From contig DDVW01000070.1 in assembly GCA_002345545.1 (NCBI GenBank), positions 90,711-154,710 of the forward strand: a DNA stretch of 64,000 nt, written 5' to 3'. The stretch's first letter is position 1; each line of letters starts with the position of its first letter. The notes beneath the pieces were generated by a model, which was not told the origin of the DNA, did no database searches, and saw nothing but the letters and a program-made list of their open reading frames with translations. Below, one piece after another: positions 1 through 64,000 of this stretch. Made by a program: the position numbers and the translations under genes. The DNA comes from Stenotrophomonas sp. UBA2302 (GTDB lineage Bacteria; Pseudomonadota; Gammaproteobacteria; Xanthomonadales; Xanthomonadaceae).

Positions 1-806
1 AGGTCGTCACCGTCATGGATGCCGCCATCGCTGTCGACGAACAGCAGCCGGTCACCATCACCATCGAAGGCGATACCCAGATGAGCGCCGGTATCGCGCA
101 CGCGCGCAACCAGTGCCTCGGGGTGGACCGAGCCGACGCCCGCATTGATGTTCACGCCATTGGGTTCGGCACCGATGGCATCGACACTGGCACCCAGCTC
201 ACGCAGCACCAGCGGCGCCACCTGGTAGGTCGCACCATTGGCGCAATCCACCGCGATGCGCATGCCCTCCAGACCGAAGTCGCGCGGCACGGAATTCTTG
301 CAGGCCTCCACATAGCGGCCGATGGCATCGCGCGTGCGCACGGTCTTGCCCAGCCGCTCCGAAGAGACGGTCTGGAAAGGAAGCTCGAGCGCGGCCTCGA
401 TCGACAGCTCAGTCGCATCGTCAAGCTTCTCGCCCTGCGCGGAAAAGAACTTGATGCCGTTGTCGTGGTGTGGATTGTGCGAGGCGGAGATGACGATGCC
501 GCCATCGGCACGCAACGAGCGGGTCAGGTGTGCCACCGCCGGTGTCGGCATCGGCCCCATCAACTGCACATGCACACCGGCCGCGACCAGCCCGGCCTCC
601 AGCGCCGCCTCGAACATGTAGTTCGAGATGCGGGTGTCCTTGCCGATCACCACCAGCGGCTTGCGATCGCTGCCACGGGCACGAACCTCCTGTACCAGTG
701 CCTGGCCATAGGCGTTGCCAAGACGCAGCACGAAATCGGCGGAAATCGCCCCTTCACCAACCCGACCACGGATGCCGTCGGTCCCGAAGTATTTGCGTGC
801 GGACAT
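1..806 (-). CDS. glmM: Phosphoglucosamine mutase GlmM (partial, N-terminal 268 residues)
   Basis: GlmM interconverts glucosamine-6-phosphate and glucosamine-1-phosphate in the cytoplasm, the step that commits hexosamine to UDP-GlcNAc, peptidoglycan and LPS. The N-terminus [14 protein letters not shown] is typical of the family. The phosphoserine loop SASHNP is visible with its second serine near residue 109, and the metal-binding loop DGDGDR lies near the window edge. The gene runs off the left end, so roughly 180 C-terminal residues are missing here. Its ATG (804-806) directly abuts the accD stop codon (807-809), so the two genes are almost certainly co-transcribed and translationally coupled. 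The phosphomannomutase/ManB branch is the alternative, but the start sequence and SASHN context favour GlmM. Confidence 0.93.
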
Positions 807-1694
807 TCAGGCGGCCACAGAGTCTTTTTCGGGCTGCTCCTGCAGCAGCATCATCGCCATCAATGCGGCCAGGCGATCACGCATTTCACGGCGATCACAG
901 ATCTGGTCGATGGCACCATGTTCCAGCAGGAATTCCGAGCGCTGGAAGCCTTCGGGCAGCTTCTCGCGCACGGTCTGCTCGATCACGCGTGGGCCGGCGA
1001 AGCCGATCAGCGCCTGCGGCTCGGCGATGTTGATATCCCCCAGCATCGCGAACGAAGCCGACACACCACCGGTAGTCGGGTGGGTCAGCACCGAGATGTA
1101 CGGCAGGCCGGCGGCGCGCAGCTTGCCCAGCGCCGCAGAGGTCTTGGCCATCTGCATCAGCGAGAACAGGCCCTCCTGCATGCGCGCGCCACCGCTGGCG
1201 GAGAAGCACACATACGGGCAACCGAGCTCCAGCGCGGTTTCGGCCGCCAGCGAGAAGCGCTCGCCCACTACCGAGCCCATCGAGCCGCCCATGTAGGCGA
1301 AGTCGAACGAGGACGCCACCAGCGGCCGCCCCTTCAGCAAGCCGCGCATGGCGATCAGCGCGTCGTACTCGCCGGTGCTCTTCTGGCTGGCCTTGATGCG
1401 GTCGACGTATTTCTTCTGGTCCTTGAACTTGAGCACGTCGGTCGGCCCGAGGCGGGCGGCGATCTCGGCGGTACTGCCGGCGTCGAACAACGCAGCCAGG
1501 CGTGCGCGTGCGCGGATCGCCATGTGGTGCCCGCACTTGGGACAGACCTCAAGGTTCTCCTCCAGCTCCGGGCGGTACAGGGCCACGCCGCAACTGCTGC
1601 ACTTTTCCCACAAGCCCTCGGGGACGCTGCGCTTCTTGGAGGGGGTGTTGTCGGTACGGATGCCGGACGGCATCAACTTGCTGAGCCAACTCAT
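807..1694 (-). CDS. accD: Acetyl-CoA carboxylase carboxyltransferase subunit beta
   Basis: AccD is the beta subunit of the carboxyltransferase that moves the carboxyl group from biotin to acetyl-CoA, giving malonyl-CoA for fatty acid synthesis. The N-terminal four-cysteine zinc ribbon is visible (CSSC, then CPKCG, within residues 25-55). It is followed by the crotonase-like carboxyltransferase fold with [15 protein letters not shown] signature. I chose the start [11 protein letters not shown] at 1694, the usual AccD N-terminus, rather than an in-frame start four codons upstream. It lies downstream of trpA with about 100 bp between and is directly followed by glmM. An accD next to trpA is common in Xanthomonadaceae. 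Confidence 0.95.
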
Positions 1695-1796
1695 GCTGGA
1701 TGACACTTCCGTTCAGGGCGACCCTGCGGCCGCGACAGACCGACAGTCTAGCGCGCGGTCGCAAACCGACGGTAGCGTACAGAAGCCGCCGTCTGA

Positions 1797-2606
1797 TCAG
1801 GCATCCAGCGTCTGCCGCAGCGGGACCAGGAACTCCGCCGCACGGCGTGCGGCCTCTTCGGCCGATCCTGCGCCCGCCATCGTCGCCACCAGCGCGCTGC
1901 CGACCACGACGCCATCGGCATCGACCGCCATCGCTGCCGCACTGGCCGCATCCTTGATGCCGAAGCCGGCCACCACCGGTGTTTTGGTCCGGCTGCGCAG
2001 CAGGCGCAGGCGCTCGCCGGCAGCGGTGCTGTCCAACCGCTCCGACGCACCGGTCACGCCGGCAAAGCTGACGTAATACAGATAGCCCTGCGCAGCCGCG
2101 CACAAGGTATCCATGCGCCCGGGGCTGCTGGTCGGCGAGGCCAGCAGCACCAGCGCCAGCCCTACGGCGTCGAACGCGGCGCGGATCTCATCGGCCTCTT
2201 CCGGCGGCAGGTCCACCAGCAGCACGCCATCCACACCGGCCGCGACCATCTCTTCGGCATAGCGGCTGGCGCCACGGATCTCGACCGGATTCAGGTAGCC
2301 CATCAACACCACCGGCGTCACCGCATCGGTCTGCCGGAACTGCGCCACCGTATCCATTACGTACTGGCGGCCGGCACCACGGGCCAGCGCCAGCTCGGAG
2401 CTGCGCTGGATGGTCGGACCATCGGCCATCGGGTCGGAGAACGGCACGCCCAGCTCGATCACGTCGGCACCCGCCTGGACCAGCGCGTGCATCACCGGCA
2501 CGGTCGCCTCCAGCGACGGATCACCGGCGGTGATGAACGGGATCAGCGCCTTGCGGCCGGAAGCGCGCAGGCGCGCGAAGCATTCGTCGATTCGGGTCAC
2601 AGCCAT
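1797..2606 (-). CDS. trpA: Tryptophan synthase alpha chain
   Basis: TrpA cleaves indole-3-glycerol phosphate and passes indole through a tunnel to TrpB. The TIM-barrel core is intact, with the catalytic glutamate and aspartate regions IELGVPFSDP and ADGP, and the phosphate-binding GFGI/VGSALV segments near the C-terminus. The start at 2606 (MAVTRIDECF) is supported by an AAGGA ribosome binding site a few bases upstream; an in-frame TTG six codons upstream is less likely. Only one base separates its ATG from the stop codon of the upstream lipoprotein gene, so translation is probably coupled. Length (269 aa) is normal. Confidence 0.96.
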   Translation of the reverse strand: MAVTRIDECFARLRASGRKALIPFITAGDPSLEATVPVMHALVQAGADVIELGVPFSDPMADGPTIQRSSELALARGAGRQYVMDTVAQFRQTDAVTPVVLMGYLNPVEIRGASRYAEEMVAAGVDGVLLVDLPPEEADEIRAAFDAVGLALVLLASPTSSPGRMDTLCAAAQGYLYYVSFAGVTGASERLDSTAAGERLRLLRSRTKTPVVAGFGIKDAASAAAMAVDADGVVVGSALVATMAGAGSAEEAARRAAEFLVPLRQTLDA

Positions 2607-2607
2607 C

Positions 2608-3239
2608 TCAGGCACATCCTTCAATCAGTTCAACCGCGTCAGGCTGGCCCCAGTAGATGGAGGTGACCAGACCATTGAGTGTTTCCAGGCGCAAGGCCAG
2701 CTGGGTGGCCTTGTCGGTCCAGGTCAGGTAATCGCCGTCGGGCGACACATAGGCGTGCGGGCTGACCACCACGCCGGCAGGCAGGCGCTGCTTCGCCTCG
2801 GCTACGCCCATGCCCACCCACAGGCCAAACGGAATTGGCGGCGCGGCAGCCGGCGGCGCATCGACGCGCACGCTCAGGTCACCTTCGCCATGCACGTCGA
2901 AGCGTGCGATGCGCTCGCCGATCACCATCATCGACATGCCTTCCGGCAAGGTGCCACGGTCGTAATACTCGCAGTCGCCTTCCATCGCCTCGCGCATACC
3001 TGCCGATACGAAGGCGTCATCACCCGGCCCCTTGCCGAACAACGCACCGATGCGCAGTTCGCCAACGGCGGCCAGTTGCGCGGCGGCAGCCGGCGAGGCC
3101 GGTTCCGCTACCGGTGCAGCTTCCGGCGATGTGGGCGGCGCGCTTGCCGGCAGTGGACGCACTTCCGGCTCCGGCGGCTTGCAGGCCAGCAGCGCCATGC
3201 CCAGGCAGGCCAGCGCGCCGCTGCGGATCAACTGCCGGC

Positions 3240-3243
<4 letters not shown>
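2608..3243 (-). CDS. Predicted lipoprotein between trpB and trpA (function unknown)
   Basis: This 211-residue protein starts with a positively charged segment, a hydrophobic stretch and a lipobox (LLAC, cysteine near residue 22), so it should be exported and lipidated. A Pro/Ala-rich linker follows. The rest is a soluble domain of about 140 residues with no motif I recognise. I chose the GTG at 3241-3243: it overlaps the trpB stop codon as GTGA and places the lipobox at a normal distance. The gene ends one base before trpA. It is thus locked into the trp operon by coupling on both sides, yet nothing in its sequence suggests a role in tryptophan synthesis. Its envelope location is inferred only from the signal. 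Confidence 0.8.
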
Positions 3244-4457
<1,214 letters not shown>

Positions 4458-4487
4458 GGCAATCACGGCAGCAATAAACAGGACTGC

Positions 4488-4493
4488 AATCTA
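4488..4493 (-). promoter_or_regulatory. Possible -10 element of trpB
   Basis: TAGATT on the minus strand, 31 bases upstream of the trpB start, without a good -35. A weak -35 is expected for a LysR-activated promoter, and the operator at 4533-4555 lies about 60 bp upstream of the implied start site. Inference from spacing only. Confidence 0.4.
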
Positions 4494-4532
4494 GCGCAGC
4501 CAAGCTGACATGAATATCGATAATTCCTCGGC

Positions 4533-4555
4533 CATGTGTTAGAAAAACTCACATG
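4533..4555. promoter_or_regulatory. LysR-type operator (CATGTG-N11-CACATG) between trpB and its divergent regulator
   Basis: A perfect six-base inverted repeat, CATGTG and CACATG, with an 11-base AT-rich centre. It contains the T-N11-A core in a dyad, which is the classical binding site of LysR-type regulators. It lies between the divergent trpB and LysR genes, the arrangement seen for TrpI and trpBA in pseudomonads. The likely reader is the LysR protein encoded at 4672-5562. Confidence 0.65.
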
Positions 4556-4671
4556 AAAAAGCGACAGGACAGCTGTTTTCCACAGCGAAGCCGCCCGAAG
4601 GATGGCGCAGGGCCGATTTTCGCTCCTGCAAAACCGGTATTCCCGCCATCCATGGCGGTCAGATGTGCGCC

Positions 4672-5562
4672 ATGAGCGACCATGCCCTGCCCTCGCTCAA
4701 CGCCCTGCGCGCTTTCGAGGCCGCCGCGCGCCTGCGCAGCGTCAGTCTGGCCGCCACCGAGCTGCACGTCACCCACGGTGCGGTCAGCCGCCAGCTGCGA
4801 CTGCTTGAGGAGGAGCTGGGATTGGCGCTGTTCGAACGCGATGGCCGCGGCATCCGCCCCAGCGCCGCCGGCCATCGCCTGCTGGAGGCCAGCTCGGCGG
4901 CATTCGCGCAGATCGGTAACTGCGTGGCGGCGCTGCGCCGGCCGCAGCGCGACGAGGCCTTCGTGCTCGGCTGCCCGGGCAGCATCCTCGCCCGCTGGAT
5001 GATCCCGCGCCTGCACAACCTGCAGCGCGACCTGCCGCAGTTGACACTGCACCTGGCGGCGCAGGAAGGCGACTTCGCTCCGCGCCTGGACGGCCTGGAT
5101 GCCGCGCTGATGCTGGGACAGGCGCCGTGGCCGGAAGACTGGCAGGTGCACATACTGGCAACCGAGCGGATCGGCCCGGTGTTCAGCCCGACCATGCCCG
5201 GTGCGGACGAGCTGGCGCGGCTGCCGCTCCATGCCCTCCATGACCACGCCCTGCTGCACACCCGTTCACGCCCGCAGGCCTGGCCGACGTGGGCCGCGCT
5301 CAAAGGTATCGACCACCAGCACCTGCGCTACGGCACCGGTTTCGAGCATCTGTATTACCTGCTGGAAGCGGCTGTCGCCGGACTGGGAGTGGCCATCGCA
5401 CCACAGCCACTGGTCGCCGGGGAACTTGCCAGCGGCCGCCTGATCGCGCCCTGGGGCTTTGTCGATACCGAAGGCTGCTGGGCGCTGTGCACGGCGGGAG
5501 GGCGCGAAGATCCGCGGACAGCCATGCTCGCCAACTGGCTGGAAAAACAGCTGGCCCGATAG
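4672..5562 (+). CDS. LysR-family transcriptional regulator, TrpI/GcvA-like
   Basis: An N-terminal winged helix-turn-helix (residues about 5-64, with LNALRAFEAAARL and VSRQLRLLEEELG) is followed by a periplasmic-binding-protein-like effector domain to the end. The opening PSLNALRAFEAAAR is characteristic of the GcvA/TrpI/AmpR group. The gene is divergent from trpB, and the space between holds a perfect LysR-type dyad, so a TrpI-like role (activating trpB, possibly in response to indole-glycerol phosphate) is a reasonable inference. I placed the start at 4672 by comparison with family N-termini; an ATG three codons upstream is possible. Without a phylogeny I would not assign the name trpI. Confidence 0.85.
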   Translation: MSDHALPSLNALRAFEAAARLRSVSLAATELHVTHGAVSRQLRLLEEELGLALFERDGRGIRPSAAGHRLLEASSAAFAQIGNCVAALRRPQRDEAFVLGCPGSILARWMIPRLHNLQRDLPQLTLHLAAQEGDFAPRLDGLDAALMLGQAPWPEDWQVHILATERIGPVFSPTMPGADELARLPLHALHDHALLHTRSRPQAWPTWAALKGIDHQHLRYGTGFEHLYYLLEAAVAGLGVAIAPQPLVAGELASGRLIAPWGFVDTEGCWALCTAGGREDPRTAMLANWLEKQLAR

Positions 5563-5577
5563 GAGCGGCGCAAGCCA
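5562..5577 (+). repeat. REP-like half element
   Basis: AGGAGCGGCGCAAGCC directly after the LysR stop codon matches the first 16 bases of the repeat unit at 37208-37231. Only half of the usual palindrome is retained. The remainder of the 5563-5730 gap holds further GC-rich fragments, including GCGGCTTACGCCGC, which overlaps the stop codon of the TelA gene. Confidence 0.5.
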
Positions 5578-5730
5578 CCAAGCGCGGTAAAGCGTGGGGA
5601 GCGCCAAACTTCACGCTCCTGCCCTCCCCTTTGCCGCGCAACAGGAAGGCGGCGAAGCCTCACTTCATTGATGCGCGCAGCGGCTGCAAAGACCGCAGTC
5701 CCCACTACCGGCAGGCTCCTGTTCCGCGGC

Positions 5731-6837
5731 TTACGCCGCGCCTGCCGGCCGGGTCGGCAACGCCAGCCGTTGCTGCACATCCTCGCGCAGGCGTGCAAGC
5801 TCCACCTCGGCCTGCTGCCGTTGCTGCATGCCTTCGCGATGGATGCTGCGCACCTCCTCCACCGTGGCGATCAGCTGCTCATGCACATGCCGCAGGGTCG
5901 CCACGTCGATCACCGCCCGCTGGTTGGCCTTGGCCGTTTCCACCGAGGTCTGCCGCATCAGGTCGGCATTGCGCCGCATCAGCTCGTTGGTGGCGTCGTC
6001 GATGGCGTTGGACAGGTCCACCGCGTTCTTCTGCTCGCCCAGCGACAGCTGGATGGCGAACTGGCGCTTCCACGAGGGAATGGTGATGTCGCGCACCGCA
6101 TTGAATTTTTCAATCAGCTGGATGGCGTTGGCCTGGATCAGCCGGATCATCGGCAGCGACTGGTCGGCGGCATGCTGCATCACCGTCAGGTCGCCCACCC
6201 GTTTGTCGAGCAGGCGGATGGCGTTGTCGACTTCGCCGCGACGGATGCGCGACTGCGGGTCTTCGTGGCCGGCCAAGGCATGCAGCTCGGCGTTGAGTCC
6301 GGCCAGCCGCTGTTTGCCGGCGGCAATGTGCAGGCCCAAGCTCTGCCGCTCGTCACGGACAATGGCGTGCATGCGGTCGAACTCGCCGACCCGCTGGCCC
6401 ATCTGTGACTGCTGCTCACCCACGTCGCGCATCAGCTGCTCGATCTGCTGGTTGGTATCGCTGAACTTCTGTACCAGCTCACCCTTGGACGCGCGCATGC
6501 GGTCGATCAGACCGCCGATCACCGGCACCTTGGAGCGCTCATGCAGGCTGTCCAGCTTCAGCGAGCGGGCAATACGCACCACCTCGCCCAGCTTGTCGCC
6601 GGATGCATCCAGGTCGCGGTTGCGCACGTGCTCAAGCAGCTGGCTGGAAAACACCGCGCTCTTGCCCGCCGCCTCGCGGCCGAACACGTGCAGGTTCCCC
6701 GGGCTGATGTCATCCAGCGTGCGCACGATCTGCGCGATCTGCGGGCGATCGGTCTCGGTCAGGCCCAGTGCCACCAGCGTGGTGGCGTCCACGTCCGCGG
6801 AGGGACCGGCCGGCAGTGGCAGGGTGTCCTGGGTCAT
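5731..6837 (-). CDS. TelA/toxic anion resistance family protein
   Basis: A 368-residue, almost wholly helical cytoplasmic protein without signal peptide or membrane segment. The central region (SRSKVPVIGGLIDR-like start, long helices, FNAVRDITIPSWKRQFAI, TNELMRRNADLMRQ) is typical of the TelA family named for plasmid tellurite/toxic anion resistance. Its biochemical activity is unknown in the family. It is the last gene of a five-gene minus-strand unit with an OB-fold membrane protein, a flotillin, a giant AAA ATPase and another helical protein. That context suggests a role in an ATPase- and membrane-raft-associated stress response, not tellurite chemistry. The proline- and alanine-rich N-terminus may be flexible. 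Confidence 0.85.
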   Translation of the reverse strand: MTQDTLPLPAGPSADVDATTLVALGLTETDRPQIAQIVRTLDDISPGNLHVFGREAAGKSAVFSSQLLEHVRNRDLDASGDKLGEVVRIARSLKLDSLHERSKVPVIGGLIDRMRASKGELVQKFSDTNQQIEQLMRDVGEQQSQMGQRVGEFDRMHAIVRDERQSLGLHIAAGKQRLAGLNAELHALAGHEDPQSRIRRGEVDNAIRLLDKRVGDLTVMQHAADQSLPMIRLIQANAIQLIEKFNAVRDITIPSWKRQFAIQLSLGEQKNAVDLSNAIDDATNELMRRNADLMRQTSVETAKANQRAVIDVATLRHVHEQLIATVEEVRSIHREGMQQRQQAEVELARLREDVQQRLALPTRPAGAA

Positions 6838-6901
6838 CAGCTGTTCTCCTTGAGCAAGACGCGCGACACATCGCGCGAGCAGTCAGTTGCGGGGCGGTTA
6901 T

Positions 6902-7615
6902 TCAACGCAGTCTAGCCTGCATGGCCATGATTTCATCGACAATGCGCGCCTGGGCTTCGGCCGCCTTGGCCAGTGCCGCGGGCATGCCTGCGGCGCGTTG
7001 CACGAGGGTCTGTTGTCGCCACAGCGGCAGCAGCACGTCGCGGATGCGCTGGTAGCGTTCGATCAACTCCACGCCCTGGGCATGCAGCAGGCGCAGCTGC
7101 CCGGCTTCGGTCTGCCGCAGCCGCGCCAGCCCACGCAGGTGCTGCAGGCGCCGTTGCAGCGCGGCCTGCGATACGGGTTCCATGGGTGCAGGCAGCGCCT
7201 CGCCGGCCGCAGCCCAGGCATCGATTGCCGCCACCGCCGCTTCCACCCGCACCAGTTGCTGCTGGTGCCGGTCGAGCTCCTGCTGCAATGCCTGCAAGCC
7301 GTCATCGGCGCGCAGCAGGCAGACATCCAGCTGTCCGGCCAGTTGTTCGGCCTGCACCTGCGCTTCGACATCACGGCCCAGCAGCCGCCCCCACAAACCC
7401 ACCGAGCGCCGGATCCGGCGGCCATCATGGGCCTGCATGGCCTGACGGACGTTGTCCATTTCCGCCACCAGCGCAGCGGCCGCCCCCGTCTTGGCAGGCG
7501 CGCCGATCAAGCGCTCCACCGCAGCCAGCAGCTCACCGCCATAGCCGGCCACCGCCAGCGGATCAGTGGTCTGCAAGGCCGGATGCGGCGGCGTGGGCAG
7601 CAGTGGATCAGGCAT
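6902..7615 (-). CDS. Helical protein of unknown function in the TelA/flotillin/ATPase module
   Basis: A 237-residue protein predicted to be mostly helical, rich in Ala, Gln, Leu and Arg, with no signal peptide. Repeated heptad-like stretches suggest coiled coil (residues 70-150). The segment LIERYQRIRDVLLPLWRQQTLVQ resembles the TelA segment LIEKFNAVRDITIPSWKRQFAIQ in the next gene, so it may be a shortened, diverged TelA relative. Its ATG overlaps the end of the ATPase gene by eight bases and it lies 64 bp before the TelA gene, so the three are likely translated from one message. No catalytic motif is visible. Confidence 0.7.
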   Translation of the reverse strand: MPDPLLPTPPHPALQTTDPLAVAGYGGELLAAVERLIGAPAKTGAAAALVAEMDNVRQAMQAHDGRRIRRSVGLWGRLLGRDVEAQVQAEQLAGQLDVCLLRADDGLQALQQELDRHQQQLVRVEAAVAAIDAWAAAGEALPAPMEPVSQAALQRRLQHLRGLARLRQTEAGQLRLLHAQGVELIERYQRIRDVLLPLWRQQTLVQRAAGMPAALAKAAEAQARIVDEIMAMQARLR

Positions 7616-10600
7616 CGCCCGGCGTGTCCTTGCCGTGGCTGCCCTGCTGGCCGGGCACCACGACGCTGCCGCCGTAGAAGTGGCGCATCAACGCTTCATC
7701 CAGCGCTTTTTCTTCGGGTGTCCGCGCCCGTCGCACACGCGGTGCGGACTTGGTCGTGCCGCCCTCCTTCGACAACCATTCCTGCAGCTGCGCCGCCAAT
7801 GCGGACAACGCATCACCGACCTGCCCTTGCCGTTGCTGGGCGGCGACCAGTGCCTGCAGCAACGGGACCAGATCCTGCATCGGCGTTGTGGGCGGAGGTA
7901 CGGCCGCCTGCATCACCGCCGCGGGGCGCTCGGCCACCGCCTGCAGCAAGGCGAGGATCTGCTCCCATGGTGCTTCCACTGCTGGCGTGGTTGCCGCCAC
8001 CTGCTCCGGCTCATTGTTGCGCAACCCCTGCAGGCCGCTGGCGATATCGGCCAACTGCGCCACGACGCGTGCGCCGGTATCGGCATCGTCGCCGCCCATC
8101 GCCTTGTCACGCATGAAGTCGCGCTTGATCTGCTCCCAGCGCGCCAGCTGCTGCGCATCGAGCACACCCCGCAGCTCGCCCAGTTTGAGCAGGTTTTCTT
8201 CCGAGCCACTGGTCAGCAGCTGCGACTCGCCCAGGTAGTGATCGGCGATCAGCTGCTGCAACTCGGCGGCATTCATCACCGGCGAGATCTTCTCCGACAG
8301 CTTGTTCATGTTGCGGTAGCTGCCCTGCAGGCGGAACGGTGGCTCGACGCGGTATTTGTCGGCCTGGGCGGCACTGGCGATGTACTGCTGGTTGACCCGG
8401 TAGACCACCTCGCGCACCTGCATCAGCCGCTGCAGGGTGGCGACGATCTCGTTGATCTCCGCGCCGCTGTAGGCATGGCTGAGCGCATTGGTGGACACCT
8501 CCTTGCCATTGGCCTTGTCGACCAGCAGGTAGAGATCGTCCAGGTCGCGGGTGGCCATTGGCGCCAGCACCTGGCTGGAGGTCAGGCTGTTCTCGATATA
8601 GCTGAGCTTGAACGCGTCTTCCATGCCGCCCAGCACATCGCCGAGGTTGTAGATGTCGGCGCGGTTGGCCAGCATGTCCGGCACCTTGAACACCTCGCCG
8701 GACTCGGTATACGGATTGCCGGCCATCACCACGCAGAACTTCTTGCCGCGCAGGTCATAGGTCTTGGTGCCGCCCTTCCACACGCCTTCGATACGGCGGG
8801 TGCCATCGCACAGGGAAATGAACTTCTGCAGGAATTCCGGATGGGTGTGCTGGATGTCGTCGACATACAGCATGGTGTTGTTGCCCATCTCCAGCGCCAG
8901 GTTGAGCTTGTGCAGCTCCTGCCGCGAGGTGGCGTCCGGCGCCTGTTCCGGATCCAGCGAGCGCACCTCATGCCCCAACGCCGGGCCATTGATCTTCATG
9001 AAAACCAGGCCCAGGCGGTTGGCCACGTACTCCATCAGGGTGGTTTTGCCGTAGCCGGGCGGGCTGATCATCATCAGCAGGCCCATCAGGTCGCTGCGCT
9101 TGTTCTCGCCCACCGTGCCCATCTGCTTGGCAAGGTTGTCACCGATGATCGGCAGGTAGACGTCGTTGATCAGCTTGTTGCGGACGAAGGAACTCAACGG
9201 CCGCGCCTGGAACTCACCCAGCCGCAGCGTCTCGCGCTCGCGCGCACTGATGCGCTGGCGCAGCGCCTGGTACTGCTCGAAGCCCGGCTGGAACTGGCGC
9301 CGGTGGGATTGCCAACGCTGCAGGAAGTCATCAACCGCCAACTGCAGATGGCCCTGGCTGATGCGGGCATGCTCGCCCAGCAGGCCGGCGACGTCGGCGA
9401 TCAAGGTCACCTCGCGCACCTGGCTGCGCAGATCGCGTTCGCCCAGCAGCATGGTCGCGGCTTCCGGCACATAGCCGGTCATCGCTGCGTACTTGCCCTG
9501 CCCACACATCGCCTGCAACCACTGCACCGCCTGCGCCCATTGCAACGTCAGGCGCTTGGACAGGCGCTGCAGGCTGCGATCGAAGGCATCGGCCTGGCCA
9601 GCCGCCTGCAACTGCTCGCGCAAGCCAGTCAGCAGCTGTCGCGCATAGCCACTGAAGGCGAAGGTCGGTTCGCCATTGGCCAGCTCGGCCAGCAGGTACT
9701 CCGCCGCCAGCGCCGGCATGCCGCTGTCGAACGGCAGCGCGTGCACCTGCTGGAATTCGACCAGCGCCAACGCGATCTCAACGCGCAAGGCCTCCAGCCC
9801 ATCCCGTACATTGAACAGCTGGGCGATGGCAAACGCACCGGCGGCGCGCTCCACCCACTGGCTGACGTTCTCGTGCTTGCCTTCGCGCGCCCAGAACAGC
9901 AGCGCCAAGGCACGTGGCGCGGCCGCATGTACCAGCGAACCGGCGGCCTGATACAGCGGCAACACCGCCTGCAGGATCAGGCTGGCATCGTGGTCGTGGA
10001 TGCCCTTTTCATAACCTTCGCGATAGCGCGGCGCGGCGAAGTCGCGTACCCGCTTGGCCAGCGCTTCGGGCTGCGCGGCCTCGCGCAGCAGCAGTTCGAC
10101 GCTTAGCCCATCGCGACTGTTGATGGCGGCATCCAGAAGCAGGCCGGCCAGGTACTCGCCGCGGTACAGCGATGGCGATTCCGAATCCAGCGTCACCGGC
10201 CAATACGCACGCAGCGCTTCCAGCTCCGGGTCAACGATGGTTTCGTAGTAGTCGGTGCCGGTGAGGTGCACGGCCAGGCCGTCGCCGCGCGGCAGGATGG
10301 TCAGGTCCAGCGGCTGGGTGTTGACGCTGAAGCGGTGCCGGCCCAAGCGGATGACATTGCCGCCACCCTCGAACAGATCGCTGCGGTCACGCAGCGCCCG
10401 CACCGCCTGATCGCGCACGCCCTTCAGCCGTGCTTCCACGTCATCAGCCTTGACGCTGTCCCTGTACTCGCGCAGGCGCTCGGCCAGCTCGCGCAGTTTC
10501 AGGATCAGCGGATCGCCGGCGAAGAACGCATTGAGCTCGTCAACCGTGGTGAAGCGCTCGGTGCGCTTGGCCAGGCCGTCGAGGATGCGGTTGGCCGCAT

Positions 10601-12956
10601 CCAGCACCGATTGCGCCTTGCGCTGGCGGGCATCCAGCAGGGTCTGCTTGTGCGACTCGAAGGTGTCCAGCAACTCCTCACGCTTGCTGAGGATGTCACC
10701 CAGGAACTGCTCGTGCTCGCCAAACTGGCTCTCCAGCTCTTCCAGCTGCACCATCAGGCGCGACAGTTGTTCGTCGGCGCGTTCCGGGTCCGTCGCCAGT
10801 CCCAGTGCGCTGGTGATGGCCTGGCTGAACAAGGAGAACTGCGCGCCAAACTGGGCCACGGCCTCGGCCGAGCCCAGCGAACGGCGACGCTGGTCGGCGC
10901 GTGCACGCGCCTGGTTGAGCTTGGCGTAGATGCCGGAGATGGCTTCCACCACGCGCGTACGCTGCGCGGCATCGTCGACCTTCAGGCCGGCCATCAGCTC
11001 GGACAGCATGTCCAGCTCGGCCGACATCGCCTGCATCTGCGCAATCTGTTCGGACAGCTGTCTGGCGGTCTGCGCCGCCTGCGCGCTGGCATCCAGCTCC
11101 TGCAGGCGTTCGTTGAACGGCTGCAGGGCCTTGTCGCCACCCAGGAACTCGCCCGCCGCCGCACCCACGCGGTCATGCGCCTCCTGCAGCGAGGTATTCA
11201 TCGCATCGATGGCGGCAACATCCACATAACGGAAGTCGCGCACGGTCAGCAGCCGTCCGCGCAGCTTGCCGATCTCGCCAAGGCTGTCAACGAACTCGCC
11301 GATCTTCGACCAGTTCTGCGGCTGCAGGCGGCCGAGCAGGGTCCTGTGCTGGCTGGTGACCTCGGCCATCGCCTGCGCCGACTGCTTGCGGATGCTCTCG
11401 ACCTTCTCGTACTCGTCGAGCATCGACTCGCCGGTCGCGCTGATCTCGCGCAGCAGCGTGGCGGCGCCGTCGCAGTGGGCGTCGTCCAGCCAATGATGGG
11501 CATCGAACAGGCGGCGCGCGTTGTGGGTCAGCAGCTCGTAACGTGCCAGCGACACTTCGCGACTGTCGATCTCGCGCCCCAAGTCCAGCAGGTTGGAGAT
11601 GCCACGCACCAGTTCGGCATTGCCGATGCGGGCCATGAAACTGGTGCCGGCCTGGCGGTGGGCAGCGAACTCGTCGCTGCTGAACGGGGTCTGCCAGACC
11701 TGCATCGGATGGATGCGGGTGGGCTCCCCGTTCTCGGCATTGAACAGCACCATGCGGCCATCGCGCAGGAAGGCGTAGCCCAGCCCGAACACCGGGTTCT
11801 GCAGCGCCCGCTGGATGCTGTTGTAGACGAACAGCGCCGACTTGCCGGCCTCGCGCTCGTAGAAGATGTACAGCATGTCCTCGCCGTTGGGCGAGCGGAC
11901 CGAGCGCTTGTACCTCATGCCCTGCATCGAGGCGTCGAACGCCTTGTGCTCGCCACTTTGCAGGTAGTAGCCGCCGGGGAAGATGATGCCGTGATCATCG
12001 GGCAGCTGCACGCAGGCCTGGACGATGGCGTCGTTGCGCACCACCTTGCCGGTCAGCGTGTTGTAGATCAGGCCGCGCCAGCTGTCCTCGCGGTAGGGCT
12101 GCACCTTGAGCAGGATCAGCGAGCCGACCCGGGCGAAATCGATGGTGGCATCGTCCACCGATTGCGTGCTGTCCTCGACCGGCTCGCTGTACACGCCCTG
12201 CCCGGTCTCGGTGTTGTTCTCCACCTTGATGGTGAGATTGCCACCGGTGGTCTCTACGAAGATGGTGTCGAGCAGGTTCAGGTGCGGGAAGCGGCCGCTG
12301 ACCAGCATGTCGCGCCCGGCGCGCATCCACTCGAAATCAAACGGGGCCGGCAAGGCGATGTCGCGCTCGCCGCGTGCGTCGATATAGGTCAACTCACCGC
12401 TGCTGGCCATGGCCCAGCGGAACACGCGCACATCGCTGCTGCGCTCGCCGATCTGGAACGCGGCCAGCAGCTTGCCGTCGCGCACGATCAGCTGCAGCAG
12501 GCGCGCGTGCTTGTAATAGGCGTACAGCTCGGAAAAATCGTGGACGAAGCCCGGCTGCGCCAGGAAACTGGTCTTCAGGTCCACCGGGGTGACGTCGTAG
12601 CCTTCGGCACCCTCCACCATGCGGTAGAGCCCGAACACATCCTCCACCCGGGTCTGCGTCTTCAGGCCGATGAAAACGTTGTAGCCGAACAGCAGCAGGT
12701 CATCGCCGACCTGGACGATGTCGCGGCCCACGCAGTTGTTCTCGGTGCGGATGCGGAAGCGTCCGATCACCTCCATGCGGCTGTCACCGAACTCCTGCAG
12801 GCGGCGCTGGTTCATCGCCTCCACCACCTGCCGCAGGCGCGCGCCCTGGTCGCTCAGGCGCTTGCGCAGCACCTCGTAGGCACCGCCCTGTGCCACCGCC
12901 TGGTCGGCGATGGACGCGCTGTCCAGCGGGCTTGCGCCCTCGTTGCTATCAGCCAT
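7608..12956 (-). CDS. Giant AAA ATPase of the 'DNA repair ATPase' (DUF3686-like) type
   Basis: A 1782-residue cytoplasmic protein. The N-terminal third (about 30-420) is beta-rich and repetitive, matching the DUF3686 type region of proteins labelled DNA repair ATPase. Residues about 450-830 are long charged helices and probably coiled coil. An AAA domain begins near residue 1290, with Walker A PPGYGKTT (about 1299-1306), Walker B MLYVDDIQ (about 1362-1369) and a sensor-like VVMAGNPYTESGE. A Lys/Arg-rich tail ends the protein. An AGGGAA ribosome binding site supports the start. The DNA repair label is historical; I see no nuclease or DNA-binding motif. It is 131 bp downstream of the flotillin gene and overlaps the next gene. 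Inference: a MoxR-like remodelling ATPase working with flotillin and TelA at the membrane. Confidence 0.85.
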   Translation of the reverse strand: MADSNEGASPLDSASIADQAVAQGGAYEVLRKRLSDQGARLRQVVEAMNQRRLQEFGDSRMEVIGRFRIRTENNCVGRDIVQVGDDLLLFGYNVFIGLKTQTRVEDVFGLYRMVEGAEGYDVTPVDLKTSFLAQPGFVHDFSELYAYYKHARLLQLIVRDGKLLAAFQIGERSSDVRVFRWAMASSGELTYIDARGERDIALPAPFDFEWMRAGRDMLVSGRFPHLNLLDTIFVETTGGNLTIKVENNTETGQGVYSEPVEDSTQSVDDATIDFARVGSLILLKVQPYREDSWRGLIYNTLTGKVVRNDAIVQACVQLPDDHGIIFPGGYYLQSGEHKAFDASMQGMRYKRSVRSPNGEDMLYIFYEREAGKSALFVYNSIQRALQNPVFGLGYAFLRDGRMVLFNAENGEPTRIHPMQVWQTPFSSDEFAAHRQAGTSFMARIGNAELVRGISNLLDLGREIDSREVSLARYELLTHNARRLFDAHHWLDDAHCDGAATLLREISATGESMLDEYEKVESIRKQSAQAMAEVTSQHRTLLGRLQPQNWSKIGEFVDSLGEIGKLRGRLLTVRDFRYVDVAAIDAMNTSLQEAHDRVGAAAGEFLGGDKALQPFNERLQELDASAQAAQTARQLSEQIAQMQAMSAELDMLSELMAGLKVDDAAQRTRVVEAISGIYAKLNQARARADQRRRSLGSAEAVAQFGAQFSLFSQAITSALGLATDPERADEQLSRLMVQLEELESQFGEHEQFLGDILSKREELLDTFESHKQTLLDARQRKAQSVLDAANRILDGLAKRTERFTTVDELNAFFAGDPLILKLRELAERLREYRDSVKADDVEARLKGVRDQAVRALRDRSDLFEGGGNVIRLGRHRFSVNTQPLDLTILPRGDGLAVHLTGTDYYETIVDPELEALRAYWPVTLDSESPSLYRGEYLAGLLLDAAINSRDGLSVELLLREAAQPEALAKRVRDFAAPRYREGYEKGIHDHDASLILQAVLPLYQAAGSLVHAAAPRALALLFWAREGKHENVSQWVERAAGAFAIAQLFNVRDGLEALRVEIALALVEFQQVHALPFDSGMPALAAEYLLAELANGEPTFAFSGYARQLLTGLREQLQAAGQADAFDRSLQRLSKRLTLQWAQAVQWLQAMCGQGKYAAMTGYVPEAATMLLGERDLRSQVREVTLIADVAGLLGEHARISQGHLQLAVDDFLQRWQSHRRQFQPGFEQYQALRQRISARERETLRLGEFQARPLSSFVRNKLINDVYLPIIGDNLAKQMGTVGENKRSDLMGLLMMISPPGYGKTTLMEYVANRLGLVFMKINGPALGHEVRSLDPEQAPDATSRQELHKLNLALEMGNNTMLYVDDIQHTHPEFLQKFISLCDGTRRIEGVWKGGTKTYDLRGKKFCVVMAGNPYTESGEVFKVPDMLANRADIYNLGDVLGGMEDAFKLSYIENSLTSSQVLAPMATRDLDDLYLLVDKANGKEVSTNALSHAYSGAEINEIVATLQRLMQVREVVYRVNQQYIASAAQADKYRVEPPFRLQGSYRNMNKLSEKISPVMNAAELQQLIADHYLGESQLLTSGSEENLLKLGELRGVLDAQQLARWEQIKRDFMRDKAMGGDDADTGARVVAQLADIASGLQGLRNNEPEQVAATTPAVEAPWEQILALLQAVAERPAAVMQAAVPPPTTPMQDLVPLLQALVAAQQRQGQVGDALSALAAQLQEWLSKEGGTTKSAPRVRRARTPEEKALDEALMRHFYGGSVVVPGQQGSHGKDTPGDA

Positions 12957-13087
12957 CGATTGTTCCCTGCCATGGCCCCCACCCGGCCGGTGGCGGAGCG
13001 GGCGCCATCATCCACGCGGGTCGCCGCTGCCAGACAGTGGCGACCCCGGTTGCACACCCGCGCACCAGCGCACGGGTGCATGCACAC

Positions 13088-15088
13088 TCAGCCGGCGTCG
13101 CTGGCCGCTGCGGCGTCATCGGCCAGCCGCCTGGCCGGCTTGCCGCGTGCGGCCATGTCCACGCCCAGGTAGCGCTGCATCAGGTCCTGCACGATCGGGC
13201 TCTTGTCGGTGAGGCCTTCGATCGAGCGGCCCAGCGACATCGCCTTGACCAGGTTCTCGAACATGCCGCCGTCGCCGCCCACCATGTCGATGTCGGCATT
13301 GCGCAACGCGCTGGCGATGACCTCGGCGTTCTCCTTGGAGATCTCCTTGCCGGCTTCCAGCGTGGCCAGGGCCTGCTTGAGGCCGGTATCCAACGTCATG
13401 CGGAACTCTTCATGACCGCGCGCGGTATCGCCCAGCGAATCGATCGCCTGGAACTTGCGGGTCAGACCGTCGGCTTCGGCAAACAGCTTCTTCTCGATCA
13501 CCGAGGCTTCGGCAACGCCCAGCGTTTCGGCGGCGGTGGCCTTGGCACGACCCATCTGTTCTTCGCCCTGCGCGCGTGCGGCCAGCTGCTCGGCCAGCAC
13601 CTTGGCTTCGGCGGTGCCCTGCTTGAGGTTGGCGTCGGCCATCGCATCGACCACGCGGGCCTCGGCGATGCCGACCTTCTCGATCGCCAGCGCACCGGCC
13701 TCCTTGACCTGCGCGTCGGCCAGACCCGGCGCCGCACGTTCGGCACGGATGCCCTCGGCCAGTGCCTTCTTGGCTTCGGCCTGCTTGCCGGCCGCATCGA
13801 ACTCGGCCTGCGCCAGCGTGGTGATCTCCACCGCCTTGTGCTTGGCAGCGGCTTCGGCGGCCTCGGCCTCCTTGACCTGCTTGAGCAGCGCCTCCTGCGC
13901 CTCGGCCTCGGCCTCGAGGATGGCCACCTGCTTCAGGCGATCGGCCTCGGACACCTGCCGCACTTCCTTGATGCGCTCTTCCTCCTGCGCCACGGTCTTG
14001 TCGATGGAGATGCGTTCGCGGGTGATGTTGGCCACGTCCATCTTGCCCTGCTCGACCACCTTGTCACGCTCCACGCCCTGCAGCTGCACCTCGCGGTCGG
14101 TGGTGACCTGCTCCAGCTGGCGCGCACGGGCGACGCGCTCGACCTCGATGGCCACGGCACGCTGGCGGTTCTGCTCGGCCACTTCCACTTCGCGCAGACG
14201 GTTCTGGTCACGGATGTCGATCAGCTGCTGCGCCTCGATGCGGGCGTTCTCGGACAGCTGGCGCTGCTCTTCCTGCACCTTGAGGGTCTCGGCTTCCTCG
14301 CGGGCGCGGATGGTTTCCACCTCGCGCTTCTGCCGCGCTTCGGCCTCGGCCTGCTGGCGCTCCAGCGCCAGCGTGGCTTCCTTGGCCTCGACGTTCTTCT
14401 TGGTGATGGCCAGGCGCTCGTTCTGCGCCAGCTCGTTGGTGATCACGTTCTGCGCGGCGGTCAGCTCGGTGATCTTGCGGATGCCTTCGGCGTCGAGGAT
14501 GTTGCTGGGGTCCAGCAGGTTCTTCGGCGTCTGTTCCAGGTAATCGATGGCCACGTCTTCCAGCGCATAGCCGTTGAGGTCGTTGCCGATCACCGCGATG
14601 ATCTCGTCACGGAACTCCTGGCGCTTCTCGAACAACTGGGTGAAGTCGAACTTCTTGCCCACCGTCTTCAGTGCTTCGGAGAACTTGGCGTTGAACAGTT
14701 CATCCACCGCGTGCTTGTCCGAGGCCCGATCCGCGCCGATGGCCTTGGCCACGCGCAGCACGTCGGCCTGGGTCTCGTTGACGCGCAGGTAGAAGGCCAC
14801 GGTGATGTCCGCGCGCATGTTGTCGCGGCAGATCAGGCCTTCCTTGCCACGGCGGTCCACCTGCAGCGTGATCAGGCTGATGCGCATGTGCTCGGCGCGG
14901 TACAGCACCGGGATGATCAGCGCGCCGGTGAAATGCACCTTCGGCGTGGAGCTCATGTCGTTGACGATCAGGGCGGTGCCCTGGTCGACCTTCTTGTAGA
15001 ACGCTTTGAACAGGCCTGCCAGCCCGAGGAAAAACACCAGCAGGATGCCTACGCCAATAATGAACGGGGCCAGCGCAGCTAGACTCAT
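13088..15088 (-). CDS. Flotillin family (SPFH) protein, YqiK-like
   Basis: A 666-residue membrane scaffold protein. One N-terminal membrane segment (residues about 5-28) is followed by an SPFH/band-7 domain (about 30-220, with GLICRDNMRADITVAFYLRV) and a very long Ala/Glu-rich helical region (about 240-560) typical of flotillins. Flotillins form oligomers in ordered membrane patches and gather partner proteins. The start overlaps the stop of the upstream OB-fold membrane protein gene as ATGA, the same pairing as E. coli yqiJ-yqiK. Downstream follow the giant ATPase and TelA genes. The role within this unit is not known. Confidence 0.9.
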   Translation of the reverse strand: MSLAALAPFIIGVGILLVFFLGLAGLFKAFYKKVDQGTALIVNDMSSTPKVHFTGALIIPVLYRAEHMRISLITLQVDRRGKEGLICRDNMRADITVAFYLRVNETQADVLRVAKAIGADRASDKHAVDELFNAKFSEALKTVGKKFDFTQLFEKRQEFRDEIIAVIGNDLNGYALEDVAIDYLEQTPKNLLDPSNILDAEGIRKITELTAAQNVITNELAQNERLAITKKNVEAKEATLALERQQAEAEARQKREVETIRAREEAETLKVQEEQRQLSENARIEAQQLIDIRDQNRLREVEVAEQNRQRAVAIEVERVARARQLEQVTTDREVQLQGVERDKVVEQGKMDVANITRERISIDKTVAQEEERIKEVRQVSEADRLKQVAILEAEAEAQEALLKQVKEAEAAEAAAKHKAVEITTLAQAEFDAAGKQAEAKKALAEGIRAERAAPGLADAQVKEAGALAIEKVGIAEARVVDAMADANLKQGTAEAKVLAEQLAARAQGEEQMGRAKATAAETLGVAEASVIEKKLFAEADGLTRKFQAIDSLGDTARGHEEFRMTLDTGLKQALATLEAGKEISKENAEVIASALRNADIDMVGGDGGMFENLVKAMSLGRSIEGLTDKSPIVQDLMQRYLGVDMAARGKPARRLADDAAAASDAG

Positions 15089-15771
15089 CAGTGCTTCTCC
15101 TTGCCAACTGATACTTGGGAAATGGGAATGTCCAACGTGGGCAGGTCGGCTTCGCCAACCACCAGGTAATGATTGTGTTGCGGCAGGTACCGGACCAGGC
15201 GCACGCGCTCACCGCGCTCGAAACGGCTGCCAGGTTGCGCACGCACCTGCAGGATCAGGCCGGCCCCGCCATCATCGATGGTGGCGTAGCCATGCCCGGC
15301 GGTGACTTCAGGCGAGGACACCTGCCCGACTTTGCCGAGGATGTTTTCCTGGGGCACCGCGCGCAGCTTCATGAGGAAACGGCGGATCGGCCGCAGCACC
15401 CAGGACGAGACGATCGCCCCCGGAATCAGCGCGGCAAACGCCACGCCGGTACCGATGCCCCAGCGCAGCAGGGCCGGCAGTGGCTGCAGGAAGAACAGCT
15501 GCACCAGGTAGGTGATCGACCAGCCGAAGAACGCAAGCAACAACACCACCAGCATGGTCGGCGCGCCGCCAAGGCCCATGCGCGCGAACATGCCCGCCAG
15601 ACCGCTGGCACCATCAGCGCCACTATGGAAATCGGCACCGTCACCGCTGCCAATGCCGCCCTCGTCGATGATGCCGGTGGCGGCAAGCATCCAGTAGATG
15701 ACCGCAAAGCACAGCACAACGCTGTACGGCAGCGTCGGATAGGACAGCGCTACTTCCAGAAATTCCGCCAT
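15088..15771 (-). CDS. OB-fold membrane protein, YqiJ/NfeD-like partner of flotillin
   Basis: A 227-residue protein with three predicted membrane helices (about 15-33, 72-94 and 102-126) and a cytoplasmic or periplasmic C-terminal beta domain (about 143-205) resembling the OB fold of NfeD/YqiJ proteins. Such proteins are nearly always encoded next to flotillins and are thought to be their membrane partners. I chose MAEFLEVALSYPTLPYSV at 15771 as the start since it begins with a plausible membrane topology, rather than a start 14 codons upstream. It is the first gene of the five-gene module; the preceding 159 bp before trpF would carry its promoter. Confidence 0.8.
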   Translation of the reverse strand: MAEFLEVALSYPTLPYSVVLCFAVIYWMLAATGIIDEGGIGSGDGADFHSGADGASGLAGMFARMGLGGAPTMLVVLLLAFFGWSITYLVQLFFLQPLPALLRWGIGTGVAFAALIPGAIVSSWVLRPIRRFLMKLRAVPQENILGKVGQVSSPEVTAGHGYATIDDGGAGLILQVRAQPGSRFERGERVRLVRYLPQHNHYLVVGEADLPTLDIPISQVSVGKEKH

Positions 15772-15930
15772 GCACCCCGTTCCCTGTGGTCCCCGGCGGA
15801 TTGCGGCGTTCACCGCCGCGTCGCTGCATCCCGCGCAGCTGCACCTCCACCTTCGTCCGCATCATACGGGATAGCCCCTGCTGACGGATGCCAAAACGGC
15901 CACATAATCGGTGGGTGCAGCAGAGCCCGC

Positions 15931-16596
15931 TCAGGCTGCCGGCTCAACCTCGGCAACATCGGCACGACGCACTTCCTCGACAAAGCGGCGCATCCTGTCG
16001 CCATCCTTCAGGCCCGGCGCCGATTCGATGCCGCTGGAGACATCCACGCCCCACGGGCGGGTGGCGATGAGCGCCTCGTACACGTTCTCCGGCCGGATGC
16101 CGCCGGCCAGCAGATATGGCCGCTGCATGCCCGGCGGAATCTGCGACCAGTCGAATGCCACGCCGGTACCGCCACTGCCGCCGGCCGAGTGGCTGTCGAA
16201 CAGGAATCCGACCGCGTGCGGATACAGCTGCTGCAGTCCACGCGCGCTGACCTCGGCATCGCCCCCCATCGCAATCGCCTTCAGGTATGGCAGGTTGAAA
16301 CTGCGGCAGAAGCCGTCATCCTCGTCGCCATGGAACTGCAACACGGTGGGCCGCACCGCACGCAGCACCTCGCGCACTTCTTCGCGGCCATTGTTCTGGA
16401 ACAGCGCCACCACATCGACCAGCGGCGCGATCGCCTGGCGCATCGCCCGCGCTTCGGACGGCGCCACCCGGCGGCGGCTCTCCCTGGCGAAAATGAAGCC
16501 GACCGCGTCCACGCCCAGCTCGCTGGCCAGGCGGATATCGCCGGCACGGGTCATACCGCAGAACTTGATGCGGGTACGGAACAGCGTACGGCTCAC
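15931..16596 (-). CDS. trpF: Phosphoribosylanthranilate isomerase
   Basis: TrpF converts phosphoribosyl anthranilate into CdRP in tryptophan synthesis. The TIM-barrel signature RIKFCGMTR opens the protein, with the catalytic cysteine in FCGMT, and the phosphate-binding [10 protein letters not shown] and [10 protein letters not shown] motifs are near the end. The start is the GTG at 16594-16596, overlapping the truA stop codon as GTGA; this gives 221 residues, a little over the usual 205-210. trpF is normally followed by trpB, but here 10 kb of the flotillin/ATPase/TelA module and a LysR gene intervene. Confidence 0.95.
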
Positions 16597-17366
16597 AGCG
16601 TCACCTCGTCCGGCAATTTCCACTGTGCAGGATACAGCGGGCCGACGAACACCAGACCTTGCGGCGGCGCGGTCGGCCCGGCCAGGTTGCGGTCGCGTCC
16701 TGCCAGCACCTCGCCGATCCAGCTTTCCGGCTTCTCACCGGCCCCGACCATCAGCAGCGAGCCGACGATATTGCGCACCATGTGGTGCAGGAACGCATTG
16801 GCCTGCACATTGATTTCCACCAGCTCGCCATGACGGTGGACCGAGATCGCCTGCAGCTCACGGCGGGCATGCAGGGCCTGGCATTGCGCGCTGCGGAACG
16901 CGCTGAAGTCGTTCTCGCCCAGCAGCGCCTGCGCGGCGCGGTGCATGGCCGGTGTATCCAGCGGGCGCCGCTCCCAGCCCAGCGTCTGCCGGTACAGCGC
17001 CGGGCGGATCTGCCGGTTCATCAACCGGTAGCGGTAGCGCCGCGCCTGGGCCGAAAAACGCGCATTGAACTGTTCATCGACCGGCACACACCAGCGCACG
17101 CAGACCGAAGGTGGCAGGCGCGTGGTGGTCCCCAGAACCCAGCCGCGCGGCGTGCGCTCGACCTCGCTGTCAAAGTGCACCACCTGGCATTCGCCGTGCA
17201 CGCCGGCATCGGTACGGCCGGCACAGACCACATGGACCGGCGCATTGGCCACCGATGACAGCGCGTCCTGCAACGTCGCCTGCACACTGGCACAGCCGTG
17301 CTCACCGAGCTGCTGCCAGCCCTTGAATTCGCTGCCGTCGTATTCCACGCCCAGCGCATAACGCAT
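16593..17366 (-). CDS. truA: tRNA pseudouridine(38-40) synthase
   Basis: TruA modifies U38-U40 in the anticodon arm of many tRNAs. The catalytic aspartate is D53 in AGRTDAGVH. The downstream [17 protein letters not shown] motif is also diagnostic. The start [18 protein letters not shown] at 17366 gives 257 residues, the usual length; longer in-frame extensions upstream have no similarity to the family. truA overlaps trpF, as in many gammaproteobacteria where asd-fimV-truA-trpF-accD are linked. Confidence 0.96.
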
Positions 17367-17409
17367 CGTCAAACCTCTTGGAATTTCGCTGGCGCGGCGG
17401 ATGCCGCGC

Positions 17410-17769
17410 TCAGTCGCTGTCGCTGTCGGACCACACCGCCAGCTCGTTGCCACCGGGCTCGATGAACTGGAAGCGGCGGCCACCCGGGAACACGAACACC
17501 GGCTTCACCACCTCGCCGCCACGCGTCTGCACCGCCGCCTGCAGTGGTGCCAGCTGCGCCGCATACAGCACCACCAGCGGCGCACCTGCAGTCGAGGTCA
17601 CGGGGGTGCCGCGGAAGAAACCGCCCTGCAGCTGACCGTCATCAAAGGCGGTGTAGTCCGGGCCATAGTCCTCGAAGCGCCAGCCGAACACCTGCTCGAA
17701 GAAGCGGCGACTGGCTGCCGGATCGGATGAAGCGAACTCCACGTAGTCGATACCGCGCTCGCGCTTCAT
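17410..17769 (-). CDS. VOC family (glyoxalase-like) protein
   Basis: A 119-residue single-domain protein with the beta-alpha-beta-beta-beta arrangement of the vicinal oxygen chelate superfamily: [25 protein letters not shown] at the start and [14 protein letters not shown] at the end. The metal-ligand pattern is not clear enough to name a substrate; members range from glyoxalases to resistance proteins. The last residues are a short acidic tail, SDSDSD. It lies between fimV and truA with 13 and 43 bp gaps and is probably part of that transcription unit. The start [10 protein letters not shown] at 17769 was chosen because the preceding frame has no family similarity. Confidence 0.75.
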
Positions 17770-17782
17770 CCCGGCCCCTCTT

Positions 17783-19645
17783 TCATCCCATCCGCCCGAG
17801 CAGCTCCAGCGCCTCGGCGCGGGCCTGCTGGTCGCTGCCCAGCGCCACTTCACTGAGCAGGGTGCGCGCGTTTTCGGCATCCCCCAGATCCAAGTGGGCG
17901 ATGGCCAGCCCCAGCCGCTCGCGGCCCGCCGGCGCCGGATTCAGCGGCATCACCGCAGCCATGTCATCGGCCAGCCAGGCGCTTTCCTGCCGGGCCACCG
18001 GCTCAGCACCAAACGTCGGCTCCTGCCGCTGCACGGTGTCCGCACGCGGCTGCGAGGCCTCGAACAGCAGTACCGGCTTGTCCGCCACGGGGGCCGGCAC
18101 GGGATCAGGGTCGACCGCGGCGGCCGCACGCAACCATGCCGGCATCGGCTCTTCATAGGTGGCCGGTGACGGGTCGAAGTCGTCCTCCGCCGCCTGTGCC
18201 GCGGCATCGGCCTGCTCCGGCAGCGCATCATCGGCCGGCATTGCCTCATCGTCGATCGCCTCATCGACAGCCGCCGTCCCCATCGCCGGCATCGCCGCCG
18301 CCAGGCCTTCCGGGCCGAAGCCGCGACCGGGCGCAGGCGGCAACGGCTTGCGCCGCCGCGACAGCCACCAGCCGATCGCTCCCAGTACCAGCAATGCCAG
18401 TCCCAGCCACAGCCAGCCGAGCGAGGCACCGTCATCACGCTTGCCGGCTTCGGCCAGGCGTTGCTGGGCCGCGGCCAGATCCGAATCCTTCATCGCGATC
18501 AGGGATTGCTGCTGTTGTTGCAGCTTTTCCAGCTCCCCGACGCGCTCACGCAGTTCCTGCAGCTCCGCATCACGCGTGGCCAGGTCTTCCCGCGCCTGCC
18601 GCAGCTGTTCGTTTGCCAACATGTCGCCCTCGCCACCGGCATCGAGTCCGGTTGTCATTCCTGCAGTCTGCTCTCCGCCCGCCACTGCCGGGGCGATTTC
18701 CAGCCGCGCCCCCGTGGATGCAACGGTGCCTGCCGATGGTGAAGAAACCGGGCGTTCCCCGGCATCGGCCACCGCCGGCTGCGGTATCGCCGCACGCGCC
18801 TGTCGCCACTGGGCAGTCTGCTCACGCACGATCGCGCGCGCCTGCGCCACATCCACCTGCGCCAGTTCTTCCTGCCCCGGATTGCGCAGTACCGCGCCCT
18901 GCTTGAGCAGATTGATGTTGCCGCGGATGAACGCCTCCGGGTTGGCGCGCAGCAACGCCACCATCGCCTGGTTCATTGAAACGCCGCTCTCGCGCGACAG
19001 CTCACGGGCGATGTGCGACAGAGTCTGCCCGCGCTGCACCGGCGCCAGCTGGCCGGGTGTCCGGGCCGGCGGCGCCTGGACCACGGGTGCGGATGCGGGC
19101 GTTGCCGGGGCAGGCGCAGCGGCCCGCTCCGGTGCCACCGGTGGCGAGACCGGCGAGGGCGTTTCCGGCAACGGCTCCGGGTCGCGGGTGATCAGGTTGG
19201 ACAATGCGCCCGCCGGTGCGTCTATCACCGGCTCGGCCACCGTCGTGGCGGTCTGCGGCGCGGCCACCAGCGCCGAATACTCGCGCACCAGGCGGCCCTG
19301 CCCCCAGTCCACTTCGATCAGGAAACCCAGCGAAGCCACGTCCACCGGGGTGGCGCTGCTCACGCGGATAACCGAACGGCCCTCGCGGTCCTGTGCGAAC
19401 TGGAACTGCAGCTCGCTGACCAGCCCCTGCGGCGGTGCCAGCCCGACCCGCTCGAAGGTCGCCGGCGATGCCAATCCGACGCTGGCACTCTGCAGCTCGC
19501 CCGGATCGCTGGAAATGACCGGAATTTCGGCCAGGAACGGCTGCCCGGGCTTGGACAGCACGCGGATATCCCCCAACCCCAAAGCCATCGCCGCGCTGCT
19601 GAACAGCGCCAGGATCAGAACCAGCGCGCCTTGTATCGAGCGCAT
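17783..19645 (-). CDS. fimV: FimV/HubP-type pole-organising protein with LysM domain
   Basis: A 620-residue inner-membrane protein. It has a signal peptide (residues 1-22), an N-terminal FimV domain beginning LGLGDIRVLSKPGQPFLAEI, a Pro-rich linker, a LysM peptidoglycan-binding domain (about 203-256), a coiled coil (345-402) and one transmembrane helix (about 410-428, GWLWLGLALLVLGAIGWW). An acidic cytoplasmic tail follows, ending in the conserved TPR-like FimV C-terminal motif (AIAHLDLGDAENARTLL). FimV proteins anchor polar complexes and promote type IV pilus assembly and twitching. The start MRSIQGALVL was chosen over one 11 codons upstream because it gives a clean signal peptide. The fimV-truA linkage is common in gammaproteobacteria. 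Confidence 0.93.
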   Translation of the reverse strand: MRSIQGALVLILALFSSAAMALGLGDIRVLSKPGQPFLAEIPVISSDPGELQSASVGLASPATFERVGLAPPQGLVSELQFQFAQDREGRSVIRVSSATPVDVASLGFLIEVDWGQGRLVREYSALVAAPQTATTVAEPVIDAPAGALSNLITRDPEPLPETPSPVSPPVAPERAAAPAPATPASAPVVQAPPARTPGQLAPVQRGQTLSHIARELSRESGVSMNQAMVALLRANPEAFIRGNINLLKQGAVLRNPGQEELAQVDVAQARAIVREQTAQWRQARAAIPQPAVADAGERPVSSPSAGTVASTGARLEIAPAVAGGEQTAGMTTGLDAGGEGDMLANEQLRQAREDLATRDAELQELRERVGELEKLQQQQQSLIAMKDSDLAAAQQRLAEAGKRDDGASLGWLWLGLALLVLGAIGWWLSRRRKPLPPAPGRGFGPEGLAAAMPAMGTAAVDEAIDDEAMPADDALPEQADAAAQAAEDDFDPSPATYEEPMPAWLRAAAAVDPDPVPAPVADKPVLLFEASQPRADTVQRQEPTFGAEPVARQESAWLADDMAAVMPLNPAPAGRERLGLAIAHLDLGDAENARTLLSEVALGSDQQARAEALELLGRMG

Positions 19646-19728
19646 GGCGCTCCTGCCCCTATTTGTCATGGCGGCCAATATAACGGCTCACCCGGCTTTC
19701 GAATACCGCGCACGCACAGTCCCGCCTT

Positions 19729-19757
19729 GCGGAGCCGACCCGTCGGACCGGCTCCGC
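19729..19757. terminator. Possible terminator hairpin between asd and fimV
   Basis: GCGGAGCCG (19729-19737) pairs perfectly with CGGCTCCGC (19749-19757), with an inner CCGAC/GTCGG alternative stem. It follows the asd stop codon on the minus strand, but no T-run is visible, so it may attenuate and not fully terminate. Confidence 0.4.
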
Positions 19758-19765
19758 CACAGTTC

Positions 19766-20791
<1,026 letters not shown>

Positions 20792-20874
20792 GGGGTGCAC
20801 TCGAAAAAAGGGAGATGGGGGACACACGTCGAGCCAGGTTCGGGGAACCTCCGGCAGACAGCCGCGGAGGCTCC

Positions 20875-21927
20875 CTACCGTTTTTTGATAATGGTTTTGC
20901 CGCCGGAAGCGGCAACGCGAGCCGTACCGGAGTCCAGCAGGTCGGCGTTGACCACATTGACCGGACGGCCGGCATCCGGGCCGATACCCAGCCCGGCCAG
21001 CAGGTTGTCCACCGCCAGCTGCACCATCGCGCGGCGCGTGGCCAGCGAGGCGCTGCCGATATGCGGGGCCAGCACGATGTTGCGCAGCGCCAGCAGTTCC
21101 GGCCGCACCTGCGGCTCGTTCTCGTAGACATCCAGCGCCGCCGAAGCCAGCCGGCCATTGCCCAGCGCATCGGCCAGCGCCAGCTCATCGACGATACCGC
21201 CACGGGCGATGTTCACCAGCGTGGCGCTCGGCTTCATCTTCGCCAGTGCGGTGGCATCGATGATGTGGTGGTTCTGCGCGGTGTATGGCAGCACCAGCAG
21301 CAGATGATCGGCGTGCGACAGCAGCTCGTCGAAACCGGCGTAACGGGCACCAACCTCGCGCTCCACGTCTTCCGGCAGCTGCGAGCGGTTGTGGTACAGC
21401 ACCTTCATGCCGAAGCCGTGATGGCCGCGGCGGGCGATGGCCTGGCCGATCCGGCCCATGCCGAGGATACCCAGCGTGCTGCCATGCAGGTCGGTGCCGA
21501 GCATGGTGGTGAATGACCACTGCCCCCACTGGCCGTCACGCAGCCAGCGGTCGGATTCGACGATACGCCGCGCCGCCGCCATCAGCAGCGCGAAGCCCAG
21601 GTCGGCGGTGGTCTCGGTCAATACGTCCGGGGTGTTGGTGGCCAAAATTCCCGCCGCGCTCAGCGCCGGGATATCGAGGTTGTTGTAGCCGACGCCGACG
21701 TTGGCGATGACCTTCAGCTGGGACGCAGCGGCAACTTCGGCCGCACCGATACGGTCGTTGAGCGTCACCAGTGCACCATCCACACCGGCCAGTTGCGCGG
21801 CCAGCGCGGCACTGTCGTGCGCGGTGATCTCCGGCGTGGCGACCACGTCGCAGTACGCGGCCAGCTGCGCGACGGTATCGTCGAACAGGGGCTGCGAAAC
21901 CCAGACGCGGGGTCGCTGGTCAGCCAT
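20875..21927 (-). CDS. D-2-hydroxyacid dehydrogenase, GhrB (glyoxylate/hydroxypyruvate reductase) type
   Basis: A 350-residue NAD(P)-dependent reductase of the D-isomer specific family. The coenzyme motif [15 protein letters not shown] and the catalytic arginine ([10 protein letters not shown]), glutamate (ENEP) and histidine (PHIGSAS) regions are in the expected order. The sequence is closest in style to GhrB, which reduces glyoxylate and hydroxypyruvate. A Lys-rich C-terminal tail (GGKTIIKKR) extends beyond the usual fold. The start [11 protein letters not shown] at 21927 lies within the last codons of aroC (8-base overlap), so it is coupled to prmB-aroC. Substrate preference is inferred. 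Confidence 0.85.
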
Positions 21928-23023
21928 CGACGCTGCCGGGAATACGCGGCGCGACCTCGCCCACATCGCCACACTGCGCGCGGTGGCGCAGCGCCTGGTC
22001 CATCAGCACCAGCGCCAGCATCGCCTCGGCGATCGGCGTGGCGCGGATGCCCACGCAGGGGTCATGGCGACCGGTGGTGATGACTTCCACCGCGTTGCCG
22101 GCGGTGTCCACCGTGGCACCGGGCAGGCGCAGGCTGGAGGTCGGCTTGAGTACCATCGAAGCGACGATCTGCTGGCCGGTGGCGATGCCACCAAGGATGC
22201 CGCCGGCGTGGTTGGACTGGAAACCTTCGGGCGTGATCAGGTCGCGGTGCTCGGTGCCCTTCTGCGCGGCGCTGGCGAATCCGTCACCGATCTCCACGCC
22301 CTTGACCGCGTTGATGCTCATCAGCGCCGCGGCGATATCGCCATCAAGCTTGCCGTAGACCGGCTCGCCCCAGCCCGCCGGCACGCCATCGGCGACCACG
22401 GTCACCCGCGCGCCGACCGAGTCGCCGGACTTGCGCAGCGCATCCATGTACACCTCCAACGCCGGCACCTGCGTGGCGTCGGGCCAGAAGAACGGATTTT
22501 CCTCCACCGCGCTCCAGTCGTGCCCGGCCGGGACGATCTCGCCCAGCTGCGACAGGTAGCCGCGCACGCTCACGCCGTAGCGCTGCTTGAGCCACTTCTT
22601 GGCGATCACGCCAGCGGCCACGCGCATGGTGGTCTCGCGCGCCGAGGAGCGGCCACCACCGCGCGGATCACGGATGCCGTACTTCTGCCAGTAGCTGTAG
22701 TCGGCATGGCCCGGCCGGAACTGCGCGGCGATGTTGCTGTAGTCCTTGCTGCGCTGGTCGGTATTGCGGATCAGCAGGCCGATCGGCGTGCCGGTGGTGC
22801 GGCCTTCGTAGACACCGGACAGGATCTCCACCTCGTCGGCCTCACGGCGCGCGGAGGTGTGGCGGCTCTTGCCGGTGGCCCGGCGCTGCAGGTCATGGGC
22901 GAACTCTTCGGCGCTGATCTCCAGTCCCGGCGGGCAGCCGTCGATCACGCAGCCGATGGCCGGCCCGTGCGACTCGCCGAAGGTGGTGACCGTCAGCAGC
23001 TTGCCGAAGGCATTGGCACTCAT
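21920..23023 (-). CDS. aroC: Chorismate synthase
   Basis: AroC makes chorismate from EPSP with reduced FMN as cofactor, closing the shikimate pathway that feeds tryptophan synthesis elsewhere in this window. The family start [21 protein letters not shown] is intact, with further signatures [12 protein letters not shown] and [12 protein letters not shown]. Length (367 aa) is normal. Its ATG overlaps the prmB stop as ATGA, and the next gene starts inside its end, indicating one transcript prmB-aroC-hydroxyacid dehydrogenase. Confidence 0.97.
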
Positions 23024-23946
23024 CGCTGCGCCGCCAGTTCGGCGATGCGGGTGTGGTGCGCGCGCAGCTCGCTGGCTTCAACCGCGAAGATGCCCATCTG
23101 CCCGACCTTGAATTCGATCCAGGACATGAACACCTCCGGCAGCAGCTTGACCAGGTGCTGCTCGGAATCGCCCACCTCGCAGATCAGCAGGCCGTCTTCG
23201 GTGAGGTGGTCCGGCGCGTCACGCAGGATCTTCAGCACCAGGTCCAGGCCATCGTCGCCGGCACGCAGCGCCAGGTCCGGTTCGTGCGAATACTCCTGCG
23301 GCAGCGCATCGGTTTCGTCATTGGTGACGTACGGCGGATTGGTGACGATCAGCTCGTAGACGCGCCCTTCCAGCCCGTTGAACAGGTCGGATTTGACGAT
23401 CTCGACATTGTTCGCGAGCAGGCGCTCCCTGTTCTCGTGGGCCAGCGACAGCGCGGCATCGTTGATGTCGCTGCCGTCCACCTGCCAGTTCGGGTAGTAG
23501 TGGCCCATGGCGATGGCGATGCAGCCCGAACCGGTGCACAGGTCCAGTGCGCGGGTGACATCGCGGCCGGCCAGCCACGGCTCGAAACCACCCAGGATCA
23601 GTTCGGCGATCGGCGAACGCGGCACCAGCGCACGTGCATCGCTCTTGAAGCTCAGGCCGGCGAACCAGGCTTCGCCGGTCAGGTAGGCGGCCGGCAGGCG
23701 CTCGCTGATGCGCCGTTCGAACAGCGCCAGCACCTGCTCGCGCTCGTGTCGCAGCAGGCGCGCGGCACCATAGGCAGGGCCCAGATCCGGCGGCAGCTGC
23801 AGGCTGTGCAGCACCAGCTGGGTGGCCTCGTCCAGCGCGTTGTCATAGCTGTGGCCGAAGGTCAGGCCTGCGGCATTGAAACGGCTGGCGCCGTAGCGGA
23901 TCAGATCGATGATCGTGTGGAGTTCGGCGGCCGCTTCGGCTGTCAT
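23020..23946 (-). CDS. prmB: Ribosomal protein L3 glutamine methyltransferase
   Basis: PrmB methylates a glutamine in ribosomal protein L3 using S-adenosylmethionine. The Rossmann motif [15 protein letters not shown] and the N-glutamine-binding NPPYVTNDE motif are clear, and PRSPIAELI matches the PrmB subgroup over PrmC. The start [22 protein letters not shown] at 23946 gives 308 residues; the open frame upstream is unrelated. prmB next to aroC is conserved in gammaproteobacteria. Confidence 0.94.
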
Positions 23947-24164
23947 GGGAATACGGAAATACTTGAAAGGTCTGCGATTATAGGCACTTGGCCGGTATAT
24001 TGACTGCCCAGTTGCAGCCGAAACTTCGGCAGGCGCCGCTATCTGGCCCGGCACCGGCGCCCTGCCCCGGGACGCGGCCAGCCCATCGCTGCAATCCCCT
24101 ACACTCACGTGTCCCGCCCGCGACCGCTGCCTGCGCCGCCGGCACCAGTATGGATAAACGGCCC

Positions 24165-24812
24165 ATGTTCAATCGCAATACCGGCATCATCCTCGCCGTC
24201 GCCCTGGCCGCCGGCCTCGGTCTGCTGCTGGCGCAGAAGGTCTTCGGCCCGGGCAAGGCCGGCAACCACGACAGCAGTTCGATCGTGTTCTACGGCACCC
24301 CGCGCACCTTGCCGGACTTCGACCTGGCCCAGTCCGACGGCACCCGGCTGATTCCCGGTGAGCTGCGTGGCCACTGGACGCTGGTGTTCCTGGGCTTCAC
24401 CTCCTGCCCGGACATCTGCCCGACCACGCTGACCGAACTGGCCGGGGCGCAGAAACAGTGGGAAAGCCTGCCCGACAGCCTGCGTCCGCGCGTGGTGCTG
24501 GTATCGGTCGATCCGGAGCGTGACACCCCGGCGCGGCTGGGCGAGTACGCCCACGCCTTCCACAAGGACACCCTGGCCGCGACCGCCGACATCCCGTCGC
24601 TGGAGCGCTTCGCCACCGCGCTGGGCATGGTCTTCCAGAAGGCCCCCGGCAAGCATTTCGACAAAAATCCCGCCGACTACAGCATGGACCACTCGGCCAG
24701 CATCGCCGTCCTGGACCCGGAAGGCCGCCTGGCCGGGCTGATCCGTCCACCGCTCAACCCGCAGGCGATCGCCAGCGACCTGCTCAAGCTCACCGAGAAA
24801 TCCGCCCCATGA
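24165..24812 (+). CDS. SCO1/SenC family copper chaperone
   Basis: A 215-residue protein with one N-terminal membrane anchor ([18 protein letters not shown]) and a periplasmic thioredoxin-like domain. The copper-binding CxxxC is in TSCPDIC and the distal histidine is in [12 protein letters not shown] proteins deliver copper to the CuA site of cytochrome oxidase or act in redox protection. The start at 24165 (MFNRNTG) gives the cleanest membrane anchor; an ATG five codons upstream (24150) is possible and neither has a clear ribosome binding site. The stop overlaps the psd start as ATGA, coupling it to phosphatidylserine decarboxylase. Confidence 0.9.
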
Positions 24813-25651
24813 GTCTGGTAACAACGCTCAGCTACGTCCTGCCGCACCGCCTGCTGTCCTCGATGGCGCGCTCGCTGGCCTATTCGCAGAACCCGCGCAT
24901 CTCGCGCTGGCTGATCGATACGGTGACGGAGAAATTCAACGTCAATCTGGCCGAAGCCGCCAATCCCGATCCGCGCAGCTATGCCAGTTTCAATGCGTTT
25001 TTCACCCGCGCACTGAAAACCGGTGCGCGCGTGCCTGCCGCCGATCCGCGCACGCTGACCATGCCCGCCGACGGCCATATCAGCCAGCTGGGCGCGATCG
25101 AGGACGGCCGCATCTTCCAGGCCAAGGGGCAGTCCTTCACCGCCGCCGAACTGCTCGGCGATGCCACCGATGCGGCGCCGTTCCGCGACGGCCTGTTCGC
25201 CACCGTGTACCTGTCGCCGCGCGACTACCACCGTGTGCACATGCCGTGGACCGGCACCCTGCGCGAAACCGTGCACGTGCCCGGCCGCCTGTTCAGCGTC
25301 GGCACCGACGCGGTCGCCAACGTGCCGCGCCTGTTCGCCCGCAACGAGCGTCTGGTCTGCCATTTCGACACCGATTTCGGGCCGATGGTGCAGGTGATGG
25401 TCGGCGCACTGCTGGTCAGCGGCGTGGAAACGGTATGGAGCGGCGAGGAGATCCCCGCCTATGGCGACCGCATCACCCGCAAGGACTGGCGCGGCAAGGG
25501 AGTCACATTGGAACGGTTTGGTGAGATGGCCCGTTTCAACTACGGCTCCACCGTGATCGTGCTGCTGCCACCGGGCGTGGCCGAGTTCGATCCTTCGTTG
25601 CAGGCCGAAAGCCCGGTGCAGCTGGGCCAAGCGTTGGCGCGACTGAAGTAA
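24809..25651 (+). CDS. psd: Phosphatidylserine decarboxylase
   Basis: Psd converts phosphatidylserine to phosphatidylethanolamine at the inner membrane. It self-cleaves at a Gly-Ser bond to form a pyruvoyl group; here the site is G246-S247 in [10 protein letters not shown], a Tyr in place of the more common Leu of the LGST motif. The family segments [13 protein letters not shown] and [13 protein letters not shown] (catalytic His region) are intact, and length (280 aa) is normal. The gene is coupled to the SCO gene by an ATGA overlap. A diverged copy of its last 77 bases lies 79 bp downstream. Confidence 0.96.
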
Positions 25652-25730
25652 CGCTCGATTCCGACGCGGCAACACCGCGGCGCGTGGCGACGCGCCCACC
25701 ACTCCGGCGCCTGTCTTTCTGCGAGGCGCG

Positions 25731-25807
25731 GCGTGGCCGAGTTCGATCCTTCACTGCACGCCGAAAGCCCCGTGCGGCTCGGTCAGGCGCTGGCGCGGCT
25801 GAAGTAA
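25731..25807 (+). pseudogene. Duplicated 3' end of psd
   Basis: These 77 bases align without gaps to the last 77 bases of psd (25575-25651), about 10 mismatches. Both copies end in the same stop codon, and translated in frame only two residues differ (two glutamines become His and Arg); the other changes are synonymous. The copy lacks the pyruvoyl site and any start, so it is a fragment. The mostly synonymous divergence suggests it came from a functional psd allele of a related lineage, left by recombination, and not from a recent local duplication. The intervening 25652-25730 holds no gene. Confidence 0.8.
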
Positions 25808-25841
25808 TCCCGCATTGCGGCAGCGCAGAAGCCATGAATGA

Positions 25842-25866
25842 CAAAGGGCGCCCACGGCGCCCTTTG
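25842..25866. terminator. Bidirectional terminator between psd region and transglycosylase gene
   Basis: Perfect 11-base stem CAAAGGGCGCC / GGCGCCCTTTG with a CAC loop between convergent genes. It belongs to a recurring hairpin type in this window (A-run, GGCGCC core, T-run). Confidence 0.8.
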
Positions 25867-25888
25867 CCTTATCCGGCCAGCCGATCAC

Positions 25889-27460
25889 TCAGCGGCCGCA
25901 GCCTTCCAGCTTGATCGTCTGCCCCAGCCTGATGGCATAGCCCGGCGCACGCAGGCCGTTGGCGCGGGCCAGCGCCGGTACCTCGCACTGGAAGCGGCTG
26001 GCGATGCGCCCCAGCGTGTCGCCCTTGGCAACCTTGTAGGTGCGCGGCGTACGGGTTGCCGGACGGGGTGCCGGTGCCGCCACCGGGGCGACCGCCTGTG
26101 CGGCCTGCATGGACTGGACATCGCCCACCGCGACACTGCCGGTGACCGACACCGCCGACGGGCGCTTGATCGCGGCATTGAGGTCGGCGGTGATCAGCGC
26201 CCGTGCCAGGTCGGCACGCGGGCCGCTGACGCAGTAGCGGTTGTAGAGCCCGGCAATGCGGGTGGTCGCGTTGATCGTGGTACCGGCCGGAATCCAGCCG
26301 TCGGCCTCGTAGCGCGGGTTGAGGTTGCGCAGCACGCGCATGTAGCCGTCGCGGGTGCCAGTGCTGCCCAGACAGATGGTCAGCTCGTAGATCGTGGTCG
26401 ATTTGCTCAACCGCAGTGTCGCCGGCTGTGCGTTGACCCTGGGAAATTCCACACCGTACTGCTGCGGGTGCAGGAAGATCCAGGCTGCGGCGATCACCAT
26501 CGGCACGTAGTCCTTGGTCTCGCCGGGGAACTGGGTGTAAGCCGATTCGGTCCAGAAACTCTGCCCGCCCGCCTCGCGGTAGATGCGCGCGGCGCGGCCC
26601 TCGCCGCCGTTGTAGGCGGCCAGCGCGTATTCGATGTTCTTGTTGAGCGCCCGCATCCGCTCGTTCATGTAGGCGGCGCTGGCTTCGGCCGAGCTGCGCG
26701 CATCGAAGCGGGTATCGAAACCGGTGCCGTCCGGACCGAGGCCGAAGCGGCGCCCGGTGGCGGGCATGAACTGCATCAGCCCCGCCGCACCCGCGCGCGA
26801 GGAGGCGTGCACGCGGCCGTTGGATTCCTTGGCCATGATGCCGAACAGCAGTGCTTCCGGCAGCGCGCTCTTCTCCCACTGCGGCCACATCACCGCGCGC
26901 AGGTTCATGTAGTTCTCGTAGCTGGTCAGCAGCGCCGGGCGCATGTCGGTGAGCCAGCGGCGGATACCGGCCTGCACCGCCGGGTTGTACTCGACCATGT
27001 CGTCGAAGGCATGCCGGTGGTCGTTGAGCAGCGCCGCCGCACGCGCGGCCTCGGGCACGTCGGCGACCAGCGGCGCGACATGGTCCGGATCCGCCTCCAG
27101 CGGCTCCAGCTCCTGGTCCTCGCCTGCTTCACCGGCCCCGTCCACGCGCTGCTTCAGCAACCGCTTGTAGCTGCTGAGCAGGCCGCTGACCTGGCAGCCC
27201 TTCTGCGCGATGCAGTCGGCGATCACATCCTCCATGTCCTCCAGCGCCGCATCGCCTTCACTGCTGCCCTTGGGATCGGCGTTGTTGACCAGCACCAGCG
27301 CGTCGGCATAGCGCTTCTCGGCGACGGCCATGCGCGCGTGGAGGGCGTCCACCCTGGCCTTGTCACGGGCCGAAAGGGCATGCGCCGCAGGCATCACGGT
27401 CAACAGCGCGGTGGCCAGCAGCAGCGGCCAGGGACGGAGGGAAAACAGGGAAGCGGACAT
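25889..27460 (-). CDS. Membrane-bound lytic transglycosylase with C-terminal LysM (MltD-like)
   Basis: A 523-residue exported enzyme. A signal peptide (residues 1-29, ending AAHA) is followed by a helical region, then a lytic transglycosylase SLT domain with the catalytic glutamate E212 in MAKESNGRVHASSRAGAAGLMQF-type signature and the downstream AYNGGEG motif. A LysM domain (about 468-515, YKVAKGDTLGRIASRF) ends the protein. It should cleave glycan strands to anhydromuropeptides in the periplasm during wall remodelling. There is no lipobox, so attachment is through LysM. The start MSASLFSLRPWP at 27460 was chosen to give the best signal peptide. Confidence 0.9.
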   Translation of the reverse strand: MSASLFSLRPWPLLLATALLTVMPAAHALSARDKARVDALHARMAVAEKRYADALVLVNNADPKGSSEGDAALEDMEDVIADCIAQKGCQVSGLLSSYKRLLKQRVDGAGEAGEDQELEPLEADPDHVAPLVADVPEAARAAALLNDHRHAFDDMVEYNPAVQAGIRRWLTDMRPALLTSYENYMNLRAVMWPQWEKSALPEALLFGIMAKESNGRVHASSRAGAAGLMQFMPATGRRFGLGPDGTGFDTRFDARSSAEASAAYMNERMRALNKNIEYALAAYNGGEGRAARIYREAGGQSFWTESAYTQFPGETKDYVPMVIAAAWIFLHPQQYGVEFPRVNAQPATLRLSKSTTIYELTICLGSTGTRDGYMRVLRNLNPRYEADGWIPAGTTINATTRIAGLYNRYCVSGPRADLARALITADLNAAIKRPSAVSVTGSVAVGDVQSMQAAQAVAPVAAPAPRPATRTPRTYKVAKGDTLGRIASRFQCEVPALARANGLRAPGYAIRLGQTIKLEGCGR

Positions 27461-27571
27461 CAGCGGCACTGCGGACGGGAGGTCAGGCAGGGTAGCCGCC
27501 CGCCTTGGCCACGGGCAACATGCGCCGCGCGCCGATACAGTCGGCCGTTAGAATCCCTCTTCCGTTCATCA

Positions 27572-29089
27572 ATGAGTGTCTCCATGGATCCGATCCTGCT
27601 CGGCAAAGGCGTCACCGACGACATCGCCGTCACCCTGCTCCCGCGCTTCGGCAACCGCCACGGTCTGGTGGCCGGCGCTACCGGTACCGGCAAGACGGTG
27701 ACGCTGATGACGCTGGCCGAGGGCTTTTCGCGGCTCGGCGTGCCGGTGTTCATGGCCGACGTGAAGGGCGACGTGGCCGGTCTGGCGGTCGCCGGCGAGA
27801 TCAGCGAGAAGCTGGCCCAGCGGGCGGCCGACATCGGCGTGCAGGGTTACGGCCCGGCCGCCAGCCCGACCGTGTTCTGGGACCTGTACGGCCAGCTCGG
27901 CCACCCGGTACGCACCACCGTCAGCGAGATGGGCCCGACCCTGCTTGCGCGCATCCTGGAGCTCAACGACACCCAGTCCGGTGTACTCGACATCGTCTTC
28001 AAGCTGGCCGACGACCGCGGCCTGCTGCTACTGGATCTGGACGACCTGCGTGCCCTGCTGACCCTGGTCGCCGCCGAGCGCAAGGACATTTCCACCGAGT
28101 ACGGGCTGGTCAGCGCGCAGTCGGTGGCGGCGATCCAGCGCGCACTGCTGCGGCTGTCGCAGGACGGCGCCGAGCAGTTCTTCGGCGAGCCGGCGCTGGA
28201 ACTGGCCGATATCATGCGCGTCAACCACGACGGCCGCGGGGTGATCGGCATCCTCGCCGCCGCGCAGCTGATCCTCAAGCCGCGCCTGTACTCCACCTTC
28301 CTGCTGTGGCTGCTGTCGGAGCTGTTCGAGAAGCTGCCGGAAGTCGGCGATCTGGAAAAGCCGAAACTGGTGTTCATCTTCGACGAGGCGCACCTGCTGT
28401 TCGACGACGCCCCGGCCGCGCTGGTGCAGCGCATCGAGCAGGTGGTGCGGCTGATCCGCTCCAAGGGCGTGGGTGTGTACTTCTGCTCGCAGTTCCCCGA
28501 CGACGTGCCGGCCAACATCCTCGGACAGCTCGGCAACCGCGTGCAGCACGCGCTGCGCGCCTTCACCCCGCGCGACCAGAAGGCGGTGAAGACCGCAGCC
28601 GAAACCTTCGTGCAGAACCCCAGGCTCGACGTGGTCGCCACACTGTCGCAGCTGGGCACCGGCGAGGCGCTGGTGTCGACCCTGCAGGACAAGGGCATCC
28701 CTTCGCCCGTGCAGAAAACGCTGATCGCCCCGCCGCGCTGCCGCATGGGTTCGATCACCGAGGCCGAACGCGCCCAGGTGCGTGCCGGCAGCCCGGTGGG
28801 CAGCCGCTACGACACCGCGGTCAACCGCGAATCGGCGGCGGAAATCCTCGCCCGTCGCGCCGAGCAGGCCGCCGAGCAGGCACAGGCGCCCAAGGCCCGC
28901 ACCCGCCAGCAGGACGAGGAACAGGAGGGAGGCTTCGGCCAGGCGGTCAAGGACGCGATCTTCGGCACCAAGCGTCGCCAGGGCATGATCGAAACCATGG
29001 CCAAGCAGACCACCCGCACGGTCGGCACCAAGCTGGGCAACCAGATCGTGCGCGGCATCCTCGGCGGCATCTTCGGCGGCAAGCGCTGA
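27572..29089 (+). CDS. HerA/YjgR-like ATPase (DUF853)
   Basis: A 505-residue P-loop NTPase. Walker A is GATGTGKTVT in NRHGLVAGATGTGKTVTLM and Walker B is LVFIFDEAHLLF. The arrangement and the tail ending FGTKRRQG...ILGGIFGGKR match E. coli YjgR and other HerA-like bacterial proteins, which are related to DNA-pumping ATPases; the cellular role of YjgR is not established. Two starts are possible (27572, MSVSMDPILLGKG; 27584, MDPILLGKG); neither has a strong ribosome binding site. The open frame extends far upstream but that part is antisense to the transglycosylase gene and not coding. Confidence 0.9.
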   Translation: MSVSMDPILLGKGVTDDIAVTLLPRFGNRHGLVAGATGTGKTVTLMTLAEGFSRLGVPVFMADVKGDVAGLAVAGEISEKLAQRAADIGVQGYGPAASPTVFWDLYGQLGHPVRTTVSEMGPTLLARILELNDTQSGVLDIVFKLADDRGLLLLDLDDLRALLTLVAAERKDISTEYGLVSAQSVAAIQRALLRLSQDGAEQFFGEPALELADIMRVNHDGRGVIGILAAAQLILKPRLYSTFLLWLLSELFEKLPEVGDLEKPKLVFIFDEAHLLFDDAPAALVQRIEQVVRLIRSKGVGVYFCSQFPDDVPANILGQLGNRVQHALRAFTPRDQKAVKTAAETFVQNPRLDVVATLSQLGTGEALVSTLQDKGIPSPVQKTLIAPPRCRMGSITEAERAQVRAGSPVGSRYDTAVNRESAAEILARRAEQAAEQAQAPKARTRQQDEEQEGGFGQAVKDAIFGTKRRQGMIETMAKQTTRTVGTKLGNQIVRGILGGIFGGKR

Positions 29090-29164
29090 ATTCCCGCACG
29101 GAGCCGGCCCATTGCCGGCTCCCCGGCGTCCCCGCCACAATTGGCGCTGTCACCGGGGGATGCC

Positions 29165-30433
29165 ATGCAGGACCGCAATCACAGCCGTAGTACCCGCCAG
29201 CCGCCGCAGCCGTTCTGGCTGCAACTGCGTGCCATCACCTTCTATCCGCTGCGCGGACCCGCCCTGTATTCGCTGATCGCGCTGACCCTGTGCACGCTGC
29301 TGGGCATGTTGCCGATGATCGGCTGGATCATCGGCCTCATCGTCTGGGTGGCGGTGTACCGCTATGCGTTCGAGATCCTGCGCGAAACCGCCCATGGCCG
29401 CATGACCTCGCCCGAACACACGCTCGGCTCCAGCGATGGCACCGTGATCCGGCTGCTGGCGCTGATGATCCTGATGGGCATCTTCGTGGTGCTGGTGGCC
29501 GGCTTCCTCGGCCCGGTGATCGGCCTGCTGACGCTGGCGGCGGTGGTGTTCCTGCAACCGGGCTGCGTGATCTCGCTGGCGATGGATGGCAGCCTGCGCG
29601 CCGCCGCCAATCCGGCCACCCCGATCACTCTGGCCGCGCGGATCGGCTGGCCGTACCTGGCGGCCTTCGCGCTGCTGTTCGTGATCCAGGCCAGCGCACT
29701 GACCGCCGGCACCTGGTTGCACAAGCTCATGCCGCCGGTGATCGGTGAATTGACCCTCACCTTCTTCAGCATCTGGGGACTGTTCACCACCTTCCATCTG
29801 CTCGGCTATCTGGTCTACCAGTACCACGCCGAGCTGGGCTTCGAGCCGGAAGGCGCGCCGGAGGCGCTGTCGCGGCATGCACCGGACCAGCAGCTGCTGG
29901 ACGAGGCCGAGCATTTCGTCCGCGAAGGCCATCCGGAGGCGGCGATGGAAGCACTGCGCGGCACGGTGCGCACCCGCGCGGTGTCGCTGCCGGTGCATGA
30001 GCTGTATCAGCGCCTGCTGCTGCGCAGTGGCTCGACCGGGGCCGTGCGCGAGCACAGCCGCCAGTACCTCAACCGGCTGTTGATGGAAAAACAGGAACGG
30101 CAGGCGATGAACCTGCTGCGCGAGGTGCTGGAACGCGATCCGGATTTCACCCCGGCCGAGCCGGAACAGGCCGCGCTGCTGGCCGAACGCGCGCGTCTGG
30201 GTGGCCAGTTCCAGCTGCAGCTGGATGCGTTGCAGGCGATGCTGCGGGCCTGGCCGCGCTCCCCCGATGCCCCGCAATGGGCGTTGCAGGCGGCCCTGCT
30301 GCTGGGCGAGCGCTACAGCCGCGACAGCGAGGCGCTGCAACTGCTCGACCAGGCACTGCAACGCTGCGAGGACGGGGAACAGCAACGCAAGCTCGAAGCC
30401 GCACGGCGCGCCCTGCAACCCGATCGCGTCTAG
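29165..30433 (+). CDS. Membrane protein with DUF4013-like domain and TPR-like C-terminus
   Basis: A 422-residue inner-membrane protein. Six predicted helices lie at about 34-48, 50-66, 94-113, 115-135, 163-182 and 193-216, resembling DUF4013. The C-terminal 200 residues are soluble, Ala/Leu/Glu-rich helices with TPR-like spacing (LRGTVRTRAVSLPVHELYQRLLL, LLDQALQRCEDGEQQRKL). A GGGGGA ribosome binding site six bases before 29165 fixes the start. It follows the HerA-like gene by 75 bp and is convergent with a rhomboid gene that also has a helical C-terminal extension. Function unknown. Confidence 0.75.
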   Translation: MQDRNHSRSTRQPPQPFWLQLRAITFYPLRGPALYSLIALTLCTLLGMLPMIGWIIGLIVWVAVYRYAFEILRETAHGRMTSPEHTLGSSDGTVIRLLALMILMGIFVVLVAGFLGPVIGLLTLAAVVFLQPGCVISLAMDGSLRAAANPATPITLAARIGWPYLAAFALLFVIQASALTAGTWLHKLMPPVIGELTLTFFSIWGLFTTFHLLGYLVYQYHAELGFEPEGAPEALSRHAPDQQLLDEAEHFVREGHPEAAMEALRGTVRTRAVSLPVHELYQRLLLRSGSTGAVREHSRQYLNRLLMEKQERQAMNLLREVLERDPDFTPAEPEQAALLAERARLGGQFQLQLDALQAMLRAWPRSPDAPQWALQAALLLGERYSRDSEALQLLDQALQRCEDGEQQRKLEAARRALQPDRV

Positions 30434-30472
30434 GCAGGCAGCAACAGCAACGCGCTGCCGCCGGCTGCAACC

Positions 30473-31921
30473 TCAGCTGTTCTCCAGCAGGAAACGCGCC
30501 TTGCCCGCCTGTGGCGTCTGCGGGAACTGCTGCAGGATCAGCTGCAGCAGCCGCTGCTGTCCGGCCACGGCCGAGCGCTCGCCCTGCCCCAATGCCAAGC
30601 GCAGCCAGCGCTGCGCCTGTTCCTCGGCCGGCAGCATCGTAGCCGATTGCAACGCAGTCTCGGCCTCCTGCAGCCAGCCAGCCTTGAGGCAGCGCTCGAA
30701 TACCGCCGCAGCCGCATCCGCCGTCACTCCGTTCTCAAGCAGCTCCTTGACCACGTTCCGCTGGGCGGCCAGCTCGGCGGCCGAACCCGCCTCCAGCGCC
30801 AGCACCGCGATACCCCGCGCCTGCTGCACGGCGCGCTGCCCGGCATTGCCGGCAACCCGATAGCGGGCCAGCGCAATGTCCATGCGTTGCGGCTGCTCGC
30901 CTGCCAACTCGGCCAGCAGCCGCTCGGTCGCGGCGTTCTCCAGCCGCCCCATATGCTGCTGTGCCAGCTCCCAGCGCGCGTCCACGGCATCGGGCGCACG
31001 CTCATCGGCCATGAAGTCCTCGCGCGTCTGCCGCGTCAGTACCAGTACCGCCCCCATCAAAGCGCCGCTTACCAGGCCGCCGGCATGTGCATCGAAACCG
31101 ATGCCGGCAGTACGGTTGAACAACAGGTTGTAGAGCTCCCAGCCCAGCCACAGCGGCAGCAGCCAGATCGCCGGCGCGCGCACATAGTCGAACACCACCC
31201 CGAACCAGTAGAAGAAGCGCACCGGGCGACGACCCCAGACCACGCAGAACGCGCCCATCAGCGCCGCGACCGCACCGGATGCTCCCAAGCCGCCACCGGC
31301 ATCGCCCCAGCGCCACCACAGGCTCGCCACACTGGCGCCAAACGCACCCAGCAGATAGACGCCAAGGAAACGCCAGCCGCCCAGCGCCCCTTCCAGCAAC
31401 AGGCCCAATGCCACCAGGAACAGCATGTTGCCGAACAGGTGCATCACCCCGCCATGCAGGAAGGCCGAGGACAGCATCCGCCACGGCGACCACTCCGAAC
31501 TGCGCAGCAGATGGCGCAGCGTGAACACCTCGTCCAGCTGCGCCTGGTAGCGCTGCCGCAACGGCGACCAGGCCGCGCGTTGCGCGTCGGATTCGAACAG
31601 GCTGCCTTCCTCCAGTGCCGCCAGGAAAGACACATCGCTGAGCGTGGACATCGCCACAAAGCCGGCGCGCCGGGCCGGCGGCATCGCCTCCAGCTCGGCC
31701 AGCCGCTCATGCTGCGCGGTGAAGCGCAGATGCTTCTCGTAGGCCGGCAGCTCGTAACCGGCCAGCTCCGATTGCAGGTACCAGCCCTGCGCGGCCGCGA
31801 GCTTGGCATCGTCACCGGCCTGCCAGCCGAAAAACACCAGCACGTTGACCATCACCAGCAGCATCGTCACCAGCGGGAACGTAGCCAGGTTCAGCGGCTT
31901 GTGCAGCGGCACGATCAGCAT
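30473..31921 (-). CDS. Rhomboid family intramembrane serine protease with long insertions
   Basis: A 482-residue protein containing a six-helix rhomboid core. The catalytic dyad is S215 (GASG) and H279 (DAHAGG), and the oxyanion residues H161/N165 are in [10 protein letters not shown]. Rhomboids cut membrane proteins within or near their membrane segments. Unusual features are a soluble region of about 100 residues between the first two helices (about 36-140) and a 180-residue helical tail after the core with TPR-like spacing, which may bind substrates or partners. It is divergent from greB and convergent with the DUF4013/TPR gene. Confidence 0.9.
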
Positions 31922-32022
31922 CGGGGGACTCCATGTCGGAACGCCGCAGCTTCAGCCATCCATTGGCCTTGCGCAAGAATCCGGGGCTACCATGCCGGCA
32001 CCTTGAAGAACGTGTTCTGCCA

Positions 32023-32529
32023 ATGAGCCGCTGGCGTCCTCCCGCTGAAAAAAGCACTGCGCTGATCACCGCGCAAGGCCATGCCCGCCTGAAAAGCGAA
32101 CTGGACGAGCTGTGGCGCCAGCGCCGGCCCGAAGTGGTCAAGGCGTTGGCGACAGCCGCCGCGGAAGGCGACCGCTCGGAGAACGCCGAATACACCTACC
32201 GCAAGAAGCAGCTCGGCGAGATCGACCGTCGCGTGCGCTACCTGAGCAAGCGGCTGGAAGTGCTGCGGGTGGTGGATACACCACCCAGTGATCCGGCGGC
32301 GGTGTTCTTCGGCGCGACGGTGGAACTGGAGAACGTGGACTCCGGCGAGATCCATCTGTATCGCATCGTCGGCCCCGACGAGACCGATGCGGCCAAGGGC
32401 TGGATCAGCATCGATTCGCCGCTGGCACGCGCACTGCTGAAGAAGCGCGTGGATGACGAATTCAACGTCGAACTTCCCGCCGGGCCGCATACATTCGCGC
32501 TGCTGTCGGTCACCTACGGGAGTGCCTGA
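32023..32529 (+). CDS. greB: Transcription elongation factor GreB
   Basis: GreB enters the RNA polymerase secondary channel and stimulates cleavage of backtracked transcripts. The N-terminal coiled coil carries the acidic tip residues D50 and E53 in [17 protein letters not shown], and the C-terminal FKBP-like domain ends with the usual hydrophobic strands. The start [16 protein letters not shown] at 32023 gives 168 residues, slightly longer than E. coli GreB; the upstream in-frame extension is not conserved-looking. The basic N-terminus and [21 protein letters not shown] favour GreB over GreA. Confidence 0.93.
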
Positions 32530-32556
32530 AAGGCGGCCAATCCGCGCAGTTTCAAC

Positions 32557-32576
32557 GTACGCATGCGCATGCATAC
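32557..32576. repeat. 20-bp palindrome upstream of degV
   Basis: A core GCATGCGCATGC (32561-32572) is a perfect palindrome and is extended by GTAC and ATAC flanks with one mismatched pair. It lies 124 bp before the DegV gene in otherwise featureless DNA and could be an operator or a methylation-rich site. No partner protein is suggested by context. Confidence 0.4.
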
Positions 32577-32699
32577 CTGGCATCCGCATCGTGGAATCAA
32601 GCACCTGCATCCTCCTGCCACGACCACACCTGCCCGCCATTGACCCATGCGCGCGCGGCATGCAACGTCCCGTGCCTGGAGATCATCAAGGGAATGGGA

Positions 32700-33710
32700 A
32701 TGCAGATGCTTGAAACGGAAGCCGCCACGCTGGAAGTCGCCCCCGCCCGCAGCACGCGTCAGCCGGCACGGACCGGCATCGTCATCGATGCCTCCTGCGA
32801 TGTGGGCCCCGGCCTGCTTGCCAGCCCGGACGTGGCGGTGATCCCGATCCCGATCCGGATCGGCAACAGCACCTACATCGACCAGCACGATGCCGAGGCC
32901 ACCGCCCGCTACATGCGCGAGAACGCCAACGGAGAAGGTGCCTCCGGGCAGTCGCTGCCGCTGGACGCGGCGCAGATGAGCAGCCTGTTCCTGGAGCACT
33001 TCGCGCTGGACTACGACTCGGTCTACTGCCTGACCATCACCGCCACCCGCAGCCCGATCTTCGAGGCCGCCAGCCATGGCAGCGTGCTGGCGACCAGTGC
33101 CATCCGCAGCGCGCGGCAGGCCAAAGGCATCCTGCGCCCGTTCCAGTTCCGGGTCATCGACACCCGCAACATGTTCGCCGGCTCCGGTATTCCGGCGATG
33201 GCATTGCAGGACATGCTGCAGGCGCGGATACCGGCGCGTGACATCCGCGGTGCGCTGCTGCGCATCATCGACGCCACACACACCTATTACGTTCCCGACA
33301 ACCTGGGCTATGCCCGCGCCCGTTCCCGTGTCCGCGGCGACCGCAGCATCAGCCTGGCCAGCGTGCTGCTGGGCGGCGCGCTGGACATCAAGCCGATCGT
33401 GCTCGGCCGGCAAGGCGATACCCGCCCGGTCGGCAAGTACCGCGGCCGCAGTGAGGCCTGGGCGCGCCTGCTCAGCTTCGCCGCCGCACAGGTGCGCCGC
33501 GGGCTGCATACCCCGCACCTGATCCTGTCCTATGCCGGTGCGCTGCAGGAGCTGCAGGCCGCTCCGGCGCTGGACGCACTGCGCGTGGCCTGCAACGAGC
33601 ACGGCGTCAACCTGCATGTGCTGTCGATGAGCATCACCGGCATGATGAACATCGGCCCGGGCGGACTCACCCTGGCCTTCGCCGGCGATACCCAGGGCCA
33701 CCAGCCCTGA
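32700..33710 (+). CDS. DegV family fatty-acid-binding protein
   Basis: A 336-residue protein of the DegV fold. Family elements include the opening GIVIDASCDVGPGLL, the VIPIPIRIGNSTYID strand with its following phosphate-like binding turn, the SGQSLP loop and the GALDIKPIV segment. DegV/FakB proteins hold a single fatty acid; in Gram-positives they present it to a kinase. No FakA-like kinase is encoded nearby, so the partner is unknown. Several closely spaced ATGs exist (32694, 32700, 32706); 32700 has AAGGGA and ATGGGA at fair spacing. The start is uncertain by a few codons. Confidence 0.85.
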   Translation: MQMLETEAATLEVAPARSTRQPARTGIVIDASCDVGPGLLASPDVAVIPIPIRIGNSTYIDQHDAEATARYMRENANGEGASGQSLPLDAAQMSSLFLEHFALDYDSVYCLTITATRSPIFEAASHGSVLATSAIRSARQAKGILRPFQFRVIDTRNMFAGSGIPAMALQDMLQARIPARDIRGALLRIIDATHTYYVPDNLGYARARSRVRGDRSISLASVLLGGALDIKPIVLGRQGDTRPVGKYRGRSEAWARLLSFAAAQVRRGLHTPHLILSYAGALQELQAAPALDALRVACNEHGVNLHVLSMSITGMMNIGPGGLTLAFAGDTQGHQP

Positions 33711-33728
33711 TTGCCACGCCATGAACAG

Positions 33729-33760
33729 GAAAGCCCGGGCGATCCCCTGCCCGGGCTTTC
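33729..33760. terminator. Bidirectional terminator between degV and S46 peptidase gene
   Basis: A perfect 12-base stem, GAAAGCCCGGGC and GCCCGGGCTTTC, with an 8-base loop between convergent genes. The A- and T-rich ends serve both directions. Confidence 0.8.
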
Positions 33761-33779
33761 GATGCGGTACCGCCGAGGC

Positions 33780-35945
33780 TTACTTCGAGGCGGCGTCCAT
33801 TTCCTTCAGCAGCTGCGGCGCCGGCGCCACTTCCTGCATGATCCAGCGCATGTAGCGCTCGTCCACCGAGATCATGCGGGTCATCACCGGGTCGAACACC
33901 CAGTTGCTGGCGACCGACTCCCAGATGCCGTCAAACGCCAGACCGACCAGGCGGCCGTGCGCGTCCAGCACCGGCGAGCCGGAGTTGCCGCCGGTGATGT
34001 CCAGATCCGACAGGAAGTTCACCGGCACGCTGCCGATGCGCGAATCCTCCAGACCACCGTACCGCTTGGCCTTGACCGCTTCCAGCAGCGCCTTGGGCGA
34101 ATCGAACGGATCGGCGCCGGTTTCCTTGGCGACGATGCCTTCCAGATCGGTGAAGGCCGGCTGCTGCGTGCCATCCAGACCGGTGTAGCCCTTCACGTTG
34201 CCGAAGGTGATGCGCAGCGACAGGTTGGCGTCCGGATAGACGAACTCGCCCTTGCTCTTCTTGTAGTCGGCGATGGCCTGCAGGAACAGCGGCCGCGCCA
34301 CCAGCTCCTCGCCCATGCGCAGCTTGCGCTGGTGCTCCAGCTCCAGCAGCGCCGGCATCACCGCCACCGCGTACTGGATGGCCGGATCGGTGCTGGTCTC
34401 GAACGCGGCCTTGTCGGCGTTGAGCCACTTCAGGCGCTCGTCCAGGTTGCCCAGCGTGGAACCGTCCAGCCGCGCCACCGCCGCATCCACGGCCTTGGCA
34501 TCGCTGCCGCCGACCCAGCGGTCGAACGCCGGCAGGCGCTGCGCGGCGGGCAGCTGCACGTACTGCTGCAGCCAGTACTGCTGGAACTGGCGGTCCATCG
34601 CCGCCACGTAGCGGCGGTCCATCTGCTTCAGGCCGCCCTCGATGGTCGGCAGGTCGCGCTCCTGATAGCCCTCTTCGCGCTGCGCGTCCGGCTTGGCCTT
34701 CTCGATCGCCAGCCGGTACAGGCGCACGGCGGTGCCCAGCGTGCCGGTGCGGTTGAGCATGGCCAGGTCCAGATCACGCGCCTGGTTGGCGCGGGCCTGC
34801 TGGCCCAGCGCCTGCAGCTGCGCGTAGGCGTCCAGCGCCGGCTTGCCGGCGTCCCCCTGGCCGCGCAGCCACTCCAGCACCGCGGCCTCTTCCTTCTGCT
34901 TGTGGGCCAGCACGTTGTTGCGCTTGAAGCCGTCCAGCTGGCCGTCGTAGTTCTTGCTGGTGTTGTTCCAGCCGGCCATGCTGGCGGCGTACTTCACCGC
35001 GATGTCCTTGTTGTCCTTGCTCGCCGCCTCGACCAGCGCGATCTGGTCCTTGTAGGCCTTGGCGATGGTCGGGTAGCTCCAGTTGGCGGTGTTCTCGAAC
35101 TCGCTGACCAGCGCGTAGCGGTCGGTACGGCCCGGGTAGCCGGCCACCATCACGAAATCACCCTCGCCCAGCGGCTGGTTGGCCAGCTTCAGCCAATGCT
35201 TGGGCTGGTACGGCACGTTGTCGGCGGCAAACGCGGCCGGCTTGCCGTCCTTGCCGACATAGGCGCGGTAGAACGCGAAGTCGCCGGTGTGGCGCGGCCA
35301 CATCCAGTTGTCGATATCGCCACCGAACTTGCCGACGCTGCCCGGCGGTGCATAGGCCAGGCGCACGTCGCGGATTTCCATGTTCTTGAACAGGCGGTAG
35401 GTGTTGCCGCCGGAGAAGCTGTACAGCTTGCAGCTGTAGGCGTCGTCGACCTCGCACTGGGCGATGGCCTGCTTCTCGAACGCTTCCAGCGCCTCGGTGC
35501 GCTTGAGCGGGTCGTTGCCGGCGGCGGCGATGGCGGCCCTGGCCTGCTGGGTGACATCGGTGATGTCATCGAGCACGTAGATGCGCGCGTTCGGGCCGGC
35601 GCTCAGTTCGTCGCTGAGGGCCGGTGCGTTGAAGCCGTCGGTGATCAGGTTCTTCTCGGCGGTGGAGTTGAGCTGGATCGCACCGTAGGCACAGTGGTGG
35701 TTGGTCACCACCAGCCCCTGCGGCGAGACGAAGCTGGCGGTGCAGCCACCCAGCGCCACGACCGCGCCCATCGGGTCACCGGTCAGGTTGCTCAGCTGCA
35801 GCGGATCGAGCTTCAGCCCGGCTTTCATCAGCGGCCCGGCGATCTCCGGCAGCTGCTGCGGCACCCACATGCCCTCGGCGGCCTGCGCGGTATGGGCCAG
35901 GCCAAGGCCGGCGACGACGGAAAGAGCAAGGAGGTTCAGACGCAT
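33780..35945 (-). CDS. S46 family dipeptidyl peptidase, DPP7-like
   Basis: A 721-residue exported serine exopeptidase. After a signal peptide (cleavage near AQAAEG, residue 22), the chymotrypsin-like fold carries H84 (TNHHC), D222 (HTGDFAFYR) and S655 (GGNSGSP) as the likely catalytic triad, by alignment in my memory with Pseudoxanthomonas DAP BII. The S1 pocket position about 18 residues after the serine is glycine (G673, in AFDGIW), the DPP7-type residue for hydrophobic P1 side chains, where DPP11 has arginine. It should release dipeptides from peptides in the periplasm. The start MRLNLLALSVVAG at 35945 gives a good signal peptide. Confidence 0.93.
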   Translation of the reverse strand: MRLNLLALSVVAGLGLAHTAQAAEGMWVPQQLPEIAGPLMKAGLKLDPLQLSNLTGDPMGAVVALGGCTASFVSPQGLVVTNHHCAYGAIQLNSTAEKNLITDGFNAPALSDELSAGPNARIYVLDDITDVTQQARAAIAAAGNDPLKRTEALEAFEKQAIAQCEVDDAYSCKLYSFSGGNTYRLFKNMEIRDVRLAYAPPGSVGKFGGDIDNWMWPRHTGDFAFYRAYVGKDGKPAAFAADNVPYQPKHWLKLANQPLGEGDFVMVAGYPGRTDRYALVSEFENTANWSYPTIAKAYKDQIALVEAASKDNKDIAVKYAASMAGWNNTSKNYDGQLDGFKRNNVLAHKQKEEAAVLEWLRGQGDAGKPALDAYAQLQALGQQARANQARDLDLAMLNRTGTLGTAVRLYRLAIEKAKPDAQREEGYQERDLPTIEGGLKQMDRRYVAAMDRQFQQYWLQQYVQLPAAQRLPAFDRWVGGSDAKAVDAAVARLDGSTLGNLDERLKWLNADKAAFETSTDPAIQYAVAVMPALLELEHQRKLRMGEELVARPLFLQAIADYKKSKGEFVYPDANLSLRITFGNVKGYTGLDGTQQPAFTDLEGIVAKETGADPFDSPKALLEAVKAKRYGGLEDSRIGSVPVNFLSDLDITGGNSGSPVLDAHGRLVGLAFDGIWESVASNWVFDPVMTRMISVDERYMRWIMQEVAPAPQLLKEMDAASK

Positions 35946-36042
35946 GCAGGTGTCCCCGAAGAATGGAAGGCCCGATTGTAGCGGTTGCAACTGTCACCGT
36001 TCCGCATGATCGGCCGGCTGCAGGCAGTTTCGAACGAAAGCA

Positions 36043-36048
36043 TATAAT
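36043..36048 (+). promoter_or_regulatory. -10 element of tdh promoter
   Basis: A perfect TATAAT lies 54 bases before the tdh start in GC-rich surroundings. No good -35 sits 16-18 bases upstream, so an activator may be needed. Confidence 0.5.
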
Positions 36049-36096
36049 CGGCGGCACATTCCACACCGCGGTTTTCCGGCAATGACACAGAACACG

Positions 36097-37119
36097 ATGC
36101 GCGCGCTGGTCAAGCGCGAAGCGGCCAAGGGCATCTGGATGGAGGAGGTGCCGGTCCCGGTGCCGGGCCCCAACGAGGTGCTGATCAAGCTGGAGAAGAC
36201 CGCCATCTGCGGCACCGACCTGCACATCTACCTGTGGGACGAGTGGAGCCAGCGCACGATCAAGCCGGGGCTGACCATCGGTCACGAATTCGTCGGCCGC
36301 ATCGCGCAGATCGGCCCGGGCGTGACCGGCTATGAGCTCGGCCAGCGCGTCTCGGCCGAAGGCCACATCGTCTGCGGCCATTGCCGCAACTGCCGTGGCG
36401 GCCGCCCGCACCTGTGCCCGAACACCGTCGGCATCGGCGTCAACGTCAACGGCGCCTTTGCCGAATACATGGTGATGCCGGCATCCAACCTGTGGCCGAT
36501 CCCGGACCAGATCCCGTCCGAGCTGGCCGCGTTCTTCGACCCCTACGGCAACGCCGCGCACTGCGCGCTGGAGTTCGACGTGATCGGCGAGGACGTGCTG
36601 ATCACCGGTGCCGGCCCGATCGGCATCATCGCCGCGGGCATCTGCAAGCACATCGGTGCGCGCAACGTGGTGGTCACCGACGTCAATGATTTCCGCCTGA
36701 AGCTGGCCGCCGACATGGGCGCCACCCGCGTGGTCAACGTCGCCAACACCTCGCTCAAGGACGTGATGGCCGAACTGCACATGGAAGGCTTCGACGTCGG
36801 CCTGGAAATGAGCGGCAACCCGCGCGCCTTCAACGACATGCTCGACTGCATGTACCACGGCGGCAAGATCGCCATGCTCGGCATCATGCCCAAGGGCGCG
36901 GGCTGTGACTGGGACAAGATCATCTTCAAGGGTCTGACCGTGCAGGGCATCTACGGCCGCAAGATGTACGAGACCTGGTACAAGATGACCCAGCTGGTGC
37001 TGAGCGGCTTCCCGCTCGGCAAGGTGATGACCCACCAGCTGCCGATCGACGACTTCCAGAAGGGCTTTGACCTGATGGAACAGGGCAAGGCCGGCAAGGT
37101 CGTGCTGAGCTGGAACTGA
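36097..37119 (+). CDS. tdh: L-threonine 3-dehydrogenase
   Basis: Tdh oxidises threonine to 2-amino-3-ketobutyrate with NAD+; the product is cleaved by Kbl. It is a zinc medium-chain dehydrogenase: catalytic-zinc ligands in CGTDLH and IGHEF, four structural cysteines in [15 protein letters not shown], and the NAD-binding [11 protein letters not shown]. The start [15 protein letters not shown] at 36097 places the zinc cysteine at residue 38 as in E. coli Tdh, giving 340 residues; an ATG five codons upstream (36082) is also possible. Its partner kbl lies 5.3 kb away on the same strand, separated by the torF and sulfate-uptake genes. Confidence 0.96.
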
Positions 37120-37138
37120 TCCGCATCGGGTGACAACC

Positions 37139-37162
37139 GAAAGGCGCCGCACGGCACCTTTC
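37139..37162 (+). terminator. Terminator of tdh
   Basis: GAAAGGCGCC and GGCACCTTTC form a 10-base stem with one mismatch and a GCAC loop, 19 bases after the tdh stop. Confidence 0.6.
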
Positions 37163-37207
37163 GCGTAGATGCAGGAGCCATGGCGTTCGAAGGCATTCGA
37201 AGGCGTC

Positions 37208-37231
37208 TGCAGGAGCGGCGCAAGCCGCGAA
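37208..37231 (+). repeat. REP-like repeat unit, forward copy
   Basis: This 24-base unit starts TGCAGGAGCGGCG and ends AGCCGCGAA. It matches, in inverse orientation and with two differences, the unit at 37276-37300. The pair forms a 93-bp BIME-like element between tdh and torF. Just upstream (37182-37205) is a short tandem of GGCRTTCGAA. Confidence 0.65.
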
Positions 37232-37275
37232 ACTATTGGCCGTCAGATGGCATGAGTGCCTGCCATTTCCCCCGG

Positions 37276-37300
37276 CTTCGCGGCTGACGCCGCTCCTGCA
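37276..37300 (-). repeat. REP-like repeat unit, inverted copy
   Basis: Inverted partner of the unit at 37208-37231. REP sequences of this type, mobilised by RAYT transposases elsewhere in a genome, are common in Xanthomonadaceae and pseudomonads. No RAYT gene lies in this window. Confidence 0.65.
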
Positions 37301-37363
37301 AAAACAGCAACAGGACCCGCTTCGCGCTTCCGTGGTCGCTCCGGCAGACAGCGGCGGGGCATG

Positions 37364-37389
37364 AAAAAGGCGCCTTGCGGCGCCTTTTT
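37364..37389. terminator. Bidirectional terminator downstream of torF
   Basis: A perfect 11-base stem, AAAAAGGCGCC and GGCGCCTTTTT, with TTGC loop. It ends torF on the minus strand and may back up tdh termination on the plus strand. Confidence 0.85.
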
Positions 37390-37411
37390 CCTTGCAACCA
37401 TCAACCCGGGA

Positions 37412-38161
37412 TCAGGGCACGTCCACCGACACGGTGAACACCACGCCCGGCTTGTAGGTGTCCGAATCGCGGCGCAGCGACGGCGCGTCCGAACCGAAGG
37501 TGTCGTAGTAGCCCAGGGTCGCGGTGGCCGGGCCGAACGCCTTGGACACCGAGATCGAGCCGTCGTAGTAGTCCTCACGGCGCGGCCATTCGTCACCGTC
37601 GGCCTTGATGGTGGTGTAGCCGGCCGAGGCGCCGATCGAGAAGCCGCTCTCGCCGATGTCGTAGCTGGCTTCCAGCCCCGTGTAGGTCTGCTCGGCGCCG
37701 CTGTTGCTGTAGTCGTCGGTGTAGCCCAGCAGGCCGCTGACGGTCATCGGGCCGGTCCAGGTGACCTTGGCCAAGTATTCGTTGTAGTCGATATCGCCGT
37801 AACCGCTGGAGGCGCCTTCGTAGGTGTAACGGTTCACACCCAGGTCCAGGTTCCAGCTGTCGGACAGGTCCTTGCTCCAGCCGATGTTGTAATCGACTTC
37901 GAAATTCGGGCCGCCGTCGCCAAAATCGACGTTCGAGCCCCACACGCCCACGTACAGGCCGAACGGTGCGCTGTAGCTGGCCCCGGCCTGGAACGCCGGG
38001 CCGTTGTCGGTCTGCGACACGCCACGGAACACGTAATCGGTGGTGACCGTTGCGTTGAAGCTGAACGGGGAGGCGGTTTCCTCGCTCTCCTGGGCGCTGA
38101 GGGCAAACGGAACGGACAACAGGGCGGCACAGGCAACAGCAACAAGGCGCTTGTTGTGCAT
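37412..38161 (-). CDS. TorF family outer-membrane porin-like protein
   Basis: A 249-residue protein with a signal peptide (cleaved near LSAQES, residue 23) followed by alternating beta strands of an outer-membrane barrel. The motif SFNATVTTDYVFRGVSQTD is characteristic of the TorF (formerly Gcw_chp) family of putative porins. The substrate is unknown. The start at 38161 has a GGAG ribosome binding site; the upstream in-frame extension is not coding. A TTGCAA-N17-TAAAAA promoter overlapped by a 28-bp inverted repeat lies just upstream, pointing to repressor control. Confidence 0.85.
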   Translation of the reverse strand: MHNKRLVAVACAALLSVPFALSAQESEETASPFSFNATVTTDYVFRGVSQTDNGPAFQAGASYSAPFGLYVGVWGSNVDFGDGGPNFEVDYNIGWSKDLSDSWNLDLGVNRYTYEGASSGYGDIDYNEYLAKVTWTGPMTVSGLLGYTDDYSNSGAEQTYTGLEASYDIGESGFSIGASAGYTTIKADGDEWPRREDYYDGSISVSKAFGPATATLGYYDTFGSDAPSLRRDSDTYKPGVVFTVSVDVP

Positions 38162-38218
38162 CAGGGGACTCTCCAGGAAGTGGGGGATATCGAAACCGCA
38201 GCGGCTCCGATTCACGAA

Positions 38219-38247
38219 TTTTTAATCATATCGATATTGCATTGCAA
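38219..38247 (-). promoter_or_regulatory. torF promoter
   Basis: On the minus strand TTGCAA (38247-38242) and TAAAAA (38224-38219) are separated by 17 bases, about 58 bp upstream of the torF start. The spacer holds one arm of the inverted repeat 38230-38257. Confidence 0.55.
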
Positions 38248-38257
38248 CAATATCGAT
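38230..38257. promoter_or_regulatory. Inverted repeat over the torF promoter (probable operator)
   Basis: ATCGATATTG (38230-38239) and CAATATCGAT (38248-38257) are perfect inverse copies separated by 8 bases. The element is AT-rich in a GC-rich genome, overlaps the -35 and spacer of the torF promoter, and is too AT-rich and T-tract-poor for a terminator of cysA. A dimeric repressor is the natural reader, but I cannot name it. Confidence 0.55.
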
Positions 38258-38271
38258 CCCCACCCCCGGAT

Positions 38272-39318
38272 TCAGCCTCCCGCAACCGGGAACACGCCGT
38301 AGCGGCGCACCTGCAGATGCACGGTGCTGCCGGGCGCATAGGCCGGGGCCGCGGCCGGCAGTTCCAGCTCCAGCTCCGAGGCGTCGGCCTCAAGTCTTGC
38401 GCGCAGCCGGACCTTGCCACCACTGCGCTGCAACGCAGTCACCGTGGCCGGCCAGCCGCCCTCGCCCACCGCCAGATCCTCCGGTCGCACATAGAGCTCC
38501 ACCGCTCCCTCGTCGGCGCCGGTCGGCGGTACGGCCAGGCTGTCGCCGCCCACCAGCAAGCGGCCATCGCGCAGCTGCGCCGGCACCCGGTTGGCTTCGC
38601 CGACAAAGCCGTAGACGAACGGCGATACCGGGCTGTCGTAGACCTCGCCGGGGCTGCCGACCTGCTCGATGCGGCCACGGTTGAGGATGGCGACGCGGTC
38701 GGCCAGCTCCAGTGCCTCTTCCTGGTCGTGGGTGACAAACACCGTGGTCAGGCCGGTGCGGTCGTGCAGTTCCCGCAACCAGCGACGCAGGTCACGCCGC
38801 ACCTGTGCATCCAGTGCGCCGAACGGCTCGTCCAGCAGCAGCACCCGCGGCTCGATCGCCAGCGCGCGTGCCAAGGCCACGCGCTGGCGCTGGCCACCGG
38901 ACAGCTGCGCCGGGTAGCGCCCGCCTAGACCATCGAGCTGTACCAGCGACAGCAGCTCCTGCACGCGTGCATCGATGCGCGCCTTCGGCCAGCGCTCGGC
39001 GCGGCGTCGCACTTCCAGTCCGAAGGCGATATTGCCGCGCACGTCCAGGTGCCTGAACAGCGCGTAGTGCTGGAACACGAAGCCGGCCCGGCGCGCCTGC
39101 ACGCTCAGCGTGGTGGCATCCTCGCCATCGAACAGGATGCGGCCCTGCTCCGGCTGCTCCAGCCCGGCGATGGCCCGCAGCAAGGTGGTCTTGCCCGAGC
39201 CGGAAGGCCCCAGCAGCGCCAGCAGCTCGCCGCTGCGGATATCCAGGCTCACGCCATCGAGTGCGGGAAACGCGCCATAGCGCTTGCCCAGGTCTTGGAT
39301 ACGGATATTCATCGTCAT
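38272..39318 (-). CDS. cysA: Sulfate/thiosulfate ABC transporter ATP-binding protein
   Basis: CysA powers sulfate and thiosulfate import. Walker [10 protein letters not shown], signature LSGGQRQR, Walker [12 protein letters not shown] and the H-loop THDQEEA are all present, followed by a regulatory C-terminal beta domain (about 235-348, [10 protein letters not shown]). The ATG at 39318 overlaps the cysW stop codon as ATGA; 348 residues is normal. It is the last gene of sbp-cysT-cysW-cysA. An upstream in-frame extension of the reading frame runs antisense-like through cysW and is not used. Confidence 0.95.
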
Positions 39319-40262
39319 CTCGGCCGGTGCGCGGCGGCCAGCGATTGGCCGTGGCGCCATTCCAGGAAGGTCTTGAGCACCAGCGTCAGCAGCGAGGCCG
39401 CCGCCAGCAGCGAGGCGCAGGCGAAGGCGGCGCTGTAGCTGCCGTACTCGTTGTAGAGGTTCTCCACGTGCAGCGGCAGCGTGCTGGTACGGCCACGGAT
39501 GCTGCCGGACACCACCGACACCGCGCCGAACTCGCCCATCGCCCGCGCACTGCACAGCAATACGCCGTACAGCAATCCCCAGCGGATGTTGGGCAGGGTC
39601 ACCTTCCAGAACATCTGCCAGGCACTGGCGCCCAGCGTCAGCGCGGCCAGTTCCTCGTCGCTGCCCTGCTGCTCCATCAGCGGCATCAGCTCGCGGGCGA
39701 TGAACGGCACCGTGACGAAGGCGGTGGCCAGCACGATGCCCGGCAGCGCGAACACGATGCGCGGCAGCCGCAGCAGCACCTCGCCCAGCACCGGCAACTG
39801 CAGGCGGATGCCGTCCTCGATCAGCGGCCATACCCAGGCATCGCGCCCGAACAGCAGGATCAGCGCCAGTCCCGCCACCACCGGCGACACCGAGAACGGC
39901 AGGTCGATCAGGGTCACCAGCCAGCGCTTGCCGGGAAAGCGGTGCTTGCTGACCAGCCAGGCCGCGGCGATACCGAACACCAGGTTCAGCGGCACCACGA
40001 TCGCCGTCACCAGCAGGGTCAGCCGCACCGCCGCCAGCGCATCGGACGTGGTCACCGCCTGCCAGAACACCTGCACGCCGCCGCGCAGCGCCTCGATGAA
40101 CACCAGCAGCAGCGGCAGCAGCAGGAACGACAGCAGGAAGCCGAGCGCACCGAGGATCAACAGCCACTGCACCCAGCGCGGCTCGCTGGTGACCGGACGT
40201 GGCGCGCGCACCGCCACGCTGTCCGTCACCGGCAAGGCCAGCCCCAACGTCTGCCCGCTCAT
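39315..40262 (-). CDS. cysW: Sulfate/thiosulfate ABC transporter permease CysW
   Basis: A 315-residue inner-membrane permease with six predicted helices and the EAA loop ([19 protein letters not shown]) that docks to CysA. The [11 protein letters not shown] segment matches the CysW branch. Start at 40262 ([11 protein letters not shown]) overlaps the cysT stop as ATGA. It pairs with CysT to form the channel. Confidence 0.94.
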
Positions 40263-41101
40263 CGCGCACCCCGCCGTTGCGCCCACAGCTGCACGCTGTT
40301 GACCAGCAGCAGCACCGCGAATGACAGCAGCAGCATCGCCACGGCAATGGCGGTGGCGCCGGCATAGTCGAAGCCGTCCAGACGCATGGTGATCAGCAGC
40401 GGCGCGATTTCCGTCACCCCGATCAGGTTGCCGGCGATGAAGATCACCGAACCGTATTCACCCACGCCGCGCGCGAAGGCCAGCGCGAACCCGGTCAGCA
40501 TCGCCGGCCACAGCCCCGGCAGCACCACCCGGGTGACCGTCTGCCAGCGGCTGGCACCGAGCGTCGCGGCGGCTTCTTCCAGCTCACGCTCGGCCTCGGC
40601 CAGCACCGGCTGCACGATCCGCACCACGAACGGCAGGCCCACGAACACCAGCGCCACGAACACGCCCAGCGGCGTGTAGGCCACCTTGATGCCGGCCCCT
40701 TCCAGCCAGCGGCCGATCCAGCCCTGACCGCCATACAGCGCCGTCAGCGCGATGCCGGCCACCGCGGTAGGCAGCGCGAACGGCAGGTCGATCATCGCGT
40801 CGAACAGCCGCCGGCCCGGAAAGCGGTAGCGCACGAACACCCAGGCCAGCCAGGTACCCATGAAGGTATTGAACGCCGCCGCCGCCAGCGCCGCGCCAAA
40901 GCTCAGGCGCAACCCCGCCAGCACGCGCGGCTCGCTCCACGTCTGCCAGATGTTGCCCAGGCCGAGATGGGCGGCCTTGAAGGCGATGCCCAGCATCGGC
41001 AGCAGCACGATCAGGCCCAGCCAGAACACGGTGATGCCCAGCCCCAGGCCGAAACCGGGGAGCACGCGGCGCGCGCGTGGCGATGACAGGACGGCACTCA
41101 T
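40259..41101 (-). CDS. cysT: Sulfate/thiosulfate ABC transporter permease CysT (CysU)
   Basis: A 280-residue permease with six predicted helices. The EAA loop ([19 protein letters not shown]) and the CysT signature [15 protein letters not shown] are visible. It begins [22 protein letters not shown] at 41101, four bases after the stop codon of the binding-protein gene, and overlaps cysW. Confidence 0.94.
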
Positions 41102-41105
41102 GCGC

Positions 41106-42128
41106 TCACCTGGCCGCCTGGATCTGGTCGAACACGCCGCCATCGGCGAAGTGCTCGGCCTGCGCCTGCGCCCACGAACCGAAGGCGCTGCGCACGGTCA
41201 CCTGCGACACGGGCTTGAAGCGCGCCAGCTCGCGCGGATCGACCCGTTCCGGATAACGCGGCCGGTAGTAGTGGCGCGCGGCAATGCGCTGGCCCTCGGC
41301 CGTATACAGGAACTCGAGGTAGGCCTGTGCCACGGCGCGCGTGCCATGACGGTCGACATTGCGGTCCACCAGCGCCACCGGCGGCTCGGCCAGGATCGAT
41401 TGCCTGGGCATCACGATCTCGAAACGGTCCGGGCCCAGTTCCTCCTGCACCAGGAAGGCCTCGTTCTCCCAGGCCAGCAGCACATCGCCGATGCCACGCT
41501 GGACGAAGGTGGTGGCGGCACCGCGCGCACCGGTATCGAGCACCGGCACATTGCGGAACAGCGCGGTCATGTATTTCAGCGTGCGCGCCCGGTCGCCCTT
41601 GAAGATGTGCTCGCCATACGCCCACGCCGCCAGATAGTTCCAGCGCGCCCCGCCGGAGGTCTTCGGGTTCGGCGTCACCACCGACACCCCGGCGCGCAGC
41701 AGGTCCGGCCAGTCACGGATGCCTTTGGGGTTGCCCTTGCGCACCAGGAACACGACCGTGGAGGTATACGGCGCGCTGTGCCCGGGCAGCCGCGACTGCC
41801 AGTTGACCGGCAACAGCCGGGCCTGCTGCGCGATCGCATCCACGTCGTAGGCCAGCGCCAGCGTCACCACATCGGCCTCGATGCCGTCGATCACCGCGCG
41901 CGCCTGCTTGCCGGAGCCGCCATGGGAGGTCTCCACGGTGACGGTATCGCCACGGGTCTGCTGCCAGTGCCGGGCGAAGGCCGCGTTGATATCGCGGTAC
42001 AGCTCGCGGGTCGGGTCATAGGAGACATTGAGCAGCTGCACGTCGGCGGCCAGGGTCACCCCGGCAATGCAGGCCAGCATGAACGCCAGCAAGGCGCTGC
42101 CGGTGCGGGAAACAACCAGACGCCTCAT
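41106..42128 (-). CDS. sbp: Sulfate-binding periplasmic protein
   Basis: A 340-residue exported binding protein, with a signal peptide ending near VTLAADV (residue 27). Family motifs include [28 protein letters not shown] and [18 protein letters not shown], which hold the sulfate through backbone and side-chain contacts. It is the first gene of the sulfate-uptake operon. Whether sulfate or thiosulfate is preferred (Sbp or CysP) cannot be read from the sequence. The start [10 protein letters not shown] at 42128 gives a good signal peptide. Confidence 0.92.
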
Positions 42129-42444
42129 GCACCGCCTCCGCCAGAAAAAGCCCGCAGCCACAGGAACGCAACCCTTCCATCGTCACCCGCCGCGGCCGCC
42201 GGCAAGGCGCCGCGCAGGTACGCAATCCTGATCCTGCTTCCAGCCCCCGGCAAGATGCCGGACGTATACATGCACGGGGTCATTACAGGGCTCGGGGCGG
42301 ACGATCGGGCCACCGATGCTGCAGCTGCACACCCCACGGGAGAAATGACTTGGAATGCGGCGCTTATAGCTGTTGCGCATGAAGCCAGCGCCAAACTGGC
42401 CGGCCGGCTAAAATCACCGCTCCTTTCTGCCGCAAGACCCTGCC
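42129..42444. other. Divergent intergenic region of sbp and kbl
   Basis: No gene is visible in these 316 bases. It should hold the promoters of the sulfate operon (minus) and of kbl (plus). A TAAAAT at 42409-42414 could be the kbl -10, but no matching -35 is seen. I could not recognise a CysB site by eye. Confidence 0.4.
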
Positions 42445-43659
42445 ATGACTTCTACCGCGACCGCCTCCCCGCTGACCCGGCACTACGCCGAGGAACTGGA
42501 TGCCATCCGTGCGCAGGGCCTGTTCAAGTCCGAACGCATCATCACCAGCCCGCAGTCGGCGCAGATCACCCTGGATGACGGCCGCAGCGTGCTGAATTTC
42601 TGCGCCAACAACTACCTGGGCCTGGCCGACCACCCGGACCTGATCCAGGCCGCCAAGGACGCACTGGACAGCCACGGCTTCGGCATGGCCTCGGTGCGCT
42701 TCATCTGCGGCACCCAGGACCTGCACAAGCAGCTGGAAAAGCAGATCGCCGACTTCTTCGGCAAGGACGACACCATCCTGTACGCGGCCTGCTTCGACGC
42801 CAACGGCGGCCTGTTCGAGCCGCTGCTGGGCGAGCACGACGCGGTGATTTCCGATTCGCTCAACCACGCCTCGATCATCGACGGCGTGCGCCTGTGCAAG
42901 GCCAAGCGCTTCCGCTACGCCAACTGCGACATGGCCGACCTGGAAGCGCAGCTGCAAGCGGCCGATGCGGCCGGCTGCAAAACCAAGCTGATCACCACCG
43001 ACGGCGTGTTCTCGATGGACGGCTTCATCGCCCCGCTGGATGAAATCACCGCGCTGGCGAAGAAGTACAACGCCTTGGTGCACATCGACGAATGCCACGC
43101 CACCGGCTTCCTCGGCGCCACCGGCCGCGGCTCGGCCGAAGTGAAGGGCGTGCTGGACAAGATCGACATCATCACCGGCACCCTGGGCAAGGCCATGGGC
43201 GGCGCGCTGGGCGGCTTCACCTGCGCCAGCGCCGAGGTGATCGAGCTGCTGCGCCAGCGCTCGCGCCCGTACCTGTTCTCCAACTCGCTGCCGCCGCATG
43301 TGGTCGCCGCCGGCATCAAGGCGTTCGAGATGCTCGCCGCCGCCGATGACCTGCGCGCCACGCTGCGCGAGAACACCGCCTATTTCCGCGAAAAGATGGT
43401 CGCCGCCGGTTTCGACGTGAAGCCCGGCGAGCATCCGATCAGCCCGGTGATGCTGTACGACGCACCGCTGGCGCAGAAGTTCGCACAGCGCCTGCTCGAA
43501 GAAGGCATCTACGCGATCGGCTTCTTCTTCCCGGTGGTGCCCAAGGGCCAGGCGCGCATCCGCACCCAGATCAGCGCCGCGCACAGCCGCGCCCATCTGG
43601 ATCAGGCCATCGACGCCTTCACCCGGATCGGCAAGGAGCTGGGCGTGATCAAGGGCTGA
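42445..43659 (+). CDS. kbl: Glycine C-acetyltransferase (2-amino-3-ketobutyrate CoA ligase)
   Basis: Kbl cleaves 2-amino-3-ketobutyrate with CoA to glycine and acetyl-CoA, completing threonine breakdown after Tdh. It is a PLP fold-type I enzyme of the alpha-oxoamine synthase family: the cofactor lysine is in [10 protein letters not shown], and the [12 protein letters not shown] and NSLPPHVVA segments are typical. Length (404 aa) is normal. kbl usually forms an operon with tdh; here they are 5.3 kb apart with minus-strand genes between. Confidence 0.96.
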
Positions 43660-43685
43660 TCAGCCTTCTTCACCGCAGAAAACAG

Positions 43686-43712
43686 AAAAGGCGCCGTCAC
43701 CGGCGCCTTTTT
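43686..43712. terminator. Bidirectional terminator after kbl
   Basis: A perfect 11-base stem AAAAGGCGCCG and CGGCGCCTTTT with TCAC loop and trailing T. It separates kbl from the convergent small lipoprotein gene. Confidence 0.85.
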
Positions 43713-43731
43713 CCTGCCTGCGGCAAGCCGC

Positions 43732-44040
43732 TCAGTTCTTGCCGCGCTTAGCCGGTTTGGCCGCTTGCGGCACTGCCGCCGGTGCGCCCTTGGCCACGCG
43801 GATGCCGTTGGCCTTCATCCACGCATCGAACTGGTCGGCGCTCATCCGCGTCTCGCCCTGCTGCATCAGGAAACGGTAGTTGCCCAGTGCGTCTTTTTCC
43901 GCGGCCGGCGCTTCCACCGTTACCGAGATCGGCTTCTCTTCGGCCTTGGCCACCGGCTTGCCGGAGGAGGCACAACCGGCCAACAGCGCGACAGTGGCGA
44001 GCGACAGGGCGATACCCGCTGCACGAAGGAACGAAGCCAT
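43732..44040 (-). CDS. Small lipoprotein with FDAWMKA motif
   Basis: A 102-residue protein with a signal peptide and lipobox (LLAGC, cysteine 23), a short charged linker and a C-terminal motif at about 55-84: RF, M, QG, RMSADQFDAWMKANGIRV. The same motif recurs in the next gene upstream (44231-44716). A Lys/Arg-rich tail ends it. I do not know the family. It is exported and probably anchored to a membrane. A 27-bp AT-rich inverted repeat (44094-44120) lies about 54 bp before its start. Confidence 0.75.
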   Translation of the reverse strand: MASFLRAAGIALSLATVALLAGCASSGKPVAKAEEKPISVTVEAPAAEKDALGNYRFLMQQGETRMSADQFDAWMKANGIRVAKGAPAAVPQAAKPAKRGKN

Positions 44041-44093
44041 GGTGACAATCCCGTGAAAAACGAAGATCGAGTCTAATCCATAACTTCAAGGAG

Positions 44094-44120
44094 TCCATAT
44101 ATCCCTTTGGAATATATGGA
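44094..44120. promoter_or_regulatory. AT-rich inverted repeat upstream of the small lipoprotein gene
   Basis: TCCATATAT (44094-44102) and ATATATGGA (44112-44120) are perfect inverse copies with a 9-base centre. Its AT content stands out strongly here. The position 54-80 bp upstream of the lipoprotein start suggests an operator or activator site; the regulator is unknown. Confidence 0.5.
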
Positions 44121-44165
44121 ATAACAGTGTGACGCCCCTCTCATCCCAGGTTCCGGAAAACAAGA

Positions 44166-44192
44166 CGCCCGCACCGGTTGCCAGTGCGGGCG
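44166..44192 (-). terminator. Terminator of the 44231-44716 gene
   Basis: CGCCCGCAC and GTGCGGGCG form a perfect 9-base stem with a 9-base loop, followed on the minus strand by TCTTGTTTTCC. Confidence 0.7.
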
Positions 44193-44230
44193 CAAGGGAT
44201 CATCGGGCGGGCAGCAGTCCGCGCCTGACC

Positions 44231-44716
44231 TTACTTCACCTCGGGCGCGGGTTCCGCAGCGGGCGCTTCCGCCGCAGCCGGACGCGCCTTGACCACGCGT
44301 ACACCGCGCGCCTTCATCCAGGCATCGAACTCTTCGGCGGTCATGCGCTTTCCGCCCTGGCTCATATCGAAGCGCCACGGCGTGTTGTCGAACTCGGTCT
44401 GCGGCTTGTAGGCGGCCGGGTCGTTGGCATTGATCGCCGGGCGCGCCGGCATCGCACTGGCCACGTTGTTGCAGCTTTCAACCCGCAGGCGCATCAACAC
44501 CTGCTCCAGCGACTGCCCGTCATTGAAACCGGAACTCAGCACGCCGACCGGCATGCCCAACTGCCCCTGGCGGGCATACAGCTCGTTGGCCACCGGAGCG
44601 ACAACCGCCGCCGGCAGCGGTGCGGGCACCACGGCATTGGCCGAGCAATCGACGGCGGCCTGGGCGGCGGGGACGACAAACAGACCAAACACACCGGCCA
44701 GCGCGATACGCAACAT
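44231..44716 (-). CDS. Exported protein with C-terminal FDAWMKA motif
   Basis: A 161-residue protein with a cleavable signal peptide (AAQA, about residue 19) and no lipobox. Two cysteines (near the mature start and mid-protein, in VESCNNVA) could form a disulfide. The C-terminal segment RFDMSQGGKRMTAEEF-DAWMKARG-VRVVK mirrors that of the downstream lipoprotein. The tail is Ala/Pro/Glu-rich. The start at 44716 (MLRIALAGVFGLF) has GGAA at fair spacing; an ATG four codons upstream has none. Function unknown; likely a paralogue of 43732-44040 that has acquired a different N-terminal half. Confidence 0.72.
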   Translation of the reverse strand: MLRIALAGVFGLFVVPAAQAAVDCSANAVVPAPLPAAVVAPVANELYARQGQLGMPVGVLSSGFNDGQSLEQVLMRLRVESCNNVASAMPARPAINANDPAAYKPQTEFDNTPWRFDMSQGGKRMTAEEFDAWMKARGVRVVKARPAAAEAPAAEPAPEVK

Positions 44717-44965
44717 GCTCAATTCCATGCGAATAGGAGATCGCCGCGAGTGTAGGCAGCCACCGGGGTGCTTTCAACCGTCTGTCCACATCCGCCCCGG
44801 AGCAGCAGGGAATACGCATGGCAAATTGTGACGCCGGTGCGCAAACGCAATGTGCGCCGGCGCCATGGAAGTCATCACCGGTAGATGCAGGGGCCTCCTT
44901 GCCCATCCGGCATGGCGTGGCACGGAACGGGGAGCAGCCCCGCCCCGCGCCCGCCTTTTCTGCCG

Positions 44966-47551
<2,586 letters not shown>

Positions 47552-47601
47552 GGGTGTTCTTCCTCGATAACAGGGGCCGGCACTGCCGGCGATACTGGAT
47601 C

Positions 47602-47629
47602 AGATGCGGTTGCCGCCGCGTGATTCAAG
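47602..47629 (-). promoter_or_regulatory. Sigma-32 (heat shock) promoter of clpB
   Basis: On the minus strand CTTGAA (47629-47624), 14 bases, then CCGCATCT (47609-47602). This fits the RpoH consensus (CTTGAA, 13-15 bases, CCCCAT) with one mismatch in the -10, and sits about 50 bases before the clpB start. Confidence 0.65.
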
Positions 47630-47728
47630 GCCGCCGTCCGCCGCAGTTCAGCCGCGGCAACGGCTATCCCCAGTATCTCCCGCACAAAGTCGCCGGCCTT
47701 GATCCGGCGCAAACCGCGCTCGGGCGGC

Positions 47729-48565
47729 TCAGCCGCGGGTCAGCGCGGCCCGCAGCGTGCGCAGCTGCTGCTTGACCGCCCGCGTCTGCTCCCCATCCAG
47801 CCGCAACAGCGCCTTCTGCCCGACCGAGCGCGCCTGCAGGTCCGGATCGACAAAGCGGTAGCGGCCGCGCTCATCGCGCTCCAGCAGCAGCGGCTGCGCC
47901 GGCTCGGGGGTCTGCAGCAGGTGATCGATCACCGCGACCAGCCGGTCGTTGAAGTGCCCGTCCGGGTGCCCGACGTCACGCCAGGCCTGCTGGATCAGCG
48001 GATAGAAACGCCGGTACGCCGCCGCCAGCGCCGGCATGTCGGCCTGGCTGAAAGCCTCCACATACACGCGGTAACGCAGCGCGTTGGCAGCGGCCAGTTG
48101 CAGACCATCGTCCTGCGTGGATTCCACCACCAGCACGCCGTCCACCGGCCGCAACGCCATGGCCGAAGCCGGCAGACTGGGCTGGGTGAGATTGTCGATG
48201 TGCACCACCACGCGCTGGATCAGGTGCTCGCGCAGCAGCAGGGCCAGTGCATCGGCGGGCAAGAGGTCATGCAATGCCTGCAGGGCGCTGGCGTCGCTGT
48301 CGGCCAGCGCCGGCAATGCCGGATCGGCGGCATCACTGCCCTCCAGCGGATAGCGCGGTGCCGCTGGCTCTGCCGGCGCCGTGCCGGACGGCGATACGGC
48401 ATGCACCGCAGCCGGCCCGGCAGGCGTGCCTGCTGCCGGTGCCGGTGCCGGTGCCGGAGACGGCCGCATCTTCTGCAGGTTCCCCTGGAACAACCACGCC
48501 CCCGCACCGCCCAGCGCCACCACACCGACCACCACCCACGGCCACACCGCGTTCCCTTTCTGCAT
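47729..48565 (-). CDS. DUF3014 family membrane-anchored protein
   Basis: A 278-residue protein with one N-terminal membrane helix (about 8-26, VWPWVVVGVVALGGAGAWL), a long Pro/Ala linker (35-75) and a soluble domain with the DUF3014 pattern (LPLDGSDA-like start, LLREHLIQRVVVHIDNLTQ, VYVEAFSQADMPALAAAYRRFYPLIQQAW). The domain should face the periplasm. Function is unknown. The start at 48565 has GAAGG nine bases upstream; other in-frame starts upstream are less convincing. It lies between clpB and the permease gene with 177- and 59-bp gaps. Confidence 0.8.
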   Translation of the reverse strand: MQKGNAVWPWVVVGVVALGGAGAWLFQGNLQKMRPSPAPAPAPAAGTPAGPAAVHAVSPSGTAPAEPAAPRYPLEGSDAADPALPALADSDASALQALHDLLPADALALLLREHLIQRVVVHIDNLTQPSLPASAMALRPVDGVLVVESTQDDGLQLAAANALRYRVYVEAFSQADMPALAAAYRRFYPLIQQAWRDVGHPDGHFNDRLVAVIDHLLQTPEPAQPLLLERDERGRYRFVDPDLQARSVGQKALLRLDGEQTRAVKQQLRTLRAALTRG

Positions 48566-48624
48566 CACCACCACCTTCAAATACATGTGGAGGTATGACC
48601 AGCGCCGGCGCCGGGGGTTCCCCG

Positions 48625-50223
48625 CTATTGATCCCCGGCAGCAGCAGACGGCTTCTGCAGCGACAGCAATGCCAGCATTGCCGCCAGCGCGACGTAGGCA
48701 CCGGCGAACTGCCAGCTGATGATCCGCGGCAGGCCTTCGAGCAACCACGGCAGGTGGATGCCACCGCGCGGATCCACCGAATGGATCAAGCCGAACAGGG
48801 TCAGCCCGGCGGCGATCAGCATCAGCAGCGCGCCGCGCCGCAGCTGGCCATCGATCATCGCCACCACCGTGGCGATCCACAGCATCGCGGTAATGATGAA
48901 GCCGTTGCCAAGGGTGAAGATCACCGCCAGCTCCGGCAGGCCATGGCCATCGATCTGCGTGGTCAGTTCGAGCAGTCGATCCGGCGCGACCCAGCCCGGC
49001 GCCTTGATCGCCAGCAGGTACGCCACCGACGGCAGGAAGCCGAACACCATCGCCCCGGCATGTTCACGCGGCGTGGCCTGGAACGCCTGGGTGGTGATGT
49101 CGATGGCGACGTAGACGATGATCGGTGCCAGCACCGCCAGCGGCAGCCACTGCACCAGCCCGGAAATCACCCCGAGCATGCCGCCGATGCCGATGAACAG
49201 ACCGGTCAACAGCGTGTAACCGCTGCGCGCGCCCATGTGCTTGTACGCCGGCTGGCCGATATAGGGCGTGGTCTGTGCCACGCCACCGCATACCCCCGCC
49301 ACCAGCGTGGCCACCGCTTCGACCAGCAGGATGTCGCGGGTGCGGTAGTCGTCACCGGCCGCGCGTGCGCTTTCGGAAACATTGATACCGCCGACCACCA
49401 TCAGCAGGCCGAACGGCAGCAGCAGCGGCAGGTAGTCCATCGCCGCCGGCAGGCCGTCGATGAAGCCCAGTGTCGGCAACGGCAGCACCACCTGCGGCGG
49501 CGTCCACTGCGGCAGGGCAAAGCCCGGTGCGCCCAGACCGGCCAGGCCCAGCCCGTAATACAGCGCGGTACCGACCACGAATGCCACCAGCACGCCCGGC
49601 GCCCGCACCGGCAGCCGGCCCTTGGCGATCAGCACATACAGCAACAGCCCGAGGGTGACGAAACCGGCCACCGGCGAGCGCAGCGTTTCCAGCAGCGGCA
49701 GCAGGCCCATCAGCACCAGTGCGATACCGGCGATGGAGCCGAGCAGCGCGGCACGCGGCAGCGCGCGGGTCACCGCCTCGCCGAAGAACGACAGCACCAG
49801 CTTCAGCATGCCCATGATCACCAGCGCCGCCATGCCCAGCTGCCAGGTGGCGATGGCCGCGGCATGCGGCTCCATGCCCTGCTGCTTGAAGCCGACGAAG
49901 GCCGGGCCGAGCACCAGCAATGCCATGCCGATGCTGGTCGGCGCATCCAGCCCCAGCGGCATCGCGGTGACATCCTCGCGCCCGCTGCGCACCGCCAGCC
50001 GCCGCGCCATCAGCGTGTACAGCAGGTTGCCGACCAGCACGCCGAACGCGGTACCGGGGAACATGCGCCCGAACACCACCTCGGCCGGGAACTGGAAGAT
50101 GCCGACCAGCGCCATCGCGATGAAGCCGAGGATGGACAGGTTGTCCACCACCAGGCCGAAGAAACCGTTGAAGTCACCGGCGACGAACCAGCGTGGACGC
50201 AGGGAAGCGGAAGTGGAAGCCAT
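48625..50223 (-). CDS. NCS2-like (nucleobase/solute) permease
   Basis: A 532-residue inner-membrane protein with about 12-13 predicted helices. The pattern (GIFQFPAEVVFGRMFPGTAFGVLVGN, DYRTRDILLVEAVATLVAGVCGGVAQTT, VSESARAAGDD) resembles NCS2/AzgA-type permeases, which import purines, pyrimidines or related solutes with protons; the exact substrate is not readable. The start MASTSASLRPRW at 50223 was chosen as the first Met before the membrane domain. It follows the DUF3574 gene by 76 bp on the same strand and is divergent from a TonB receptor, suggesting a shared uptake theme. Confidence 0.75.
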   Translation of the reverse strand: MASTSASLRPRWFVAGDFNGFFGLVVDNLSILGFIAMALVGIFQFPAEVVFGRMFPGTAFGVLVGNLLYTLMARRLAVRSGREDVTAMPLGLDAPTSIGMALLVLGPAFVGFKQQGMEPHAAAIATWQLGMAALVIMGMLKLVLSFFGEAVTRALPRAALLGSIAGIALVLMGLLPLLETLRSPVAGFVTLGLLLYVLIAKGRLPVRAPGVLVAFVVGTALYYGLGLAGLGAPGFALPQWTPPQVVLPLPTLGFIDGLPAAMDYLPLLLPFGLLMVVGGINVSESARAAGDDYRTRDILLVEAVATLVAGVCGGVAQTTPYIGQPAYKHMGARSGYTLLTGLFIGIGGMLGVISGLVQWLPLAVLAPIIVYVAIDITTQAFQATPREHAGAMVFGFLPSVAYLLAIKAPGWVAPDRLLELTTQIDGHGLPELAVIFTLGNGFIITAMLWIATVVAMIDGQLRRGALLMLIAAGLTLFGLIHSVDPRGGIHLPWLLEGLPRIISWQFAGAYVALAAMLALLSLQKPSAAAGDQ

Positions 50224-50299
50224 GAAGTAGACCGGAAAGGGAAGAGACCATGCCGGCCAGGAACGCAGCAACGGCGCCCCCGGCCGGCTCATGCAGCAC

Positions 50300-50773
50300 T
50301 CAGAACGAGACCTCGACCGCCTGCCGCGACCACAGCACCGACTGGTGCCGGGTGGCCTGCTTCCAGGCCAGGCGGATGGCTTCGATATCGTTGCGCCGCT
50401 GCGGGGTGTCCTCGTGCAGGATCACCAGCACCTTGGTGCGCAGCCGGTTCGGCTCGGACGCGCCGCGGAACAGCCACTGGCCGTAGGCATCGAACACGGT
50501 CAGGCCATCGGGAAAGCGCGGCGTCACCTCCTTGTCCAGGAAGGCGCGCCACTGCGCCTCGCTGATCACATCGGTCTGCACACGAGCGGACGGACCGCTT
50601 TCCTCGCCCACGCCGAAGTACAGCTCGCTGCGCACCCAACCGGCTGCTTCGGCCGGGCGCGCGGCATCGCCATGCAACTGGGCGCTGGGCGCGGTTTCGG
50701 CAACAGGCGGCACCGCGTGGGCGCTGGCGGCAACGGCAAACAGCAGGGGCAACAGCACAGCAGGCAGCTTCAT
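50300..50773 (-). CDS. DUF3574 family exported protein
   Basis: A 157-residue protein with a signal peptide (cleaved near SAHAVP, residue 21) and a single domain with the DUF3574 pattern (SELYFGVGEESG, VSEAQWRAFLDKEVTPRFPDGLTVFDAYGQW, VLVILHE). It should be periplasmic or secreted. Function unknown. GGAGG directly upstream fixes the start at 50773. It is the first gene before the permease and divergent from the TonB-dependent receptor. Confidence 0.8.
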   Translation of the reverse strand: MKLPAVLLPLLFAVAASAHAVPPVAETAPSAQLHGDAARPAEAAGWVRSELYFGVGEESGPSARVQTDVISEAQWRAFLDKEVTPRFPDGLTVFDAYGQWLFRGASEPNRLRTKVLVILHEDTPQRRNDIEAIRLAWKQATRHQSVLWSRQAVEVSF

Positions 50774-50874
50774 GGAAAACCTCCGGACAGGGAAAACACG
50801 GTGGCATCCAAGGCACCGCAAGGGATATCGCATCTGGTTATCAGCCAATTACCAGCAGGGCTTGCATCGGCAGC

Positions 50875-50886
50875 GGCGTTAACGCC
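50875..50886. promoter_or_regulatory. Perfect 12-bp palindrome between DUF3574/permease and TonB receptor
   Basis: GGCGTTAACGCC reads the same on both strands. It lies in the middle of the 192-bp divergent region and is a candidate shared operator. A second perfect palindrome, CATCCGGATG, is at 50904-50913. Confidence 0.45.
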
Positions 50887-50903
50887 AAGATAATATATCG
50901 CTT

Positions 50904-50913
50904 CATCCGGATG
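50904..50913. promoter_or_regulatory. Second palindrome in the same divergent region
   Basis: CATCCGGATG, a perfect 10-bp palindrome 17 bases after the first (50875-50886) and 53 bases before the receptor start. Possibly a regulator site; no known consensus recognised. Confidence 0.35.
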
Positions 50914-50965
50914 GATGTAAGTCGCAGGTCTCCTCCCCCCTTCCCCACATCTTTCCGGAGTTCGC

Positions 50966-53398
50966 ATGTCCCGCCCCACCTCGGCCCCGCTCGGTCTGGC
51001 CATCGCACTGGTGCTGTCCTCTCCCGCCTTCGCCCAGGACGCCCCGCAGGCGACCAACCTGGACACGGTGATCGTCACCGGCACCCGTGCCATCGACCGC
51101 ACCGTGCTGGAGTCCACCGCGCCGGTGGACGTGCTCAACGCCGAGGACATCCGCAAGGCCGGCGTGGTCAATGGCGAGCTGGGCAGCGCACTGCAGGCGC
51201 TGCTGCCGTCGTTCAACTTCCCGCGCCAGTCCAACTCCGGCGGCGCCGACCATGTGCGCGCGGCGCAGCTGCGTGGCCTGTCGCCCGACCAGGTGCTGGT
51301 GCTGGTCAACGGCAAGCGCCGCCACAACAGCGCGCTGGTCAACACCGACAGCAAGATCGGCAAGGGCACCACGCCGGTGGATTTCAACGCGATCCCGGTC
51401 AGCGCGATCAAGCGCATCGAGGTGCTGCGTGACGGCGCCGGCGCGCTGTACGGCTCGGACGCGGTGGCCGGCGTGATCAACGTGATCCTCGACGACGCGC
51501 CGGAAGGCGGCGCCATCGAAGCCAGCTTCGGTGCCCACCACACCGACCTGAAGCCGATCGACCGCACCCTGACCGACGGCCAGACCAGCTTCTTCAGCGC
51601 CAAGGTCGGCACCGCGCTGACCGACGACGGCGGTTTCCTGCGTGTCGGCCTGGAGCTGAAGAACCGCGAAGCCACCAACCGCGCCGGCTCCGACCAGGTG
51701 CCGTTCTGGGAGGAACAGACACCGGACAACCTGGCCCTGGCCGGCAAGCGCAATTACGTGCTAGGTGACGGCGAAAGCCGCGACCTCAACGCCTGGTTCA
51801 ACACCGAAATTCCGTTCGGCGCGACCTCCAAGGCCTATGCGTTCGGCACCTGGAACCAGCGCGACACCGAGGGCGCCAACTACTTCCGTTACCCGGACGG
51901 CGTAGCCAACTGGAAGGAGCTGTACCCCAATGGCTACCGGCCGATCTCCGAAGGCGAGAACCTGGACGTGCAACTGGTCGGCGGCGCGCGCGGCCAGTGG
52001 GGCGACTGGAACTACGATGCCAGCCTCGATCACGGCCGCAACGAATTCACCTACCGCCTGCGCAACTCGCTCAACGCCTCGCTGGGCCCGAACAGCCCCA
52101 CCCGCTTCAAGACCGGTGATTTCAGCTTCGCCCAGAGCGTGGCCAACCTCGATATCGGCCGCATCTTCGTGCGCGAAAACGACAGCCACAGCCTCGGCTT
52201 CGGTATCGAAGGCCGCCACGAACGCTATGAAACCGGTGCCGGCGACCCGGCCAGCTACGCCGCCGGCCCCTGGACCGACCGCCCGACCGGCTCGCAGGCT
52301 GGCGGTGGCCTGACCCCGCAGGACGAAGCCGACCTGTCGCGCGATGTGGTCAGCGCCTACACCAGCCTGTCCTCGACCTTCGGCGAGAAGTTCTCCACCG
52401 ACATCGCCGCCCGTTACGAGCATTACCAGGACTTCGGCGGCGAGCTGACCGGCAAGCTGGGTGCACGCTATGCCTTCGCCCCGGCCTTCGCGCTGCGTGG
52501 TTCGGTCTCCAACAACTTCCATGCACCGTCGTTGAGCCAGATCGGCTACGAATCCACTTCCACCGGCTACACCGCCGGCGGCCAGCTGGTGCAGGGCCGT
52601 CTGCTGTCGGTGAACAATCCGATCGCGCGCGCCCTGGGGGCAAGCGACCTGAAGCCGGAGAAGTCGATCAACACCAGCCTGGGCTTCACCAGCCAGATCG
52701 GCAGCCATTTCGACCTGTCGCTGGACCTGTTCCAGATCGACATCGACGACCGTATCGCCCTATCGGAAAGCATCCGCGGCGATGCGCTGACCGATTTCGT
52801 CCAGCAGCAGTTCGGCATCGGCGGGCTGGAAAGCGCGCACTACTTCGTCAACGCCGCCGATACCCGCACCCGCGGTGCCGAGTTCGTCGGCAACTGGCGG
52901 CAGTCGCTGGGCGACGGTGAGCTGCTGCTGACCGGCACCTGGAGCTACGCCAAGACCGAGTTGAAGAACGTGCTGGCCACCCCGGCGCAGCTGCTGGCAC
53001 TGGATCCGGACTACGTGCTGTTCGGCGTGGAGGAAAGCAACACGCTGACCGACGCCGCGCCGCGCACCCGCGCGCAGTTCGCCGCCAGCTGGGCCAACGA
53101 CAACTGGTCGCTGAGCAGCCGGGTCAGCCGCCACGGCAGTGCCAAGCGTGTGTTCGACTTCGGCGATGGTTATGTGCCGACCCAGACCTACCAGGCCGAA
53201 TGGCAGCTGGATGCCGAAGCCGAATACCGCATCACCCGGCAGTGGAGCGTGGCGGTCGGCGGCCAGAACCTGACCGACAACTACCCCGACAGGTCGAACG
53301 AGGACATCTACTACTTCGGCAACCTGCCGTACGACGTGCTGTCGCCGATCGGCAGCAACGGCGCGTACTGGTACGGGCGCGTGCGCTACACGTTCTGA
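50966..53398 (+). CDS. TonB-dependent outer-membrane receptor
   Basis: An 810-residue receptor. After a signal peptide (cleaved near AFAQ, residue 23) comes a TonB-box-like stretch (LDTVIVTGTR), the plug domain (about 45-165, with RGLSPDQVLVLVNGKRRHN and VLRDGAGALYGSDAVAGVINV) and a 22-strand barrel ending in the terminal aromatic YGRVRYTF. GGAG precedes the start. The family imports siderophores, vitamins, sugars or other large solutes with TonB energy; substrate is unknown. The neighbouring inner-membrane permease and DUF3574 genes, divergently placed with palindromes between, suggest one uptake pathway. Confidence 0.93.
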   Translation: MSRPTSAPLGLAIALVLSSPAFAQDAPQATNLDTVIVTGTRAIDRTVLESTAPVDVLNAEDIRKAGVVNGELGSALQALLPSFNFPRQSNSGGADHVRAAQLRGLSPDQVLVLVNGKRRHNSALVNTDSKIGKGTTPVDFNAIPVSAIKRIEVLRDGAGALYGSDAVAGVINVILDDAPEGGAIEASFGAHHTDLKPIDRTLTDGQTSFFSAKVGTALTDDGGFLRVGLELKNREATNRAGSDQVPFWEEQTPDNLALAGKRNYVLGDGESRDLNAWFNTEIPFGATSKAYAFGTWNQRDTEGANYFRYPDGVANWKELYPNGYRPISEGENLDVQLVGGARGQWGDWNYDASLDHGRNEFTYRLRNSLNASLGPNSPTRFKTGDFSFAQSVANLDIGRIFVRENDSHSLGFGIEGRHERYETGAGDPASYAAGPWTDRPTGSQAGGGLTPQDEADLSRDVVSAYTSLSSTFGEKFSTDIAARYEHYQDFGGELTGKLGARYAFAPAFALRGSVSNNFHAPSLSQIGYESTSTGYTAGGQLVQGRLLSVNNPIARALGASDLKPEKSINTSLGFTSQIGSHFDLSLDLFQIDIDDRIALSESIRGDALTDFVQQQFGIGGLESAHYFVNAADTRTRGAEFVGNWRQSLGDGELLLTGTWSYAKTELKNVLATPAQLLALDPDYVLFGVEESNTLTDAAPRTRAQFAASWANDNWSLSSRVSRHGSAKRVFDFGDGYVPTQTYQAEWQLDAEAEYRITRQWSVAVGGQNLTDNYPDRSNEDIYYFGNLPYDVLSPIGSNGAYWYGRVRYTF

Positions 53399-53407
53399 GT
53401 GCGGACA

Positions 53408-53438
53408 CCCTCCCGCTCCCTCCGCCGGAGCGGGAGGG
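53408..53438 (+). terminator. Terminator of the TonB-dependent receptor gene
   Basis: A perfect 12-base stem, CCCTCCCGCTCC and GGAGCGGGAGGG, with a 7-base loop, ten bases after the stop codon. No T-run is evident. Confidence 0.6.
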
Positions 53439-53475
53439 GCGGCAATCCATCTGCCGCTGCCGCCATCGCATCGTG

Positions 53476-53503
53476 TTGGCACAAGATGACTTTGCGGTAA
53501 CAA
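53476..53503 (+). promoter_or_regulatory. Possible promoter of otsB-GH15-otsA
   Basis: TTGGCA (53476-53481), 16 bases, TAACAA (53498-53503), about 20 bp before otsB. Moderate match to the housekeeping consensus. Confidence 0.4.
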
Positions 53504-53524
53504 CCGCTGCGGCATAGTGACCGC

Positions 53525-54313
53525 ATGCCTGACGAACTACAGCGTCCGCCACCGCCGGCGCTGGCGGATACCGATGCGCTCTTCCTCGACGTTGACGGCA
53601 CCCTGCTCGCCTTCGCCGACCATCCCGACAAGGTGACGCCAGACGCCGCCCTGCTCGATCTGCTGCAGGGGCTGCACCACCATCTCGGCGGTGCGCTGGC
53701 CCTGCTCAGCGGTCGCCCGCTGGCGCAATTGCAACAGATGTTCGCGCCACTGCAACTGCCGATGGCCGGGCTGCATGGTGCCCAGCTGCAATCCACCGCC
53801 GAGACCGCCGCCCGCGTCCCGGACACCGATACCGATACCGCGCATTGGCTGCACGGCCTGCACGTGCGCGCCATGCAGTTGGCCCATGCCCATCCCGGCA
53901 TGCTGGTCGAGCACAAGGGTCAGGCGCTGGCCCTGCATTGGCGCAACGCGCCGGCTGCCGCGCCGGCCATCACCGCGTTTGCCCGGGCACAGCTGCCGCA
54001 GCTGCCCGGCGTGCGCCTGCAACCCGGGAACCATGTCGTGGAATTCGTCAGCGACGGCCATGACAAGGGACGCGCACTGGTACAGCTGATGCAGCGACCG
54101 CCCTTCAATGGACGCCGGCCGCTGTGCGTCGGCGATGACCTCACCGACGAGCACGGCTTCAGTGCCGCCGCACGGCTGGGAGGTGCCGGCATCCTGGTGG
54201 GCCGCCGCGAACCCAGCCACGCACGCTTCGCGTTGCCCGACATCGGCGCCGTCCACCACTGGCTGCGTGCCGCGCTCGCTTCGCCCGCGCACGGCGGACG
54301 CCCCGGTACATGA
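53525..54313 (+). CDS. otsB: Trehalose-6-phosphate phosphatase
   Basis: OtsB removes phosphate from trehalose-6-phosphate to give the osmoprotectant trehalose. It is a HAD-fold enzyme: the nucleophile and acid/base aspartates are D22 and D24 in LFLDVDGTLL, followed by LSGRP and the metal-binding GDDLTDEHGF. Length (262 aa) is normal. The partner synthase otsA is two genes downstream in the same unit, with a GH15 hydrolase between. Confidence 0.94.
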   Translation: MPDELQRPPPPALADTDALFLDVDGTLLAFADHPDKVTPDAALLDLLQGLHHHLGGALALLSGRPLAQLQQMFAPLQLPMAGLHGAQLQSTAETAARVPDTDTDTAHWLHGLHVRAMQLAHAHPGMLVEHKGQALALHWRNAPAAAPAITAFARAQLPQLPGVRLQPGNHVVEFVSDGHDKGRALVQLMQRPPFNGRRPLCVGDDLTDEHGFSAAARLGGAGILVGRREPSHARFALPDIGAVHHWLRAALASPAHGGRPGT

Positions 54314-54340
54314 ACCACCGGCACACATGGAGATGATGCA

Positions 54341-56119
54341 ATGCATGAAGCCTCGCTTGACCTGGGCGTTGTCGGCAACGGCAGCTTTGGCGCGCTGATC
54401 GACCCGCGCGCACGCGTGGTATGGAGCTGCCTGCCCACCTTCGACGGCGATCCCGCGTTCTGCGCGCTGCTGGGCCCCAACCAGCAGCAAGGCGGTGACT
54501 TCACCATCGAGCTGGAAGATTTCGCCGACAGCGAGCAGAGCTACCTGACCAATACCGCGATCCTGCGCACGCTGCTGCGCGACCAGCACGGCGGCGTGGT
54601 GGAAGTGCTGGACTTCGCCCCGCGCTGGCGCCGCAACGGACGCTTCTACCGTCCCGTCAGCCTGATCCGGCAGGTACGGCCACTGGCCGGCAGCCCGCGC
54701 ATCGTGGTGCGGGCGCGGCCGCTGGCCGACTGGGGCGCACGTGTTCCCGATTCCACCTGGGGCAGCAACCACATCCGCTGGGTGCTGCCCGACCACATCC
54801 TGCGGCTGACCACCGACGTGCCGGTGCGCTTCGTCCGCGACGGGCTGCCGTTCGTGCTCAACCATCCGGTACATCTGGTGCTGGGCGTGGATGAATCGCT
54901 CGACCGTTCGCTGTCCGGCTATGTGCAGGAAGCCTTCCAGCGCACCCGCGACTACTGGCGCGAATGGGTGCGCTACCTGTCCATCCCGCTGGAATGGCAG
55001 GACGCGGTGATCCGCAGCGCGATCACGTTGAAGCTGTGCCAGTACGAGGACAGTGGCGCGATCATCGCGGCGATGACCACCTCCATTCCGGAGGCACCTG
55101 GCAGCAGCCGCAACTGGGACTACCGCTACTGCTGGCTGCGCGATGCCGCCTTCGTGGTGCGTGCGCTCAACCGCCTTGGCGCCACCCGCTCGATGGAACA
55201 GTTCATCGCCTACATCTTCAACCTCGCCAGCCATGACGGCACGCTGCAGCCGCTGTATGGCATCGGCTTCGAAGCGCAGCTCGACGAGGAAGAGGTCGCC
55301 ACGCTGGACGGCTACCGCGGCATGGGCCCGGTCCGCCGCGGCAACCTGGCCTGGGTGCAGCGCCAGCATGATGTCTACGGCAGCGTGGTGCTGGCCTCGA
55401 CCCAGCTGTTCTTCGACCAGCGGCTGCAGTCCCCGGGCGATGTGCATACCTTCAAGCGGCTGGAGCCGCTGGGTGAAAAAGCCTTCGCGCTGCATGACGT
55501 GCCCGATGCCGGGCTGTGGGAATTCCGTGGCCGCACCGAGGTGCACACCTATACCAGCGCGATGTGCTGGGCCGCCTGCGACCGCCTGTCCAAGATCGCC
55601 ACGCGCCTGCAGCTGGAGGACCGCGCGATCTACTGGCGCGAGCGCGCCGACACCATCCACGCGCGCATCATGCACGAGGCATGGAGTGAGAAACTCGGGC
55701 ACTTCACCGACACCTTCGGCGGCCACCGGCTGGACGCCTCGCTGCTGCTGCTGGCCGACCTTGGCATCATCCAGGCCAAGGACGCGCGCTTCATCGCCAC
55801 CGTCGAGGCCATCGGCCGCAGCCTCAAGCATGGCAATGTGCTGTACCGCTACGTCGCACCGGACGATTTCGGCACGCCGGAAACCAGCTTCACCATCTGC
55901 ACGTTCTGGTACATCGATGCGCTGGCGGCGATCGACCGCATGGACGAGGCCCGCGAAATGTTCGAGCTGCTGCTGCAGCAGCGCAACCACCTGGGCCTGC
56001 TGTCGGAAGACCTGTCCTTCGACGGCCACGCCTGGGGCAACTTCCCGCAGACCTATTCGCACGTCGGCCTGATCATCGCCGCGATGCGGCTGTCGCGCAG
56101 CTGGCAGGAGGCGTCGTGA
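54341..56119 (+). CDS. GH15 family glycoside hydrolase (glucoamylase/trehalase-like)
   Basis: A 592-residue cytoplasmic protein (no signal peptide). An N-terminal beta domain (about 5-230) is followed by an (alpha/alpha)6 barrel with the GH15 signatures NWDYRYCWLRDAAF and GLWEFRGR. GH15 members include glucoamylases and, in actinobacteria and some proteobacteria, trehalases. Its position between otsB and otsA, with the start of otsA overlapping its stop as GTGA, suggests it acts on trehalose or a related glucoside and could balance the pool. GGAGATG sits upstream of the start. Substrate is inferred from context only. Confidence 0.88.
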   Translation: MHEASLDLGVVGNGSFGALIDPRARVVWSCLPTFDGDPAFCALLGPNQQQGGDFTIELEDFADSEQSYLTNTAILRTLLRDQHGGVVEVLDFAPRWRRNGRFYRPVSLIRQVRPLAGSPRIVVRARPLADWGARVPDSTWGSNHIRWVLPDHILRLTTDVPVRFVRDGLPFVLNHPVHLVLGVDESLDRSLSGYVQEAFQRTRDYWREWVRYLSIPLEWQDAVIRSAITLKLCQYEDSGAIIAAMTTSIPEAPGSSRNWDYRYCWLRDAAFVVRALNRLGATRSMEQFIAYIFNLASHDGTLQPLYGIGFEAQLDEEEVATLDGYRGMGPVRRGNLAWVQRQHDVYGSVVLASTQLFFDQRLQSPGDVHTFKRLEPLGEKAFALHDVPDAGLWEFRGRTEVHTYTSAMCWAACDRLSKIATRLQLEDRAIYWRERADTIHARIMHEAWSEKLGHFTDTFGGHRLDASLLLLADLGIIQAKDARFIATVEAIGRSLKHGNVLYRYVAPDDFGTPETSFTICTFWYIDALAAIDRMDEAREMFELLLQQRNHLGLLSEDLSFDGHAWGNFPQTYSHVGLIIAAMRLSRSWQEAS

Positions 56120-57483
56120 GCCGCCTGGTCGTCATTTCCAACCGGGTCGCCCTGCCCGGCGAGAACCGCGCCGGCGGCCTGGCCACCGGACTGCTGGCGG
56201 CGTTGCGTGAGCGCGGCGGGCTGTGGTTCGGCTGGAGCGGACGTAGCGTGAACGAGGTCAGCGGCGCCCTGCATGAACAGACTGATGGCGCGATCCGCTT
56301 CCTCACCATGGACCTGTCCAAGGCCGACCTGGACAGCTACTACAACGGCTTCTCCAACCGCGCGCTGTGGCCGCTGCTGCACTTCCGCCTGGACCTGGTG
56401 GACTACGACCGCGGCAAGCGCGAAGGCTACTGGAAGGTCAACCGGCTGTTTGCCGACACCCTGGCGCCACGTCTGCGTGAGGACGACACCGTCTGGATCC
56501 ACGACTACCACCTGATCCCGCTGGCGGCGCTGCTGCGCGAGCGTGGCATCGGCTGCCGGATGGGCTTTTTCCTGCATGTGCCGCTGCCTTCGGCCGACCT
56601 GATGCAGGCGCTGCCCGAGCACCGCGCGTTGTTCTCGGCCCTGTATGCCTACGACCTGCTCGGCTTCCAGACCCGGCGCGACGTGGACCGGTTCCAGTCG
56701 TATGTGCGGCTGTTCGCCGGCGGCAGCCTGGTCGATGCGGACACGATCCGCACGCCGGACGGGCGCCGGGTGATCACCTCGGCATTCCCCATCGGCATCG
56801 ACACCGCACAGATCGCCCGCCAGGCACGCAGCGCCGTCGGCAACAAGGCGGTGCGATCCCTGCGTCACAGCCTGCAGCATCGCAAGCTCGCCATCGGCGT
56901 GGACCGGCTGGACTACTCCAAGGGCCTGCCCGAGCGCTTCCACGGTTTCGAGCGTTACCTGCAACGCCATCCGCAGGGGCGCGGCGCACTGACCTTCCTG
57001 CAGATCGCCCCTGTCTCGCGCGGCAGCGTGGCCGAATACCGCACCTTGCGCAGCGAGCTGGAACAGCTGGCCGGGCACATCAACGGCGCCCATGCCGATG
57101 CCGATTGGACCCCACTGCGCTACGTCAACCGGAACTACGCGCACAGCACCCTCACCGGTTTCTACCGCGAAGCCGCCGTGGGACTGGTCACGCCACTGCG
57201 CGACGGCATGAACCTGGTCGCCAAGGAATATGTGGCCTCGCAGAACCCGGACGACCCGGGCGTGCTGGTGCTGTCACTGCTGGCCGGTGCCGCCGATGAG
57301 CTGCAGCAGGCGTTGCTGGTCAATCCACACGACCTGGATGGCGTGGCCGATGCCATTGCCCATGCCGCGGACATGCCGCGCGCCGAACGCATCGAGCGCT
57401 GGCGGGCGATGATGGAACATCTGCAGGAATTCGACATCCATCGCTGGCAGCGCGAGTACCTGCAGGTACTGGAAGGGCGCTGA
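56116..57483 (+). CDS. otsA: Trehalose-6-phosphate synthase
   Basis: OtsA joins UDP-glucose (or another donor) and glucose-6-phosphate to trehalose-6-phosphate. It is a GT20 enzyme: the N-terminal N-loop VVISNRVALP, the HDYHLIPLAALL segment, GVDRLDYSKGLPERF and DGMNLVAKEYV are all family-defining. Start is GTG at 56116, overlapping the GH15 stop codon. Length 455 is normal. Its stop is four bases from the stop of the convergent DCC gene, with no terminator between. Confidence 0.96.
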   Translation: MSRLVVISNRVALPGENRAGGLATGLLAALRERGGLWFGWSGRSVNEVSGALHEQTDGAIRFLTMDLSKADLDSYYNGFSNRALWPLLHFRLDLVDYDRGKREGYWKVNRLFADTLAPRLREDDTVWIHDYHLIPLAALLRERGIGCRMGFFLHVPLPSADLMQALPEHRALFSALYAYDLLGFQTRRDVDRFQSYVRLFAGGSLVDADTIRTPDGRRVITSAFPIGIDTAQIARQARSAVGNKAVRSLRHSLQHRKLAIGVDRLDYSKGLPERFHGFERYLQRHPQGRGALTFLQIAPVSRGSVAEYRTLRSELEQLAGHINGAHADADWTPLRYVNRNYAHSTLTGFYREAAVGLVTPLRDGMNLVAKEYVASQNPDDPGVLVLSLLAGAADELQQALLVNPHDLDGVADAIAHAADMPRAERIERWRAMMEHLQEFDIHRWQREYLQVLEGR

Positions 57484-57487
57484 CGGC

Positions 57488-57892
57488 TCAGTCCAGGAAT
57501 CGCGTCCACATTGCCGCATCGGGCATAAAGCAGGCGTCATGCCGGCCGAACCAGCGGTAGCGGTTGCGGGCCAGCCAGCGGTAGCTGCGATCACGCAGCG
57601 GAGCAGGAATGGCGCGGATGGGCAACACCAGTTTCCAGATGCCGCCCAGCCCGGCCAGCACGCGGATGATGGCATCGGTATCGGTATGGGCGATGCCGTC
57701 TTCCAGCAACAGGAAGGACAGCGGGTCATCCGGGTCCAACCCGTGCGCCTGCAGCAGGCCGCGACCGTGACGGCCCTGCATCGCCGCGAAGCGGTAGCGC
57801 CCCGCCCGGTCAGAACGCAGCAGAAAGCGGACCCAGCGGCTGCACAATGCACAGACCCCATCGAACACGATCACGGGCACCTCGCCGCTCAT
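57488..57892 (-). CDS. DCC family thiol-disulfide oxidoreductase (DUF393)
   Basis: A 134-residue protein with the opening VIVFDGVCALCSRWVRFLL, whose CxxC-like pair in CALC and the preceding FDG define the DCC family. Members are thioredoxin-like; their substrates are unknown. No signal peptide. Its start overlaps the DUF4166 stop as ATGA, so it ends a rluD-pgeF-DUF4166-DCC unit. Confidence 0.85.
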   Translation of the reverse strand: MSGEVPVIVFDGVCALCSRWVRFLLRSDRAGRYRFAAMQGRHGRGLLQAHGLDPDDPLSFLLLEDGIAHTDTDAIIRVLAGLGGIWKLVLPIRAIPAPLRDRSYRWLARNRYRWFGRHDACFMPDAAMWTRFLD

Positions 57893-58428
57893 GCCGCCTC
57901 ACCCTCCGGCAGCAGCCAGCCTTCATAGCGGATCAGCCGGCCGATCAAGGGCATCGACACGTCCACCAGGAATTCATAGCGCCCGGCGTGCTCGCGCTCG
58001 CGGCAATGCACCTGTGCAAACCAGCGCGCCGGCAGCGGCACCAATCCGAACGCCCACACCCGCTGCGCCCGCCACAGGATCTGCGCATCCACCACTTCCA
58101 GCCCGAAACGGAAGCGCAGCGCGCCGAGCCGCTCGTGCAGTTGCCCGCCCCGCTGCCACAGCCGGGATTCCATCGATGCCGTGCCAAAGCGGCGGTTCCA
58201 GCGCTCACCGCCGGCATCGACCAGGAACTCGACGCTGACCGGCACCTGCGAGGTGGGCGGCAAGCGCGCCAGCCACGCGCAGGGGGCAACCAGCCAGTGG
58301 CTGCCACGCAATACCTCACCCTGCCCGCTCCAGCGCTGGCGCCGGTCAATCGAATGCAACATCCGCACCCGCGCCGGCAACTGCCCGAACGCGGCGCCCA
58401 GCACCTGTTCGAACAGCGGCACGCTCAT
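57889..58428 (-). CDS. DUF4166 domain protein
   Basis: A 179-residue protein with no signal peptide. The pattern LFEQVLGAAFGQLPARVRMLHSID and VSMPLIGRLIRYEGWL matches DUF4166, a family often found alone or fused to oxidoreductase domains; function unknown. Two overlaps (ATGA with pgeF upstream, ATGA with the DCC gene downstream) place it in one message with them. The neighbouring DCC redox protein suggests a shared, unassigned reaction. Confidence 0.8.
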   Translation of the reverse strand: MSVPLFEQVLGAAFGQLPARVRMLHSIDRRQRWSGQGEVLRGSHWLVAPCAWLARLPPTSQVPVSVEFLVDAGGERWNRRFGTASMESRLWQRGGQLHERLGALRFRFGLEVVDAQILWRAQRVWAFGLVPLPARWFAQVHCREREHAGRYEFLVDVSMPLIGRLIRYEGWLLPEGEAA

Positions 58429-59204
58429 CGCGCCATCCAGACCAGCGTGGCGATGCGACCACTGCGGCGGTCACGGCGGTGCGAGAACCAGCGCGCAGGA
58501 TCGGCGATGGTGCACAGCTCGCCGCCGTATATGTGCTCGGCGCTCATCCCCGCCGCCCGCAGCCGCTGCCGCGCCAGCGCATACAGATCCACCCGCCAAT
58601 GCCCGGGCCGGGTCGCAGTGAAGGCCGTTTCCGCCCCGGCCGAACGGCCCACGAAGGCGTCATACACCTCGCTGCCGATCTCGTAGTGATCCGGGCCGGC
58701 GGCCGGGCCCAGCCACGCGACGACATCGGCGGCCGGGGTCTGCATCGCCGCCAGCGTGGCTTCGAGCATGCCCCCGGCCAGCCCACGCCAGCCGGCATGG
58801 GCGGCGCCCACTTCGCGGCCATCGCGGGCGGCGAACACCACCGGCAGGCAGTCGGCGGTCAGGATCGCCAGCACCACGCCCGGCTGGGAGGTCACCGCCG
58901 CATCGGCAACGGGTTCAGCCTCAATGCCCTGCGCCGAGGGCGGCGCATCGAAGCGCAGCACCCGGGTGCCATGCACCTGCCGCAACCAGTGCGGGGCCGA
59001 CGGCAAGCCTGCCAACCGCTGCAGCTCGTCGCGGTTGCGCTGCACCTGGACCGGATCGTCGCCATCGGCAGCGCTGCGGTTTCCCAGATTGAAGGTATCG
59101 AACGGCGGCAGTGAGCCACCGGCGCCGTGGCGCATGGTGGTGAATGCGCACACGCCCGGTGGTGCCGGCCAGTCCGCCAGCAGCAACGGCGACGACGCCG
59201 TCAT
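58425..59204 (-). CDS. pgeF: Peptidoglycan editing factor / YfiH (multicopper-like) family protein
   Basis: PgeF/YfiH proteins hydrolyse mis-incorporated UDP-MurNAc-L-Ser and were earlier called polyphenol oxidases. The metal ligands are visible: H78 in QVHG, C119 in TADCLPV and H136 in HAGWRGL. Length is normal (259 aa). The ATG at 59204 shares its first base with the rluD stop (TGATG); a GTG one codon upstream is the alternative. rluD-yfiH pairing is conserved widely, and clpB often follows yfiH, though here it lies elsewhere. Confidence 0.92.
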   Translation of the reverse strand: MTASSPLLLADWPAPPGVCAFTTMRHGAGGSLPPFDTFNLGNRSAADGDDPVQVQRNRDELQRLAGLPSAPHWLRQVHGTRVLRFDAPPSAQGIEAEPVADAAVTSQPGVVLAILTADCLPVVFAARDGREVGAAHAGWRGLAGGMLEATLAAMQTPAADVVAWLGPAAGPDHYEIGSEVYDAFVGRSAGAETAFTATRPGHWRVDLYALARQRLRAAGMSAEHIYGGELCTIADPARWFSHRRDRRSGRIATLVWMAR

Positions 59205-60193
59205 CACCAGCGGTCCCGCTCGCGCTCGTTGAAGGCGCCGGTGTCCTCGCGCAGCGCCAGCAGCAGCGCCTGCAGGTCGGCCGGCACCGGTGCGGTGTTG
59301 CTGATCGTCTCGCCGCTGACCGGATGCTGGAATTCCAGTGTCTCGGCGTGCAGCGCCTGGCGCTTGAAGCCACGCAACTGCGCGACCAGCTCGTCGCTGG
59401 CGCCCTTGGGCAGCTTCAGCGACCCGCCGTACAGCGGATCACCGACGATGGCGTGCTTCAGGTGCGCCATGTGTACGCGGATCTGGTGGGTGCGGCCGGT
59501 TTCCAGCCGGCACTCCAGCGCGGTATGCGCACGGAAACGTTCGCGCAGACGGTAGTGGGTAATCGCCTCCTTGCCATCCTCGCGCACGCCCATGCGCAGG
59601 CGGTCGCGCGGATGGCGGTCGATCGGCGCATCCACCGTGCCACCGGCCACCAACGCGCCCACCACCACCGCCAGATACTGGCGGTGCACTTCACGCGCCG
59701 ACAGCTGCTCCACCAGCGCGGTCTGCGCCTGCACCGTGCGGGCCACCACCATCACCCCGCTGGTGTCCTTGTCCAGCCGGTGGACGACGCCGGCGCGCGG
59801 CACCTTGGCGATTTCCGGATCACGGAACAGCAGCGCGTTGACCAGCGTGCCGCTGGGATTGCCGGCACCGGGATGGACCACCAGCCCGGCTGGTTTGTCG
59901 ATCACGTAGACGTGTTCATCCTCGTACAGGATGGACAGCGGGATGTCCTCGGCCACGGCGTGGGTTTCCACCTCCAGCACCGCGTTCAGGCTGACCTGCT
60001 CCCCGCCGTGCACCGGCTCGCGCGGCCGCACCGGCACGCCATCGAGCAGTACCGCGCCGGTCTTGATCCATTCGCTCAGGCGCGAACGGGAGAATTCGGG
60101 AAACAGTTCGGCCACCACCGCGTCGAAACGGCGGCCGGCAGCGGAGTCGGGAACCAGCGCCTGGCGCTGGAATGCAGAGGTGTTCTCGGGCAT
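59204..60193 (-). CDS. rluD: 23S rRNA pseudouridine synthase RluD
   Basis: RluD makes pseudouridines 1911, 1915 and 1917 in helix 69 of 23S rRNA. An N-terminal S4-like RNA-binding domain (about 15-75) precedes the catalytic domain; the active aspartate is D141 in [10 protein letters not shown]. The start [11 protein letters not shown] at 60193 gives 329 residues. The gene is divergent from bamD, the conserved rluD/bamD (comL) pairing of gammaproteobacteria. Confidence 0.95.
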
Positions 60194-60307
60194 GGAAATA
60201 GCCAACAGATAGGTGAAATCGGGCCGCGGACGGCAACAGTCAGTCGCAGGACAGGCCACTAGGCTATCATCGCCCCTTCGTATTCCTGCCGCGTCCTGCC
60301 CTGACCC

Positions 60308-61192
60308 ATGATCCGACGCTCCTCGATGCTCTCCCTGCCCGTCCGCCTCACCGCCCTGCTGCTGGTCCTGGTTTTCGCCGCCACCGGCTGCCAGCGCGGC
60401 GACAAGAAGAAGGATGCCGATGAAGGCAGGCCGGTCGAACAGCTGTTCGACAAGGGCCACCGGCTGATGGAAAGCGGCAACTGGTCCGGTGCCGAAACCA
60501 GCTTCCGCCGCCTGATCGCGCAGTATCCGTACGGCCCGTACACCGAGCAGGCGATGATCGAAAGCGCCTATGCCCAGTACAAGGCCGGCCGCAACGATGA
60601 CGCGGTGTCGAGCATCGACCGCTTCATCCGCACCTACCCGACCCATCGCAACATCGCCTACCTGTACTACCTGCGCGGGCTGGCCAACGGCAACCGTGAC
60701 ACGGTGTTCCTGCGCCGCGTGTGGTCGCTGGATGCGAGCCGCCGCGACCTGTCGACCCCACGCCAGGCCTATGCCGATTTCACCATCGTCACCGAGCGCT
60801 ACCCCAACAGCCGCTACGCCGCCGACGCGCGCCAGCGCATGCTGGTGTTGCGTGACGTGTTCGCCCAGCACGAGCTGGATGACGCGCTGTACTACGCCCG
60901 CCGCGGGGCCTGGGTGTCGACCGCCGGCCGCGCCAACTACCTGCTGGAAACCTATCCGCAGAGCGCCTTCCAGTACGACGCGGTGGCGATCCTCGGCGAA
61001 GCCTATACCCATCTGGGCAACAAGACCCTGGCCGACGATGCCCGCCGCGTGCTCGAGCTGAACCAGCCCGACCACCCGTGGCTGAGCGGCAACTGGCCGA
61101 AGTACCCGTGGATGATCCGCAAGCTCAACCCGTTCGCCGGCGAAAAATCCGTCGCCACCGGGCAGCGCAATGCCACCATGGGCAAGAAATAA
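60308..61192 (+). CDS. bamD: Outer-membrane protein assembly factor BamD
   Basis: BamD is the essential lipoprotein of the BAM machine that folds outer-membrane barrels. The lipobox is FAATGC with C28, and the rest is five TPR-like repeats beginning [29 protein letters not shown]. The protein is 294 residues, slightly longer than E. coli's, with a Lys-containing tail. An internal ATG at codon 7 could be an alternative start. Divergent from rluD. Confidence 0.96.
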
Positions 61193-61219
61193 TCCCGCCG
61201 ATCACCGCGGCGGAAACGG

Positions 61220-61244
61220 AAAAGGGGCCTTGCGGCCCCTTTTT
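61220..61244. terminator. Bidirectional terminator between bamD and nadE
   Basis: A perfect 10-base stem AAAAGGGGCC and GGCCCCTTTT with TTGC loop and an extra T, 27 bases after bamD. Same architecture as the 37364 and 43686 terminators. Confidence 0.85.
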
Positions 61245-61324
61245 CATGCCCGCTGTCCGGGCCTCGCTCTCATCCTGCCCTGTGCGGCCGGCCCGCTTCG
61301 GTGCGGAAGCAGGCCGCAGTGCCC

Positions 61325-62962
61325 TCAGCCGCGATAGCCGTTGCTGACCGGATAGCGGCGCTCGCGGCCGAACGCCCGCCGCGACACCTTCGGCCCCGGC
61401 GCGGACTGGTGCCGTTTCCACTCACTGATACGCACCAGCCGCAGCACCCGGTCCACCACCGCCGCGTCGTAACCGGCGGCGATGATCTCCGCACGCGACT
61501 GCTCCTGGTCGATGTAGCGGTACAGCAGGCCATCGAGCACGTCGTAGGCCGGCAGCGAATCCTGGTCGGTCTGGTTGTCACGCAGTTCGGCCGACGGCGG
61601 GCGGCTGATCACCGCCGGCGGGATCACCGGGCCGCCACCGACGGTGTTGCGCCACTTGGCCAGCCCGTAGACCTCGGTCTTGTACAGGTCCTTCAACGGC
61701 GCATAGCCGCCGCACATGTCGCCGTAGATGGTGGCGTAGCCCACCGCGTATTCGCTCTTGTTGCCGGTGGTCAGCAGCAGTCCGCCGAACTTGTTGGCCA
61801 GCGCCATCATGATCACGCCGCGGCTGCGCGACTGCAGGTTTTCTTCGGTCACATCGACGTCCTGGCCCTCGAACATCGTCGCCAGCGACTGCAGCAGGCC
61901 CTGGTAGGCCGGTTCGATCGACACGGTATCGAGCGTCACTCCCAGCGCCTGGCACTGCTCCAGCGCCAGCTGGTTGGACAGTTCGGCGGTATGCCGCGAC
62001 GGCAGCGCGACCGCACGGACGTTTTCCGCGCCCAGCGCGTCCACTGCCAGCGCCAGCACCAGTGCCGAGTCGATGCCGCCGGACAGCCCCAGCCAGACCT
62101 GGCTGAAGCCGTTCTTGCGGCAATAGTCGGCGATGCCGCGGGTCACCGCGCGCCAGGCCAGCGCATCCATGCTCTCGTCGCCATCGTCGATCCAGTGCAC
62201 GGCCATGAAGCGGCGGTCGGCCACGTTGTAATCGACCACCAGCATTTCCTCGGCAAACGCCATCGCCGCCGGATGCACCGTGCCATCGCCATCGGCCACC
62301 AGCGAGGCGCCATCGAACACCAGCGCGTCCTGCCCCCCCACCGCATTGACGTAGACCATGCCCACGCCACTGTCACGGCAACGCTCGGCCAGCAGCGCGT
62401 CGCGCTGGGCGTGCTTGCCGCGCTCATAGGGCGAGGCGTTGGGTACCAGCACCAGCCCGGCACCGGCCCTGGCGGTGCTGGCCAGCGGCTCGGCCAACCA
62501 CAGGTCCTCGCACAGCAGCAGCCCCAGCGTGGTGCCCTTGACCTCGAACAGGCAGTCGCCGCCGTCCGGATCGACCTCGAAATAGCGACGCTCGTCGAAC
62601 ACCGCGTAATTGGGCAGCTCGCGCTTGCGGCAGGTGGTCTCGATCGCCCCGTCGCGCAACACGCTGGCGGCGTTGTAGACCACCGCGCCGGCGCTCTGCG
62701 GCCAGCCCACCACCGCGAAGATACCCTCCACGCCGGCGGCGATACGCGCCAGCGCCTGCTCGCATTCACGCAGGAAATCCGGCCGCAGCAGCAGGTCTTC
62801 CGGTGGATAGCCGCTGAGCGCCAGCTCGGGGAACACCACCACATCCGCGTCGAATTCGTCGCGGGCCTCGGCGATGAGCCCGGCGATGCGGTCCGCATTC
62901 CCGGCCACATCCCCCACCGGGAAATCGAACTGGGCCAGGGCGATGCGTAGCGATTGGGTCAT
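61325..62962 (-). CDS. nadE: Glutamine-dependent NAD+ synthetase
   Basis: NadE amidates nicotinic acid adenine dinucleotide to NAD+ using ammonia from glutamine. The N-terminal nitrilase-like amidase has the triad E46 (FPELALSGYPP), K113 (CRKRELPNY) and C151 (LLCEDLW). The C-terminal synthetase has the P-loop SGGIDS (294-299) and the GNKSEYAVGYATIYGDMCGGY segment. The 545-residue length matches the two-domain enzyme. The start MTQSLRIALAQFDFP at 62962 begins the amidase; the frame upstream is not conserved-looking. Confidence 0.95.
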   Translation of the reverse strand: MTQSLRIALAQFDFPVGDVAGNADRIAGLIAEARDEFDADVVVFPELALSGYPPEDLLLRPDFLRECEQALARIAAGVEGIFAVVGWPQSAGAVVYNAASVLRDGAIETTCRKRELPNYAVFDERRYFEVDPDGGDCLFEVKGTTLGLLLCEDLWLAEPLASTARAGAGLVLVPNASPYERGKHAQRDALLAERCRDSGVGMVYVNAVGGQDALVFDGASLVADGDGTVHPAAMAFAEEMLVVDYNVADRRFMAVHWIDDGDESMDALAWRAVTRGIADYCRKNGFSQVWLGLSGGIDSALVLALAVDALGAENVRAVALPSRHTAELSNQLALEQCQALGVTLDTVSIEPAYQGLLQSLATMFEGQDVDVTEENLQSRSRGVIMMALANKFGGLLLTTGNKSEYAVGYATIYGDMCGGYAPLKDLYKTEVYGLAKWRNTVGGGPVIPPAVISRPPSAELRDNQTDQDSLPAYDVLDGLLYRYIDQEQSRAEIIAAGYDAAVVDRVLRLVRISEWKRHQSAPGPKVSRRAFGRERRYPVSNGYRG

Positions 62963-63125
62963 GTCGACAACCTTCTGTTGGACGCCGCAGGCGGCGGCGT
63001 CTTGGTTCGATCGACAGCGCGTCCCGATGCGGTCGCAGGGGGCGGCGCTGCCATTCAGGGCTTCATTATTCCAGAAGCACATTGCATGGGAGCCTGCCGC
63101 CGCGCGACGCCGGCGCCCATCTGCG

Positions 63126-63190
63126 GAGAGGCCTGTGCGGTCCCGCAGCCGGCTGCGACGACGGCCTCTCCCCGGCCGGATGGCCGGGGA
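63126..63190 (-). terminator. Nested hairpins after cbpA
   Basis: TCCCCGGCC and GGCCGGGGA (63169-63190) form a 9-base stem three bases after the cbpA stop; GAGAGGCC and GGCCTCTC (63126-63170) form a second. No T-run, so strength is uncertain. The rest of 62963-63193 shows no gene. Confidence 0.5.
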
Positions 63191-63193
63191 ACG

Positions 63194-64000
63194 TCAGGAA
63201 GCGTCGCCGAATGCCTTGGCCAGCGTCTGGTAGGCCTTGCGCTGCGCCTCGTTGCCGGCCACCGGCGCGACCACTTCCAGCTCCACGATCTGGTCGCCAT
63301 CGGGCTGCCCCGGCAGGCCGCGACCGCGCAGGCGCAGCTTGCGGCCGCTGTCCGAATCGGCCGGCACCTTCAGCTCCACCGCGCCCCCCAGCGTCGGCAC
63401 GCTGATACTGGTCCCCAGCGCGGCCTGCCACGGTGTCACCTGCAGGATGTAGAGGATGTTGCGGCCGTCGACCTCGAACTGCGGGTGCTCTGCGTATTCC
63501 ACTTCCAGCATCAGGTTGCCACCACCGCTGCCCTGCCCGGCCAGGCGGATCACCTGACCCGGGCGGATGCCCTTGGGCACGCGCACATCCAGCTGCTTGC
63601 CGCCCACGGTGATGCGCAGGCTGTCGCCCTTGTAGGCGGCCTCCAGCGGCACCGACAGTTTGGCGCGGGTGTCACGCATCGGCTGCGGGCCGGCATCGCC
63701 GCCGAAGCCACCGCGGCCGCGCGCGCCGCCGGCACTACGCTGGCGGGCGAACAGGCTTTCGAAGAAATCGCTGAAGCCACCCCCGCCGCCCCCGCCGAAC
63801 ACCTCCTCGAAATCGAAGCCCTGGCCGCCACCGAAGTTGGGCGGAGCCTGGAACTCCTCGCCGGGCCGGTATCCCTGCGCGCGCAGCTGGTCATAGGCCT
63901 TGCGCTTCTGCGGGTCGCGCAGCGCCTCGTAGGCCTCGTTGACACCCTTGAACTTTTCTTCGGCGCCGGCTTCCTTGCTGACGTCGGGATGGTATTTGCG
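63194..64000 (-). CDS. DnaJ-family co-chaperone, CbpA-type (partial)
   Basis: The visible part starts inside the J domain, with the HPD tripeptide in RKYHPDVSKEAG, followed by a Gly/Phe-rich linker (GGGGGGGFSDFFESLF) and the two-lobed C-terminal substrate domain ending at 63194. There is no cysteine-rich zinc finger, which distinguishes CbpA from DnaJ. It stimulates DnaK and may bind DNA in the E. coli CbpA case. About the first 30 residues lie beyond the right edge. Gly/Arg-rich linker segments are unusually long. Confidence 0.92.
   Translation of the reverse strand, partial: RKYHPDVSKEAGAEEKFKGVNEAYEALRDPQKRKAYDQLRAQGYRPGEEFQAPPNFGGGQGFDFEEVFGGGGGGGFSDFFESLFARQRSAGGARGRGGFGGDAGPQPMRDTRAKLSVPLEAAYKGDSLRITVGGKQLDVRVPKGIRPGQVIRLAGQGSGGGNLMLEVEYAEHPQFEVDGRNILYILQVTPWQAALGTSISVPTLGGAVELKVPADSDSGRKLRLRGRGLPGQPDGDQIVELEVVAPVAGNEAQRKAYQTLAKAFGDAS

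Follow-up and report, generated by a model that had tools for sequence, protein, structure and literature searches.

A KlaA–TelA gene pair added to the YqiJ–flotillin–AAA+ ATPase operon in a Stenotrophomonas-like bacterium

Gene Content and Organization of the Locus

The window, namely the whole stretch of 64,000 nucleotides analysed from Stenotrophomonas sp. UBA2302 (contig DDVW01000070.1, positions 90,711 to 154,710), harbors a module of five genes that all lie on the minus strand with intact reading frames. The module and its flanks are arranged as follows.

15931..16623, minus strand: trpF, upstream flank, context outside the module
15088..15771, minus strand: YqiJ-like membrane protein, 227 aa (start codon ATG 15771; the mechanical ORF opens at GTG 15813)
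13088..15088, minus strand: flotillin/SPFH protein, 666 aa, with a hydrophobic N-terminal stretch
7608..12956, minus strand: giant AAA+ ATPase, 1782 aa, recognized by Pfam and homologues
6902..7615, minus strand: KlaA-like short TelA-superfamily protein, 237 aa, recognized by hhalign with IncP KlaA
5731..6837, minus strand: TelA (KlaB-like) protein, 368 aa, PF05816
4663..5562, plus strand: divergent LysR gene between the module and trpB, context
3240..4466, minus strand: trpB, downstream flank, context outside the module

The five module genes are real and lie where an earlier sequence-only reading had placed them. That reading described an ATGA overlap of four bases between the YqiJ-like and flotillin genes, which is in fact a TGATG junction sharing a single base, while the overlap it reported between the ATPase gene and the following TelA-like gene was confirmed and amounts to 8 bases. 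In all five genes dN was lower than dS, with ratios of 0.07-0.33 against S. humi and 0.20-0.48 against X. chitinilytica, and the KlaA-like gene was the fastest evolving in the former comparison (about 0.33). The trpF flank is kept in four Stenotrophomonas loci and in X. chitinilytica. Conservation of the gene order among homologous loci lies far above chance, by which a fortuitous neighborhood of the five genes was ruled out. No Rfam match at the gathering score was found within the window.

The YqiJ–Flotillin–ATPase Core

Neither the flotillin nor the YqiJ-like protein of the window gave a Pfam match at E<=0.1, and their identity rests on homologues. Band_7 was matched by 2 of 29 flotillin homologue rows (best E 1.5e-8), and the flotillin displayed a weak FloT match and a QmcA match at E 0.0033. 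For the YqiJ-like protein, the weak Pfam evidence (YqiJ_N in 2 of 32 rows, best E 0.0026) is accompanied by strong positional support, and an OB/NfeD-type C-terminus is predicted from its likeness to YqiJ. Plasmid records label the relatives of the two proteins as SPFH/flotillin and DUF1449.

Altogether 99 ATPase loci were examined, ten of which, with less than 3.5 kb of upstream sequence, were set aside (YqiJ was not seen in eight of these, nor flotillin in four of them). Both YqiJ and flotillin were located near the ATPase in 89/89 of the loci with at least 3.5 kb upstream and in 20/20 further ATPase loci. The 80 genome loci in the first set were the best 80 of 541 confirmed and so favour close relatives. 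According to the sequence-only reading, ATPase homologues that usually lack flotillin or TelA would mark the genes as chance neighbors. On this test the outcome is divided: the ATPase was never without flotillin wherever this could be judged, but TelA is missing from most ATPase operons (66/87).

The ATPase matches DUF3686 (E=1.3e-193, residues 41-488) and DUF7902 (residues 609-693), and 6897 homologues were recognized among 7996 scored sequences. Matches of SbcC and MukB type within residues 502-869 suggest a coiled coil, and the N-terminus would form a beta-propeller according to the description of Ravi et al. 2024 (PMC11237479). The AAA+ motor occupies about residues 1241-1598, where AAA_5 (27.9 bits, cut-off 22) and AAA (26.2 bits, cut-off 21.2) both exceeded their cut-offs. 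In a second-look structural alignment of this motor the top 10 places all went to CbbQ/NorQ proteins, the last of which shared its score of 13.0 with dynein, whereas Foldseek's own ranking put ClpB/Skd3 and RuvB chains first and a CbbQ 43rd; the motor appears nearest to the MoxR type in the second-look alignment, a tentative assignment. It differs from the MoxR ATPases CbbQ/NorQ in being fused to about 1200 N-terminal residues containing DUF3686, DUF7902, and more.

An origin of the module from phages or viruses was considered and rejected, for no ATPase relative was detected in 50,697 phage records or when viral contigs were scanned with the ATPase protein alone, an approach whose reach is limited to close relatives. 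For the suggested phage defence, support from PADLOC-DB 2.0 is confined to weak hits of the ATPase, of coiled-coil/P-loop kind (best E 1.6e-4), and none of the other four module proteins was matched there.

The module had been put forward as a candidate undescribed system, but its core is already described: an operon of YqiJ, flotillin/band-7, and giant AAA+ ATPase, often beside PspA, has been published by Ravi et al. 2024, together with a CesT/Tir-PspA dyad in its larger form and with abbreviated operons (PMC11237479). The three core genes are the same in the window, and in some relatives they are still preceded by YjfI (DUF2170, CesT/Tir-like)–PspA and followed by a PLD-family gene, in agreement with that paper. 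The window form, by contrast, bears the KlaA-like and TelA genes and is devoid of YjfI, PspA, and PLD, the CesT/Tir–PspA dyad being absent from window positions 1-25000. TelA has 0 occurrences in the main text of PMC11237479, and DUF3686 is unmentioned in open-licence PMC full text. The newer piece is the TelA part, and the window module is best explained as a lineage-specific form of the YqiJ–flotillin–AAA+ operon linked to the phage-shock (PSP) system.

The KlaA–TelA Pair

The 368-aa protein is an evident TelA (PF05816, E=3.1e-70, 237 bits against a cut-off of 30), while the 237-aa protein matched the same family below the cut-off (E=0.0025, 17.4 bits). Its comparison with IncP KlaA by hhalign (prob 99.1, E 4.9e-19, 198 columns) identified it as a KlaA homologue, and window-type TelA groups next to IncP KlaB in the TelA tree, so the two correspond to KlaA–KlaB of the IncP plasmids. 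The sequence-only reading, which called the 237-aa protein TelA-like, missed its KlaA-like nature, the IncP identity of the pair, and the PspA pattern described below. The order, KlaA-like followed by KlaB/TelA, is that of the IncP klaABC genes (kilA operon/FiwB). The window pair differs in being chromosomal, in following a flotillin–ATPase operon, and in the lack of KlaC, whose profile matched no module and only the five klaABC loci (L088-L092).

The phenotypes on record for TelA and KlaA/KlaB concern tellurite, nisin, and fertility inhibition, and we know of no agreed activity for them. Among IncP plasmids, it is KlaA, KlaB, and KlaC that confer fertility inhibition (PMC5696584). The TelA profile displayed weak matches to helical chains of solved structures (best E 0.0017). 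An ESCRT-III/PspA fold of TelA found no support: PspA, Vipp1, and ESCRT-III were not among the listed fold-comparison rows for the TelA model (moderate confidence), and the second look was topped by an HR1 mimic together with ClyA and Ahl proteins, at a level no better than noise for helical bundles.

Distribution of TelA and Divergence of PspA

TelA occurs in 21/87 ATPase operons of a sample enriched for the lineage of the window. Wherever a KlaA-like gene stands behind the ATPase, TelA is present too (19/19 loci), with estimated 4-base overlaps between ATPase and KlaA in 14/19 and between KlaA and TelA in 13/19. Among 198 genomes of the family, all 18 TelA-positive ones also possess the ATPase (Fisher p=6.7e-14, uncorrected for kinship), and in 14/18 some 5-6 kb separate the ATPase domain match from TelA on its downstream side. 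Flotillin, ATPase, and TelA-type proteins do belong together in this lineage as a co-inherited module, as had been proposed. A general association outside the Lysobacteraceae was rejected, since TelA and the ATPase did not significantly co-occur in the broader samples (order p=0.13, class p=0.52). In the class sample, 26/27 TelA genomes are without this ATPase.

Within the sampled loci and genomes, TelA adjoins the ATPase only in the Lysobacteraceae and in one Vibrio-side branch (L005, L093). On the ATPase tree, built from 53 loci that the author chose among the 99, TelA entered twice, as a KlaA–TelA pair in the Lysobacteraceae and alone on the Vibrio-side branch, where it falls in another TelA group than window-type TelA. 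A 234-aa Vibrio gene was tried as a homologue of the 237-aa gene and discarded, for it encodes a PLD-family protein, which TelA then follows. Of the 14 family loci with TelA adjacent to the ATPase, 12 were read (all but G138 and G209; G001 and G005 are the same loci as L008 and L012), as were three of the four in which the two are not adjacent. Further samples contributed each of the 7 TelA genomes that passed the cut-off and five more genomes out of 23 with the ATPase (among the 23, G285, G014, and G015 correspond to L093, L062, and L064), as well as 20 of the 29 TelA places above the cut-off in the class sample and the loci of 27/29 genomes of a further set.

The gain of KlaA–TelA was apparently made at the expense of PspA, the usual partner. 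PspA identity was 34% between TelA operons and others and 61% among the others, while ATPase identity in the same comparisons was 66-70%, and operon PspA scored 25-77 bits in 11 TelA operons against 129-185 in 22 others. For this purpose PspA was paired with ATPase positions by eye and was found in 11/14 TelA operons and in 22/30 other ATPase genomes, two of the eight others without it (G141, G190) being cut by contig ends. A profile search detected no PspA in 8 genomes with TelA operons, six of which had been picked for PspA-less loci and two (G138, G209) unknowingly, and the nearest relatives, G001 and G007, gave no PspA match at all. A PspA diverged past the reach of the profile could be missed, the weakest one found scoring 25 bits (G196). 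An N-terminal loss in the diverged PspA, hinted at by truncated profile matches, was dismissed because the segment is present in all 12 read.

The two partners are compatible rather than exclusive, inasmuch as PspA is kept in 12/21 TelA operons (7 with PLD and 5 without). Flotillin (66.5 vs 83.3%) and YjfI (54.6 vs 61.3%) have also diverged in the TelA lineage, so that the front of the operon may have changed as a whole, and because the Lysobacteraceae pattern is in essence that of one clade, shared descent alone may account for the coincidence of TelA gain with PspA divergence.

TelA and SPFH Genes in Other Operons

In a gammaproteobacterial sample, a Band_7_1 SPFH gene follows TelA in 8/20 loci, and the flotillin–ATPase genes do so in none of these 20. 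This XpaC–TelA–Band_7_1 operon often includes a zinc-ribbon-like gene too; Pfam scans covered three of the nine members of the SPFH cluster, two of the XpaC-like cluster, and one of the zinc-ribbon-like cluster, the last lying below the Pfam cut-offs. Three TelA–SPFH contexts can be listed: the flotillin–ATPase operon of the Lysobacteraceae, that of the Vibrio side, and XpaC–TelA–Band_7_1 of gammaproteobacteria. TelA neighborhoods may already have been treated by Anantharaman, Iyer, and Aravind in their 2012 comparative genomics paper on Ter/TelA systems.

XpaC–TelA operons such as Listeria lmo1966-1967, similar to B. subtilis XpaC/YaaN, share the TelA family with the window and have an XpaC (PF10112) partner in place of KlaA; for the Listeria operon an envelope-stress link is on record, with regulation by LiaSR and nisin sensitivity of the TelA mutant reported in PMC12791056. 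In B. subtilis pspA-ydjGHI, the SPFH protein YdjI recruits PspA (PMC8581546), which is akin to the arrangement proposed here in pairing an SPFH protein with a helical peripheral membrane protein, but the client is PspA, and the operon as described includes neither a giant ATPase nor TelA. In open-licence PMC full text, TelA was not mentioned jointly with SPFH or with flotillin and AAA; TelA with flotillin occurred only in a type VII secretion review (PMC10765036), and searches on TelA, XpaC, SPFH, PspA, band 7, and toxic anion resistance revealed no TelA–SPFH link in the records as listed.

Proposed Role and Competing Explanations

We favour, at about even confidence, the view that the SPFH scaffold and its ATPase have KlaA and TelA as alternative, PspA-like clients in protecting the envelope. 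YqiJ and flotillin would form a scaffold in the inner membrane with the giant ATPase as its partner; the helical KlaA and TelA would be gathered by this scaffold at the stressed membrane, where the ATPase may assemble, disassemble, or activate them, so that they would stabilise the membrane or a membrane complex. We infer the physical recruitment, the action of the ATPase on TelA/KlaA, the membrane binding, and the stress served; the membrane-stress interpretation proposed earlier fits. More tentatively, and with rather less confidence, the TelA superfamily (TelA/KlaB and KlaA) might constitute a second, PspA-independent class of SPFH clients that appears in the three gene contexts, the first two by separate gains, and that has displaced PspA altogether in one lineage.

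It is rather unlikely, yet deserving of weight, that the pair came from plasmids as cargo, serves a function of its own (fertility inhibition, plasmid/phage interference, or tellurite tolerance), and settled behind the ATPase, sharing with it no more than transcription. Its closeness to IncP KlaA-KlaB, the fertility inhibition conferred by the IncP genes, and the fast evolution of the KlaA-like gene all speak for this, whereas KlaC, which the plasmid phenotype requires, is found in no module, TelA has entered the same operon place twice and is tied to another SPFH gene elsewhere, and PspA diverges in the same lineage. A slightly less probable explanation would make KlaA and TelA accessory regulators or adaptors of the ATPase rather than PspA substitutes, the PspA loss being unrelated. 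VWA proteins act as accessory partners for other MoxR ATPases, and the MoxR leaning of the second-look alignment, the coexistence of PspA and TelA in over half of the TelA operons, and the gene overlap right behind the ATPase are consistent with such a role, but PspA diverges in just the TelA-bearing operons, and nearly all TelA genomes of the class sample manage without this ATPase.

Two further explanations are far less credible. It is very doubtful that scaffold and ATPase restrain TelA and KlaA as ClyA/Ahl-type helical effectors that would be pore-like or insert into the membrane. A DNA-repair machine, as implied by the database name "DNA repair ATPase", is the most improbable of all: the name stands on Pfam DUF3686 and many records, the P-loop bears a weak sequence similarity to RuvB, and RuvB chains are among the top Foldseek rows, but the invariant partners are membrane-scaffold genes, and the second-look alignment led by MoxR types includes no RuvB among the 50 rows shown. 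The earlier idea of protection against DNA damage found no support other than that label and that similarity.

The finding bears on labels in wide use, in that it questions both "DNA repair ATPase" and "toxic anion resistance" in many records. If TelA proteins do form a second client class, "tellurite resistance" and the KilA/FiwB phenotypes would be by-products of acting on the membrane. The constant position of TelA and KlaA after the flotillin and the AAA+ ATPase, in operons whose PspA diverges, makes the function of TelA testable, and raises the questions of whether it binds SPFH proteins, is remodelled by the ATPase, and replaces PspA at the damaged membrane.

The five genes and their surroundings

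The five genes of the window run in one direction between trpF and trpB, and the frame of each is intact. They are listed in the order of transcription, followed by the flanking genes:

15771-15088, minus strand: YqiJ-like membrane protein, first
15088-13088, minus strand: flotillin, second
12956-7608, minus strand: ATPase of 1782 residues, third
7615-6902, minus strand: 237-residue KlaA-like protein, fourth
6837-5731, minus strand: TelA, fifth
15931-16623: trpF, flank
3240-4466: trpB, flank
between the module and trpB, strand opposite to the module: LysR gene

The YqiJ-like and flotillin genes overlap by one base (TGATG), and the ATPase and 237-residue genes by eight. The dN/dS values relative to Stenotrophomonas humi (about 0.21 for the YqiJ-like gene, 0.10 for flotillin, 0.11 for the ATPase, 0.33 for the 237-residue gene, and 0.07 for TelA) point to purifying selection on all five genes, which is apparently weakest on the 237-residue gene. 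The trpF/trpB flanks enclose the module in the window (3240-16623), in four Stenotrophomonas loci and in Xanthomonas chitinilytica (L008, L009, L011, L013, and L030), and an operon of these five genes only, as in the window, is found in four Stenotrophomonas loci, X. chitinilytica, and Luteimonas deserti (L008-L011, L013, and L030). L008 is the locus of S. humi, and a close TelA record also exists for S. rhizophila.

A known core of three genes

The ATPase was compared across 99 loci, comprising 80 genome contigs (the best 80 of 541), seven plasmid records, the window, and 11 fetched genome regions. Flotillin and YqiJ-like genes accompany it in all 89 loci of this set with at least 3.5 kb upstream, and the trio recurs in 20 of 20 further loci (15 sampled across the phylum to which a planctomycete genome belongs, five across the order that includes a Pseudoalteromonas genome); in L150 the contig ends within the YqiJ-like gene. 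In addition, flotillin lies directly upstream of the ATPase in 12 of 12 short planctomycete loci, and relatives of the operon were found in Deinococcus, Streptomyces, Hymenobacter, and Proteobacteria. The trio is a known, nearly invariant operon: Ravi et al. 2024 (PMC11237479) describe the same set, in which a novel AAA+ ATPase (coiled coil and β-propeller) is joined by a YqiJ/YuaF protein and a member of the band-7/flotillin family, either by themselves or accompanied by a CesT/Tir–PspA dyad and sometimes by a phospholipase D (PLD). The sequence-only reading had proposed an undescribed five-gene membrane-stress module, and "undescribed" is therefore untenable for three of the five genes; the expected co-occurrence with the ATPase holds for flotillin but not for TelA, which follows the ATPase in only 21 of the 87 loci that extend 2.5 kb or more downstream (best 80 of 541 genome loci included).

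The dyad of Ravi et al. adjoins the trio in some of the relatives compared here; PspA lies beside it in 57 and YjfI in 54 of the 88 loci that extend 5.5 kb or more upstream (same set, with the best 80 of 541), and the one YjfI scanned is DUF2170. In a Planctomycetota locus (L146, 4501-14840), the YqiJ-flotillin-ATPase trio is surrounded by three PspA-type genes, and one of the three immediately follows the ATPase, where the window has KlaA-TelA. On plasmid pQBR103 (L001, 4001-17205), the run YjfI-PspA-rhomboid-DUF2491-DUF350-DUF1190-glutathionylspermidine synthase family continues into a hypothetical (YqiJ-like) gene, SPFH, and the ATPase, so that genes from two of the PSP operon types described by Ravi et al. 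adjoin each other. One ATPase frame (G217:C42:208579-209916) is listed with an in-frame TGA.

The KlaA-like gene and TelA

The 237-residue protein matches the Pfam TelA model only at E=0.0025, but a profile built from its family matches IncP KlaA with a probability of 99.1 and E 4.9e-19 along 198 aligned columns, and a C-terminal motif of the P-x-W-[KR]-x-Q type, readable in most aligned rows, is common to KlaA, KlaB/TelA, and the 237-residue protein. KlaA and KlaB are stated to be homologous in PMC5696584, where the FiwB fertility-inhibition phenotype needs KlaA, KlaB, and KlaC. On plasmids of the IncP group and their relatives the gene order is KlaA, KlaB (TelA), KlaC; the profile match and this order identify the window pair as KlaA and KlaB in the IncP order. 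Unlike IncP, the pair has no KlaC, whose profile, run over the compared loci, matched in five klaABC loci only and in none of the modules. With estimated starts, four-base overlaps join ATPase and KlaA in 14 of 19 modules and KlaA and TelA in 13 of 19. In Lysobacter xinjiangensis, a second KlaA-like gene (L012, 4539-5366) lies upstream of YjfI-PspA, so that KlaA-like genes flank the operon core.

Distribution and history of TelA

Among 198 genomes of the S. humi family (TelA counted above a cut-off, positions compared by eye), the ATPase was found in 44 and TelA in 18, all of which carry the ATPase; in 14 of the 18 the two genes share a strand, with TelA some 5-6 kb downstream, and the remaining four have a lower-scoring TelA elsewhere. 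The Pseudoalteromonas order sample (247 genomes) gave 23 with the ATPase, seven with TelA, and two with both, one adjacent (G285) and one about 71 kb apart, and the class sample (274 genomes) gave seven, 27, and one, the last on different contigs. By Fisher tests uncorrected for kinship (p=6.7e-14, 0.13, and 0.52 for family, order, and class), TelA and the ATPase are strongly associated in Lysobacteraceae, but no such rule holds in general. Behind the ATPase, the KlaA-like gene (19/87) never occurs without TelA, and PLD is found in 34/87 (best 80 of 541 included). The fullest order, YjfI–PspA–YqiJ–flotillin–ATPase–KlaA–TelA–PLD, is present in L. xinjiangensis (L012) and six other genomes of the family (L102, L103, L105, L106, L109, and L111).

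In an ATPase tree of 53 loci hand-chosen among the 99 (each of the 21 TelA loci plus 32 without it), three changes are needed for TelA and nine for PspA. We read the three as two gains, in Lysobacteraceae and on the branch of Vibrio campbellii and G285, and one loss, in a copy on a Deinococcus plasmid that falls inside the Lysobacteraceae group on a long branch. The flotillin of this D. actinosclerus plasmid (L002) shares 68.6% identity with that of the window (Proteus 57.9%, Pseudomonas plasmid 48.9%); together with the tree position, this suggests interphylum transfer without KlaA-TelA, the long branch being kept in mind. In the TelA tree, the proteins of the Lysobacteraceae modules cluster together, without strong support (74/100), next to IncP KlaB, and the Vibrio-side TelA groups with two others (96/90), one from a locus (L097) where TelA adjoins an SPFH gene. 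Given these separate groups, TelA joined this operon on two or more occasions.

Of 29 TelA loci in the class sample, 20 (L124-L143) were taken for comparison. An XpaC-like gene precedes TelA in 16 (two scanned: PF10112), an SPFH-cluster gene directly follows it in eight (two scanned: Band_7_1, E 2e-98 and 2e-101), and a zinc-ribbon-like gene occurs in six, five of them with the SPFH gene; no flotillin–ATPase operon lies in the stretch read of any of the 20. The Band_7_1 protein differs in type from the flotillin of the module. The XpaC-TelA-SPFH order recurs in the gammaproteobacterial sample (L124-L143, L097), often with the zinc-ribbon-like gene, and two scanned SPFH members carry GYF_2. With the Lysobacteraceae, Vibrio-side, and XpaC–TelA–SPFH loci, TelA meets SPFH genes in three gene contexts, the first two of them separate gains. 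In Listeria, according to PMC12791056, a bacteriocin modestly induces the XpaC–TelA pair along with PSP genes, and a TelA mutant is reported as nisin-sensitive (citing Collins et al. 2010).

PspA in TelA-bearing operons

Against the Pfam profile, the PspA of 11 TelA operons reaches 25-77 bits and that of 22 operons without adjacent TelA 129-185 bits, ranges that do not overlap (Mann-Whitney p=2e-6, in essence one clade against others). Twelve TelA operons were compared with four Lysobacteraceae loci without TelA and four Pseudomonas loci: mean PspA identity is 34% between the TelA operons and either group and 61% between those two groups. The corresponding identities (TelA against Lysobacteraceae without TelA, TelA against Pseudomonas, and the latter two against each other, in the order listed) are 68, 66, and 70% for the ATPase, 47, 43, and 45% for YqiJ, 55, 51, and 61% for YjfI, and 66, 67, and 83% for flotillin. 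The diverged PspA keeps an open frame and its N-terminal segment in 12 of 12 TelA operons. In eight TelA-operon genomes, six of which were picked because their operon lacks it, the profile search found no PspA at any site, and in six genomes with an operon PspA that copy is the only one.

This divergence, and the lack of any PspA match in some genomes, would be expected had KlaA–TelA replaced PspA on the scaffold. Against such a takeover, one clade cannot prove replacement, flotillin has changed too, PspA is kept in 12 of 21 TelA operons (99-locus set with the best 80 of 541), and the profile could miss a PspA that has diverged strongly.

Proposed role

YqiJ and flotillin proteins are builders of an inner-membrane scaffold, which would serve as the base of the system, and the invariant gene linkage suggests that the giant ATPase is tethered to it. 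KlaA and TelA, taken as long helical proteins, would be the clients of this scaffold and may act at the stressed membrane as PspA does elsewhere. The model, which covers TelA only, has helices at 110-188, 194-307, and 313-359 (mean pLDDT 71.7), and no significant structural relative emerged in structure comparison. According to PMC8581546, the Bacillus subtilis SPFH protein YdjI is required for bringing PspA to the membrane; it is another SPFH protein, and its client there is PspA.

Within the main text of open-licence PMC papers, TelA and SPFH do not appear together, and TelA with flotillin appears in a single paper, a type VII secretion review. We class the KlaA–TelA addition as what is new here, a variant of an operon whose trio is already known. 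A wider idea, somewhat less likely than not, is that SPFH scaffolds have the TelA superfamily as a source of alternative clients.
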